Source of the DNA: a bacterium
GTDB taxonomy: Bacteria > Gemmatimonadota > Glassbacteria > GWA2-58-10
Direction of reading: 5' to 3'
Length of the DNA stretch: 42,463 nt
NCBI GenBank assembly: GCA_021372515.1
Contig: JAJFUG010000171.1
Coordinates: forward strand, 1-42,463
Shown piece after piece: positions 1 to 42,463 of the stretch (position 1 is the stretch's first letter; each line of letters starts with the position of its first letter). Both the position numbers and the translations under genes were made by a program. Under the pieces are notes generated by a model that was not told the DNA's origin, made no database searches, and worked only from the letters and a program-made list of their open reading frames with translations.

Positions 1-1
1 G

Positions 2-421
2 GTGGGACGCGAGCTGGGGCTGTCGCACGAGCTGACCGGCCGTCACCCGTTCCCCGGCCCGGGGCTGGCCGTGCGCGTGCTGGGCGAGATTACCCGCAAG
101 CGATTGGATATCCTTCGTGAGGCGGATGACATCTACATCTCCGAGATACGCGCCGCGGGGATTTACGATGAGATCTGGCAGGCGTTCGCCGTGCTGCTTC
201 CCGTTCAGACCGTGGGGGTGATGGGCGATGAGCGCACCTATGACAACGTGATCGCCCTGCGCGCGGTGACCAGCCGGGACGGCATGACCGCCGACTGGTA
301 CCGCATGCCGCCCGAGGTGATGGGCCGGGTCTCCAACCGCGTCATCAACGAGGTGAACGGGGTGAACCGGGTGGTCTACGATATCAGCAGCAAGCCGCCC
401 GCAACAATCGAATGGGAGTGA
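2..421 (+). CDS. guaA: GMP synthase (glutamine-hydrolysing), C-terminal part
   Basis: This is the last 139 residues of GMP synthase, which aminates XMP to GMP in the cytoplasm using glutamine and ATP; the gene begins upstream of the window. Seen: '[16 protein letters not shown]' near the start of the fragment, followed by the C-terminal dimerisation domain and the family's typical end 'KPPATIEWE'. The amidotransferase domain and ATP-pyrophosphatase P-loop lie outside the window. The GTG at position 2 is simply an in-frame valine codon, not the real start. A GC-rich hairpin without a T-run follows at 484-505, before resB. Identification of the family is secure; nothing can be said about the missing N-terminal part. 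Confidence 0.96.
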
Positions 422-532
422 GATAGCGGTCCATCGGCTGTAACAAATCCCGCCCGGCTCGATTCAACACAGGGTGAAAAGCGGGGCCGGCGGTGGGGCC
501 GGCCCAATCCGCGGATCAACCGAAAGGGGAGA

Positions 533-2191
533 ATGGCTTTGGCGAACAGGGAGAAGCCCCGCCGGACATTGGCCGGCCTGTTCTGGGAGCTGATGGATTC
601 GATGAAGTTCGCCGTGGCGCTGCTGATTATTATGACCACGGTCAGCGTGATCGGCGTGCTGCTGCCGCAGTACCCGCCGGACGGCTTTGCCGGCTCGCTC
701 GAGATGCTCTACCTCGACAAGTTCGGCCGGGTGTTGGGCGGGCTTTTCATTTTCCTGGGCCTGGATCGTCTTTTTACGGTCTGGTGGTACTATCTCCTTC
801 TGGCCCTGCTCTGCTTCAACATCCTGGTCTGCTCGTTCAACCGTCTGGGCGGTATACTCCGCCTTGTCCGTCGTGTGCATTTCCTGAAAGAGGAAAAGAG
901 CTACCGCGACCAGGCGAACCACCGCGCGGCCAGGCTGGATCTCGACCCGCAGGCGGCGGCTGCCCGTGCCTCGGTGCTGCTGCGCAAGGACGGCTACCGG
1001 GTGTTCGAGAGCGCGGGCGAGGCGGCGGGAGTGCGTCTGCTCTACGGCCGGCGGGGACGGTTCAGCCCGCTGGGGCCCTTTTTCACCCATATCGCCATGG
1101 TGCTCGTGATCCTGGGCGCGGCGATAAGCTACCTCCTGAGCTTCGAGCATTTCCAGTGGATGGCCCCGGGCGACACGGTCCGGGTGCCGGACATGAGCTA
1201 CCTGGCCACTCCGGCCTACCAGTTCGAGCTGGTCCGTGGCCGTCTGCGCAAAGCTTTCGGCTTGCCTTCCGCTCCCTCATCACTGCTGGAACTGGACAGC
1301 CGGGTGCGCGACAGTGACTGGCGCGAGCTGGACCCGGCACTTGCCGCCGGGGCACTGTTCAGCGTGCAGCTCGACCGTTTCGAGGCCCAGTTCACCCCGC
1401 AGGGCAAGCCCCTGGCCTACCTGTCCACGGTCACGGTGCTGGAGGGCGAGGGGGCCGACCGGAAACCGCTTTTTTCGCACATCATCAAGGTTAACGACCC
1501 GCTGATCCAGCGCGGCGTGTATTTCTACCAAAGCTCCTACGCGCCGGGCGGCGAGGGGGCCGACTGGGTGGAGCTTACGTTCGAGTCCACCGACAGCGCA
1601 GCGGCAAGCCACGAAACACACAGCCTGCGCCTGAAGCCCGGCGGCGAGGCCTTGCCCCTGGGCGAAAGCGGCGATTCGGTGCGGGTGGCACGGTTCGTGG
1701 GCACGTTCCAGATGAACGCTCAGGGCCAGGTGGCGGCCTCCGGCGGCGAGGACCGCAACCCGGCCGCCGAGGTCCAGGTCATTCGCGATGGACAGGAACT
1801 GATGCGGGTCTGGGTGTTCAAGAATTTCCCCAATTTCAGCCACCGTCCGGGCCTGCCCTGGGCCGTGGTGCTGAAAGACTACGGGAAAGGCTACCTCACC
1901 GGGCTGACCATCCGCACCCACCGCTCGCAGAACGTGATCTGGCTGGGTTTCCTGCTGATGGCCCTGGGGGTGACCCTGTCGTTCTACGTCAACCACCGCG
2001 AGTTCTGGGTCCTGGTGCGGCCGGAGGGAGACAGCGGCGCGCATGTCTCGGTCGCCGGACTGTCCTACAAGTGGAAACAGCCATTCGGGGCCGAGTTCGA
2101 CCGCCTCGCCGGGACGATTCTCTCAGCGCCGGGCGACAGGGCGGGCGCGGCTGACAAGCCCGCCGGGACGAGCCCGGAAGGAAAGGGGTGA
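533..2191 (+). CDS. resB: ResB-like cytochrome c biogenesis protein
   Basis: Membrane partner of CcsA in system II cytochrome c maturation, which carries haem across the membrane and attaches it to apocytochromes (family knowledge). Seen in the 552-residue product: two N-terminal membrane segments ('FAVALLIIMTTVSVIGVLL', about 24-42, and 'WWYYLLLALLCFNILVC', about 84-100), a third about 180-205, a long periplasmic domain, and a last segment near 465-490 ('VIWLGFLLMALGVTLSFYV'). This 3+1 arrangement with a large loop before the last helix is typical of ResB/Ccs1. The ATG at 533 has the ribosome site AAAGGGGAGA just upstream. The stop overlaps the ccsA ribosome site, so the two genes are translationally linked. 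No c-type cytochrome gene is in the window. Confidence 0.93.
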   Translation: MALANREKPRRTLAGLFWELMDSMKFAVALLIIMTTVSVIGVLLPQYPPDGFAGSLEMLYLDKFGRVLGGLFIFLGLDRLFTVWWYYLLLALLCFNILVCSFNRLGGILRLVRRVHFLKEEKSYRDQANHRAARLDLDPQAAAARASVLLRKDGYRVFESAGEAAGVRLLYGRRGRFSPLGPFFTHIAMVLVILGAAISYLLSFEHFQWMAPGDTVRVPDMSYLATPAYQFELVRGRLRKAFGLPSAPSSLLELDSRVRDSDWRELDPALAAGALFSVQLDRFEAQFTPQGKPLAYLSTVTVLEGEGADRKPLFSHIIKVNDPLIQRGVYFYQSSYAPGGEGADWVELTFESTDSAAASHETHSLRLKPGGEALPLGESGDSVRVARFVGTFQMNAQGQVAASGGEDRNPAAEVQVIRDGQELMRVWVFKNFPNFSHRPGLPWAVVLKDYGKGYLTGLTIRTHRSQNVIWLGFLLMALGVTLSFYVNHREFWVLVRPEGDSGAHVSVAGLSYKWKQPFGAEFDRLAGTILSAPGDRAGAADKPAGTSPEGKG

Positions 2192-2193
2192 AA

Positions 2194-3816
2194 ATGGAGC
2201 CTGTCCTTTACGAGGTGACGCTCTGGACTTTTTTCGCCGGGATGCTGCTGCATTTCATCGGCCTGCTGCCGAAAGAGGGTTCCGCATCCGCGCGCTGGGT
2301 GGGACGCCTGGCCCTGCTGCTGATCGGCCTGGGCTGGGCCAGCCTGACCGTGACAATCGCCGGGCGCTGGCTGGCCCAGGGGCGGGTGCCCATTTCAAGC
2401 TCCTACGAGTACCTGAGCTTTTTGGCCTGGTTCGTGGCCCTGTTCTATTTCATCGTGATGTTCAAGGCGCGTTCGGCTTTCGTGGGGGCCTGCGTCTCGC
2501 CGGGGATTTTCCTGGCTGTTGTGTTCGCCGGGATGTATCCGCAGCGTCTGGAGATGACCCTGGTGCCGGCGTTGCAGTCCTACTGGCTCAAGATACATGT
2601 CTCGATGACCATCATCGGCGAGGCCGCCTTTGCCGTGGCTTTTGTCACCAGCGTGCTCTACCTGATCAAGAACGCCCAGCCCGAGAAAGTGAGCCGCGAG
2701 GCCAAGACCCGCAGCCTGTTGCTGCTGGCAGTGTCCCTCAGCGCCGGGATGCTGGTCTGCCTGGGCCTGCGCGCTGCCGGGATCACCCTGACCGGACTGG
2801 GTGGAGTCCAGTTGTTTATCAGCCTCATGGGCGGGGCGTTCCTGCTGGCCGTGCCGATTTATATCCTTCTCTGGCGCCGCCTGGTCGGGGGCGGTCCGGG
2901 CAATTACGGCGGCCTGCTGTTCGCCCTGAGCGTGCTGGCCCTTCTGGCCAGCGGCATGACCCTCGGCTCGCTGGTCAACCGCTCCACGGAAAAGATGCAA
3001 TCCCTGGCCGCGCGTATCCAGGCGGTGGATGAGCTGAGCGCATCCCTGCCCGCGGGCGTGGAAAGCCTGGATGAGGCGCTCTGGTCCACTGTCCGTCAGA
3101 CCCGGCAGGAGCGGCTGGACCTGTTCCTCGCCCTGGAGGCCCTTCACGCCCGGACCAAGCACACCCTGAGCCGGGAGGATGCCGCCGAGGTGCTGGCCGC
3201 GCACCCGCAGGCCGGCGAGACCCAGTTCCCCCTGACCCTGGGCGAGATACGCGAGGAGCGCCGCGGGCTTCAGCAAGCCCTGCACGAGCAGGACAATTTC
3301 ATCCGCGAGGCGGGCCTGCCGCTGAGCCTGGTCGCCCTGCAGACCCGCCGTAATCAAATAATCCAGCAGTATAACTCCCTGTTCCAGGAGAGCCTCCTGC
3401 CGCTGGAGAGCGGACGCGAGGCGGCGTTTATCGGCTACATGCTGCTGCTGGCTCTGCCGTTCTACGTGCTGTTCGCGTATCTGTCCGGGCGGCTGCGCCC
3501 GCGGGTGCCGTCGCTCGAGACCCTGGATTCCATGTCATACCGCACGGTGAGCCTGGGCTTTCCGATTTTCACTTTCGGCGCGCTGATCGCCGGGGCGGTC
3601 TGGGCGCACTACGCCTGGGGCAAGTGGTGGTCCAACGACCCCAAGGAGATGGGCAGCCTGATTGTCTGGCTGGTGTTCCTGGTCTACCTGCACGCACGCT
3701 ACGTGCGGCGCTGGAGCGGCAACCAGAGCGCCGTGGCGGCGATCCTTGGTTTCCTGTTCGCGGTGCTCACTTTCGTGGGCAACTCGGTGCTAGGTGGCCT
3801 GCACTCCTACGGTTGA
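2194..3816 (+). CDS. ccsA: CcsA/ResC-type cytochrome c assembly protein with a large internal insert
   Basis: Haem-handling half of the system II cytochrome c synthase. Seen: many membrane helices, the haem (WWD-type) motif at residues 475-485 read as 'WGKWWSNDPKE', and the conserved C-terminal 'GLHSYG'. Two things are odd. At 541 residues it is much longer than usual for CcsA (roughly 320), because a hydrophilic, probably helical stretch of about 150 residues (about 260-410, rich in E, R, Q and L) sits between membrane segments. The second Trp of the usual W-W-D order is Asn481. A GTG at 2188 is also in frame, but it abuts the AAGGGG site; the ATG at 2194 has normal spacing, so I chose it. 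It forms an operon with resB and is closed by the terminator at 3868-3903. Confidence 0.92.
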   Translation: MEPVLYEVTLWTFFAGMLLHFIGLLPKEGSASARWVGRLALLLIGLGWASLTVTIAGRWLAQGRVPISSSYEYLSFLAWFVALFYFIVMFKARSAFVGACVSPGIFLAVVFAGMYPQRLEMTLVPALQSYWLKIHVSMTIIGEAAFAVAFVTSVLYLIKNAQPEKVSREAKTRSLLLLAVSLSAGMLVCLGLRAAGITLTGLGGVQLFISLMGGAFLLAVPIYILLWRRLVGGGPGNYGGLLFALSVLALLASGMTLGSLVNRSTEKMQSLAARIQAVDELSASLPAGVESLDEALWSTVRQTRQERLDLFLALEALHARTKHTLSREDAAEVLAAHPQAGETQFPLTLGEIREERRGLQQALHEQDNFIREAGLPLSLVALQTRRNQIIQQYNSLFQESLLPLESGREAAFIGYMLLLALPFYVLFAYLSGRLRPRVPSLETLDSMSYRTVSLGFPIFTFGALIAGAVWAHYAWGKWWSNDPKEMGSLIVWLVFLVYLHARYVRRWSGNQSAVAAILGFLFAVLTFVGNSVLGGLHSYG

Positions 3817-3867
3817 TACGCTGGGATGGAAAGAGGTTCCCCCCGCGCACCGCGGCTGTTATCTTTG

Positions 3868-3903
3868 ACCGGACGGCTGAACTGGAGGCCGTCCGGTTTT
3901 TTG
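3868..3903 (+). terminator. Intrinsic terminator after resB-ccsA
   Basis: Perfect 10-bp stem ACCGGACGGC (3868-3877) / GCCGTCCGGT (3888-3897) with a 10-nt loop, followed at once by a T-run (3897-3902). It lies 52 nt after the ccsA stop and should end the cytochrome-assembly transcript. Confidence 0.93.
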
Positions 3904-3974
3904 TTGCCTTGGCGGACGAGCCGGTCGGAGCCTGGGACGCAGGGCCGAGTGTCAGCGAGAATCAGGAGTTTACC

Positions 3975-4002
3975 GTAGGGGCAACCGGCCGGTCGCCCCT
4001 GC
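3975..4002. repeat. Short interspersed palindrome (GTAGGGGC type)
   Basis: A 28-nt near-palindrome beginning GTAGGGGC and ending GCCCCTGC, with two mismatches between 14-nt arms that would still pair as G-U in RNA. It lies outside any gene I accept. Its ends resemble the palindromes at 4039-4058 and 38766-38794. Confidence 0.6.
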
Positions 4003-4038
4003 AGCGGGCTGATCGCTTCTTATATAGGTCCGAGGCTC

Positions 4039-4058
4039 GGGCACGCTGCAGCGTGCCC
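4039..4058. repeat. Perfect 20-bp palindrome (GGGCACGCTG / CAGCGTGCCC)
   Basis: Exact inverted repeat with no spacer, followed by CTAAG. It sits 36 nt after the preceding palindrome and 54 nt before the ABC ATPase start. No T-run follows, so it is not a standard terminator. It is either a short interspersed repeat or, less likely, a protein-binding site. Confidence 0.6.
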
Positions 4059-4112
4059 CTAAGTGAGATACAAAGCTGTGCGGATGACATTGAAATTTTT
4101 ATGGGAGCGGAT

Positions 4113-4943
4113 GTGTCTGAAAACGGCCTTGTTCTGGACAATCTTTCCTTTGCCTACGGCCCTGTGCTGCCCCCGGTGCTGAGCGGCCTTTCCGCCTGTC
4201 TGCCGCTGGCCGGGGTGAGCCTTATCCTTGGCCCCAACGCCGCGGGCAAGACCACCCTGGCCCGGGTGCTGGCCGGGCTGGACTCTCCGTCCTCCGGTGG
4301 GCTGGACTGGCCCCCGGTTACCGCCACGCCGGTGGGGGACTGGGAGCGCCCGCAGGCCTCGCTGGTGTTCGAGGAGCCGGAGTACCAGTTGCAGACTTTC
4401 GAGGTGGGCGAGGAGCTTTCCATCGGGCTGCTGCACTGCGGCGCACGGCTGGAGCAGCGGTGGGCGCGGGTGGCTGAGGTGGCATCCCGCCTGGGGTTCG
4501 ACAACTGCCTCGACACTCCGGTGGCCGAGCTGGAGGCGGATGAGCAGTTGGGCCTTCTGGCCGCGGCCCTGTTCGCCCAGGCCCCGCGGCTCATTGTCCT
4601 GGACTTCTCCCCGCGGCGTCTGGAGCCATCCCTGAGAGACAGGCTTTTCGCCCTGGCCCGCAGCGGCGCGGGGCCGGCCTTGCTCTTTACCAGCCGGGCG
4701 GCTGAGGATATCCTGCACCTGGCCCCGGGCGAGAAAGCTTTCCTGCTGCGGGAGGGAAAACTCACCGAGTTGGAAAGCCTGGAGCCCTCGGCCGCGAATG
4801 TCATGCTCCTGGCCGCGGCCGGCCTGGCCCTGCCGTGGTACGCCCCCCTGGCGCTGGAGCTTTGCGTACAGGGCAGGCTGGATCAGGCGCTGTTCCAGGA
4901 TAATGGCGCATTGCGCGACGCCCTGGCCCGGGCCGGAATCTGA
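4113..4943 (+). CDS. Orphan, degenerate ABC-type ATPase (CbiO/EcfA-like)
   Basis: ABC ATPase domain of about 276 residues resembling energy-coupling-factor ATPases. Seen: an intact Walker A 'GPNAAGKTT' (residues 40-48) and a Q-loop region 'LVFEEPEYQL' that matches the 'VFQ(N/D)PE.QL' of CbiO/EcfA but has Glu87 in place of Gln. The signature region reads 'ELEADEQLGLLAAAL' instead of LSGGQ. Walker B is 'LIVLDFSP', where Phe165 replaces the catalytic Glu, and the H-loop His appears to be Arg ('LLFTSRAAED'). It may bind ATP but probably hydrolyses it poorly, if at all. No EcfT or S-component gene is nearby. The GTG at 4113 follows GGGAG at good spacing; an ATG at 4101 lacks a ribosome site. Function unknown. 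Confidence 0.75.
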   Translation: MSENGLVLDNLSFAYGPVLPPVLSGLSACLPLAGVSLILGPNAAGKTTLARVLAGLDSPSSGGLDWPPVTATPVGDWERPQASLVFEEPEYQLQTFEVGEELSIGLLHCGARLEQRWARVAEVASRLGFDNCLDTPVAELEADEQLGLLAAALFAQAPRLIVLDFSPRRLEPSLRDRLFALARSGAGPALLFTSRAAEDILHLAPGEKAFLLREGKLTELESLEPSAANVMLLAAAGLALPWYAPLALELCVQGRLDQALFQDNGALRDALARAGI

Positions 4944-5217
4944 AGTCGGAGAGCCATGACAACCGCCCGGCTGCAACAGCGGTCAATCCCCGAAAGTCGG
5001 ATTCGCATACGCTCTTGCGGAACAAACCGGAGGCTGGTCAGTATTAAATGATGCTTGTCCGCATAGCGTGCGCCGAACCCGGGAGGGGCGGGACAGGGGA
5101 GGAGTTGTCGCAGAGCGGGAGGGGACCGAGGTTGAGGCGATGGCCGGCGCTTTCGTGGAACGCTGAACTGGAATGAACATTCAAGGAATTTTCCAGACTG
5201 TATCCCGGAGGTCCCGG

Positions 5218-8082
5218 ATGCCGGTGGTTTCATTGTCCCGCTCGCGGACACTCGCGCGGCTCGTCCCGGCGGTGACAGCTGCGCTGCTGCTGTTCGGGGC
5301 GGGCGCCGCGCTCGCCCAGTTCGAGGGTTTCGGCAAAAACAAGGTGCAGTACAGCTCCTTCGACTGGCATATCCTGGCCGGCGAGCATATCGACCTCTAC
5401 TACTACCCGGAGGAGGAGGAGATCGCCTACCTCGCCCTCAAAGAGGCCGAGGCGGTGTACCAGGAGCTGAGTTTCAAGTTCGACCACCACGTTTTCCGCC
5501 GCGTTCCGCTGATCATTTTCAGCGCCCACCAGTATTTCGAGCAGACCAACACGGTCGAGGGTTTCATCTCCGAGGGTGTCGGCGGTTTCACCGAGTTCAT
5601 GAAAGGCCGCGTGGTGCTGCCGTTCAACGGCTCGTTCGATGATTTCCGCCACGTGCTGCGCCACGAGATGGTGCACGTGTTCGAGATCAGCAAGGCCAAC
5701 GAGGCCTACCGGACCCACCCGCACAAGAACAAGGCCCATCTTCCGCTGTGGTGGACCGAGGGCCTGGCCGAGTATTTCAGCACGCGCTGGAACTCAGAGG
5801 CCGACATGTACATGCGCGACATGGTGCTGAGCGACCGCGTCCCTCCGATGGAGAATATCGACATGCTGGGCGGCGGCATCATCTACAAGCTGGGCGAGTC
5901 GGTCTTCTACCTTCTGGGCCAGCGCTACGGCGATGAGATGATCGTGCGTATGTACGAAAACCTCTGGCAGTTCAGCGATTTCGACCAGTTGTTCGAATAT
6001 GTCTACGGGGTGAGCACGGAGCAGTTCAACCTGATCTGGCAGAACGAGCTGAAAAAGAAATACTATCCCGACCTGATCAACAACGACGAGATGCTGATCT
6101 CCGGGATCACCAAGGTCGCCACCAAGAGTTTCGCCAACATCCACCCCGCGGCCTACCTGGACCCGCGCTCGGGCCGCCCGCGCGTGGCCTTTGTCAGCGC
6201 GCGCACCGGCTACCTGGATATCTACAGCGTGCGTCTGGAAAAAGGGGAGAAAGACCTCAAAAAGCACGTGCGGGGCGGGCGCAGCGCCGAGTACGAGTCG
6301 TTCCACCCCCTGCGCACTCGCATGGATGTCAACGACAAGGCCATCCTGGTCTTTTCGAGCAAGTACCAGGAGAAGGATGCCCTGTTCCTGTTCGACCTGG
6401 ACCGTAACCGCAAGGTGGGGCGCTACCGGTTCAAGGGCCTAGTGGGGATCAGCGCGCCGGCCTGGGCCCCGGATGACGAGAACATCGTGTTCAGCGGGCT
6501 GAACGTGTCGGGGTTTTCCGACCTCTACCTGTTCAACCTCGAAAGCGGCCGCCTGACCCGCCTGACCAACGACCGCTACTCCGATGAGTACCCCGATTTC
6601 TCTCCGGACGGCAAGAAAATCGTTTTCTGCTCCGACCGCACGGCTTTCGGCGAGGCCGGCTTCCAGAACCTGTTCCTCTACGACATGGAAAGCGGCAGCA
6701 TCGACTACCTGACCCGCGGCCACTGGAACGACACCCAGCCGCGTTTCTCGGCCCGCGGCGACCGGGTGGCCTTCGTCTCCGACCGTAACGGCCTGCCCAA
6801 CATCTTCGCGGTCGACCTTCAGGGCCAGGGCGGCCAGATGACCAAGTTTTTCAACGGCATGCTGGGATTCGACTGGGCCCCCGCCGACTCGGGGTTCTGC
6901 TATTCCGCCCTGGACAGGCAGACCTACGGCATCTATTTCCTGCCGCTGCCCGATTCCACGGTGGACAGCCTGAGCCTGGACCGCAAGACCGTGGCCCAGC
7001 AGTGGGAGTGGCGTGACTACAAGGACCACCCCAAGAGCGAGAAATCCGAGCAGAAACCCTACAAGCGCGATTTCACCCTCGATTTCGCTTTCGCCTCGGT
7101 GGGCTACGACCCCACTCCATATTACGGCGGCACGTTCGGCTCGGGCCTGCTGATGTTCTCGGACCTGATGGGCGATGAGCTGATCCTGATCGGCGCGGGC
7201 AACAGCGCCACCTCGACCGATGATTTCTGGGACAGTTTCAGCGGCAGCGTGGTCTACTACAACCGCAGCTCGCGGGTGAACTACGGCTACGGGGCCTACC
7301 GCTTCGCCGGGCGTTTCATCGATTTTCGCACGGATGACTTTTTCTACGAGCGCGACCACGGCGTGTTCGGGCTGATCAGCTATCCGGTGTCCAAGTTCTA
7401 CCGGGTCGAGACCAGCATGGGGTTCCTCAAGAGCTACCGGGATGACTATTTCCTGGATTTCATCCGCGACTCTTACTTGGTGACCAACTCGGTGTCCCTG
7501 ATCAAGGACACCTCGCTGTTCACCCAGTACGGGCCGGTGGACGGGGAGCGCTGGCATCTGGGGATGGCCCTGACCACCGATCTGTCCAAGGGACGCACGG
7601 ACAATATTTCACTGTTGCTGGACTTGAGGAAATATTTTAGATTGAGTACGTTCTCATCTTATGCCGTCAGGGTGCAGGGACGATTCAGCGGGGGAAAGAT
7701 ACCCTACCGCTACGTGATGGGCGGAAGCTGGACCCTGCGCGGCTACCCGCGCTGGTCGATCATCGGCTCGCGGAGCGTGCTGCTGAATCAGGAACTGCGG
7801 TTCCCGCTGTTCCACCAGGTGGATTTCTACACCCCCATCGGGCGGATACCGTTCCCCGGCATCCAGGGGGCCCTGTTCGTGGATGCGGGCAACGCCTGGG
7901 AAAACAGCGAGGACTACCCAGGGCTGCTGGGCAGCGCCGGGTTCGGTTTCCGTATGAGTCTGGGCGGGGCGCTGGTGATCCGCCTGGACCGGGCGCGCCG
8001 GATAAACTGGCTCAAGCACGGCGACCCCGCTCTGTTCAGAAGCCGGTACTACACTAACTTCTTTTTCGGGTACGATTACTGA
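5218..8082 (+). CDS. Gluzincin peptidase / TolB-like propeller / Omp85-barrel fusion protein
   Basis: A 954-residue exported protein with three recognisable parts. After a signal peptide (cleavage near 'GAALA', about residue 33) comes a peptidase-MA-like zinc site: H149-E-M-V-H153 with Glu181 in 'WWTEGLAEYF'. The middle carries TolB/PD40 propeller blades such as 'YPDFSPDGKKIVFCSDR' and 'QPRFSARGDRVAFVSDRNG'. The C-terminal third is rich in aromatic beta strands and has the Omp85 motif 'GGSWTLRGYPRW' (near 834-845), ending in the aromatic 'FFFGYDY'. Inference: a barrel anchored in the outer membrane with a large periplasmic or surface peptidase and propeller. The start at 5218 has GGAGGT 5 nt upstream; the in-frame ATG at 5173 does not. 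The 274-nt gap before it (4944-5217) is G-rich on this strand and shows no clear gene. The substrate is unknown. Confidence 0.88.
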   Translation: MPVVSLSRSRTLARLVPAVTAALLLFGAGAALAQFEGFGKNKVQYSSFDWHILAGEHIDLYYYPEEEEIAYLALKEAEAVYQELSFKFDHHVFRRVPLIIFSAHQYFEQTNTVEGFISEGVGGFTEFMKGRVVLPFNGSFDDFRHVLRHEMVHVFEISKANEAYRTHPHKNKAHLPLWWTEGLAEYFSTRWNSEADMYMRDMVLSDRVPPMENIDMLGGGIIYKLGESVFYLLGQRYGDEMIVRMYENLWQFSDFDQLFEYVYGVSTEQFNLIWQNELKKKYYPDLINNDEMLISGITKVATKSFANIHPAAYLDPRSGRPRVAFVSARTGYLDIYSVRLEKGEKDLKKHVRGGRSAEYESFHPLRTRMDVNDKAILVFSSKYQEKDALFLFDLDRNRKVGRYRFKGLVGISAPAWAPDDENIVFSGLNVSGFSDLYLFNLESGRLTRLTNDRYSDEYPDFSPDGKKIVFCSDRTAFGEAGFQNLFLYDMESGSIDYLTRGHWNDTQPRFSARGDRVAFVSDRNGLPNIFAVDLQGQGGQMTKFFNGMLGFDWAPADSGFCYSALDRQTYGIYFLPLPDSTVDSLSLDRKTVAQQWEWRDYKDHPKSEKSEQKPYKRDFTLDFAFASVGYDPTPYYGGTFGSGLLMFSDLMGDELILIGAGNSATSTDDFWDSFSGSVVYYNRSSRVNYGYGAYRFAGRFIDFRTDDFFYERDHGVFGLISYPVSKFYRVETSMGFLKSYRDDYFLDFIRDSYLVTNSVSLIKDTSLFTQYGPVDGERWHLGMALTTDLSKGRTDNISLLLDLRKYFRLSTFSSYAVRVQGRFSGGKIPYRYVMGGSWTLRGYPRWSIIGSRSVLLNQELRFPLFHQVDFYTPIGRIPFPGIQGALFVDAGNAWENSEDYPGLLGSAGFGFRMSLGGALVIRLDRARRINWLKHGDPALFRSRYYTNFFFGYDY

Positions 8083-8084
8083 GC

Positions 8085-8996
8085 ATGAAAATCCGCTGCC
8101 CCAGTTGCCGCCGGGAGTTCGATTTCGACCCTGGCCAGGGGCCGGCGCGCTGTCCGTACGAGGGCTGCGGCTGGAGTTTCGGCCGCCAGTCCGCGACTGC
8201 GCCGGTTGCCGATGCTGAACCGAGCCTCGCCGTTGAGCCCGTGCAGATTCAATCTGGCGGGCTTTCGCTCATCGAGACATCCCCGGCTCCAGTGACGCAG
8301 TTGCCTGCAACCGTGGGCGGCACGGCGCTTCAGAAACGCAAGCCGTTGCGAGCCTGCCCGGCCTGCGGGACCGAGACGCGCCTGGGTGCGCTCTACTGCC
8401 CGGCCTGCGGGTTCTCGCTCCAGGACCCGGCCCGCGAGGGGCGCGGGCTGCGGGCCGTGTTCGACATCTCGGGCGACATCACTTTCTCGCCGCTGATGAT
8501 CGTTTTACTGGTGGTCTGTGTCCTGTCGGCTTTCCTGGTGTTCACCTGGCTGATCACCGGGCGCTCTCAACGCCGCGGCGGCCCGGCCGACATGGCGGCC
8601 GCGGCCCAGCAGGTGACCGCCGGCGCCGCGGTGCAGGGGGTGCCCTATCTGGAGCTCAAACGGGCTTTCCTCGACCCGGCGGTCACGGAGTTCAGCCGCG
8701 AGTCGATCCGCAAGAAATACCTCGGCGAGCGGGTGATCTGGAGCGGCCTGGTCAAGGCGGTCAGCGACGAGAGCGGCCAGCACCGTCTGGACCTGGTGAT
8801 GGAAGGCCCGGAATCCCGCAGCTATGTCACCCTGCAGGTGCTCGATCTGCCCAACAACATGAAGATGCTGGAGGACCTCAGCCGCGGCAGCCCGGCGCTG
8901 GTCTCCGGCAAGATCGCCGGGTTCGACACCGGCGGGCCCAACGACGCTTTCGACTATTTCCGGGTAGTGCTCAAAGAGGGGATAATCCTCAAATGA
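8085..8996 (+). CDS. Zinc-ribbon, single-membrane-span protein with a C-terminal OB-like domain
   Basis: A 303-residue protein of unknown function. Seen: an N-terminal cysteine cluster 'IRCPSCRREFDF' plus 'CPYEGCGW', a linker, a second zinc ribbon 'ACPACGTETRLGALYCPACG' (about 101-120), one strong membrane helix ('LMIVLLVVCVLSAFLVFTWL', about 140-160), and a C-terminal beta-rich domain. That domain, with 'GERVIWSGLVKAV' and 'GSPALVSGKIAGF', resembles the tRNA_anti-like OB fold of small envelope proteins. The ATG is 2 nt after the stop of the Omp85 fusion, so the two are almost certainly co-transcribed. This hints that the protein serves the same envelope process, with the zinc ribbons in the cytoplasm and the OB-like domain outside. 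Topology and role are inference. Confidence 0.7.
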   Translation: MKIRCPSCRREFDFDPGQGPARCPYEGCGWSFGRQSATAPVADAEPSLAVEPVQIQSGGLSLIETSPAPVTQLPATVGGTALQKRKPLRACPACGTETRLGALYCPACGFSLQDPAREGRGLRAVFDISGDITFSPLMIVLLVVCVLSAFLVFTWLITGRSQRRGGPADMAAAAQQVTAGAAVQGVPYLELKRAFLDPAVTEFSRESIRKKYLGERVIWSGLVKAVSDESGQHRLDLVMEGPESRSYVTLQVLDLPNNMKMLEDLSRGSPALVSGKIAGFDTGGPNDAFDYFRVVLKEGIILK

Positions 8997-9010
8997 GACT
9001 GCCGGAGTAA

Positions 9011-9031
9011 CTGTCACCCCGCAGGTGACAG
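9011..9031. other. Inverted repeat CTGTCACC-5-GGTGACAG
   Basis: Perfect 8-bp arms around a 5-nt centre, in the 71-nt gap between the zinc-ribbon gene and rfaE2. No T-run follows, so it is not a typical terminator. It could be an operator or an mRNA hairpin. Confidence 0.5.
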
Positions 9032-9067
9032 TATTACACGCTGAATACGGTTTTAGGGGAGAGTTGG

Positions 9068-9592
9068 ATGGATAGAGAGAAAGATGCCGCCGGCTCGGTG
9101 CGGGCCGCGGACAAGGTCATGTCTTTGCCGGCGCTGCTGGAAAACCTGGCGTGCCGTCGCGCCTCCGGCCAGCGGGTGGTGTTCACCAACGGTTGTTTCG
9201 ATATCATGCACCCCGGCCATATCGGCTACTTAGAGGATGCCCGCGCCTGCGGCGACTGCCTCGTGGTGGGCCTCAACTCGGATGCCTCGGTCCGGCGTCT
9301 CAAGGGCGAGGAGCGGCCGATCAACCCCCAGACCGACCGCGCCCTGATGCTGGCCGGGCTGGCCAGCGTGGACTGCGTGACGTTCTTCGAGGACGACACC
9401 CCGATCGAGCTGATCCGGGCGGTGCGGCCCGAGGTGCTGGTCAAGGGCGGCGACTGGAGCGTGGACAAGATAGTCGGCTCGGATTTCGTGTTCTCCTGCG
9501 GCGGCCAGGTTTTGTCCCTTCCGTTCCGGCCGGGCTATTCCACCACCAATATCATAGAAAAAATCAAGGCCCTGCGCGACAGCCGCCCCTGA
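9068..9592 (+). CDS. rfaE2: D-glycero-beta-D-manno-heptose 1-phosphate adenylyltransferase
   Basis: Nucleotidyltransferase of 174 residues that makes ADP-heptose for the LPS inner core (also called HldC, or the HldE C-terminal domain). Seen: the adenylyl-transfer motif '[16 protein letters not shown]' (about 41-56) with the HxGH signature, '[18 protein letters not shown]', '[12 protein letters not shown]' and 'LVKGGDW'. All are characteristic of the RfaE domain II family. It is a stand-alone enzyme without the RfaE1 kinase domain; no kinase gene is in the window. A purine-rich AGGGGAGAG precedes the ATG. The end '[13 protein letters not shown]' also fits the family. Its presence supports an outer membrane with heptose-containing LPS. 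Confidence 0.93.
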
Positions 9593-9660
9593 GGCACGGG
9601 ATTTGCAAACATATCGGCTGGCAGTCGAACCGATAACCCGCCCCAACACTCAGGAGAACG

Positions 9661-12600
9661 ATGAACCGTTTCCAGCGTCTCTGTCTGCTTTGCCTGCTCG
9701 CCGCTCTGGTCCCGGCTGTTTCGACCGCCCGGGCGCAGAAAATTGAAGACGAGTTGGAGGCGGTGTTGCAGACCGCCCCACCCGACTCCGAGCTCACGGT
9801 GCTGGTGCGACCGTCCCTGGCGGTGGATGTCCTAGGCCTGGAAAACCAGCTCCGCGCCGGCCGGGCCTCCCGCGCCGAGCGTCACGGACGTATGCTGCGC
9901 GCCCTCAAGCAGAAAAGCGAGGCCTCCCAGGCCACGCTGCTTGGGCACCTGTCCCAGACCAAGCGTAAAGCCGGACCAATCCGCGAATACCAATCTTTCT
10001 GGATCACCAACCTGGTGGTGGTGCACGCCACGCCCGAGGGTGTGCGCCAGTTGGCCTCGCGTGCGGATGTGGGCCAGGTGCTGGCCAGCCGTAAAGTCTC
10101 CCTCGAGGAAAAGAAAAAGGAAGTCTCTACCACAGTGCAGGCGGATGCCAGCCTGGCCGCCTCCTCCGCGGTGTCTCTGTCCGCAGCCAAGTCTTTCAAC
10201 TGGGCCCTGACCCGCCTTAAGGTGCGCGAGCTGTGGAAACGCGGGATAACGGGACGGGGAATGCTGGTCGGGATAATCGACTCGGGAGTGGACGGCAACC
10301 ACCCGGCGCTCAAGAACAAGTGGCGCGGGGCCAACGGGGCCACCTCGGTCGAGAGTTGGTACGACCCGGTCACCGGCAGCACTTTCCCCATCGACGACCT
10401 CGGCATCACCCACGGCACCGGGGTGATGGGCTGTATCCTGGGCCAGGACGGGGCCGATACGCTGGGCATGGCCCCGGACGCCCAGTGGATCGCGGCCAAG
10501 GCTTTCGACAGCAACGGCAGCCCGACCAACGAAAGAATCCTCTCCTCGTTCCAGTGGATGGCCGACCCGGACAGCGACCCGGCCACTATCGACGATGTCC
10601 CGGATATCCTCAACCTCTCTTTCGCGGATGACGACACCCACGGCTGCGAGCAGTGGATGTGGGAGCCGATCCGCAACCTGACCGCCCTGGGAGTGACCGT
10701 GTTCATCGCCACAGGCAACGTGGGCGCGCGTGTCGGCTCGCCGGGCAGTAACCCCGAGTTCTTCGCGATCGGTCCCATCGACAGCCTGGACCAGCGCCCC
10801 TATTACGCCCTGATCGGGCCCTCGCTCTGCGACGGTAAAACTATCAAGCCGGACGTGATGGCGCCCGGCCACCAGGTGCTGACCACCCGCGGCTCGGTGG
10901 GAGGGGGCGGCTACACCACGATGAACGGCTCCTCGTTCGCCTCGCCGCTGGTGGCCGGGCTGGGTGCGCTGCTCCGTCAGTACAACCCCGAGCTCACCCC
11001 GGGCGAGGTCACCGCGGCGATCCGTAACAGCGCCGATGACGACACCCACACCGCCGGGCCGGACAACTACTACGGCTACGGGATCGTCAACGCCCCGGCC
11101 GCCCTGGGCAAGCTGACTGTCCCGCTCAAACCCTCGTTTGCCATCCTGGCGCTCAATGTGAGCGCGGGCGGAGACTCCCGGATCGACCCCGGCGAGCAGG
11201 CCAGCCTCTGGCTCACTGTCATAAACAACGGCGCCGCGGCTTCGAGTGTCTCGGCCAGCCTGCTCTCCTCCAGCCCGGATGTGAGTTTTACCAGCGCCAC
11301 GGCCTCTTTCGGCGCCATGACCACCGGCCAGAGCCGCGATAACCAGTCTCAGCCGTTCGGTCTCGCTTTCGGCGTGCATATCCCGCGCGGGGTGCTGCGC
11401 ACCTTCAAGCTGGTCCTGACCGCCGGGGCCGTGCGCGACACGGTGAGTTTCGCCCTGGCCGTGGGCGGCGAGCCGGAGCCGCCGCTGAATTCTTTCCTGG
11501 CCCACAACCTCAACCGGGCCGGGCTGTCGATCACCAACTACGGCGTGATCGGCACGGACGGTGACAAGGGCGGCGGGTTTGTCTATCCTGACGGGACAAG
11601 CCAGTCCAGGGACCAGCTTTTCCAGGGCGCGCTGATGCTGGCCACCGGGCCGACCACTATCTCGGATGCCTCGTACAACGAAAACAGCATGGGCGCTAAC
11701 AGCGTGAAGTTCAACCACGATTTCAGCGTGGTTCCGGGCGGCAACCTGGTCAAGGCGCAGCCCGGACAGTACGCCGACCAGGAGATAAGCGGGGTGTACA
11801 ACGACAGCCTGGCCGCCGTTCCTCTGCGGATCGAGGTCTCCCAGTACAGCTACGCCTGGAGCGACGCCGCGGACAGGGATTACGTGATCGTGGAGTACAA
11901 CCTCACCCAGACTAAAGGCAGCGGGGTGGACGGCCTGTACGTGGCCCAGCACATGGACTGGGACGTGGGCGGCAGCGGGGACAACGACCTGGCCGGGTTC
12001 GACCGCGCCGCGTCCCTGGCCTACATGTACGACAGCACTTCCGGCGCCTGGGTCGGCCACGCCCTTCTGACCCAGGCCGTGGCTGGCTACCGCGCCCTGA
12101 ATTTCGCGCGGGACATCCAGGACGGGTTCAGCACGGCGGAAAAGTTCGCCTCCATGACCACGGGCGGCGAGCGGGACAGCCTGTCCGGACCCAAGGGTGA
12201 CTGGAGCGAGCTGCTTTCGGCCGGGCCGCTGTTCCTCAAGCCGGGGCGTACTGTGCCCGTGGCCTGGGCCGTGATCGGGGGGGCGAGCCTGGAGGAGCTG
12301 CGCACGCGGGCCGCCGCGGCCAGAGTGCGCTACGCCCAGGTGGCGGCGCAGAAAGGGATCGACCTGGCCCCGCCGGTGATAAGCTCGCTCGTGCCACCGG
12401 ACCCCACTGCCGGGCTCGAAACACATACCGTGCGGGCGAGGATCGAGGACGGCTCGGATATAGAGCAGGCGGTGGTGTTGTGGCGGGTGGCCGGCGGTGC
12501 GACATTCTTCAAGTCCTCCTTCGGACAGACTGACAGCGCCGGCCTGCGCGCGGCCGGCATACCGGGGATGGTCGCCGGGACAACTGTGGAATACTATCTT

Positions 12601-13188
12601 CGCGCGGTGGACGCCATGGGCAACCAGGGTTTTCTGCCCGCGGGAGCGCCGTCGCAGGTGTTCTCTTTCACCGTGTCCGACAGCCACCCGCCCGAGATTT
12701 CCCTGGCCTCGGCCAGCGCCGACACCACGGCCGGAGCCCAGCGCTACTGGCTGCAGGCCACGGTCAAGGACGACAACCTGGCCCGCGTGCTGGCGGTCTG
12801 CGCCGTGGGGGACTCGCTTTTCAACGACAGCCTCGCCCTGAAACGGCTCGGCCAGAGCGATACGTTCCGCGGCGAGCTGACCGGCCTGGAGCGGGGGACC
12901 ACGGTGCGCTATTTCATCCTGGCGCAGGACCTGGGCGGCAATGTCTCGTTCGACCCGCCGCAGGCCCCCGCGCTCTACCTGTCGTTCCGGTTCACGCCGC
13001 CCTCGCCGGGGGATGGCGACCTGGACGGCAAGCTGAGCATTTTCGACCTGCTCACCCTTCTGCGGGTCCTGGGCCACAGCGACACACCCTCGCCGGAGCA
13101 GAAATACGCCCTCGACCTGGACCGCAACGGGCGGATCGACATTTTCGACCTGCTCGCCCTGCTGCACCTTCTGGCCGGCTCCGGCTGA
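9661..13188 (+). CDS. Secreted subtilisin-family (S8) serine peptidase with C-terminal dockerin-like module
   Basis: A 1,175-residue exported peptidase. Seen: a signal peptide ending near 'STARA', an inhibitor-like N-terminal region, then the S8 catalytic triad Asp207 ('IIDSGVDGNHP'), His251 ('THGTGVMG') and Ser425 ('NGSSFASP'), with the oxyanion segment 'IATGNVG'. After the catalytic domain come beta-sandwich regions, including an Ig-like stretch with 'YYLRAVDAMGNQG' and 'RYFILAQDLGGNVSF'. The last 59 residues (1117-1175) are two calcium-loop repeats, 'GDLDGKLSIFDLLTLLRVL' and 'LDLDRNGRIDIFDLLALL', which look like a type I dockerin. AGGAGAACG precedes the ATG. The gene stands alone. A closely similar module occurs in the protein at 30705. 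No cohesin partner is visible here. Confidence 0.92.
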   Translation: MNRFQRLCLLCLLAALVPAVSTARAQKIEDELEAVLQTAPPDSELTVLVRPSLAVDVLGLENQLRAGRASRAERHGRMLRALKQKSEASQATLLGHLSQTKRKAGPIREYQSFWITNLVVVHATPEGVRQLASRADVGQVLASRKVSLEEKKKEVSTTVQADASLAASSAVSLSAAKSFNWALTRLKVRELWKRGITGRGMLVGIIDSGVDGNHPALKNKWRGANGATSVESWYDPVTGSTFPIDDLGITHGTGVMGCILGQDGADTLGMAPDAQWIAAKAFDSNGSPTNERILSSFQWMADPDSDPATIDDVPDILNLSFADDDTHGCEQWMWEPIRNLTALGVTVFIATGNVGARVGSPGSNPEFFAIGPIDSLDQRPYYALIGPSLCDGKTIKPDVMAPGHQVLTTRGSVGGGGYTTMNGSSFASPLVAGLGALLRQYNPELTPGEVTAAIRNSADDDTHTAGPDNYYGYGIVNAPAALGKLTVPLKPSFAILALNVSAGGDSRIDPGEQASLWLTVINNGAAASSVSASLLSSSPDVSFTSATASFGAMTTGQSRDNQSQPFGLAFGVHIPRGVLRTFKLVLTAGAVRDTVSFALAVGGEPEPPLNSFLAHNLNRAGLSITNYGVIGTDGDKGGGFVYPDGTSQSRDQLFQGALMLATGPTTISDASYNENSMGANSVKFNHDFSVVPGGNLVKAQPGQYADQEISGVYNDSLAAVPLRIEVSQYSYAWSDAADRDYVIVEYNLTQTKGSGVDGLYVAQHMDWDVGGSGDNDLAGFDRAASLAYMYDSTSGAWVGHALLTQAVAGYRALNFARDIQDGFSTAEKFASMTTGGERDSLSGPKGDWSELLSAGPLFLKPGRTVPVAWAVIGGASLEELRTRAAAARVRYAQVAAQKGIDLAPPVISSLVPPDPTAGLETHTVRARIEDGSDIEQAVVLWRVAGGATFFKSSFGQTDSAGLRAAGIPGMVAGTTVEYYLRAVDAMGNQGFLPAGAPSQVFSFTVSDSHPPEISLASASADTTAGAQRYWLQATVKDDNLARVLAVCAVGDSLFNDSLALKRLGQSDTFRGELTGLERGTTVRYFILAQDLGGNVSFDPPQAPALYLSFRFTPPSPGDGDLDGKLSIFDLLTLLRVLGHSDTPSPEQKYALDLDRNGRIDIFDLLALLHLLAGSG

Positions 13189-13312
13189 TCGATGCAGGCT
13201 GCAATTAATTCTGCGTTGCCCGGCCGCCTTGTCCAGTCTTGACAGACGTATCTCTTTCTATTTCAAACCCAATCGATAAAAAATGTTCTATTGAGCCAAC
13301 TGGCTGTCCGCC

Positions 13313-13341
13313 TTGACATTCTGCAAGCCGGCTTTTATTTT
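13313..13341 (+). promoter_or_regulatory. Promoter for the PPi-phosphofructokinase gene
   Basis: TTGACA (13313-13318), a 17-nt spacer, then TATTTT (13336-13341), in an unusually AT-rich patch. The predicted start near 13348 leaves a leader of about 94 nt before the ATG at 13442. It belongs to the promoter type that recurs in this window. Confidence 0.65.
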
Positions 13342-13441
13342 TAACATTATTTTTACTTTTCCAGACTGGGGAAGAAACCAAAACAGGGGACGAAATCAAT
13401 TTCAAAGACTATTTTCTCAAACGCGCAACAGGAGAGATAAA

Positions 13442-14653
13442 ATGGCAAGCCAGTTGAGTGGAGCGGCGGTAATCGGCCAGAGCGGCGGACCGACAAATGT
13501 GATCAACCAGAGCCTGATCGGTGCTATCCTCGAAGCCAACAAGCATCCTGACCTGATCACCAACCTCTACGGTGCGCTCAACGGGGTGGACGGTATCCTG
13601 AAGGAGCGTTTCATCAACCTGCGCGCCGAGAGCCAGGAGAACCTGGAACTGGTGGCCCGCACTCCATCCAGCGCCCTGCGCAGCGTGCGCAAAAAGCCCA
13701 CGGCCGAGGAATGCGAAAAGATTTTCCAGGTCTTCCAGAAGCACGGGGTGCGGTATTTCTTCTACATCGGCGGCAACGACAGCGCCGAGACCGCCTACAT
13801 CATCAACGAGGCGGCCAAGAAAGCCAACTACGAGTTCAATGCGGTCCATATCCCCAAGACCATCGACAACGACCTGCGCGAGACCGACCATTGCCCGGGT
13901 TTCGGCTCGGCGGCGCGGTTCGTGGCCCTGGCGTTCCAGGGCGCGAACCTGGACAACCGCAGCCTGCCGGGTGTCTACATCGGCGTGGTGATGGGCCGTC
14001 ATGCCGGGTTCCTCACCGCGGCCTCGGTCCTGGGCAAGAAATATGAGGACGACGGGCCGCACCTGGTGTACGTGCCCGAGACCACGTTCGTGGTGGACAA
14101 GTTCCTGGCGGATGTGGACGCCGTGTACAAGAAATACGGCCGCTGCATCATCGCGGTGAGCGAGGGCGTGCACGATGAGTCCGGCAGTCCGATCATCCAG
14201 GTGGTGCGCGGCAAGGTCGAGACCGACAGCCACGGCAACGTGCAGCTTTCGGGCAGCGGCGCGCTGGGCGACGCCCTGAGCGACCTGATCAAGGAGAGGC
14301 TGAATATCAAGCGTGTGCGCTCCGATACGTTCGGTTACCTGCAGCGCTGTTTCCCCGGCATCGTCTCCGAGGTGGACCAGCTCGAGGCGCGCCAGGTGGG
14401 GGTGGAGGCCGTGCGGGCCGCGGTGAGCGGCGTGGGCGACGGCAGCGTGGCGATCCGCCGCGTGAGCAGCAACCCCTACAAGGTGAGCTATGATGTGGTG
14501 CCGCTGGAGAAAGTGGCCCGTCACACCACCGCGCTGGCCAAGGAATACCTAGTGGGCGACAACGGGATCAGCCAGAAGTTCGTGGACTACGCCCTTCCTC
14601 TGGTGGGCAAGCTCCCCGAGCTGGGCCGTCTGAGCGACGCCCCCATCGCCTGA
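13442..14653 (+). CDS. pfp: Pyrophosphate-dependent 6-phosphofructokinase
   Basis: Phosphorylates fructose 6-phosphate using pyrophosphate, a reversible glycolytic step. Seen in 403 residues: 'GQSGGPTNVINQSLIGAI' at the N-terminus, 'IGGNDSAETAY' (G110-G-N-D113, where ATP enzymes usually have GGDGS) and 'PKTIDNDL' with Lys139 and Asp142. 'GVVMGRHAGFLTA' and 'FGYLQRCFPG' also match. GGND together with PKTIDND is the accepted mark of the PPi-dependent type. The ATG at 13442 has AGGAGA 6 nt upstream; longer in-frame extensions upstream have no ribosome site and run through the promoter. The gene is monocistronic, with its own promoter and a strong terminator 26 nt after the stop. Confidence 0.93.
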   Translation: MASQLSGAAVIGQSGGPTNVINQSLIGAILEANKHPDLITNLYGALNGVDGILKERFINLRAESQENLELVARTPSSALRSVRKKPTAEECEKIFQVFQKHGVRYFFYIGGNDSAETAYIINEAAKKANYEFNAVHIPKTIDNDLRETDHCPGFGSAARFVALAFQGANLDNRSLPGVYIGVVMGRHAGFLTAASVLGKKYEDDGPHLVYVPETTFVVDKFLADVDAVYKKYGRCIIAVSEGVHDESGSPIIQVVRGKVETDSHGNVQLSGSGALGDALSDLIKERLNIKRVRSDTFGYLQRCFPGIVSEVDQLEARQVGVEAVRAAVSGVGDGSVAIRRVSSNPYKVSYDVVPLEKVARHTTALAKEYLVGDNGISQKFVDYALPLVGKLPELGRLSDAPIA

Positions 14654-14679
14654 GCCGGTTGGATGAAGAGATAACAGAA

Positions 14680-14712
14680 GGGCCGTCCCGGACGCGCGGG
14701 GCGGCCCTTTTT
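14680..14712 (+). terminator. Intrinsic terminator after pfp
   Basis: An 11-bp stem GGGCCGTCCCG (14680-14690) / CGGGGCGGCCC (14697-14707) with one G-T wobble and a 6-nt loop, followed by TTTTT (14708-14712). Confidence 0.93.
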
Positions 14713-14750
14713 GCTATTGAGGTCACGGCGCGCCGGGCCGTTTGTTTTTA

Positions 14751-14773
14751 CCTCCCCCTTGCTAAGGGGGGAA
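14751..14773. repeat. Inverted repeat CCTCCCCCTT-GCT-AAGGGGGGAA
   Basis: Ten-nt arms around GCT that pair at nine or ten positions depending on register. No T-run follows in either direction. Together with 14831-14881 it resembles the degenerate short repeats found scattered in intergenic DNA of some bacteria (from general experience, not a search). Confidence 0.5.
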
Positions 14774-14830
14774 CCAGCGGCCTGCTGTGCGGTGCGGCTT
14801 GACAGGGTTCGGCGGAAGCGATTCAGAAGC

Positions 14831-14881
14831 CACACACCCCGTCGGCTTGCGCTGCCACCACTCTTTTTAGAGGGGAACGAA
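14831..14881. repeat. Probable degenerate interspersed repeat
   Basis: The stretch contains CACACCCCGTCGGCTTGCG and ends CTCTTTTTAGAGGGGAAC. The CCCCGTCGGC core followed by an AGAGGGGAA end recalls mosaic intergenic repeats in other genomes. I cannot show a second copy within this window, so this is tentative. Confidence 0.35.
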
Positions 14882-14987
14882 AACGCCTTCTTATAAGCAG
14901 CGTGGGAGGGCATAGGACATTTCTGTATAAAGCCACTCTTGAGGGATGCCCTCGTCAGCGGGTGGGGGTGTAACATTGGAGACAGGG

Positions 14988-15018
14988 AAAAAAAGCGGGC
15001 GAACACAAGGTTCGCCCG
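14988..15018 (-). terminator. Intrinsic terminator of the sigma54 activator gene
   Basis: Read on the minus strand: 9-bp perfect stem CGGGCGAAC / GTTCGCCCG (14996-15018) with a 5-nt loop, one C, then seven T (14988-14994). It begins 9 nt after the stop codon. Confidence 0.93.
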
Positions 15019-15026
15019 TTATCTCT

Positions 15027-16616
<1,590 letters not shown>

Positions 16617-16657
16617 CCCTGTCCCCATTTGAAAGTAGTATGACAAAATGGCAGTTA

Positions 16658-16686
16658 AATATAAGGCCGCGGTGCCCTGGGGTCAA
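16658..16686 (-). promoter_or_regulatory. Promoter of the sigma54 activator gene
   Basis: Minus strand: TTGACC (16681-16686), 17-nt spacer, TATATT (16658-16663). The predicted start near 16651 gives a 35-nt leader to the chosen ATG, and would leave only about 5 nt before the alternative TTG start. Confidence 0.7.
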
Positions 16687-16690
16687 ACAA

Positions 16691-16710
16691 TTGGCCGTAT
16701 GGGGGGCCAA
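16691..16710. promoter_or_regulatory. Inverted repeat TTGGCC-8-GGCCAA, possible operator
   Basis: Perfect 6-bp arms just upstream of the -35 box of the minus-strand activator promoter and between it and the divergent transglutaminase-like gene. The position suits a regulator site; function is inferred from position only. Confidence 0.35.
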
Positions 16711-16833
16711 CCTGTCAGTAATCCGTGAGAACGGCGATTAGGGTATGGCGAAAACCAACCTTGGCTTTATATTGAGTGAGTGCTGACCTGCGCGCCTTTT
16801 TTCCGCTGCAACCCACAATACATGAGGAAAGCG

Positions 16834-18546
16834 ATGAGGCTGACCACCGCATTTGAGCTTACCCTGCTCTGCGTATCGCCCTGTTTCCTGCTGGCACAGG
16901 CCGCAGTCGGAGGTGGGAGAGTGGGTTACGAGTACTGGATACCGAACTCCGAGACCGACTCCGCGGCCATGCACGGGATCCATTTCCGGGAATTCATCAA
17001 CGGCTCGGCGCATCTCCCGCCGTACGAGTTCCGCTACCAGCGTTGGGATGACCCGCAACTCGGCGAGCTGAACCGCCGCCTGGGCGTGGACAGCCTGGTG
17101 GCCGGGGCGAAGGACGACCTGGAGGCGGCCAGCCGGATCGCGCTCAAGGTCTGCAACCTCTGGGCGCACACCGCGCCGGTGGAATATCCGGTCTGGAACG
17201 CCCTCGGCCTTCTGGACCGGGTCGGGCAGGGGGAGCAGTACTGGTGCACCTACAAGCAGCTCGTGACCATGCAGGCCCTGGCCTCGATCGGCCTGGTGAG
17301 CCGGATCGTGCCCTGCAACTGGCACCACTCGCACGAGTTCTGGTCCAACGATTACGGCCGCTGGATCGTGATGGACGCCTGGACCGCCAACTTTTACCGC
17401 AAGGACGGTGTTCCGTTGGGCGCGCTGGAGCTGCACCGGTTGAGCCGCGCCACGGGCGATCTCAAAGGCTCCGGGGTCTGGGAGATCAATAACAACCCCA
17501 ACCGCTCGCAGCCGGGGCGCACCCAGGACAGCGTTCCTGCCGAGAGCGGCTGCTACAGCTACGTGCGGATGATCCCGCGCAACGATTTTCTCTCCAACCC
17601 GCTCGCCCCAAAGCCCGCGGGAGCGCCGGGCAGCTACCTTCAGCCCAACAACCAGCTAAACGACCCCCTGATGACCGGCCTGGAGCACGTGGCCTGGTGG
17701 CAGCCGGGCGACCCGCCGCCGCTGGTCTGCCCCACGGTGCGGGATGAGCGGGACTGGAATTTCCCGCTGGACGAGGTGGAGCTGGACCTGCGCCGTCCGG
17801 TGACCCGCGAGGGCGTGCTGGAGATGACACTCAGCACCAACACGCCCGAGTTCGACACCTATCTGCGGCGGCTGGACAACGGCCAGTGGGAAGCCTGCGG
17901 GAGCCACTTTCTCTGGGAACTCAAGCCCGGCGCGAACAGCCTGGAGCTGAAAAGCCGCAACAAGTGGGGACGCTGCGGGCCGGTGAGCCGGGCCGCGCTG
18001 GATTACAGTCCCGGGGAACTGCGGCCGAAGATTGTCACCCGTTTCGAGATACCGGACCCGGGGTTCGAAAAGTCGAATGCGGCGCAGGAGGGCTGGAACG
18101 GCAACCCGGCGGTCGGCTGGCGCATGATCTACACCGATCCCTGGCAGAAACCCGCCTTCGCCGGGGCGGTGAAAGACGCTCCGCACTCCGGGAGCTGGTG
18201 TTTCCGGATCCAGCCGAACCAGCGCGGGATCTGGGCGCGCCTGGTGAGCGGCTCGTTCCGGGTGAACCCGGCCTCGGATGTGACGCTCAAGGTCTGGCTG
18301 CGCGCCGACAGCGACAAGCGCGAGGCGACAGTATACCTCAAGGACTCCACTCCGGGCGGGCCGGCCTCCCAGGCGATCTGGCAGCAGCGGGTGGTGCTGG
18401 ACACGCAATGGCGCTGCTACGAGCTCAAGGCCCGTCTCACCGCACGCACCAGCGAGCTGATGGCCGGGGTGCAGGCGTTCGGGGGCCAGCTCTGGGTGGA
18501 TGATTTTTCGTTGGGCGAGGACAGCCGGACGGAGCTTCCCTGGTGA
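16834..18546 (+). CDS. Secreted transglutaminase-like protein with C-terminal carbohydrate-binding-like domain
   Basis: Exported protein of 570 residues. Seen: signal peptide ('LLCVSPCFLLAQA', cleavage near 21), then a transglutaminase-like core with a plausible Cys-His-Asp triad: Cys138 in 'YWCTYKQLVTMQAL', His167 in 'NWHHSHEFW' and Asp181 in 'WIVMDAW'. A beta-sandwich stretch follows. The final 165 residues (from about 400) resemble a CBM4/9-type jelly roll, with 'SGSWCFRIQPNQRG', 'VTLKVWLRA' and 'GGQLWVDDFSLGE'. Such folds can be proteases, deamidases or cross-linkers; the reaction is unknown here. The ATG at 16834 follows GAGGAAAGCG; an in-frame ATG at 16822 lacks a site. The stop overlaps the GTG of the barrel gene, so the two form one operon. 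Confidence 0.75.
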   Translation: MRLTTAFELTLLCVSPCFLLAQAAVGGGRVGYEYWIPNSETDSAAMHGIHFREFINGSAHLPPYEFRYQRWDDPQLGELNRRLGVDSLVAGAKDDLEAASRIALKVCNLWAHTAPVEYPVWNALGLLDRVGQGEQYWCTYKQLVTMQALASIGLVSRIVPCNWHHSHEFWSNDYGRWIVMDAWTANFYRKDGVPLGALELHRLSRATGDLKGSGVWEINNNPNRSQPGRTQDSVPAESGCYSYVRMIPRNDFLSNPLAPKPAGAPGSYLQPNNQLNDPLMTGLEHVAWWQPGDPPPLVCPTVRDERDWNFPLDEVELDLRRPVTREGVLEMTLSTNTPEFDTYLRRLDNGQWEACGSHFLWELKPGANSLELKSRNKWGRCGPVSRAALDYSPGELRPKIVTRFEIPDPGFEKSNAAQEGWNGNPAVGWRMIYTDPWQKPAFAGAVKDAPHSGSWCFRIQPNQRGIWARLVSGSFRVNPASDVTLKVWLRADSDKREATVYLKDSTPGGPASQAIWQQRVVLDTQWRCYELKARLTARTSELMAGVQAFGGQLWVDDFSLGEDSRTELPW

Positions 18547-19844
18547 GACAGATCTGCAGGCGGGATATCCAGGAGATGCGGAAATCGGCCCAGTGGCGCG
18601 CGGCGCGGCTGGCCGCGGTGGTGCTATTTCTTGCCTGCCTGCCCTCAGCTCTTCCTGCGCAGACTGACTCGCTTAGCGTGCTGAGCCGGCGCAAGTTCTG
18701 GGCTTTCGATTTCAAGGGGCTGGGCGGGTTCTATCCTGCGTCGTACTCCCGGGTGGATGGCCTTCTGGGGGGCTGGGGCCTGACCCTGACCGGCAAGGAG
18801 GAGATAAGCATTCCCGCCGCCGGGTTGAAACAGGTGGTGGAGGACCAGTCCCGCCCCAGCCTGGGCGTCTCTCTGCTCGTCCCCAGCGCCCGTCATGCGG
18901 TGGGCGGCACGTTCAGTCTGAGCCAGACTGTCTCCTCGCGGCGTCGGATCAAGGCGGGCCTGGAGCTTTTCTCCGCCACGGCCAGCAGCGATTCCTGGCG
19001 TTCGGCCCAGCCCTGGAGCGGCCTGTATTACTTCGCCGGCGGCCGGGACCGTCAGTACTACTACGACCGCCGCGGGGGACGGCTGAGCCTGGGCCGTGAG
19101 TACCCCGGAGGCCTCAGCCTGGAGCTGGCCACCGAGTGCAGCGAGGTGCGCTCGCTGGTCAGGCGCGGGGTCTGGACCGTGGCCAAGTCCGAACTGCTGA
19201 AAGACAATCCACCGGTTGACAGGGGTGGAGATTTTTCCCTGGAACTGAGAACCTCAATCGACCGCACCGCGGGCGGGCCGTTTTTCCCGCAGGGCTGGTC
19301 GGCCGGTTTCCGGGTGCTCAAGGCGGCCCGGCTGCTGGGTGGGGATTTCGACTACTCGCTCTGGCGAGCCGACCTGTTCTGGGCGCGGCACTTGCTGAGC
19401 GAGAGCAACTACGCTTTTGCCAGGCTGACCGGCATGACCGCCGGGGGGCGGCTTCCGCCGCACCGTCTGTTCAGTCTGGGGGCCGAGGTCAAGGGCCTCG
19501 ACACCTTCGAGCCCGATTTCAACCTGTTCGACCGCCGCGGCGACCGTCTCTGGCTGCTCAGCCTGGGCTGCGAGCGCCTGCTGCCGTTCCGGTTTCCCCT
19601 GGTGTCCCGCCACCTGACCGACCCCGGCCTGGAGCTGGATTTCGACACCGGCTCCACCCGCCTGTCCCGCCCAGGAGACAGCTCCCTGGACCTGTTCAGC
19701 CGCAGCCTGGACTGCCTGGAATCCTCAGTCGCACTGGGGGGCGGGTTCTCGCTCAGCCGGGTGCGGGTGCGGCTGTTCTACGTGCACAGCCTGAACGACA
19801 GCTATCACGGGCCGCGTTTCGACCTGCGGGTGGGCGCTTTCTGA
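18543..19844 (+). CDS. Predicted outer-membrane beta-barrel protein
   Basis: A 433-residue exported protein that I cannot place in a named family. Seen: an N-terminal signal segment ('LAAVVLFLACLPSALPA', followed by Q), then alternating hydrophobic and aromatic strands throughout, for example 'SLGVSLLVPS', 'GLYYFAGGRDRQYYY' and 'LSLELATECSEV'. The protein ends with aromatic 'FDLRVGAF', the typical C-terminal signal for barrel assembly. The GTG start overlaps the stop of the transglutaminase-like gene (GTGA) and has GGAG 8 nt upstream; an ATG at 18576 directly abuts AGGAG and is a weaker choice. Tight coupling suggests the barrel exports, anchors or cooperates with the transglutaminase-like protein (inference). 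Confidence 0.7.
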   Translation: MRQICRRDIQEMRKSAQWRAARLAAVVLFLACLPSALPAQTDSLSVLSRRKFWAFDFKGLGGFYPASYSRVDGLLGGWGLTLTGKEEISIPAAGLKQVVEDQSRPSLGVSLLVPSARHAVGGTFSLSQTVSSRRRIKAGLELFSATASSDSWRSAQPWSGLYYFAGGRDRQYYYDRRGGRLSLGREYPGGLSLELATECSEVRSLVRRGVWTVAKSELLKDNPPVDRGGDFSLELRTSIDRTAGGPFFPQGWSAGFRVLKAARLLGGDFDYSLWRADLFWARHLLSESNYAFARLTGMTAGGRLPPHRLFSLGAEVKGLDTFEPDFNLFDRRGDRLWLLSLGCERLLPFRFPLVSRHLTDPGLELDFDTGSTRLSRPGDSSLDLFSRSLDCLESSVALGGGFSLSRVRVRLFYVHSLNDSYHGPRFDLRVGAF

Positions 19845-19857
19845 GCCGGGGCCGCGG

Positions 19858-19886
19858 TTGACTTCCGCCGCCGGGATGGGTATCTT
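19858..19886 (+). promoter_or_regulatory. Promoter for the ylbF-like/rsmI genes
   Basis: TTGACT (19858-19863), 17-nt spacer, TATCTT (19881-19886). Predicted start near 19893, about 53 nt before the ATG at 19946. Both boxes and the spacer length are identical to those of the mtaB promoter at 39442-39470. Confidence 0.75.
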
Positions 19887-19945
19887 ATCGAAATGTTTTT
19901 CATGCTTTAATATTGCCAACCGAGTCGAGGATTGGAGACAACCCG

Positions 19946-20302
19946 ATGGATATCGAAACCGAGGCCCGCCAATTGGGCCGTCTGATCGCCCAGACCCCGG
20001 AGTACCGCTACTACGAAAGCTCCTCCCGCAGCGTGGGGGATGACCAGGAGATGCGTGACCTGGTGACCAGACTGCAACAGCTCGAGGAGAGCATCAACCA
20101 TTTGGTGCATTCCGGCCAGCCGGTCCCGGACCAGGACAAGACCGAGTACGAAAGTGTGCTGGCCGACCTGCAGGGACGGACCAATTTCCAGGCCCTGATC
20201 TCGAGCCAAGAAAACTACCTCAAACTGATGAACAAGGTCAACGAGTACATTGCCGAGGGTATCCGCGAGGGTGGCCAGAGCCGGATCATCACCAATTTCT
20301 GA
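19946..20302 (+). CDS. YlbF/YmcA family protein
   Basis: Small cytoplasmic, mostly helical protein of 118 residues resembling the YlbF/YmcA (Com_YlbF) family. In Bacillus those proteins act with YaaT on RNA processing by RNase Y and on competence and biofilm control. Seen: 'ARQLGRLIAQTPEYRYYE' at the start, matching the family's 'A..L...I..S.EY..Y', a central charged helix, and a C-terminal helix 'NYLKLMNKVNEYIAEGI'. The ATG at 19946 has GGAGA 7 nt upstream. It precedes and overlaps rsmI and is driven by the promoter at 19858. Family assignment rests on length and helix pattern, so it is moderate; the role in a Gram-negative cell is unknown. Confidence 0.7.
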   Translation: MDIETEARQLGRLIAQTPEYRYYESSSRSVGDDQEMRDLVTRLQQLEESINHLVHSGQPVPDQDKTEYESVLADLQGRTNFQALISSQENYLKLMNKVNEYIAEGIREGGQSRIITNF

Positions 20303-21188
20303 GCCGCCGTGTCAGCAGCCGGCGGTTAAGCCGGGGCAGCTGCATCTTGTGGCCACCCCCCTGGGGAACCTGAAAGACCTCACGTTCAGGGCCGTGGAGG
20401 TGCTGAGGTCAGTGGCGGTGGTGGCCTGCGAGGACACCCGCCACAGCCGCAAGCTGCTGCAGCATTACGGGGTGGGCTCGCGTCTGATAAGCTGCCACGA
20501 GCACAACGAGGACGCGGCCGCCCGCCAGATCGTCTCGCTGCTGGAGTCGGGACTGGATGTCGCCCTGGTGAGCGATGCAGGCACGCCGGGGATCTCCGAC
20601 CCCGGCTACCGGGCGGTCTGCCTGGCCGTGGAACGCGGCCTGACCGTGGTCCCGGTGCCGGGGCCCTCGGCCGTGGCCGCCGCGGTCAGCGTCTCGGGCC
20701 TGCCCACGGACCGGTTCATGTTCGCCGGGTTCCTGCCGCCCAAGCTTCCCGCAATCAAAAGCACCCTTCAGGAGCTGGCCGCCCTCAGGGCGACCCTGGT
20801 GTTCTATTGCCCGGCCCGCAGGCTCCGGAGCGCCCTGAAAGCCGCCTCCGAGGTGCTGGGCGATCGCCGGGCCGTGGTCTGCCGCGAGCTGACTAAAGTC
20901 CACGAGCAGGTGGCGCGGGGCAGTCTGAGCCGGCTGTGTGCAGCCATGGACAGCGGTGAGATTCCGGTCCGGGGTGAGGTGGTGCTCTTGATCGAGGGGC
21001 AGGGCAAGGCCGAGACGGCCGAACCGGCGCTGGACCTGGCCGGGCAGATCGCCGCGCTGCTGGATGATTTACCGCAGGCCGAGGACCTGGGCGCAAAGCA
21101 ACTCACGGTCCTGGCCGCGGCCAGGACTGGAGCGCCGCGCAACCGGGTCTACCCCTTGGTCTGCGCCTGGCTCAACCGCCGCGGCTGA
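20271..21188 (+). CDS. rsmI: 16S rRNA (cytidine1402-2'-O)-methyltransferase
   Basis: Tetrapyrrole-methylase-fold enzyme that methylates the ribose of C1402 in 16S rRNA, in the ribosomal decoding centre. Seen: 'LHLVATPLGNLKDLTFRAVE' at the N-terminus, 'CEDTRHSRKLL', 'SCHEHNE', 'ALVSDAGTPGISDPGYR', 'PVPGPSA' and 'GLPTDRFMFAGFLP', the standard RsmI series. About 305 residues, slightly longer than usual because of the uncertain N-terminus. The real start is not clear: in-frame GTG 20271 or TTG 20250 both lie inside the ylbF-like gene, and no ATG sits near the first motif. Either choice gives an overlap and probable translational coupling. It is convergent with the lipoprotein gene, 11 nt away. 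Confidence 0.93.
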   Translation: MARAGSSPISEPPCQQPAVKPGQLHLVATPLGNLKDLTFRAVEVLRSVAVVACEDTRHSRKLLQHYGVGSRLISCHEHNEDAAARQIVSLLESGLDVALVSDAGTPGISDPGYRAVCLAVERGLTVVPVPGPSAVAAAVSVSGLPTDRFMFAGFLPPKLPAIKSTLQELAALRATLVFYCPARRLRSALKAASEVLGDRRAVVCRELTKVHEQVARGSLSRLCAAMDSGEIPVRGEVVLLIEGQGKAETAEPALDLAGQIAALLDDLPQAEDLGAKQLTVLAAARTGAPRNRVYPLVCAWLNRRG

Positions 21189-21199
21189 GCCACCGTTAA

Positions 21200-22477
21200 T
21201 CAGTTGAAATCCTGGACCACGATCTGGCCCGGGTGATTGTTCAGGTGGGTCTGCCAGAGCACTGTCCCACCGCTCTGAAGGCAGCTTATGGTGCCGTCGC
21301 CGCCGGTGACATACAGACTCTGGTCGAGCCTGTCCCAGAACAGATCGGTGGGATGGCCGAGGTTGTGGACCTGGGCGCGTATGTTTTTCAGGTCGTCGAT
21401 CTCGTAGACTATGTCCGCATCCATGTCCGCGACCCAGCAGACAGTGGCGTCGTCATTGGCGGCGATGTCCTGAGGGTTGCTGAAAATCTTCAGGTTCCAG
21501 TCCACATCATCGATTGTCAGGTGGAATATCGCCTTGGCGTCATAGTCCAGCACCCAGGCCCGGCTGTTCGCGCTGATTCCGGAGACCACTTTCTCCGGGC
21601 TGATGAAAGCCGAATGGGTGATCTCCCGTATCGCTCCGTTGGACTCCAGGTAAAGCATCCTGTTCTCATCCGTGGCCACCCAGGCCCCATCGTACTTATA
21701 ATCCAGCTCGATCCAGGTCGGAAACACATCCGTGCGGTAACTGACCTCCAACTCGCCGGCGCGGCTGAGCCGGAAAACCGTGCTGTTGAGCGCCCAGCTC
21801 GCGATCCAGAGGGCGTGGTTGAACGTGTTGAAACGGAACGCCGCGGTCTGGCCGAGGTTCCCCTGATCCGGCACGTAGCTGCCGTCGAAATAGAAGCGGT
21901 ATATCTTGGCCGTAACCGCGTCCAGGACCCAGATTTCGCTGTTGTCCGGGCGGACCTGGATGTCCTGCACGAAATTGAAGCTGTACTCCATATCGTAGCG
22001 CTCATCCCTGAAATCGGGGGTCAGACGGGTCACCGCGGTCCGGTCCAGGTTCGAGACCCAGGGGTAAGACGGCCCGGGAGTGGCCCGGTCGTTCTCGGTC
22101 ACAGGGCGCTCCTCGCTGTCTTTCAGCAACAGGCGCAGACGGTACTCGTAGGTGGTGCCGTTCTTGGCCTGGGGGTCGCGGAAACTGGTGTTGTCCAGGG
22201 CCAGGACACTGTCGGAGATGACGGTCGTATCCGTGTTCCCCACAGTCACGCGCTCCACCTGCATGCCCTTCACGTCCTCGTAATCCAGCGGGTCCCAGTA
22301 GAGCAGCACCTCGTTGTTGCCGGCCAGGGCGTTGAAACCGGCCAGCCGCTGCTCGTGGTCGGGGTTCCGCGGGTCGAACGGGTTGGAGCGTGGACGGTCC
22401 GAGCAGGCCAGGGCCAGCAAGGCGGACAGGGCCAGCGCGGCGAGCAGTGGGTATTTATTTTGGAACGGTCCCGGCAC
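21200..22477 (-). CDS. Lipoprotein with beta-propeller-like repeats
   Basis: A 425-residue lipoprotein. Seen: signal sequence with lipobox 'LLALAC' (Cys about 25), then 'NPFDPRNP', a tether motif common just after the lipid Cys in FCB-group lipoproteins. A fibronectin-III-like segment follows ('LLYWDPLDYEDVKGMQVERV' to 'GTTYEYRLRLLL'). From about 150 there are repeated short blades such as 'IQVRPDNSEIWVLDAVTAKI', 'NHALWIASWALN' and 'DATVCWVADMDADIVYEID', which look like an NHL or SMP-type propeller. GTG start at 22477 with GGAG 7 nt upstream. It is the last gene of a minus-strand operon with the PEGA and PQQ-propeller proteins. Probable ligand or partner-binding role at the envelope; no enzyme residues are recognised. 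Confidence 0.75.
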   Translation of the reverse strand: MPGPFQNKYPLLAALALSALLALACSDRPRSNPFDPRNPDHEQRLAGFNALAGNNEVLLYWDPLDYEDVKGMQVERVTVGNTDTTVISDSVLALDNTSFRDPQAKNGTTYEYRLRLLLKDSEERPVTENDRATPGPSYPWVSNLDRTAVTRLTPDFRDERYDMEYSFNFVQDIQVRPDNSEIWVLDAVTAKIYRFYFDGSYVPDQGNLGQTAAFRFNTFNHALWIASWALNSTVFRLSRAGELEVSYRTDVFPTWIELDYKYDGAWVATDENRMLYLESNGAIREITHSAFISPEKVVSGISANSRAWVLDYDAKAIFHLTIDDVDWNLKIFSNPQDIAANDDATVCWVADMDADIVYEIDDLKNIRAQVHNLGHPTDLFWDRLDQSLYVTGGDGTISCLQSGGTVLWQTHLNNHPGQIVVQDFN

Positions 22478-22503
22478 CTCAAATCTCCATGCGCCGTAAG
22501 GCG

Positions 22504-23424
22504 TCAGAATTCGTAGGAAAGCTCCAATCCCCGGGCCGAGTTGACCAGGGAGAGCGGACTCCGGCTGCCGGCGCTGCCGGGCCGACGGATCACGAGCTTG
22601 CGGATCACGAAATAGCCGAACGCGCCGATTGAGACATTCCCGGCGATGAAAGCGGCCTTGGACAGACGGTCGTTGTGCAGCGCGTCCTGGTAGGCTTTCT
22701 CCCGGTCCGCCGAGCCGGCCAGGTGCAGGTAGTGCTCGTAGCTGTCGTCGGCTTTTTTGTTGTAGGCCACGCCCGTGGCCAGAAGGGCCACCCCTGTGCC
22801 CAGGGAAATCAGCAGCCGCGGCTGGGCGAGCTGTTTGAGCGGCGATAGCACATTGGCCGTTTCGAGCTCCGGGCTTTCGATTTCCACCTCGCTGGACTGT
22901 TCGAGGGCTGCGTAGACAAGGTCATTGCTGGCGCCGAGGTCGTCCAGACGGAACGAGCGGGCCAGGTAGCCCCGGAGGCTGAAAGTGAGCGAGTCCCCCT
23001 GTCCGGTGAGCAGAAGGTAGTCGCCTGGGGTGCGGCCCAGGGTCCGTCCCCGGTACACCACCCGCGCGTCCTGCGGCTCGGTGCGCAAGCGGAACACCCG
23101 GCAGGCGGTGAGGTCTATCGTGCGCTCGCCTGCGGGCCCCAGTGAGAACGGGTATTCAAGGTAGCGGTGCGCCCAGCGCGTGTCGCTGAAAGAGGGGAAG
23201 AAACTGAGCAGGTGCTCGCCGGGCGTGATCTCGATGGTGGTGGTCCCGGAAACGCCCAGGGTATCGTAATCCAGCAGGATCACGCCGCTGTCCGGCACCA
23301 GGGTCAGCCGCCCGGGAGCATCCTCGGCGCGCAGAGAAGCGGCCGCTGCGGCCAGGCACAGGCACAGACCCAGACAGAGCCCGAACACTGGCCTGGACTC
23401 AATTCGTTTTGGGGCGCAGAGCAT
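22504..23424 (-). CDS. PEGA-domain envelope protein
   Basis: Exported protein of 306 residues. Seen: signal peptide ('LCLGLCLCLAAAAASLRA'), then two PEGA-like segments, 'GRLTLVPDSGVILLDYDTLG...ITPGEHLLSFF' and 'FRLRTEPQDARVVYRGRTLG...GDSLTFSLRGY'. PEGA domains are beta folds typical of surface or periplasmic proteins that bind other proteins or wall. The C-terminal part has two hydrophobic segments ('LLISLGTGVALLATGVAY' and 'AAFIAGNVSIGAFGYFVI') around a charged helix, similar in layout to small FCB membrane proteins, and ends in aromatic 'LELSYEF'. The start overlaps the PQQ-propeller gene by 26 nt, and the lipoprotein gene follows 26 nt later. Function unknown. Confidence 0.7.
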   Translation of the reverse strand: MLCAPKRIESRPVFGLCLGLCLCLAAAAASLRAEDAPGRLTLVPDSGVILLDYDTLGVSGTTTIEITPGEHLLSFFPSFSDTRWAHRYLEYPFSLGPAGERTIDLTACRVFRLRTEPQDARVVYRGRTLGRTPGDYLLLTGQGDSLTFSLRGYLARSFRLDDLGASNDLVYAALEQSSEVEIESPELETANVLSPLKQLAQPRLLISLGTGVALLATGVAYNKKADDSYEHYLHLAGSADREKAYQDALHNDRLSKAAFIAGNVSIGAFGYFVIRKLVIRRPGSAGSRSPLSLVNSARGLELSYEF

Positions 23425-24556
23425 AGACCGATCCCCTATCCGAGCAATAGAATACGTACTGTCCGTAAACCAGCGGCGAGGCGCTGAACCCCTCTTTGAT
23501 CGTGTTCTGCCAGAGGCGCTCCCCGCTGTCCCGGTCGAACGCCGCCATCTGTCCGCTCTTGGTGGCGGTGAACACGTACCGTCCGGCCAGGGTGGGGGTG
23601 CTGATCGAGACCCCGTCCAGGCTGGTCCGCCACTGTTCCGCGCCGTCCTCGGCCGAAAGGCGGATCAGCTTGCCCTCGCGCGAGGCCAGGAACAGGTTGC
23701 CCTCCTGCCAGGATGGGCCGCAGAAGAAATGCTGGCCGGTCTTGACCTCCCAAACCTTCTCCAGGCTTTCCATGTCCACGCAGGCCACCCGGCCGTCGCT
23801 CAGGCACAGGAAGAGCCTCCGTCCATCCGAGGCCAGATCGCCCAACAGGGTGTGGCCCAGGTCGAGCTTGCCCACCTGACGGCCTTTCTCCACCTCGACC
23901 TTGTAGAGCGTTCCCTGTATACTCGGAATGAAAAGGTTCGGCTCCTCGAACACGGGGGCGTACTCGAAGGTGCCCTTGAGCTGGGTCTGCCACTGGCGCA
24001 CCCCGTTTTCGGGGTTGATACAGACCACCCGGCCGGTCTGGACAAACAGGTAGAGCTGGTCCTTCTCCAGGATCGGCGCGGCATCCGCGGGGCCGTAGCT
24101 GCGGTTCTGATACTTGTGCTTGGTGTTTATATCGGTGACGTAGGCCCGGCCGTCGGGCAGGTCGGTGGTGAAATAGAACTTGAGGTTGGAGATATTGACC
24201 GCGCCGCTGACCGCGCCCTTGAAAGTGCGCAGGAACACCTGGCGGCCGGTGTCGCGGTTGTAGCAGAGCAGACGGCGGTCGCGGGTGGCGACGAAGACGA
24301 AACTGTCGGCCGCGCAGGGGGTGTTGCCAATCGAGCGGGCGTCCCGCTTCTTCCAGACCACCTCGAGGGGCAGGCGGATATCCGGGTCCAGCGCGGAGCT
24401 GCGGCCGTAGTCGGCCTTGTAGACCCGCCATTCGGCCTGGTCGTCGCTGAACCAGCCGGCGTGTTCCTCGGCCCGTAAAGCCGGGGAGACCGACAGCACG
24501 GTCACGGCGGCGAGGATGAGACACCGAAGCCTGACAGGGAAAGAAATATCGGTCAT
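23399..24556 (-). CDS. BamB-like PQQ-type beta-propeller protein
   Basis: Exported propeller of about 385 residues. Seen: signal peptide ('LILAAVTVLSVSPALRA'), then repeated blades with the PQQ/BamB pattern 'dG...W....': 'DTGRQVFLRTFKG', 'ENGVRQWQTQLKG', 'ESLEKVWEVKTGQ', 'EDGAEQWRTSLDG' and 'DSGERLWQNTIKEG'. No quinoprotein catalytic residues are visible, so it is a binding protein. BamB acts in outer-membrane barrel assembly; whether this one does is inference. Start: ATG 24556 follows GGAAGCGGAGC; an in-frame ATG at 24574 has no ribosome site but cannot be excluded. It is first in the minus-strand operon driven by the promoter at 24611-24638. Confidence 0.82.
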   Translation of the reverse strand: MTDISFPVRLRCLILAAVTVLSVSPALRAEEHAGWFSDDQAEWRVYKADYGRSSALDPDIRLPLEVVWKKRDARSIGNTPCAADSFVFVATRDRRLLCYNRDTGRQVFLRTFKGAVSGAVNISNLKFYFTTDLPDGRAYVTDINTKHKYQNRSYGPADAAPILEKDQLYLFVQTGRVVCINPENGVRQWQTQLKGTFEYAPVFEEPNLFIPSIQGTLYKVEVEKGRQVGKLDLGHTLLGDLASDGRRLFLCLSDGRVACVDMESLEKVWEVKTGQHFFCGPSWQEGNLFLASREGKLIRLSAEDGAEQWRTSLDGVSISTPTLAGRYVFTATKSGQMAAFDRDSGERLWQNTIKEGFSASPLVYGQYVFYCSDRGSVYALRPKTN

Positions 24557-24610
24557 GCTCCGCTTCCGGGACATTGGCCAGAGAGTGACTAATTACTTGA
24601 GGTTCCTAAC

Positions 24611-24638
24611 AATATAGCTCCCCGAACGCGCAAGTCAA
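24611..24638 (-). promoter_or_regulatory. Promoter of the envelope operon
   Basis: Minus strand: TTGACT (24633-24638), 16-nt spacer, TATATT (24611-24616). Predicted start near 24604. It is back to back with the rlmH promoter, 12 nt between the two -35 boxes. Confidence 0.7.
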
Positions 24639-24650
24639 ACCATCCCGGCG

Positions 24651-24679
24651 TTGACTGCGGCTGCGGCAGGCGCTAAATT
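24651..24679 (+). promoter_or_regulatory. Promoter for the rlmH-bshC genes
   Basis: TTGACT (24651-24656), 17-nt spacer, TAAATT (24674-24679). Predicted start near 24686, leaving a leader of about 124 nt before the rlmH ATG. I see no riboswitch-like structure in that leader. Confidence 0.65.
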
Positions 24680-24809
24680 CGCCCTGTGGACCTTTCCGCA
24701 CACCCCGCCCCTCCCGGCCGCTCATTCGGTTCTACATCCGGCGGGCGGCTTTGTTCCCTTTTTACGGCAGGGGCAGGGACGGCTGAACCGGTCAACCGAC
24801 GGGGACTGC

Positions 24810-25277
24810 ATGAATTATCATATTCTGGCCGTGGGCAAGCTGCGCGACCGCTCCGTGGCAGCACTGTGCGAGGAGTACGCCCGTCGGCTGAACCGCGGCG
24901 GGACGAGCCTGGTTGTGGAAGAGGTGCGCCAGGAACAGGGCGCTTCCGAGGCGCAGCGGGTGATCGAGCGCGAGAGCGCGCGCCTGCGCGAGCATGTCCC
25001 CAAGGGGGCTTTCCTCGTGGCCCTGGACCCGACAGGCGAGGCCGTGAGCTCTGAGGAACTGGCCGCGCGCCTGGAGCGCCTGGGCCTGGAGGGGCGTTCG
25101 CGGGTGGCGTTCCTGATCGGTGGGGCGCTGGGCCTGGAGCGCTCTCTGGTGAAAGAGGCCGGCTGGGTGCTCTCGCTCTCGCGCATGACTTTCCCCCACG
25201 AGCTGGCCCGGCTGATCCTCATCGAGCAGCTCTACCGCGCCGACAGTATCCTGCGGGGGGAGCCCTACCATAAGTGA
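24810..25277 (+). CDS. rlmH: 23S rRNA (pseudouridine1915-N3)-methyltransferase
   Basis: SPOUT-family enzyme that methylates pseudouridine 1915 in helix 69 of 23S rRNA. Seen in 155 residues, the family's normal length: 'ILAVGKLRD' at the start, 'EYARRLNR', 'LVALDPTGEAVSSEELA', 'VAFLIGGALGLE' (SAM site of the trefoil knot) and the invariant C-terminal run 'MTFPHELARLILIEQLYRA' followed by 'GEPYHK'. The ATG at 24810 is preceded by GGGGA; a longer in-frame extension upstream would run through the promoter. It is the first gene of a tightly packed plus-strand operon: 4 nt to the DUF123 gene, then overlapping starts through bshC. Confidence 0.96.
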   Translation: MNYHILAVGKLRDRSVAALCEEYARRLNRGGTSLVVEEVRQEQGASEAQRVIERESARLREHVPKGAFLVALDPTGEAVSSEELAARLERLGLEGRSRVAFLIGGALGLERSLVKEAGWVLSLSRMTFPHELARLILIEQLYRADSILRGEPYHK

Positions 25278-25281
25278 AACC

Positions 25282-25725
25282 TTGGTAAAAGGGGTGTACC
25301 TCTACCGTTTCCTGCTGGAGCGGGACCATACACTGAGAATCGGTCGGCTCGGGGTTTTCGGGTTCGGGCCGGGCTGTTACATTTATGCAGGCAGCGCCCT
25401 GGGAGGTCTTAACGCGCGCCTGGACCGTCACCGGCGTTTCGGCCCGGTGGACAGTCCGCACTGGCATATCGACTGGCTTTCGGCGCTGGCGGTCGGGAAG
25501 TGTTTCGCCGTGGTGGAAACCGCAGCGCGCCTGGAGTGCGAGCTGGCCCGGTCCGTGGCCGGGCTTCCCGGTGCAACATCGGCGGCGCCCCGGTTCGGGG
25601 CCTCTGACTGCCGCTGCGCCACGCACCTTTTCCGGCTGGAACGGCCGCAGTGGCCGCGCTTTCCCGGCCTGCACCCCTGGCCGGAGCCGGAGTTGCCCGA
25701 AAAAGAGAGTGGGTTATATAGATGA
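25282..25725 (+). CDS. DUF123 (GIY-YIG-like) protein
   Basis: A 147-residue DUF123 protein. This family is related to GIY-YIG nucleases and was first noted in archaea and in fusion with endonuclease III. Seen: 'GCYIYAGSALGGLNARLDRH' (the GIY-YIG-like core with the following Arg), 'HWHIDWLSA', 'ECELARSVA', and the conserved cysteine/His block 'RFGASDCRCATHLF' near the C-terminus. Nuclease activity is not proven for the family. The start appears to be TTG 25282, as no ATG is available and the N-terminal 'GVYLYRFLLE' strand must be kept; a GTG at 25294 is the alternative. The stop overlaps the next ATG (ATGA). Confidence 0.82.
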   Translation: MVKGVYLYRFLLERDHTLRIGRLGVFGFGPGCYIYAGSALGGLNARLDRHRRFGPVDSPHWHIDWLSALAVGKCFAVVETAARLECELARSVAGLPGATSAAPRFGASDCRCATHLFRLERPQWPRFPGLHPWPEPELPEKESGLYR

Positions 25726-26453
25726 ACTGGTACGAAAAGACATTCGGCAGCCGTTATCTTGACCTGTACAGCCACCGGGACGAGTCCGAGGCGCGCTCCG
25801 TGCTGGCGCTCATCCGTCACGCCGCAGCCCCGCTGGGTGGACCTCCGCTGCGGGTGCTCGACCTGGCCTGCGGGGCAGGGCGGTACAGCCGTCTGCTGGC
25901 CGCCGAGGGCCACTGGGTGGCTGGCCTGGACCTGTCCGCCGAGCTGCTCAACCGGGCGGTGGGGAATGGCAGGCAAGCCGCGTTCGTCCGGGCGGACATG
26001 CGAGCGGTGCCGTTTGCCGGCTCGTTCGACCTGGCCTTGAGCATGTTCACCAGTTTCGGCTATTTCGACGCCGACCGTCAGAACGCGGCGGTGCTGGCCG
26101 AGCTGGCCGGGGCCCTGCGGCCCGTGGGCGTGTTCCTGATCGATTTCATGAACCGTCCGCAGGTGATCGCCACGCTCAGGCCGAATGACAGTTTCGAGCG
26201 TGACGGGGCGCGGGTGAGCCAGCGGCGCTGGATCAGCCCGGACAGCCTCCGGGTGGAGAAAGAGGTGCTGGTCGAGGGGCCGGGCGGCGTGACCGAACGC
26301 TACGATGAATCGGTGCGGCTGTTCTCGCGGGCGGAGATGGAGGGCATGCTTTTGGCAGCCGGGCTGGAAGTGGGGGAGGTGTTCGGCGATTACGACTTTT
26401 CGGGCTACAACGATGCCGCGAAGCGGCTTATCCTCATAGGAAGGAAAAAGTGA
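25722..26453 (+). CDS. Class I SAM-dependent methyltransferase
   Basis: A 243-residue Rossmann-fold methyltransferase. Seen: 'SRYLDLYSHRD' at the N-terminus, motif I 'VLDLACGAGRYSRLLA' (about 45-60), motif II 'VAGLDLSAELL', 'FVRADMRAVPF' and 'FDLALSMFTSFGYF', followed by a C-terminal beta domain. The 'SMFTSFGYF' element is common in small-molecule methyltransferases of the UbiE/YcgJ type. The substrate is unknown. The ATG overlaps the DUF123 stop (ATGA) and its own stop overlaps the bshC start (GTGA), so translation is coupled on both sides. A link to thiol metabolism because of bshC is possible but unsupported. Confidence 0.88.
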   Translation: MNWYEKTFGSRYLDLYSHRDESEARSVLALIRHAAAPLGGPPLRVLDLACGAGRYSRLLAAEGHWVAGLDLSAELLNRAVGNGRQAAFVRADMRAVPFAGSFDLALSMFTSFGYFDADRQNAAVLAELAGALRPVGVFLIDFMNRPQVIATLRPNDSFERDGARVSQRRWISPDSLRVEKEVLVEGPGGVTERYDESVRLFSRAEMEGMLLAAGLEVGEVFGDYDFSGYNDAAKRLILIGRKK

Positions 26454-28063
26454 GCGAAACCGGATTGCTGTTCCATGCCGCCCTGCCAGCGCCGAACCGC
26501 CTGGTGCGGGACTACCTGGCCGGCGAGCCGAGAGCTTGTGCGCATTACGGCGGCCGGTACGATGATATGGAGCGCGTGCGGGCGCTGGCCGCACAGGTGG
26601 ACAAACGCCTGGATCGCGCGCGCGTGGCAGCGATCCTGCGCCGCCAGCCGACATTCGGACTGACAGCCCAGGGGGCCGAACGTCTGGAGCGGTTCGAGCG
26701 TCAGGGCGGGTTTGTCGTGACCAGCGGCCAGCAGCCGGTGCTGTTCGGCGGACCGCTCTACATCCTGTACAAGGCCTTGACCGCGGTGCGCCTGGCCGCG
26801 CGTTACGAGGCCTTGCTTAACGCGCCGGTGCTGCCCGTGTTCTGGAACGCGGAGGAGGACCACGATTTCGAGGAGATGCGCGCGTTCGGCCTGCCCTCCG
26901 CAACGGGTGGCCTGGAGAGCCTGGGCCTGACCCCGCGTCCGGGAAACCGGGTCCCTGCCGGGGCGCTCGTTCCGGGGGGGGAGATGCAGACGGTCTATGC
27001 CGCGTTCGAGGGCCTGGCCCCGCAGAGCGAGTTCCGCCCCTGGCTGGATGCCATCATTCACGAGAGCTACACTCCGGCCGCCAGCCTGGGCCGGGGGTTC
27101 GGTGCACTTGTCGCCGCGCTGCTGGGAGAGCACGGGCTGTTCGTGCTGGAGGCCTCCACGCCGGAGCTGCGCCGTGCCGGAGCGGAGCTTTTCGGGCGCG
27201 AGGCTTTCGACTCCAGGGCCGTGTTCGACTCGTTCCAGGCCCAGTGCCGGGCGCTGGAGGCCCAGGGCTACCCGCAGCAGGTGACACCGTTGCCCGGCGA
27301 GACCAACCTGTTCCTTCTGCGGGAGGGCAGCCGCGAAAAGCTGGTCCTGGGGGAGAGGGACGGCTCGTTCAGCCTCAAACCCTCGGGCGAGAGGCTGAGC
27401 CGTAAAGAGCTGGAGACCCTTCTGGCGGAAAGTCCGGAGTCTTTCAGCCCCGGGGTGTTGCTGCGTCCGCTTTTGGAATGCCGGGTCCTGGGCAGCCTGG
27501 CCTACGTGGCCGGGCCGGGCGAGATCAGCTACTACGGCCAGATGGGTCCGCTGTACGCTCTGCACGCTCTGGAGCGTCCGCTGATCTATCCCCGTCTGGC
27601 CGGGTTCGTGCTCGAGGCCCGGGTGCGCAAAGTCCTCGACAAGTATTCCCTTACTCCCGCTGATCTCAAAGCCGGGGCCCGGGCCGCGGCCGACCGTATC
27701 CTGGCTTCCGACCCGGCGCTGGGAGAAATCCTCGCCCGTCTGGACAGCCTGCGACGCGAGAATGCCGAGGGCCTGGAGGCGATAAAGCCCCTTCTGTCCG
27801 GGATTGACCCGACTCTGGCCGGGCCGTTAGTCTCCACCGCCGGGGCGATCAGCTCATCCCTGGAGCGCCTGGAGAAAAGAATTTCCTCCGCCGCCCGTGG
27901 GCACGACCAGATCCTTCTGGGACAACTGGAAAAAGCGGCGGCCGGCCTCTGGCCCGGCGGCGCGCCCCAGGAGCGCGCCCTGGCCTTTGTTTTTTTCCTG
28001 GCCCGCTACGGCCGGGATTTTATCTCTTTCATCGACAGTCAGGCCGTGGCCGCTGCGGGCTGA
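26450..28063 (+). CDS. bshC: Putative cysteine ligase BshC (bacillithiol biosynthesis)
   Basis: Last step of bacillithiol synthesis: joins cysteine to glucosaminyl-malate. Seen in 537 residues, the family's usual size: the N-terminal helical region, 'VVTSGQQPVLFGGPLYILYK' (about 89-108) with the conserved GQQ and GGPLY, 'LPVFWNAEEDHDFEEM', 'YVAGPGEISYYGQMGPLY' and a long C-terminal coiled-coil-like region ('LARLDSLRRENAEGLEAI', 'SSLERLEKRISSAA'). GTG start in a GTGA overlap with the methyltransferase gene. BshA and BshB are not in the window. The enzyme implies that the cell uses bacillithiol as its main low-mass thiol, as do many Firmicutes, Bacteroidetes and Deinococci. Confidence 0.93.
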   Translation: MSETGLLFHAALPAPNRLVRDYLAGEPRACAHYGGRYDDMERVRALAAQVDKRLDRARVAAILRRQPTFGLTAQGAERLERFERQGGFVVTSGQQPVLFGGPLYILYKALTAVRLAARYEALLNAPVLPVFWNAEEDHDFEEMRAFGLPSATGGLESLGLTPRPGNRVPAGALVPGGEMQTVYAAFEGLAPQSEFRPWLDAIIHESYTPAASLGRGFGALVAALLGEHGLFVLEASTPELRRAGAELFGREAFDSRAVFDSFQAQCRALEAQGYPQQVTPLPGETNLFLLREGSREKLVLGERDGSFSLKPSGERLSRKELETLLAESPESFSPGVLLRPLLECRVLGSLAYVAGPGEISYYGQMGPLYALHALERPLIYPRLAGFVLEARVRKVLDKYSLTPADLKAGARAAADRILASDPALGEILARLDSLRRENAEGLEAIKPLLSGIDPTLAGPLVSTAGAISSSLERLEKRISSAARGHDQILLGQLEKAAAGLWPGGAPQERALAFVFFLARYGRDFISFIDSQAVAAAG

Positions 28064-28116
28064 GTGCAACCTTGCTTTTTGCGGCGGCGGCCCGTAGTAT
28101 TGTCCGCGGAAGGAAT

Positions 28117-28809
28117 ATGATCCAGAGAATACGTGAAAATCTCGAAGATGTCCGTGCGCGTATCGCCCGGGCCGAGGAGGCCTCCGGAGCGGCCGCTGGC
28201 AGCGTGACCCTGGTCGCGGTGACCAAGACCCGTTCCATGGAGGAGATAGAGGCGGCCCTGGCCTGCGGGGTGACCGATATCGGCGAGAACCGGGTCCAGG
28301 AGGCCCAGGAAAAGGTTCCACGCCTGGTCCGCCCGGTGCGCCGTCACCTGATCGGACACCTTCAGCGTAACAAGGCCAAATTCGTGCCGGGGCTGTTCGA
28401 CCTGGTGCAGTCGGTGGACAGCGAGCGCCTGGCCCTGGCCCTGGATGAGTGCGCCGCGCAGAACGGGGCGCGCCTGACGGTGCTGATGCAGGTGAACACC
28501 TCGGCGGAGCAGAGCAAGTCCGGGGTGGAGCCGGAGGGCGCGGACAGGCTTCTGGAATACATCGCCACGCGGCCGAACCTGGAGCTGCGGGGCCTCATGA
28601 CCATCGGCCCGCTGACCGATTCGGTCGCGCGGATCGCCGCCTCGTTCAGGCAACTGCGCGCCATGTTCGAACGCTACCGCAGCAACGCCGGCTCTGCCTG
28701 GCGGATGGACATCCTGTCCATGGGCATGAGTTCGGACTACGAGATCGCAATCGCCGAGGGAGCGAACATGGTTCGGGTTGGCACGGCCATTTTCGGGCCG
28801 CGCTACTGA
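28117..28809 (+). CDS. yggS: YggS-family pyridoxal 5'-phosphate homeostasis protein
   Basis: PLP-binding, TIM-barrel protein of 230 residues that buffers PLP levels; it has no known enzymatic reaction. Seen: 'TLVAVTKTRSMEEIEAAL' with the PLP Lys, 'DIGENRVQEAQEK', 'RHLIGHLQRNKAK', 'VQSVDSERLA', 'LMQVNTSAEQSKSGV', 'LELRGLMTIGP' and 'LSMGMSSDYEIAIAEGANMV' close to the C-terminal 'VRVGTAIFG'. ATG 28117 follows GGAAGGA closely; upstream in-frame extension to 28072 adds residues not found in the family. It lies 53 nt after bshC and 24 nt before divIVA. The yggS-divIVA neighbourhood is conserved in many bacteria. Confidence 0.95.
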   Translation: MIQRIRENLEDVRARIARAEEASGAAAGSVTLVAVTKTRSMEEIEAALACGVTDIGENRVQEAQEKVPRLVRPVRRHLIGHLQRNKAKFVPGLFDLVQSVDSERLALALDECAAQNGARLTVLMQVNTSAEQSKSGVEPEGADRLLEYIATRPNLELRGLMTIGPLTDSVARIAASFRQLRAMFERYRSNAGSAWRMDILSMGMSSDYEIAIAEGANMVRVGTAIFGPRY

Positions 28810-28833
28810 CCAAACTAATAAGGGGAGGTGACT

Positions 28834-29760
28834 TTGAAGATCACTCCACTGGACCTGCGGAAACCGGACCTGAAACGGGTGTTCAAGGGCTACGACGTGG
28901 ACGAGGTGCGCGGGCTGTTGAGCGCGGCCGCCGACAGCCTGGAGGAGTCGCTGCGCGAGAGCCTGGAGCTGAAAAACCGTCTGACCGAGCTGGGTGAGCG
29001 GCTGAAAAACTACCAGAACATGGAGAGTACGCTCAACGAGACCCTCATTATGGCTCAGAAAGCCGGTGAGGCCTCCCGCCAGGCGGCCCAGCGCGAGAGC
29101 GAGCTGATCGTGGCCAAGGCCGAGGTCGAGTCCGAGCGCATTCTGGATTCCGCCCGGGCCCGTCTGCGCGAGATGAAATTCGAGCTGGAGCACCTGGAGG
29201 AGGAAAAGCAGTCGTTCCTGGTCAAGATGCGCTCCCTGGTGGCCAGCCAGTGGAAACTGCTGCAGGAGGAATCGGCCGTGCCGTCGGCCGCAGTGCGGCG
29301 GCAGATCACCCCGGAGCCGTACCGGCGGGAGAACGATTTCTCGGAGGGGTATTTCGAGGAGCAGCCGGAGAGTGAGAGCGACGCCGCGGAGGAAGCCCCC
29401 CCGGTGGACACGCCTCCGGCAGCGGCTGAGGCCGCACCGGTGAAAGAAAAGGCGCCCAGGGGTTTCGAGGCCGAGCTCGAGCGCGCCTCCGGGCAGGAGC
29501 GCGAGGACTCGGTGACCAGTCTGTCGCGCAAGCTGGGCGAGTTCCTGCGCGCCAGGGAAACCGGGCGTGGCGAGGCCCCGGCAGCGGTGGGGTTCGACTC
29601 CGTGACTGCGGGCTCGGGTGAGGACAATCCGGAAAACGGGTCCACCCTGAGCTGGGGCGGGACCGGGGAGCCGGCCGAGGACGGCAAGCCGGACGTGTTC
29701 TGGGGTGACACCCCGGAGGAGCCGGAACAGACCGGGAAAAAAGGCGGCCGCAAGAAATAG
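28834..29760 (+). CDS. DivIVA-domain coiled-coil protein
   Basis: Cell-pole or division-site scaffold family. Seen: 'KITPLDLRKPDLKRVFKGYD' then 'VDEVRGLLSAAAD' at the N-terminus, the DivIVA membrane-binding signature, followed by a coiled coil from about 35 to 150 ('LKNRLTELGERLKNYQNMES', 'ARLREMKFELEHLEEEKQSF'). The C-terminal half is acidic, Pro/Ala-rich and probably disordered, ending in basic 'GKKGGRKK'. 308 residues. The TTG at 28834 has AGGGGAGG 5 nt upstream and gives the canonical 'MKITPLD' start; the GTG at 28828 overlaps that site. In organisms with an outer membrane DivIVA is less studied than in Gram-positives. It may mark poles or septa here (inference). Confidence 0.88.
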   Translation: MKITPLDLRKPDLKRVFKGYDVDEVRGLLSAAADSLEESLRESLELKNRLTELGERLKNYQNMESTLNETLIMAQKAGEASRQAAQRESELIVAKAEVESERILDSARARLREMKFELEHLEEEKQSFLVKMRSLVASQWKLLQEESAVPSAAVRRQITPEPYRRENDFSEGYFEEQPESESDAAEEAPPVDTPPAAAEAAPVKEKAPRGFEAELERASGQEREDSVTSLSRKLGEFLRARETGRGEAPAAVGFDSVTAGSGEDNPENGSTLSWGGTGEPAEDGKPDVFWGDTPEEPEQTGKKGGRKK

Positions 29761-29808
29761 GGTTTCCTGCGGACAGAGAGACAGAACCGTTAAGACAAGG
29801 GGCATCCA

Positions 29809-30633
29809 GTGGCGGACAGACTTTACGAGGAGATTCAGGAGGCGGTTGGGGCCGTGCGCGGTCAGACCGGCATGCAGCCCGAGGTGGCGATTATCCTGGG
29901 CACTGGCCTGGGACAACTGGCCGCCGAGATACAGGTGGAGCACGAGATCGCCTATCCCAAAATCCCGCATTTCGTCTCCAGCACGGTGGAGTCGCACTCC
30001 GGCAAGCTGCTGTTCGGCCGGCTTAGCGGCAAGGCCGTGGTGGCCATGCAGGGGCGTTTCCATTTCTACGAGGGCTACTCGATGCGCCAGATCACGTTTC
30101 CGGTGCGGGTGATGCGCGCCCTGGGAGTGAAAACCCTGGTGGTCTCCAACGCCTGCGGCGGGATGAACCCGCAGTGGAACAAGGGTGAGCTGATGCTGAT
30201 CGAGGACCATATCAACCTTCTCGGCTCGAACCCCCTGATCGGGCCGAATGACGACCGCCTGGGGTCCCGCTTCCCCGACATGTCTCAACCCTATTGCAAG
30301 AAACTGCTCCGCCTGGCCGAGGAGACCGCGATCGAGGAACGCATCCCGGTGCGCCGCGGCGTATATGTGTCCGTGCCGGGCCCCAACCTGGAGACCCGCG
30401 CCGAGTACCGTTTCCTGCGCGGCATCGGGGCGGATGTGGTGGGCATGAGCACCGTGCCCGAGGTGATCGTGGCCGTGCACGCCGGCATGCGCGTGCTGGG
30501 CCTGTCGATCATCACCGACCTGTGCCTGCCGGATGCCCTGACACCGACAGGGATCGACGAGATCATCGCCGCGGCTGGCAAGGCCGAACCCGGGATGACC
30601 CGTCTTATCGCCGCGGTTCTCAGGAAAATCTGA
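29809..30633 (+). CDS. Purine nucleoside phosphorylase (trimeric PNP/MTAP superfamily)
   Basis: Phosphorolysis of purine nucleosides for salvage, 274 residues. Seen: 'AIILGTGLGQLA', 'SHSGKLLFGRL', 'MQGRFHFYEGYSMRQITFPV', 'VVSNACGGMN', 'VSVPGPNLETRAEYRFLRG' and 'ADVVGMSTVPEVIVAVHAGM'. These mark the inosine/guanosine-type trimeric PNP family. The purine-binding 'TN' of standard enzymes reads 'ITDLCLPDALTP', with Asp instead of Asn. I recall similar 'VTDEC.PD' forms in Bacteroidetes-type PNPs, so this may be a lineage trait rather than a new specificity. GTG start with AAGGGG 6 nt upstream. It lies 48 nt after divIVA and is probably in the same run. Confidence 0.92.
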   Translation: MADRLYEEIQEAVGAVRGQTGMQPEVAIILGTGLGQLAAEIQVEHEIAYPKIPHFVSSTVESHSGKLLFGRLSGKAVVAMQGRFHFYEGYSMRQITFPVRVMRALGVKTLVVSNACGGMNPQWNKGELMLIEDHINLLGSNPLIGPNDDRLGSRFPDMSQPYCKKLLRLAEETAIEERIPVRRGVYVSVPGPNLETRAEYRFLRGIGADVVGMSTVPEVIVAVHAGMRVLGLSIITDLCLPDALTPTGIDEIIAAAGKAEPGMTRLIAAVLRKI

Positions 30634-30704
30634 ACTAAAAGCGTGAGCACGGTTTCGCCGTTTTATGCTCCGGGACAATCCAGCACAGAAAAGTAAAACC
30701 GGCA

Positions 30705-32750
30705 ATGGACTCCATGCGCGGACGTATTGGTTGGCTTTGGCTCACGGGCCTGTGGCTCGCTTTCCTGCCCATCGCCGCTTATCCACAGACTCAGGTTGCA
30801 GGCGGCGCTGCGGCGGTCCTGCGCGGCGACCTGGATGAAAACCAGCGGGTGGACATTTTCGACCTTCTGGGCCTGCTGCGCTATGTAGGCGGCGGCAGTC
30901 CCGCGGATGCACGTATAAGGCGGATCGCCGACCTGGACCGCTCGGGCGACGGCAAGGTGACGGTGTTCGACCTGCTGGCCATGCTGCGTGTCCTCTCGGG
31001 CGCGGTCAAGCCGGATACGCTGCTGTTCTCCAGCCCGTTCCGACGGGTTTGGGCGCTGGGCGATGGCGAAAAGGTGTTCCGCGAGAACCTGGACCATCTC
31101 TCCAGCCACGGCAACGGGGTCTGGGACGGCGACACGATCCGCTTGAGCGGCCTGTACAACGAGGTGCTGGCTTTTCAGGTGATCTGCGAGTCCGACAGTC
31201 TCGGGTCCTCGCAGGTGGATATCCGGATGGACCCACCCGCGAGGATGGAGGGCGGGCCGGTGATTGGGGGCGCGGGCGGGCCGGAGTACGGACCCGGCGG
31301 TTACGTGGAGGTGTTCAGCGAGCATTACCTCCACGTGGTGAACCCTACCGTTCTCTACTGGTCCTACGGCTCATCCGCCTCGGCCCCGGCGCACATGACC
31401 GGCTGGATCCCGGATGCCCTGATCACCCCGGACTCGAAGCCCGGCCTGGGCGGTTTCCCCCTCGACATCGAACCCCGTCAGAACCAGGGGTTCTGGTTCG
31501 ACCTCTACCTGCCACGCGACAGTGTCACCCACCCGGCCGGGGTTTACTACAGCACCGTGCGGGTGCGCACCCAGGGCTGGGAGGTGGAAACGCTCCCGGT
31601 CAAGATTACCCTTCTGCCGCATTTCCTGCCCGATTCCACCCATTCGAATGTCTGGCTTTACCACGACATCGTGGAGCGCTATTACAGCGATTACATGTCG
31701 AGCCAGGAGATCGAGCGAATGCTCAAATACACCGCCCACCGTCACCGGATTGATCTGGTGGGCGGGTTTAGCGTGCATTACTCGGCTTTCGACAGCACTA
31801 TGATGGAAGCCTACGCGCCGTATCTTGACGGTAGCGCGTTCACCGTGGCCGCCGGCTATCAGGGGCCCGGCCAGGGACAGGGGGAAAAGCTTTTCCCAAT
31901 CGGGATGTATGGTTCGAGTGTGATGGGCGACACCTGGAGCGAAACCTACCGCAACTCCGACCTCTGGGTGAACTGGTTCGAGGCCCACGCCCCGCAGGTC
32001 AGGTATTTCTGGTACCTGATCGATGAGCCGGGCGAGGACATGTTCAGCTGGATCGAGCAGCGCGCCGGCTGGATACACTACAATCCCGGTCCGGGCAAAC
32101 GCTTGCCGATTTTCATCACTCGCCCCTACACCGCCGAGCTGGACAAGGATATCGACCTCTGGGCCGGCGGTGACGGGGTGCCGCTGGATAAACTGGCCGC
32201 TTTGCAGAGCCAGGGCAAGGACCACTGGTTCTACAACGGCAGCCGACCGCGCTACGGCTCTCATATCCTTGAGGACGAGGCGGTGGACCTCCGGGTAAAC
32301 GCCTGGATCAAGTACATGTACGGAATCAACACCTGGTTCCTCTGGCACGGCACGCACTGGATACACAACGGCTCGGGTCCGCGCGCAGGCCAACCCCAGA
32401 ACGTGTTCGTGGACCCGGTCACTTTTATCGGCAACCCGACCACGTTCGGCAACGGGGATGGGGTCGTGTTCTACCCGGGCCGCGAGCCGTTCTTCACCGA
32501 CCAGGACCGCGGGGTGGACCATCTGTTCGGCTCGATCCGGCTGAAAAACATCCGCCGCGGCCAGCAGGATTTCGAGCTTCTGCGCCTGGCCGAGCAGAAA
32601 GCCGGGCGGGACGCCGTGCTGGAGATCATCCACTCGGTGGTGCCCAAGGCGATGAGCGAGGTGAACATGAACGCGAAAGTGCCCTGGTCGCAGCGTGGGG
32701 ATGACTACGACACGGCGCGGGCGAAGCTGCTGGAAATGCTCGGCCGCTGA
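30705..32750 (+). CDS. Secreted DUF4091/GH123-like protein with N-terminal dockerin-like module
   Basis: Exported protein of 681 residues. Seen: signal peptide ('WLAFLPIAAYPQTQ'), then at 41-100 two calcium-loop repeats, 'GDLDENQRVDIFDLLGLLR' and 'ADLDRSGDGKVTVFDLLAML', closely like those at the end of the subtilase at 9661. The rest resembles the glycoside hydrolase 123 / DUF4091 family: a beta domain, a barrel with an Asp440-Glu441 pair in 'YLIDEPGED', the motif 'GYQGPGQGQ' (384-392), and the C-terminal 'IRRGQQDFELLRL' typical of DUF4091. GH123 enzymes are beta-N-acetylgalactosaminidases using an Asp-Glu pair; the substrate here is unknown. The ATG has no strong ribosome site. It heads a glycan-type locus with the genes to 38.7 kb. 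Confidence 0.8.
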   Translation: MDSMRGRIGWLWLTGLWLAFLPIAAYPQTQVAGGAAAVLRGDLDENQRVDIFDLLGLLRYVGGGSPADARIRRIADLDRSGDGKVTVFDLLAMLRVLSGAVKPDTLLFSSPFRRVWALGDGEKVFRENLDHLSSHGNGVWDGDTIRLSGLYNEVLAFQVICESDSLGSSQVDIRMDPPARMEGGPVIGGAGGPEYGPGGYVEVFSEHYLHVVNPTVLYWSYGSSASAPAHMTGWIPDALITPDSKPGLGGFPLDIEPRQNQGFWFDLYLPRDSVTHPAGVYYSTVRVRTQGWEVETLPVKITLLPHFLPDSTHSNVWLYHDIVERYYSDYMSSQEIERMLKYTAHRHRIDLVGGFSVHYSAFDSTMMEAYAPYLDGSAFTVAAGYQGPGQGQGEKLFPIGMYGSSVMGDTWSETYRNSDLWVNWFEAHAPQVRYFWYLIDEPGEDMFSWIEQRAGWIHYNPGPGKRLPIFITRPYTAELDKDIDLWAGGDGVPLDKLAALQSQGKDHWFYNGSRPRYGSHILEDEAVDLRVNAWIKYMYGINTWFLWHGTHWIHNGSGPRAGQPQNVFVDPVTFIGNPTTFGNGDGVVFYPGREPFFTDQDRGVDHLFGSIRLKNIRRGQQDFELLRLAEQKAGRDAVLEIIHSVVPKAMSEVNMNAKVPWSQRGDDYDTARAKLLEMLGR

Positions 32751-32844
32751 GGCGGGCGGACCGCCCCCGCTGGGTGTGGAGACGGTGCTGATTCCTTAAG
32801 CAATGGCAAGCTGAAATTTATCCGACTGCAGAGAGGGGATCGAA

Positions 32845-33435
32845 ATGCGGACGCTGCGGGTTGTGTCGCTGCTTGGCAGCCCCAGGAAAAACGGGAATAC
32901 GGCGCGGGTGCTCAAATGGGTCGAGGAGAGCCTGCAGAAGGCGGGGCACACGGTGGAGCGCCTGGATATTCCGGCGCTGGGCCTGGAGGGCTGCTCGGGC
33001 TGCCATCTTTGCCAGAACAGCCCGGCGGAGGATTTGGTCTGCTCCCGTCACGACCGCGGGCTGGAGGTGTTCGGCAAGATGATCGCCGCGGATGCGGTGA
33101 TCTACGCCACGCCGCTCTACTGGTGGGATTTCACGGCCCAGATCAAGCCCCTGATCGACCGTCACCTCTGCCTGGTGCGCGGCACGGATGACCCGGCGAC
33201 CCACCGCTCACATCTGGCGGGCAAGCGCCTGGGCCTTCTGGTCACGGCCTACGACCACGCCGGCGAGGGCAACAGCGACCTTATAAGCGAGATGTTCCGC
33301 CGCATGGCCGAGTTCTGCAAGGCCAGCGTGGCGGCCGAGCTGGTGGTGCCTTTCCTGCGCACGCCCCTGGACCTGGGCCCGATGCAGCAGGACAGCGCCC
33401 GCCGGTTCGCCGAGGAGCTGGTCGGCGTGGCCTGA
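32845..33435 (+). CDS. NADPH-dependent FMN reductase / flavodoxin-fold protein
   Basis: FMN-binding protein of 196 residues. Seen: 'SLLGSPRKNGNTARVLKWVE' (about 8-27), the phosphate loop of the NADPH-FMN reductase and iron-sulfur flavoprotein group, 'GCSGCHLCQ' with closely spaced cysteines, 'ADAVIYATPLYWWDFTAQIK' (flavin site) and 'LLVTAYDHAGEGN'. The Cys pattern suggests the iron-sulfur flavoprotein-like subgroup, but a full cluster motif cannot be confirmed. ATG with GAGAGGGGATCGAA upstream. It sits between the two GH123-like genes and is convergent with the symporter. The redox partner is unknown, and a role in sugar processing is only suggested by position. Confidence 0.85.
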   Translation: MRTLRVVSLLGSPRKNGNTARVLKWVEESLQKAGHTVERLDIPALGLEGCSGCHLCQNSPAEDLVCSRHDRGLEVFGKMIAADAVIYATPLYWWDFTAQIKPLIDRHLCLVRGTDDPATHRSHLAGKRLGLLVTAYDHAGEGNSDLISEMFRRMAEFCKASVAAELVVPFLRTPLDLGPMQQDSARRFAEELVGVA

Positions 33436-33466
33436 GGGCGCTGTCCCGTGTGAGGCTCTCCCGGCC

Positions 33467-35266
33467 CTACTGCCGGGCGGCCAGGTGTGTCTGCTCGGTG
33501 TCGTGGCGGAACATCTCCAGCCGCCAGATCACCGCGCCCAGGACCACTGACAGGCACATCATCCCGGCGCCCTTGAAATACGAGCCGAACAGGATCGAGC
33601 CGGTCCCGAAGATGAAGGAGAACAAGGCCACCGCGCCCAGGGCGAACGAAATGATGTTGAACGCCAGGGGCGGCCCGGCCGGGAGCTCGTGCTCGGGCAC
33701 CTGACGGGTGATGCGACGCCAGAGCAGCCCGCCGGGGTTGACTTTCCGCACGAAATTCTTGAGCTTCTCATCCGACACCGGCTTGGTGAGAAGAGTCACG
33801 CTGATCCAGCCGGTCACGCTGAACAGGCAGATGAACATGTAGCGGTAGCCCTCGGAGAATGCGATCCCGTTCAGTTCGAGCACGTTGATCACCACGCAGC
33901 CCACAATGGACAGAACATAGGCGGTGATCTCGCTCCAGGCGTTGATCCGCCACCAGAACCAGCGCATGATCCAGACCGCGCCCAGCCCGCTGAACAACTC
34001 GGCCATGAACTTCCAGGCATCCGCCAGTGAATCGGTCATGGTCCAGACCAGGATGCCGAAAGCCAGCACCACCAGCATCGCCAGCCGTCCGACCCAGATG
34101 TAGTGTTTCTGCGAGGCGTCCGGACGGATGAAGCGCTTGTAAAAATCGTTGATCATGTAGCTGGAGCCCCAGTTGATCAGACCGGTGACCGAGGACATGA
34201 ACGCGCTCAGGAACGCGGCGAACATGATCCCCCGCATCCCGGCGGGCAGGTATTTCTTGATCATCAGCGGGTAGGCCAGCTTGTGGTCGGTCAGGGTGGG
34301 GAAGTCGGCCAGCGAGATCAGGGCCACCAGGATCCAGGGCCACATCAGGAAGCCGTAGTAGACGATGTTGAACCAGATGCCGGCCAGGAACGCGTGACGG
34401 TCGCTCTTGGTGGCCATGATACGCTGGATGAACATCCCGTTGCCGTCGGCTTTCTCGCTCGACCACCAGAGGAAGAAAATGTAGGTGAAAAACAGCGGCC
34501 AGGTCAGCTCGCTGCCCGGCTTGGAGAACGGCTTGTGCGCGCCCGCGGTGGGCAGGAAACTGAGCAGGCTCTGCGTGGTCTCGCCACCGAACACCGAGAC
34601 CAGCTTGGTCTCGATCCCGCCCAGGCCGCCGATCGCGCTCACCGCCATCACGGTCATGAACACCGAGCCCAGGAACGCGATGCTGAACTGCACCACCTCG
34701 TTGGCCACTACGCCCCACAAACCGGCGGCCAGTGCGTAGAACATGGTCACGAACAGCAGGACGGCCAGCGATAAATACTCGTTCCACCCCAGTAGTACGG
34801 TTATGAACGACTGCATTGCGAGCATAATAAAACCGATGTTCAGCGAGCTGTAGGCAATGCCGTAGAAAATGCTCTGGAACCCGCGCAGCACACTGGCCGA
34901 GCGGCCCTCGTAGCGCTCCTCGATGATCTCGAGCTCAGTGAGGATTCTGGCCCGGCGCCAGAAGCGGAAGAACACGAACGTGGCGCACAGGTTGGTCAGA
35001 GCGAAACACCAGAGGAACCAGTTGCCGGAGATGCCATCGCGCCGCACGAGCTCGGTCACCATGAATGGCGTGTCCGCGGCGAACCCGGTGGCCGCAATGG
35101 CGGTGCCGGCCACCCACCAGGGCAGGGCGCGGCCGCTGAGGAAGAAATCCTCCATGCTCTTGCTGGCGCGTTTCGAAAAGTAGAGTCCTATTCCCAGGAT
35201 CAGGATGAAATAAATGACTATCACCAGCCAGTCGATGAAAATGAAATTCATGGTGCCCAGTTCCAT
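33467..35266 (-). CDS. Sodium:solute symporter (SSS family)
   Basis: Inner-membrane transporter of 599 residues with about 14 predicted helices. Seen: 'DWLVIVIYFILILGIGLYFS' at the N-terminus, 'SMEDFFLSGRALPWWVAGTA' followed by 'IAATGFAADTPF', 'FFRFWRRARILTELEIIEER' and 'GIMFAAFLSAFMSSVTGLIN'. These are typical of SSS symporters, some of which carry sugars, sialic acid or amino acids. The substrate cannot be told from sequence alone; the position between two GH123-like genes suggests a sugar or amino sugar released by them. ATG 35266 has GGAG 7 nt upstream. It is transcribed away from the large GH123-like gene, with its own promoter at 35344-35372. Confidence 0.92.
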   Translation of the reverse strand: MELGTMNFIFIDWLVIVIYFILILGIGLYFSKRASKSMEDFFLSGRALPWWVAGTAIAATGFAADTPFMVTELVRRDGISGNWFLWCFALTNLCATFVFFRFWRRARILTELEIIEERYEGRSASVLRGFQSIFYGIAYSSLNIGFIMLAMQSFITVLLGWNEYLSLAVLLFVTMFYALAAGLWGVVANEVVQFSIAFLGSVFMTVMAVSAIGGLGGIETKLVSVFGGETTQSLLSFLPTAGAHKPFSKPGSELTWPLFFTYIFFLWWSSEKADGNGMFIQRIMATKSDRHAFLAGIWFNIVYYGFLMWPWILVALISLADFPTLTDHKLAYPLMIKKYLPAGMRGIMFAAFLSAFMSSVTGLINWGSSYMINDFYKRFIRPDASQKHYIWVGRLAMLVVLAFGILVWTMTDSLADAWKFMAELFSGLGAVWIMRWFWWRINAWSEITAYVLSIVGCVVINVLELNGIAFSEGYRYMFICLFSVTGWISVTLLTKPVSDEKLKNFVRKVNPGGLLWRRITRQVPEHELPAGPPLAFNIISFALGAVALFSFIFGTGSILFGSYFKGAGMMCLSVVLGAVIWRLEMFRHDTEQTHLAARQ

Positions 35267-35343
35267 GCCGCAGCTCCGGGGTCAGGTTATTAAGGCTGAA
35301 AACGGTTGTTGTCGGCGAATGTGGTCGGAGGAAACAGAGGCCT

Positions 35344-35372
35344 AATTTATCGTCACGCCCACGGCTGAACAA
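35344..35372 (-). promoter_or_regulatory. Promoter of the symporter gene
   Basis: Minus strand: TTGTTC (35367-35372), 17-nt spacer, TAAATT (35344-35349). Predicted start near 35337, about 70 nt before the ATG. The -35 box is weaker than others in the window, which suits an activated or regulated promoter. Confidence 0.55.
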
Positions 35373-35444
35373 GAATAAAATCTTTCCGTGGGAATAAGCC
35401 TGGAACTCTGTCAGCACTTGAGCTGGGCAGCGGACCCCGAGTTT

Positions 35445-35460
35445 GTTCAAGCCCTTGAAC
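35445..35460. promoter_or_regulatory. Operator candidate: perfect GTTCAAG-CC-CTTGAAC repeat
   Basis: A 7-2-7 inverted repeat whose right arm contains the -35 box (TTGAAC, 35455-35460) of the promoter for the large GH123-like gene. A protein bound here would block RNA polymerase, as expected for a repressor site. The symporter promoter lies 73 nt away and could be co-regulated. Confidence 0.55.
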
Positions 35461-35483
35461 TAAGAGGGGGGGCGTTGTATTTT
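35455..35483 (+). promoter_or_regulatory. Promoter of the large GH123-like gene
   Basis: TTGAAC (35455-35460), 17-nt spacer, TATTTT (35478-35483). Predicted start near 35490, about 118 nt before the ATG at 35608. The -35 box lies inside the inverted repeat at 35445-35460. Confidence 0.6.
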
Positions 35484-35607
35484 GAGCGCTCGATCCTGTC
35501 CGCGAGGCCGGACCTGCGGGCTGGGTTCGTTGATAGAACGACGGCAAGCGATACATTCACCTCGATCCTGATGTTCTTCACAGTCACCAGCCGGGAGGTA
35601 CAACGAG

Positions 35608-38600
35608 ATGGACCTGCGACGTCTTGCACTTATTCTTCTGCTGCTTGTCCCGCAAGCTCTTCCGGCCGAGAAAGCCACGCTGCCGGTGACAATGGACACC
35701 GGACTTTCCTCCACGCGCGGCCATTACGATGACAACAGCGGGGCCTCGGTCACGGTGCCGCTGCGTCAGAACCAGAACTGGAGCGGGTTCGAGACCAAGG
35801 CCTGGCTGGGCGATTTCGACAGCAAGGCGATCCGCGGCTGGAGCGTGGAGCGTGCCTGGCTGAACCTGTTCCTGGCCCGTGGCGACCTTTACGGCCTGGG
35901 GCTGTGCACGGTGCTGGCGCCCTGGAAAGAGGGCTGGGGTGTCAACGGCGCCACCGGCCGGGGCGGGGCGAGCTGGAACTGGGCCAGCGAGCCGTCCGAC
36001 CCGGCGCATCCCGCTCCCGGCGACCTGTGGTGCTGGCCGGGCAGCGGAGTCTACAGCGTGAGCTGGTTCCATCCGGATGCCCGCTACTGGCATGTCGATC
36101 CCGGCATGATCGAGCGCAGCGAGGCGGACAGCGGCCGCGCGGTGCATATCCGCGTCCCGGTGGACCCGAAGCTGGTCGAATCCCTGGCCTGCGGGCTGTC
36201 CTACGGCCTGGTCCTGACCGATGACAAGGGCCAGGTGGCCGAGGGCCTCACCCTCAAGGGCGATGCCGTGCCCTATGTCACGGATGACTCCCACGACACG
36301 TTCATGTACACCGGCGACATCCAGGACCCGGCCCTGCGGCCCTACCTGGAGGTCGAGGGCGGCCCGGCCGACCATACCGCCCCGGGCGCGGTCGAGGCCC
36401 TGGCCGTGGCCGAGGTGGAGCCCTACGACCCCTCGGTCACGCTCTCGTTCAAGGCCGCCGGGGATGACGGGGCCGCCAGGGGGGCCGCCCTGGGCTACGA
36501 CGTGCGCTACGCCGCCTCGAAGATAGATCAGAGCGCCTGGGACAGCGCCGCGCGGGTTCCGCTCTGGCTGGTCCCCAAGCCGGAGGCGCCCGGCACGCTC
36601 CAGAAAATGAGGATATTCGACATCCCAGCCGGCCACTATTTCGTGGCGCTGCGGGCTATGGATGAGGCGGGCAACCTGGGGCCGCTCGCCCAGGTCGAGC
36701 TGACCCTGCCCGAATTGCAGAGCGCCGCCCTGGCCGCTGCGCCGTTGGAGTCCGGCGCTGGAGCCGGGAAAGCGGTCGCATTCGAGGACAAGCTCGAGCT
36801 GTGGGCCTGCCCCGACCTGGCCAAGGTGGACCCGGTGGGCGGTGGTGTGCTGCTGGATGAGGAAAACTATGCACAGGACGAGGCTTTCCAGCGCGAGAAC
36901 CCGGCCTGGTCGAGCGGGAAACGCACCGTGTTTCTGGAGGCCGGACGCGGCGAGGTGGCGGCTTTCCAGTTGTTGCTGGGACGGTTGGGCCAGACGAAGC
37001 TGACCAACGTGAAAGTGAGCCTGAGCGACCTCTCGGGCGACCCGGGCGAGATAAAATCTCCGGGCAATGTCAGCCTGTTCCGGGTCTGGTACCTGGATGT
37101 CGAGCCCCGGCCGGAGGAACTGACCGGCCCCTGGGAACTGGTGGAACAGAAGGACCACAAGGCCGCCTGGCACGGCGATGCCTGTCTGCCGTTGGAGGCC
37201 CCGTTCGACCCGTCGTTCAACCTGCCCACCCGCGACAACATGGGTGATTTCCAGCGCTGGCAGTCGGTCTGGACCGACCTGTACGTCCCGGCCGGGACCA
37301 AGCCGGGCCTGTACCAGGGGAAAATCACAGTCACCGCGGATGAGCTGAAACAGCCGGCGTTCCTGATCCTGATGCTCAAGGTGCTGCCGTTCACCATCCC
37401 GGCCCAGCCCACCTGGCCCATCGATCTTAACTGCTACGCCTACGGGATGACCCGTGTTTCAGGAGTGGACATCCAGACCGAGACCAAGCGTTTCCTGGAT
37501 GTGGAGCGCAGTTTCTACCAGGTGGGGCATGCCCACCGCTCCACGCTGAACGTGTTGCCCTACGAGCAGGACGGGACCGTGCAGATGCTGGCCGCACCCG
37601 ATCTGGCCGGCAAGGGCGCCGCGGTCAAGGTGAGCGACTGGAGCAAGTGGGACAGCCGCTACGGTCCCTATCTGAGCGGCAAGGCGTTCACCCCGGCCAT
37701 GGGCTACCGCGGCCCGGGCCAGGGCCAGCCCCTGACCCACATCTACCTGCCGTTCAACGAGGACTGGCCGATGTCGCTCAAGGAGTATTACAGCGACTAC
37801 AAAGAGCTGGCCAGCCGCGTGGATTTCGCCGAGTGGGCCAAGACCTCGCGTTCTCCGGCCGAGGCCTGTGACAGGCAGTACTGCCAGGGTTTCTCCTCTG
37901 TGGTGCGCCAGTATTTCGAACACTTTGACAAGCAAGGCTTCAAGGGCACCGCTTTCCAGGTTTACTTCAACAATAAGTACTACTACAAGGTGCCGTTTTT
38001 CCGCATGCCCTACAAGCTCCACGGCAGCTCGTTCTGGCTGCTGGATGAGCCGGTGGACTACGATGACTACGAGGCCAACCGCTTTTACATGGACCTGGTG
38101 CGCCAGGGCTACCTGGCCTCGGGCAAGAACGATATCGCGCTGCATTACCGCACGGATGTCTCGCAGCCCGAGCTGGCCCGCGGCCTGTGGGACGGCCTGT
38201 GCAACCTGTGGGACAACTCCGGCCTGCTGGGCTGCGCCTCCACGGCCATGTTCCGCATGCGCCGTCTGCCGGGTGAGAACCACTGGCGCTACGGCGGCTC
38301 ACCGAAGGTATCGGGACGCCTGATCGAGCTGCAGGAGAATTTCCTCACCCTCTGGGCCATCGGGGCCACCGGCGCGCTGCCTTACTGGGATGTCATGGGC
38401 GGCGGCGACTGGTTCAATCCGAATGACCTGTCGGTTTACTACAGCGGGAAGAACTACGCGCGCAGCGGGAAGAATTACGACGGCGCGCTGCCGGGTATGC
38501 GGCTCAAGGCGATCCGCCGGGCGCAGCAGGACATCGAGTACCTGAACCTGCTGGCCACGAAAAAGGGCTGGAGCTACCTCAAGCTGCGCCGCGCCCTCAC

Positions 38601-38706
38601 CCCGTTCGCGGATGATCCCACGGCCTGGCCGCTCAGTTTCCATCACCTGGATTCGAGGAAGCTGCTAGAACTGCGCCGCGCCGTGGCTGCGGAGCTGAGC
38701 AAATAG
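35608..38706 (+). CDS. Large secreted DUF4091/GH123-like protein with Fn3-like domain
   Basis: Exported protein of 1,032 residues. Seen: signal peptide ('LALILLLLVPQALPA'), an N-terminal beta domain resembling disaggregatase-related or CBM-like modules (about 25-255), a fibronectin-III-like region (about 260-370, ending 'YFVALRAMDEAGNLGPLAQV'), then the GH123/DUF4091 part. That has a beta region (about 430-610), a barrel with the motif 'GYRGPGQGQ' (699-707) and the dyad Asp813-Glu814 in 'FWLLDEPVDYDDYEA', and C-terminal 'AIRRAQQDIEYLNLL'. It is a distant relative of the protein at 30705 but lacks its dockerin-like module and has extra N-terminal domains. Likely glycan hydrolase, substrate unknown. 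The ATG follows GGGAGGTACAACGAG. Confidence 0.83.
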   Translation: MDLRRLALILLLLVPQALPAEKATLPVTMDTGLSSTRGHYDDNSGASVTVPLRQNQNWSGFETKAWLGDFDSKAIRGWSVERAWLNLFLARGDLYGLGLCTVLAPWKEGWGVNGATGRGGASWNWASEPSDPAHPAPGDLWCWPGSGVYSVSWFHPDARYWHVDPGMIERSEADSGRAVHIRVPVDPKLVESLACGLSYGLVLTDDKGQVAEGLTLKGDAVPYVTDDSHDTFMYTGDIQDPALRPYLEVEGGPADHTAPGAVEALAVAEVEPYDPSVTLSFKAAGDDGAARGAALGYDVRYAASKIDQSAWDSAARVPLWLVPKPEAPGTLQKMRIFDIPAGHYFVALRAMDEAGNLGPLAQVELTLPELQSAALAAAPLESGAGAGKAVAFEDKLELWACPDLAKVDPVGGGVLLDEENYAQDEAFQRENPAWSSGKRTVFLEAGRGEVAAFQLLLGRLGQTKLTNVKVSLSDLSGDPGEIKSPGNVSLFRVWYLDVEPRPEELTGPWELVEQKDHKAAWHGDACLPLEAPFDPSFNLPTRDNMGDFQRWQSVWTDLYVPAGTKPGLYQGKITVTADELKQPAFLILMLKVLPFTIPAQPTWPIDLNCYAYGMTRVSGVDIQTETKRFLDVERSFYQVGHAHRSTLNVLPYEQDGTVQMLAAPDLAGKGAAVKVSDWSKWDSRYGPYLSGKAFTPAMGYRGPGQGQPLTHIYLPFNEDWPMSLKEYYSDYKELASRVDFAEWAKTSRSPAEACDRQYCQGFSSVVRQYFEHFDKQGFKGTAFQVYFNNKYYYKVPFFRMPYKLHGSSFWLLDEPVDYDDYEANRFYMDLVRQGYLASGKNDIALHYRTDVSQPELARGLWDGLCNLWDNSGLLGCASTAMFRMRRLPGENHWRYGGSPKVSGRLIELQENFLTLWAIGATGALPYWDVMGGGDWFNPNDLSVYYSGKNYARSGKNYDGALPGMRLKAIRRAQQDIEYLNLLATKKGWSYLKLRRALTPFADDPTAWPLSFHHLDSRKLLELRRAVAAELSK

Positions 38707-38736
38707 GGGAAGTGTGAATTAGATTGTAGTGCAGAA

Positions 38737-38756
38737 TCGGTTGAGGTCGGTTGAGG
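38737..38756 (+). repeat. Tandem 10-bp repeat TCGGTTGAGG x2
   Basis: Two exact copies head to tail in the gap between the large GH123-like gene and the Nudix gene, 9 nt before a 29-bp palindrome. No function is suggested. Confidence 0.45.
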
Positions 38757-38765
38757 AATAAATAG

Positions 38766-38794
38766 GTAGGGGAGGGTTTGAAACCCTCCCCTAC
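38766..38794. repeat. Perfect 14-1-14 palindrome (GTAGGGGAGGGTTT arms)
   Basis: Arms GTAGGGGAGGGTTT and AAACCCTCCCCTAC around a central G, between two convergent genes. The GTAGGGG...CCCCTAC ends match the family of short palindromes at 3975-4002. It could also act as a two-way terminator hairpin, but there is no T-run on either side. Confidence 0.7.
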
Positions 38795-38814
38795 GTTCGT
38801 TTCGGGGGGGGGCC

Positions 38815-39348
38815 TCACTCTGCCGAATCGAAACTGGCTTGACTCTTCGGTTTCAGGGCGCAGAACCGGGCAAATTCAGCCTCGAAATTGGGGGTGAACA
38901 CCCCGCGGCCCAGCTCGGCCTGAATCTCGTCACGGCCCCAGAACCGTCCCTCGGAAATCTCCACCGGGTCCGGGCAGAACGGACCGTCGTGATGACACAT
39001 GAAAGTGCTCACCAGCTCGGTCTCCACCGGGCTGCGCCACAGGTAGCGGTACAGGAACTCCAGGCTCTCCGGCTCCCGGCCCAGCTCCTCGGCCATCTCG
39101 CGGTGCGCGGCCGCCTCGGGGCTCTCGCCTGTGTCCACGTGCCCACCCACCGAGGTGTCCCACTTGCCCGGCTGGATATCCTTGTCCGGAGCGCGTTTCT
39201 GAAGGTATATCCGCCCCCGGCTGTCCTCGACTATCACGTGCGCGGCCTGGTGGATCAGCCGCGGGTCGCCGTGCACCTGGCCGCGACGCGCCTGCCCGAT
39301 CACCTTGCCCTGCTCGTCCACCAGGTCGAAAATCTCATCCGCTCCCAT
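38815..39348 (-). CDS. Nudix hydrolase
   Basis: Nudix-family pyrophosphohydrolase of 177 residues. Seen: 'DEIFDLVDEQGKVIGQARRG' and 'IHQAAHVIVEDSRGRIYLQK' at the N-terminus, then the Nudix box within 'GGHVDTGESPEAAAHREMAE' continuing 'ELG', which fits Gx5Ex7REUxEExGU. The layout resembles the YfcD and isopentenyl-diphosphate-isomerase-like branch ('RAPDKDIQPGKWDTSVGGHV'), but the IPP isomerase active-site Cys is not obvious, so I call only the superfamily. The substrate is unknown. ATG 39348 with AAGGAG 7 nt upstream. It has its own promoter, divergent from mtaB. Confidence 0.9.
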   Translation of the reverse strand: MGADEIFDLVDEQGKVIGQARRGQVHGDPRLIHQAAHVIVEDSRGRIYLQKRAPDKDIQPGKWDTSVGGHVDTGESPEAAAHREMAEELGREPESLEFLYRYLWRSPVETELVSTFMCHHDGPFCPDPVEISEGRFWGRDEIQAELGRGVFTPNFEAEFARFCALKPKSQASFDSAE

Positions 39349-39394
39349 TCACCCACTCCTTGTCCGTTGATAAGCGAACCTTCTGTCAGTCTCC

Positions 39395-39423
39395 AAGATA
39401 CAGTCCGTCCTGCGGAGGGTCAA
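39395..39423 (-). promoter_or_regulatory. Promoter of the Nudix gene
   Basis: Minus strand: TTGACC (39418-39423), 17-nt spacer, TATCTT (39395-39400). Predicted start near 39388, about 40 nt before the ATG. It is divergent from the mtaB promoter, with 18 nt between the two -35 boxes. Confidence 0.7.
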
Positions 39424-39441
39424 GCCGCGGCGACTGCCGGT

Positions 39442-39470
39442 TTGACTTGGACCGGCATAAGGCTTATCTT
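39442..39470 (+). promoter_or_regulatory. Promoter of the mtaB-miaB genes
   Basis: TTGACT (39442-39447), 17-nt spacer, TATCTT (39465-39470). Predicted start near 39477, about 36 nt before the mtaB ATG. Boxes and spacing are identical to the promoter at 19858-19886. Confidence 0.75.
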
Positions 39471-39512
39471 TGGGCCGTTGTTTCCGTGCGGACTCTTTTG
39501 GGGAGCCTGGAG

Positions 39513-40835
39513 ATGAAAGTCTGTTTCAACACGTTCGGCTGCAAGACCAACCAGTATGACACGGCCCTGATCGAACAGACACTGGCCGGGCAGGGGATCG
39601 AGGTGGTCACTGAACCCTCGGATGCTGACTGGGTGGTGGTGAGCACCTGCGCCGTGACCCGACGAGCCGAGGACAAGGCCTGCCAGTGGGTGCGGCGGAT
39701 CGGGCGCGAATGCCCGCAGGCGGCCATCGCGGTGCTGGGCTGCTCGGTGGAGGTGAGCGCGGCGCGGTTCCGCGACCTGCCCAACATGCGCCTTCTGTTG
39801 GGCACGGAGGAGAAATTCCGCCTGGGAGAGGTGCTGGCCGGGCTGGCCGGGCAAGGGGTTGCTCAGGACTCACCCCTGGAGTACAGCGGCTCGGTAAGCG
39901 AAAGCCGGGCTTACAGCCAGGCGGCCGGTGCGACTATCTCGGACACCCAGGCCCGGACCAGGGCCTTTCTTAAAATCCAGGACGGTTGCAACAACCGCTG
40001 CACCTACTGTATCGTGCCGCGCACCAGGGGCCCCGAGCGCAGCCGTCCGCTGGAAGAGGTGCTGGCCGAGGCGCGCGCCCTGGAGGCCTCGGGCCACCGC
40101 GAGCTGGTGCTGACCGGAATTCATATCGGGCGCTACGGCGCCGAGCCGGGCGAGAAGTCCGGGTTGACTCGACTGGTGGAAACTCTTCTGGCCGGTACGA
40201 GCCGGGTGCGCATCCGCCTGAGCAGCGTGGAACTGGGCGAGCTGGACAGCGCTCTGATCGATCTGCTGGCCTCGGAGCCCCGCCTTTGCCGTCATCTGCA
40301 CCTGCCGCTTCAGCACGGCTGCGACAGCGTGCTGGAGCGCATGGGACGCTGGTACAATACGGCCGAGTTCCGCGCGCAGGTGGAATCCCTGTGCGCCAAA
40401 GTGCCGCGGTTGGGCCTGGGCAGCGACCTCATTGCCGGGTTTCCGGGCGAAAGCGAGACAGAGTTCCGGGCCGGCTACGCTTTCGTGAAAGAACTGCCGT
40501 TCACCTATTTTCACGCCTTCCCGTTCTCGCCGCGCCCAAGCACAGTGGCAGCGGACTTGGAGGGGCAGGTGGGTCCGGCTCTGGCCCGGGAGCGGGTGCG
40601 CGCTCTGCGGCAGCTTTCAGGCGAGAAAAACGTCGCGTTCCGGAATTCCATGTTAGGGTCGAACCTGCCCGTGCTGGCCGAGACCACACTGGCCGAGGGA
40701 ACGCTCGCCTGCCGCGCCGACAACTACGTGCGGGTCTACTGCGCTCCGCCCGTGCCGGAGGAACAGTTCGAATTAAGGATCACCCGTCTCTGGCGCGATG
40801 GCCTCTGGGGTGAAACCGGGACAGCAAACAATTGA
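39513..40835 (+). CDS. mtaB: tRNA t6A37 methylthiotransferase
   Basis: Radical-SAM methylthiotransferase (MtaB/YqeV class) that converts t6A37 to ms2t6A in tRNA. Seen in 440 residues: N-terminal UPF0004 domain with Cys at 'FNTFGCKTNQYD', 'VSTCAVTRRAEDKA' and 'VLGCSVE' (three cluster ligands), the radical-SAM Cys triplet 'CNNRCTYC' followed by 'IVPRTRGPERSR', 'ELVLTGIHIGRYG', 'HLPLQHGC' and 'GSDLIAGFPGESETEF', and a C-terminal TRAM-like domain. 'TFGCKTNQYD' and 'TGIHIGRYG' separate it from MiaB. ATG 39513 has GGAG 7 nt upstream. It is 13 nt from miaB, so both tRNA enzymes share the promoter at 39442. Confidence 0.94.
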   Translation: MKVCFNTFGCKTNQYDTALIEQTLAGQGIEVVTEPSDADWVVVSTCAVTRRAEDKACQWVRRIGRECPQAAIAVLGCSVEVSAARFRDLPNMRLLLGTEEKFRLGEVLAGLAGQGVAQDSPLEYSGSVSESRAYSQAAGATISDTQARTRAFLKIQDGCNNRCTYCIVPRTRGPERSRPLEEVLAEARALEASGHRELVLTGIHIGRYGAEPGEKSGLTRLVETLLAGTSRVRIRLSSVELGELDSALIDLLASEPRLCRHLHLPLQHGCDSVLERMGRWYNTAEFRAQVESLCAKVPRLGLGSDLIAGFPGESETEFRAGYAFVKELPFTYFHAFPFSPRPSTVAADLEGQVGPALARERVRALRQLSGEKNVAFRNSMLGSNLPVLAETTLAEGTLACRADNYVRVYCAPPVPEEQFELRITRLWRDGLWGETGTANN

Positions 40836-40848
40836 GGTATGACTTTAG

Positions 40849-42159
40849 ATGAATCATGTTAAAACTTATTATGTAGAAACATATGGCTGTCAGATGAATT
40901 TCAGCGACGCCGAGCTGATCGAGACCCTTCTGGCTGAACAGGGCCTTGCGCGGGCCGCGGATGGAGCTTCGGCGGACATCCTTCTGATCAATACCTGCGG
41001 GGTGCGCGAGCATGCCGAGCAGCGGGTGCTGGGCCTTCTGGGCAAGCTAAAGCACCGTCGCCGCCACAACCCGCACAGCCTTCTGGTGGTCTGTGGCTGC
41101 ATGGCACAGCGCCTGGGCGGCTCCCTGCTGGAGAAAGCCCCCTGGGTCGACCTGGTCCTGGGGCCGGACAGCTACCGCGCCCTGCCCGAGCTGCTCGAAC
41201 GGGTGAGCGACGGCCGGGGCACGGTGGTTTCCACGGAGTTCGACAAGTCCGAAAACTACAGCGACCTTCTGCCCACCCGTAGCGACCCGGCCAGCGCCTG
41301 GGTGCCGGTCACCCGCGGCTGCGACAATTTCTGCTCTTACTGTATCGTGCCCTACGTGCGCGGGCGGGAGCGCTCGGTGGAACCCGCCGTGGTGGAGCGC
41401 CAGGTGCGGCGGGCCGTGGAGGCGGGAGCGAAAGAGGTGGTCCTGCTGGGCCAGAATGTCAACTCCTACCGCTGGGGGGAGGTCGGGTTCGACAGGCTGC
41501 TGCGCCGTCTGGACGCGGTCGAGGGGCTCACCTGGCTGCGCTTTCTGACCAGCCATCCGCGCGACCTGAGCGACAGCATAATCGAGGCCATGGCCGAGTG
41601 CGATAAAGTGGTAGAGCACCTGCACCTTCCCGTGCAGTCCGGCTCGGACCGTATCCTGGCCGCGATGAACCGCGGCTACGGCCGCGACTACTACCTGGAG
41701 CGGGTGGAGCGCCTGCGCGAGCGTATCCCGGGGCTGTCCCTGACCACGGATATCCTGGTCGGGTTCCCGGGTGAGAGCGAGACAGATTACGAAGACACGC
41801 TCTCGCTTATGGAGCGGGTGAGGTTCGACTACGCGTTCACGTTTCAGTATTCGGTGCGCCCCGGCACCCGGGCCGCATCACTGGCCGACAGCGTTCCCCT
41901 GGAGGAAAAGACCGCCCGCCTCAACCGGGTGATCGAGCTCCAACGCGAGCACACCCGGGCCGCCCTGACCGCCCTGCGCGGCAGGGAGCTGGAGGTTTTG
42001 GTACAGAGCCCGGCCAAGAGCGGCGGCGCCACCTGGCTCGCACGGACCCGCCGTCATTTCAGCGCCTACCTGAGCGCGGACAGCTCCCTGCGCGGACAGA
42101 TCATCCGGGCGAAAGTGGTTGGCAGTACAGGTATGAGCTTGAAAGTGGAGAAGATATAG
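40849..42159 (+). CDS. miaB: tRNA i6A37 methylthiotransferase
   Basis: Radical-SAM enzyme that makes ms2i6A37 in tRNAs reading UNN codons. Seen in 436 residues: 'YVETYGCQMNFSDAEL', 'LLINTCGVREHAEQR' and 'VCGCMAQR' (UPF0004 Cys ligands), the triplet 'CDNFCSYC' with 'IVPYVRGRERS', 'EVVLLGQNVNSYRWGE', 'HLPVQSGSDRILAAMNRGY' and 'TDILVGFPGESETDYEDT', and a C-terminal TRAM domain. The first 50 nt of the gene are strikingly AT-rich compared with the rest, perhaps keeping the start open. GAGG lies 12 nt upstream, rather far. It follows mtaB by 13 nt. No miaA is in the window. Confidence 0.95.
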   Translation: MNHVKTYYVETYGCQMNFSDAELIETLLAEQGLARAADGASADILLINTCGVREHAEQRVLGLLGKLKHRRRHNPHSLLVVCGCMAQRLGGSLLEKAPWVDLVLGPDSYRALPELLERVSDGRGTVVSTEFDKSENYSDLLPTRSDPASAWVPVTRGCDNFCSYCIVPYVRGRERSVEPAVVERQVRRAVEAGAKEVVLLGQNVNSYRWGEVGFDRLLRRLDAVEGLTWLRFLTSHPRDLSDSIIEAMAECDKVVEHLHLPVQSGSDRILAAMNRGYGRDYYLERVERLRERIPGLSLTTDILVGFPGESETDYEDTLSLMERVRFDYAFTFQYSVRPGTRAASLADSVPLEEKTARLNRVIELQREHTRAALTALRGRELEVLVQSPAKSGGATWLARTRRHFSAYLSADSSLRGQIIRAKVVGSTGMSLKVEKI

Positions 42160-42209
42160 ATACGAATTAAAGCAAGACTTTAAATAGTGTTCCGGCAGGA
42201 GAGCGCCTC

Positions 42210-42463
42210 ATGTACGCGGACAGGCTCGAAAAAGATTCTCTGCGTTCCGGCGGGGGGCGGGCCCCGGCGCTGGTGTTCGCGCTCCTGACCGGGACCGGGG
42301 TGTATCTGGGGCATCGGTTCTCCGGCCCGGACCTGACCGTTGTCACAGCCGCCGGGCTTGTTCTCTCCCTGGTGTCCTTCCTCGTAGCACGGCTTCTTCA
42401 TCTGAAACAACCGAATGTTTACGCTGCCGCCGGGCTATTGCTGTGCGCCGGGTTTGTGCTCCT
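42210..42463 (+). CDS. Membrane protein, N-terminal fragment (possibly ComEC/Rec2)
   Basis: Only the first 84 residues are in the window; the gene runs past its end. Seen: a short charged N-terminus ('MYADRLEKDSLRSGGGRAP') and then alternating hydrophobic segments: 'ALVFALLTGTGVYLGHRF', 'LTVVTAAGLVLSLVSFLVAR' and 'VYAAAGLLLCAGFVL'. Short helices separated by small gaps right after the N-terminus are typical of the DUF4131 region of ComEC DNA-uptake channels, but many membrane proteins could look like this. The ATG has AGGAGAG 5 nt upstream. It lies 50 nt after miaB and is possibly in the same transcript. Assignment is a weak guess until the rest is seen. Confidence 0.5.
   Translation, partial: MYADRLEKDSLRSGGGRAPALVFALLTGTGVYLGHRFSGPDLTVVTAAGLVLSLVSFLVARLLHLKQPNVYAAAGLLLCAGFVL

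Follow-up and report, generated by a model that had tools for sequence, protein, structure and literature searches.

A predicted zinc peptidase, TolB-like propeller and Omp85 barrel in one chain that probably helps to build or police the outer membrane of Gemmatimonadota

One gene in a 42,463-nucleotide stretch of Glassbacteria DNA (the window) raises the question of what a protein would do that joins a zinc peptidase, a TolB-like propeller and an Omp85 barrel in a single chain. The open frame at 5218-8082 (+) ends in a stop codon and encodes 954 residues according to our ORF check. Given that a GGAGG lies 5 nt before it, the ATG at 5218 is a better start than the mechanical ORF start at 5173, favoring the start chosen in the initial annotation, which had been made from the sequence alone. 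A scan for promoters and terminators around the gene found none. The features of the gene are as follows:

5208-5212 (+): Shine-Dalgarno-like GGAGG, 5' of the ATG, read from the sequence
5218-8082 (+): coding sequence of the peptidase-propeller-Omp85 chain (ORF, conservation, AlphaFold2, and Pfam across homologues)
5218-5316 (+): putative Sec signal peptide, residues 1-33 (A-L-A/Q), assigned by eye
5359-6081 (+): predicted gluzincin-type zinc peptidase domain, residues 48-288 (PF13485 in homologues; Foldseek)
5662-5676 (+): HEMVH zinc-binding motif, residues 149-153
5758-5760 (+): E181 of EGLAEY, expected third zinc ligand
6100-6981 (+): six-bladed TolB-like propeller, residues 295-588 (PD40; TolB profile; Foldseek; strand count)
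7075-8073 (+): 16-stranded Omp85 barrel, residues 620-952 (AlphaFold2; profile; Foldseek)
7735-7746 (+): LRGY, the Omp85 motif in loop L6, residues 840-843 (conservation and AlphaFold2)
7882-7884 (+): D889 of strand 13 (FxDxG), expected partner of R841 (conservation)

We aligned 21 homologues from several phyla and modeled the chain on this alignment with AlphaFold2 (mean pLDDT 78.5, pTM 0.76). H149, E150, H153, and E181 are invariant in all 21 homologues, down to 26% identity. Across all loci examined in our survey, an HExxH followed by an EGxAE-type helix is found in 46/46 chains, with 44 distinct cores; retention of the core in every chain, together with the invariant ligands in the homologues, argues that the peptidase is under selection. 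In the model, the HExxH lies on a helix spanning residues 140-166 and E181 on the successive helix, 177-188. The zinc site of H149, H153, and E181 that had been proposed for this chain is thus supported through conservation and predicted secondary structure, not through zinc-site coordinates. The Peptidase_MA_2 family (PF13485) matches 16 of the homologues, with a best E-value of 2.3e-15; its match to the 954-residue chain alone (E 0.016) falls under the Pfam cut-off. Folded by itself, the peptidase domain is closest in Foldseek to M9 collagenase, M1, and M61 (E 1.7e-4 to 1e-3), and no M48 domain (PF01435) was matched in the chain or its 21 homologues. With its HExxH on one helix, a downstream Glu, and a Pfam and fold match, the chain is, as judged by sequence and model, a gluzincin of the Peptidase MA type, and may hydrolyze peptides in a zinc-dependent way.

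PD40, the family of the propeller blades, is the sole Pfam family over its cut-off when the chain is searched alone (E 6.5e-16), and it matches 21/21 homologues. The profile check suggested for the chain by itself therefore held for PD40 and failed for the other two families, PF13485 being under its cut-off and PF01103 absent. NCBIfam returned a TolB propeller (3.5e-33) and an Omp85 family (6.4e-10), both under their cut-offs; a profile search placed a TolB match at residues 392-555 (E 1e-29); and Foldseek with the whole chain recovered TolB (2.3e-11) and BamA (6.5e-9) as well as TamA and FhaC. AlphaFold2 predicts 24 strands in this region, arranged as six blades of four. The N-terminal domain of TolB (PF04052) is absent from the chain in Pfam searches, so that the resemblance is to the TolB-type propeller only.

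For the barrel, PF01103 (Omp85) matches 8/21 homologues, the best at 3.8e-9, and the profile search matched BamA-type barrels at residues 610-926 (9ccg, E 1.9e-7; BamA, 1.3e-4). As had been foreseen for the C-terminus, the model has exactly 16 strands, between residues 620 and 952, and LRGY sits between strands 11 and 12, its usual place in Omp85 proteins. R841, Y843, and D889 are each at least 90% conserved among the 21 homologues, and D889 is kept in every homologue that extends that far; by analogy with BamA and FhaC, D889 is the expected partner of R841. Pfam finds no POTRA domain in the chain, and the linker at 589-619 is too short to hold one. Family profiles, conservation, predicted strands, and Foldseek together bear out the initial annotation's three modules, although its limits of 40-260, 260-620, and 640-954 had to be corrected to 48-288, 295-588, and 620-952. 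As read from these sequences, the three-module chain is more than a chance arrangement.

These modules could be read as a membrane-anchored housekeeping protease, in which the barrel serves mainly as an anchor or peptide pore and a propeller-gated peptidase processes periplasmic or lipoprotein substrates with no barrel insertion. Propellers gate the prolyl oligopeptidase and tricorn peptidases, both of which are among the families matching the chain in sequence; a chain without POTRA domains suits this role, and the enzyme domain of PlpD is known to stay in the periplasm (PMC11116518). What makes this reading unlikely is that the chain keeps the L6 motif and the strand-13 aspartate of active Omp85 proteins, beyond what an anchor needs, and that the operon points to outer-membrane biogenesis.

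This operon is seen in most other loci of the phylum, outside Glassbacteria, where the usual order on the same strand is a YbgC-type thioesterase (identified by TIGR00051), a cyclophilin with a signal peptide (PF00160 plus HEAT repeats), the chain, a lipoprotein, LptE (PF04390), and RfaE2 (TIGR02199, over cut-off); in several cases the frames overlap slightly, by about 4 nt. Overall, the lipoprotein and LptE lie directly downstream of the chain in 27/29 loci. In a first set of orthologous loci, searched with neighbor profiles that were themselves built from a few of the same 17 loci, we found the lipoprotein in 17/17, LptE in 17/17, the cyclophilin in 16/17, and the thioesterase and RfaE2 in 15/17 each. 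A second set of 12 loci was fetched afterwards from further genomes, including families unused before; here the lipoprotein and LptE follow the chain in 10/12, the thioesterase precedes it in 11/12 and the cyclophilin in 7/12, and no operon member is on the opposite strand. Because L082 and a first-set locus may come from one and the same contig, this second set is nearly, not wholly, independent of the first. RfaE2 is downstream of the chain in most loci.

The lipoprotein between the chain and LptE is a beta-rich protein of 240 residues with a lipobox-like cysteine (L029:7856-8575, L024:7897-8568, and equivalents elsewhere). It has no Pfam, NCBIfam, or convincing PDB match; possibly it is a LolB-like protein or a subunit of the LPS translocon. 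Against a link to the LPS translocon, LptE is absent from the operon in Glassbacteria, the window's own family, and is also missing from two loci of family f9, L074 and L076. Operon membership can also be inherited without any physical link between the products, which counts against reading the chain as an assembly factor for the translocon.

In the window itself, the chain is preceded by ResB, a CcsA-type protein, and an ABC ATPase, and followed by a zinc-ribbon/OB protein, RfaE2, and a subtilase. Two of these downstream genes bear on the choice of partners:

8085-8996 (+): protein of 303 residues with a zinc-ribbon, one TM helix, and an OB-like domain, a neighbor restricted to the chain's own family
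9068-9592 (+): RfaE2/HldE domain II, LPS heptose adenylyltransferase (TIGR02199, E 3.4e-62, over cut-off)

RfaE2 is the operon part that Glassbacteria share with the other loci. The zinc-ribbon/OB gene, which begins 2 nt past the stop codon of the chain, had been put forward as a probable partner. A homologue adjoins the chain gene in 4/5 family relatives (G001, G002, G003, and G005), and beside none of the other loci examined outside the family. The fifth relative, G004, has no intact gene at this position; a short stretch there (L022:3600-3980) starts with MKIRCP and contains DYFRIVLE, and from its sequence looks like an internally deleted remnant. The gene does not, then, always accompany the chain, and with its adjacency confined to one family we rejected it as a universal partner; the suggested partnership is not supported in general.

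Elsewhere in the window, the subtilase (S8) at 9661-13188 carries a C-terminal dockerin type I domain, and BLAST relates 30705-32750 to the same subtilase family. A 433-residue protein at 18543-19844, beside a transglutaminase-like protein, has no Pfam match and looks exported and strand-rich; it is possibly another outer-membrane barrel.

The proximity of LPS genes suggests a second alternative, in which the barrel thins or opens the membrane and, with LptE and the lipoprotein, aids the passage of LPS or phospholipid to the outer leaflet while the peptidase regulates the complex. LptE and RfaE2 are indeed neighbors, and lipid roles have been discussed for TamA/TamB (PMC11116518). Yet Pfam finds no lipid-binding domain in the chain, and LptD is encoded elsewhere in 40/41 genomes, as detected with PF19838 (PF04453 had missed LptD), so that the LPS route looks complete without the chain. 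We regard a role in lipid handling as rather improbable.

The chain has relatives in Gemmatimonadota, Eisenbacteria, Elusimicrobia, and further phyla, in agreement with the FCB-type distribution anticipated for it. A family match is present in 41/41 genomes of our first survey, and, with a threshold of E 1e-100, the close group of the 954-residue chain is present in 51/249 phylum genomes. The window's genome also encodes a second three-module chain of 1233 residues (L041:4368-8069, minus strand), with HELAH...EGMVE, a propeller, and a barrel-like end with FRGAGY. In this paralogue, a long linker of low complexity connects the propeller to the barrel, and matches of its type are found in most phylum genomes surveyed. 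No recognized LPS-related gene lies beside it, which counts against reading the 954-residue chain as an assembly factor for the LPS translocon.

The same genome separately encodes a five-POTRA BamA, a three-POTRA Omp85, TolB (a TolB_N gene), and LptD. We rejected a substitution of the chain for BamA, TolB, or LptD, all three being encoded elsewhere; since the standard machinery is present, the chain is an addition to it. In four genomes (G008:C26, G016:C1, G033:C11, and G034:C13), a distance of about 5 kb separates TolB_N from LptD_2 genes, and this spacing suggests a Tol-Pal/LptD cluster in the phylum.

How does the chain compare with known systems? The main text of a 2014 computational survey by Heinz and Lithgow names the propeller-Omp85 pairing 'WD40-Omp85' and describes it as an uncharacterized, non-POTRA architecture in which a propeller most like TolB precedes the Omp85 barrel (PMC4104836); such subfamilies were still called not well characterized in 2024 (PMC11116518). 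Our chain likewise has propeller repeats followed by an Omp85 barrel and no POTRA. It differs in its additional N-terminal zinc peptidase, the word 'peptidase' being absent from the 2014 main text, and in the operon found here, none being reported in the main-text passages of that paper (PMC4104836). The initial annotation was right that no function has been assigned, insofar as the 2014 main text leaves WD40-Omp85 uncharacterized; its fusion of usually separate modules stands for the complete three-module chain, but the propeller-Omp85 half had already been named there (PMC4104836). The same text has a 'Metallo' Omp85 subfamily that it calls 'metalloprotease' (PMC4104836). We rejected this as a peptidase-Omp85 precedent because PF00149, which defines the class, is described in Pfam as a calcineurin-like phosphoesterase. 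In the open literature, including the main text of the 2014 survey, we found no peptidase-propeller-Omp85 fusion; neither the gluzincin domain at the N-terminus nor its strict conservation nor the operon with LptE turned up there. Against that literature, these last three appear to be new here, whereas the propeller-barrel pairing was already known.

Three better-studied systems each share parts with the chain. E. coli BepA, a zinc peptidase, promotes the maturation of LptD or degrades it while on BamA (PMC8423444); like the chain, whose periplasmic side we infer, it is a periplasmic HExxH peptidase tied to an Omp85 barrel and to assembly of the LPS translocon. BepA is a separate M48 protein with TPR repeats, however, whereas the chain's peptidase is fused and resembles M9, M1, and M61 gluzincins, a difference that counts against an assembly and quality-control model. 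BamA binds a propeller, BamB (PMC13067283), again pairing an Omp85 barrel with a beta-propeller; in contrast to the chain, the propeller there is a lipoprotein of its own and the barrel protein carries POTRA domains, while the chain's propeller is TolB-like and covalently joined in an organism that also encodes a normal BamA. Finally, PlpD, a patatin-Omp85 protein, has an enzyme domain N-terminal to its barrel, as the chain does, though the enzyme is a patatin lipase accompanied by one POTRA rather than a zinc peptidase with a propeller.

PlpD also bears on the idea of type V-like secretion, in which the barrel would carry the chain's own peptidase and propeller, or else a partner protein, out to the surface. 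Part of the barrel matches ShlB/FhaC profiles (the ShlB match to the chain alone, E 8.6e-5, is under the Pfam cut-off), and the patatin-Omp85 protein was formerly interpreted in this way. But PlpD, the model for the idea, has been shown to hold its enzyme domain in the periplasm (PMC11116518), and the conserved neighbors of the chain are LptE, the lipoprotein, and biosynthetic genes, with no conserved secreted partner adjacent. Self-secretion is therefore very unlikely.

We conclude that the chain probably helps to build or police the outer membrane. More specifically, we give roughly even chances, by analogy, to an accessory factor for outer-membrane assembly and quality control whose foremost candidate client is the LPS translocon. 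We take this as the likeliest function because the same three kinds of parts are fused and the gene keeps company with those for LptE and a prolyl isomerase that has a signal peptide. Cutting of substrates during secretion or insertion, as first envisaged, is possible; assembly and quality control is preferred to secretion because the operon is conserved.

What we found are the modules (by profile and predicted fold), the invariant active site, core retention, and the operon; in the model that follows, we propose how the chain is oriented, which clients it has, that it cleaves them, and in what sequence these steps occur. The chain would be exported by Sec and lodge its Omp85 barrel in the outer membrane, leaving the propeller and zinc peptidase on the periplasmic side, as analogy with PlpD suggests. 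The barrel would engage immature beta-barrel clients much as BamA does, the propeller would dock clients or partner lipoproteins, standing in for POTRA domains and BamB, and the peptidase would clip stalled clients. Most likely, the chain would act on components of the LPS translocon (LptD with LptE) or on further barrels produced together with it. BamA binds its partners through POTRA domains, and the lack of these in the chain counts against a BamA-like reading. Taken to its full extent, this assembly model would have the chain unite counterparts of BamA, BamB, and BepA in one molecule, assembling and proof-reading LptD-LptE with the operon-encoded periplasmic cyclophilin and lipoprotein as partners; Gemmatimonadota and neighboring phyla would then possess a second barrel-assembly machine, one that bears a protease. 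We offer this stronger version only tentatively.

A 2026 review counts the recognition and removal of stalled barrel proteins from BAM among the unknowns (PMC13067283). If an insertase-type barrel and a protease are one molecule, the tether between the two would open this question to direct testing. From the operon, in turn, come specific candidates for the clients and partners of an Omp85 subfamily which, going by the main text that named it, has been without any since 2014.

Follow-up and report, generated by a model that had tools for sequence, protein, structure and literature searches.

In 2024 the family of enzymes that cut beta-GalNAc was broadened to five groups. Among its members, NgaCa from Cohnella abietis is a Group 1, oligosaccharide-releasing beta-N-acetylgalactosaminidase [PDB: 8k2f and 8k2g (PMC11087588)]; further relatives are NgaDssm (Group 3), NgaAt (Group 2) and the founding GH123 enzymes BvGH123 and CpNga123. 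In NgaLy, Y392 contacts the acetamido group, a role drawn from the same study and from knowledge of the family, and G427 marks a Gly that is reported to be strictly conserved in the characterised enzymes of GH123 Groups 1-4 and essential for solubility (PMC11087588). A glycosidase that carries a dockerin, in a genome that also encodes cohesins, is a feature of cellulosomes and of the mucinolysome of Limousia (PMC12997984).

The window, that is the whole stretch of 42,463 nucleotides analysed here, comes from an uncultured bacterium related to Candidatus Glassbacteria and carries two distantly related GH123-like genes separated by two others:

30705..32750, + strand, P0001, DUF4091/GH123-superfamily glycosidase of 681 aa with a signal-like N-terminus, putatively secreted (profile, model and fold search)
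32845..33435, + strand, P0004, FMN_red-family flavoprotein (PF03358, 74.7 bits)
33467..35266, - strand, P0003, sodium:solute symporter (SSF, PF00474, 127.9 bits)
35608..38706, + strand, P0002, 1032-aa GH123-like protein with a 399-residue N-terminal accessory region and a GH123-like core

A sequence-only reading of this DNA had taken P0001 and P0002 to be GH123-like, on which sequence profile and fold agree, and had placed an FMN reductase-like gene and an SSS symporter between them, as the two Pfam matches bear out.

Fold and family of P0001

By homology and predicted fold, P0001 is a DUF4091/GH123-superfamily glycosidase. Against the PDB, profile A3 gives 11 matches at E ≤ 0.01, of which 11/11 are GH123-superfamily beta-N-acetylgalactosaminidases or hexosaminidase (E-values: NgaCa 9.4e-61, NgaDssm 3.3e-33, NgaAt 4.1e-20, BvGH123 3.7e-16). 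The AF2 model (mean pLDDT 84.8, catalytic region mostly > 90) and the fold search indicate an N-terminal beta-sandwich joined to a GH123-type (beta/alpha)8 barrel. VIA-align superimposes the model on NgaCa over the whole core (Z 39.8, r.m.s.d. 3.0, 462 aligned) and on all known groups with Z 24-40, after which the next structures fall to Z 11.0; with the same model, ranks 1-22 of a Foldseek search are all GH123-superfamily enzymes. The fold is shared with NgaDssm (Z 36.0), NgaAt (Z 27.4), BvGH123 (Z 26.2) and CpNga123 (Z 24.5), the last two also sharing with P0001, as judged by alignment, the substrate-assisted catalytic apparatus, whereas identity is low throughout: about 21% over the structural alignment with NgaCa, 18% with NgaDssm, 17% with NgaAt, 14% with BvGH123 and 12% with CpNga123. 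In the Pfam search P0001 only just passes for PF13320 (23.7 bits against a cut-off of 23.1), and P0002 has no match to it. The DUF4091 tails that had been read from the letters are present in both proteins:

32550..32576, + strand, IRRGQQDFE, DUF4091 tail of P0001 (residues 616-624)
38512..38538, + strand, IRRAQQDIE, DUF4091 tail of P0002 (residues 969-977)

The P0001-type clade spans at least seven phyla-level labels and is as distant from every solved member as the GH123 groups are from one another. Our tree is a quick one with SH-aLRT support only and five long own-genome or Planctomycetota branches; it is built without solved-enzyme sequences and so gives no placement among Groups 1-4. Of the sequences in A3, L089:6024 and L094, the latter gappy, are left out of the tree, L101 out of all alignments and L052 out of alignment A2. 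A literature search found no published assay for any member of the P0001 clade or of the P0002 branch.

Predicted catalytic residues of P0001 and the lost Gly

32022..32027, + strand, D440-E441, predicted catalytic pair of P0001
32232..32234, + strand, Y510, predicted acetamido-contacting Tyr (NgaLy Y392; profile alignment)
32331..32333, + strand, T543, where NgaLy has G427 (alignment)

DE dyads within a DEP sequence had been pointed out at residues 440/441 of P0001 and 813/814 of P0002, and both positions are correct. In P0001 the dyad aligns with the catalytic DE of three solved enzymes, NgaCa, NgaDssm and NgaAt. DSSP assigns a strand to residues 433-439 of the model, immediately followed by D440-E441, which puts the dyad at the end of beta4. 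Conservation in A3 is 30/30 rows for D440, E441, Y510, Y590 and R612, 29/30 for W264 and W547, and 27/30 for D237. Y510 and W547 are the counterparts of NgaLy Y392 and W431; D237, W264, Y590 and R612 are those of the NgaLy interface residues D95, W115, Y466 and R478. The acetamido Tyr and the domain-interface D/W/Y/R are features in common with NgaCa, and the Tyr and the Trp with NgaDssm and NgaAt.

Unlike NgaCa, P0001 has a Thr in place of the conserved Gly. Gly is found at this position in 0/13 rows of alignment A1 and in 4/30 rows of A3, all four lying outside the P0001 clade. As aligned, the clade is a variant within GH123 that lacks a Gly reported as strictly conserved, and a Thr at this supposedly invariant position counts against reading P0001 as an enzyme with GH123-type activity.

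Gene neighbourhood

The four genes had been proposed to form an amino-sugar uptake and processing unit. As a conserved unit they do not stand, and only the link between P0001 and the symporter holds: it is found in three genera, and the symporter is linked to P0001 orthologues in loci L081 (77%) and L105 (74%). The solved structures closest in sequence to P0003 are SGLT1, vSGLT and then SiaT, the nearest being sugar symporters. It is quite likely that the four genes are a chance neighbourhood, in which P0001 has long been paired with the symporter and P0002 and the FMN gene each joined on their own. In L052, L053 and L054, P0002 orthologues have an HtpG-like gene as neighbour; L084 and L105 share the syntenic position of P0001 behind PNP; and tblastn with P0004 returned nothing in the 39 relatives' loci searched, which probably puts the FMN gene outside the system. 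Against a chance neighbourhood, the adjacent genes P0003 and P0002 are divergent and might have a control region in common. A single operon of four genes was rejected because P0003 lies on the other strand. HtpG, PNP, BshC, YggS and DivIVA were named by reading of frames, and the neighbour genes submitted to Pfam were chosen by eye from frame starts in two sets of 10. A SusC/SusD pair, looked for among the four genes, is absent from them.

38766..38794, no strand assigned, inverted repeat with a 13-bp stem, terminator-like, after P0002 (consensus scan only)

Promoters and terminators were discarded as features, since their numbers in the scans did not exceed those of shuffled sequence (2 promoters against 1.4; 6 terminator sites against 5.8 expected).

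P0002: GH123-like core and uncertain dyad

The N-terminal 399 residues of P0002 have no Pfam match at E 0.1; this region and the N-terminal dockerin of P0001 (below) were both absent from the sequence-only reading. The core superimposes on NgaCa (Z 27.8, r.m.s.d. 2.8, 444 aligned; next unrelated structure 11.1), and in the model the GH123 fold is common to P0002 as well. The model is weak (mean pLDDT 71, and < 50 at residues 784-810). At the G427 position P0002 has a Gly (G922) in 8/8 rows, followed by Tyr at +4 (Y926) and Trp at +5 (W927, 4/8 rows of A2), in place of a Trp at +4 as in NgaLy (W431).

38044..38049, + strand, D813-E814, probable catalytic pair of P0002
37957..37989, + strand, QVYFNNKYYYK, residues 784-794, ahead of the P0002 DE and competing for the beta4 end (A2 columns)

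D813-E814-P815 is invariant in 8/8 P0002-type rows of A2, and profile A5 holds the DE in a single column in 27/27 rows, an alignment that can be forced. The dyad is probably catalytic, though less surely so than that of P0001, as an insertion with a competing NNK, a stretch of low model confidence, stands directly in front of it. P0002 might then not be an active GH123-type enzyme, with N788-N789 at the beta4 end (FQVYFNNK) replacing D-E and D813-E814 lying on an inserted strand. Q784, Y786, N788, N789, K790, Y791, Y792 and K794 are indeed invariant in 8/8 rows, the model has strand pieces at FQVYF with low confidence afterwards, and the P0002-only profile, which fails to align across the dyad, pairs the preceding helix with BvGH123 330-355 (4.0 bits, weak). 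We regard this account as unlikely, though it deserves some weight: besides the invariance of the DEP and the A5 column, helix 4, strands 5-7 and Y895 then come in the right order in the model, and the own-genome homologue C5 has VYLNGLDES, a short form that unites the two elements.

The GYxGPG motif

31854..31880, + strand, GYQGPGQGQ, P0001 residues 384-392, in the loop between alpha2 (364-375) and beta3 (396-399)
37702..37728, + strand, GYRGPGQGQ, P0002 residues 699-707, likewise between alpha2 and beta3

Both motifs lie where they had been read. A scan of the window with the DNA pattern for GYxGPGQGQ finds these 2 matches, and 0/100 dinucleotide-preserving shuffles contain two or more (shuffle mean 0.00). 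Relaxed to GYxGPG[QE]G[QE], the pattern has 9 matches in 5 genomes among the 298 of the phylum searched; all five genomes belong to the window's own family and 9/9 matches fall inside GH123-like open frames, and the reversed pattern has 0 matches in all 298. GPGQGQ had been put forward as a subfamily signature, but the exact form occurs in just 4/47 aligned rows. In our alignments the signature is GYxGPG, present in 28/28 P0001-clade rows and 35/47 rows overall.

The motif had also been suggested to lie at the active site. By topology it would instead be on the opposite face, because it sits between alpha2 and beta3 of the (beta/alpha)8 barrel; DSSP places it ahead of beta3 in both models. The active-site-loop reading is rejected on this ground, but not finally, because the profile alignment to NgaDssm sets the motif against EGGHLGGRSSDW, a stretch that may contain the end of a strand on the active-site side. 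The NgaDssm stretch so aligned is without GYxGPG, and the NgaCa stretch matching the residues around it is left unaligned by the profile.

Dockerin and cohesins

30825..30989, + strand, N-terminal dockerin type I domain, P0001 residues 41-95 (PF00404)

The dockerin match scores 23.0 bits in one search, just above the cut-off of 22.9, and 27.6 bits in a second. Across the genome there are 33 matches to dockerin and 11 to cohesin, cohesins of contigs C27 and C126 among them; the cohesin (PF00963) counts include weak matches below cut-off (G000: 1/11). The dockerin may attach P0001 to some cohesin-carrying protein that this genome encodes. NgaCa, in contrast, has no dockerin match. The arrangement resembles cellulosomes and the Limousia mucinolysome; unlike these, the dockerin is N-terminal and the organism lies outside Bacillota. 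Literature searches returned nothing on Glassbacteria together with a glycoside hydrolase or a dockerin, and a paper on Latescibacteria, consulted on this point, has no mention of cohesins or dockerins. Very tentatively, and with the chances against it, Candidatus Glassbacteria, a lineage outside Bacillota, might assemble an extracellular complex from cohesins and dockerins that docks the GYxGPG, Gly-less GH123 clade for the degradation of N-acetylated polysaccharides.

Proposed function

The reading we favour, and hold to be fairly likely, is that P0001 is a secreted retaining GH123-type beta-N-acetylhexosaminidase, with possible docking and symporter uptake. It would cut beta-N-acetylhexosaminide bonds, most likely of beta-GalNAc, by substrate-assisted catalysis, with E441 as acid/base; D440 would orient the 2-acetamido group and stabilise its charge, Y510 would hold the carbonyl of that group and W547 would lie beneath the sugar. 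The beta2-alpha2 stretch of P0001 is short and the cleft is therefore probably open, so that the enzyme may release oligosaccharides like Group 1 NgaCa. The dockerin would tether the enzyme, and P0003 would probably import the released sugar with sodium. P0002, with its extra N-terminal region, is a further superfamily member, placed independently of P0001.

The neighbours of P0001 orthologues bear on the substrate. In L081 (by Pfam) and L105 (by reading of frames and their order), after the orthologue come an outer-membrane efflux protein, an FG-GAP/RGL11-like protein, the symporter and a PcRGLX-like protein, and L082 has a heparinase II/III-like neighbour; these genes of the Glassbacteria loci suit uronic-acid polysaccharides as much as GalNAc. 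A nagA reaches the NCBIfam cut-off in 0/6 Glassbacteria genomes, which counts against the reading we favour. A rival account, in which both proteins retain the GH123 fold but use the dyad differently and cleave some other substrate, such as a uronic-acid-rich or pectin-like polysaccharide, is nevertheless improbable. Y510 and the DE pair, which hold the acetamido group in known enzymes, are invariant, and four Bacteroidota loci have a GH20 gene close to the P0001-type gene (L085, L087, L088 and L093, 4/24 loci, the screen covering chosen neighbour genes only); one of them, L087, also carries NagA (TIGR00221, 237.5 bits, above cut-off).

Through the dockerin link of P0001, docking between cohesins and dockerins would become open to testing in a lineage for which our searches turned up no published glycosidase study. 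If the P0001 clade is active, the family would be widened once again, and the clade would serve as a test of how the loss of the conserved Gly is compensated.

Gene content of the locus

The window is contig C171 of a genome of 4.87 Mb (222 contigs, 99.5% complete) and carries the following genes.

30705-32750, plus strand, P0001 (681 residues, DUF4091/GH123 superfamily)
32845-33435, plus strand, FMN_red-family protein
33467-35266, minus strand, SSS symporter
35608-38706, plus strand, P0002 (1032 residues, GH123-like)

Both GPGQGQ motifs, both Asp-Glu dyads and both DUF4091 tails lie where the sequence-only reading had placed them, and chance occurrence is ruled out. Gene order is syntenic between the window and its same-family relatives; the named relatives in which the P0001 family occurs are recorded as Candidatus Glassbacteria, one of them labelled Gemmatimonadales, and the window is accordingly taken as a relative of Candidatus Glassbacteria.

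P0001 has the sequence and fold of the GH123 superfamily

A PDB search with a profile built from P0001 and 29 relatives returns 11 sequences at E ≤ 0.01; each is a characterised superfamily member, and NgaCa matches best (9.4e-61). The AF2 model (mean pLDDT 84.8) retrieves only superfamily members at Foldseek ranks 1-22, and VIA-align gives NgaCa [Z = 39.8], NgaDssm (36.0), NgaP2 (34.1), NgaAt (27.4), BvGH123 (26.2) and CpNga123 (24.5) before the first unrelated entry (Z = 11.0). All three comparisons agree with the earlier description of P0001 as GH123-like; it is by sequence and fold a GH123-superfamily enzyme, of predicted activity. D440-E441 directly follows the strand 433-439 in the model and shares a column with the DE of NgaCa, NgaDssm and NgaAt in the profile alignment, so the dyad does occupy the position of the GH123 catalytic pair.

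P0002 core and dyad

The core of P0002 is modelled less well (mean pLDDT 71), and the GH123 fold proposed for it is nevertheless recovered: the best 17 VIA-align entries all belong to the superfamily (NgaCa, Z = 27.8), after which the score falls to 11.1. D813-E814, the probable catalytic pair, is invariant in all eight P0002-type rows, as is QxYxNNKYYxK (37957-37989 in the window), which lies about 25 residues before it. A P0002-only profile leaves the dyad region unaligned with any solved chain, except for a weak 4.0-bit piece matching the helix that precedes the BvGH123 dyad. A homologue on contig C5 of the same genome reads VYLNGLDES, which suggests an insertion immediately ahead of the dyad in P0002. 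The 399-residue N-terminal region, passed over previously, has no Pfam match.

The GYxGPG motif

GPGQGQ had been put forward as a possible subfamily signature. The exact form occurs in only 4 of 47 GH123-like rows, and GYxGPG or a near form stands in register in 35, comprising all 28 P0001-clade rows and seven beyond the clade (P0002, two of its three orthologues, L102, L089:1 and the own-genome C5 and C163 proteins). The remaining 12 of the 47 rows have no such motif; they include four further proteins of the own genome, three P0002-type paralogues and the P0002 orthologue at L051. Block pLDDT values of 91-97 show the motif as ordered in both models, where it sits between helix 2 and strand 3; in a (beta/alpha)8 barrel this stretch is on the side opposite the active site. 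The topology of both models thus leans towards a motif far from the active site. Against this, profile alignment with NgaDssm sets the motif opposite EGGHLGGRSSDW, a segment that may end a strand at the active site.

Neighbourhood and symporter

At locus L105, eight window genes up to P0001 keep their order, and the symporter (74%) is close by; the order up to P0001 is likewise preserved at L084, and L081 has a P0001 orthologue and a symporter (77%). The genes in between follow the same order in L081 and L105: efflux protein, FG-GAP/RGL11-like protein, symporter and PcRGLX-like protein (in L105 by frame resemblance only). P0002 orthologues are found at other loci, adjoining an HtpG-like frame in three genomes, and the FMN gene has no relative among the loci searched. 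Of the four-gene unit envisaged earlier, the linkage of P0001 and symporter therefore stands; these form an old pairing, and P0002 and the FMN gene were added locally. The solved chains nearest to the symporter are SGLT1 (6.9e-35), vSGLT (1e-30) and SiaT (1.9e-16), which would suit a sugar as cargo and do not name which. The P0001 orthologue at L084 (7899-10003) runs over two overlapping frames, a frameshift or an assembly error.

Dockerins and cohesins

P0001 has a type I dockerin (residues 41-95), overlooked in the sequence-only reading; the orthologue in genome G001 has one too (G001:C17:9489-9665). Matches in the own genome number 33 for dockerin and 11 for cohesin, with one cohesin match under the cut-off; the proteins encoded there include the following.

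L117:1784-2917 (contig C27), short protein with two cohesins and one dockerin
L118:9391-10701 (contig C126), short protein with two cohesins and one dockerin
L120:5267-14587 (contig C180), 3107-residue protein with cohesins, Ig-like repeats and an FlgD_ig tail

Cohesin and dockerin modules also occur outside cellulosomes, so a cohesin-dockerin complex in this genome is a possibility and not a finding. The window has a second dockerin protein, a subtilase (PF00082, 151 bits; 9661-13188, plus strand) with the dockerin at its C-terminus. According to a 2026 paper (PMC12997984), no cellulosomes have been described outside Firmicutes.

Substrate

Four of the 24 named loci, each from Bacteroidota, have a GH20 gene close to the P0001-type gene, and L087 additionally has nagA above the curated cut-off; these neighbours support an N-acetylhexosamine as substrate. 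Glassbacteria neighbours are pectin-lyase-like and heparinase-like, GH20 is abundant in this group (3 to 10 matches per genome) and nagA has no match at the cut-off in six genomes. From family knowledge, GalNAc is still the best guess.

The P0001 clade as a GH123 variant

GH123_cat matches number 4 to 12 per genome in the own genome (G000) and in G001, G003, G005, G007 and G009, all of the window's family, and 0 or 1 in each of eight other genomes of the phylum tried. L029 in the own genome (contig C162) holds two P0001 paralogues without dockerin (3106-4962 and 10510-12345) in a cluster with beta-helix, ROK regulator, AXE1-like esterase, GDSL and Gfo/Idh proteins, and a Bacteroidales record (L089, 1-9737) has five consecutive GH123-like genes. 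Judging from titles and the text of PMC11087588, that paper alone, among those searched, handles DUF4091 as an enzyme family; the searched literature from 2024 on adds nothing further on GH123 subfamilies and beta-N-acetylgalactosaminidase, and the open-access papers searched hold no assay of a P0001-clade member.

PMC11087588 reports nine strictly conserved residues, including the Gly at NgaLy 427, and that soluble enzyme was scarce with G427A and absent with G427V. P0001 has eight of the nine, but T543 aligns with G427. The position is Thr in 11 and Val in two rows of a 13-row alignment; among 30 rows (P0001 and 29 relatives) Gly occurs four times, always outside the P0001 clade. The clade is thus predicted to be GH123-like in its working yet lacks a feature reported as a hallmark of the described groups, and for this reason it is classed as a variant of the known GH123 superfamily.
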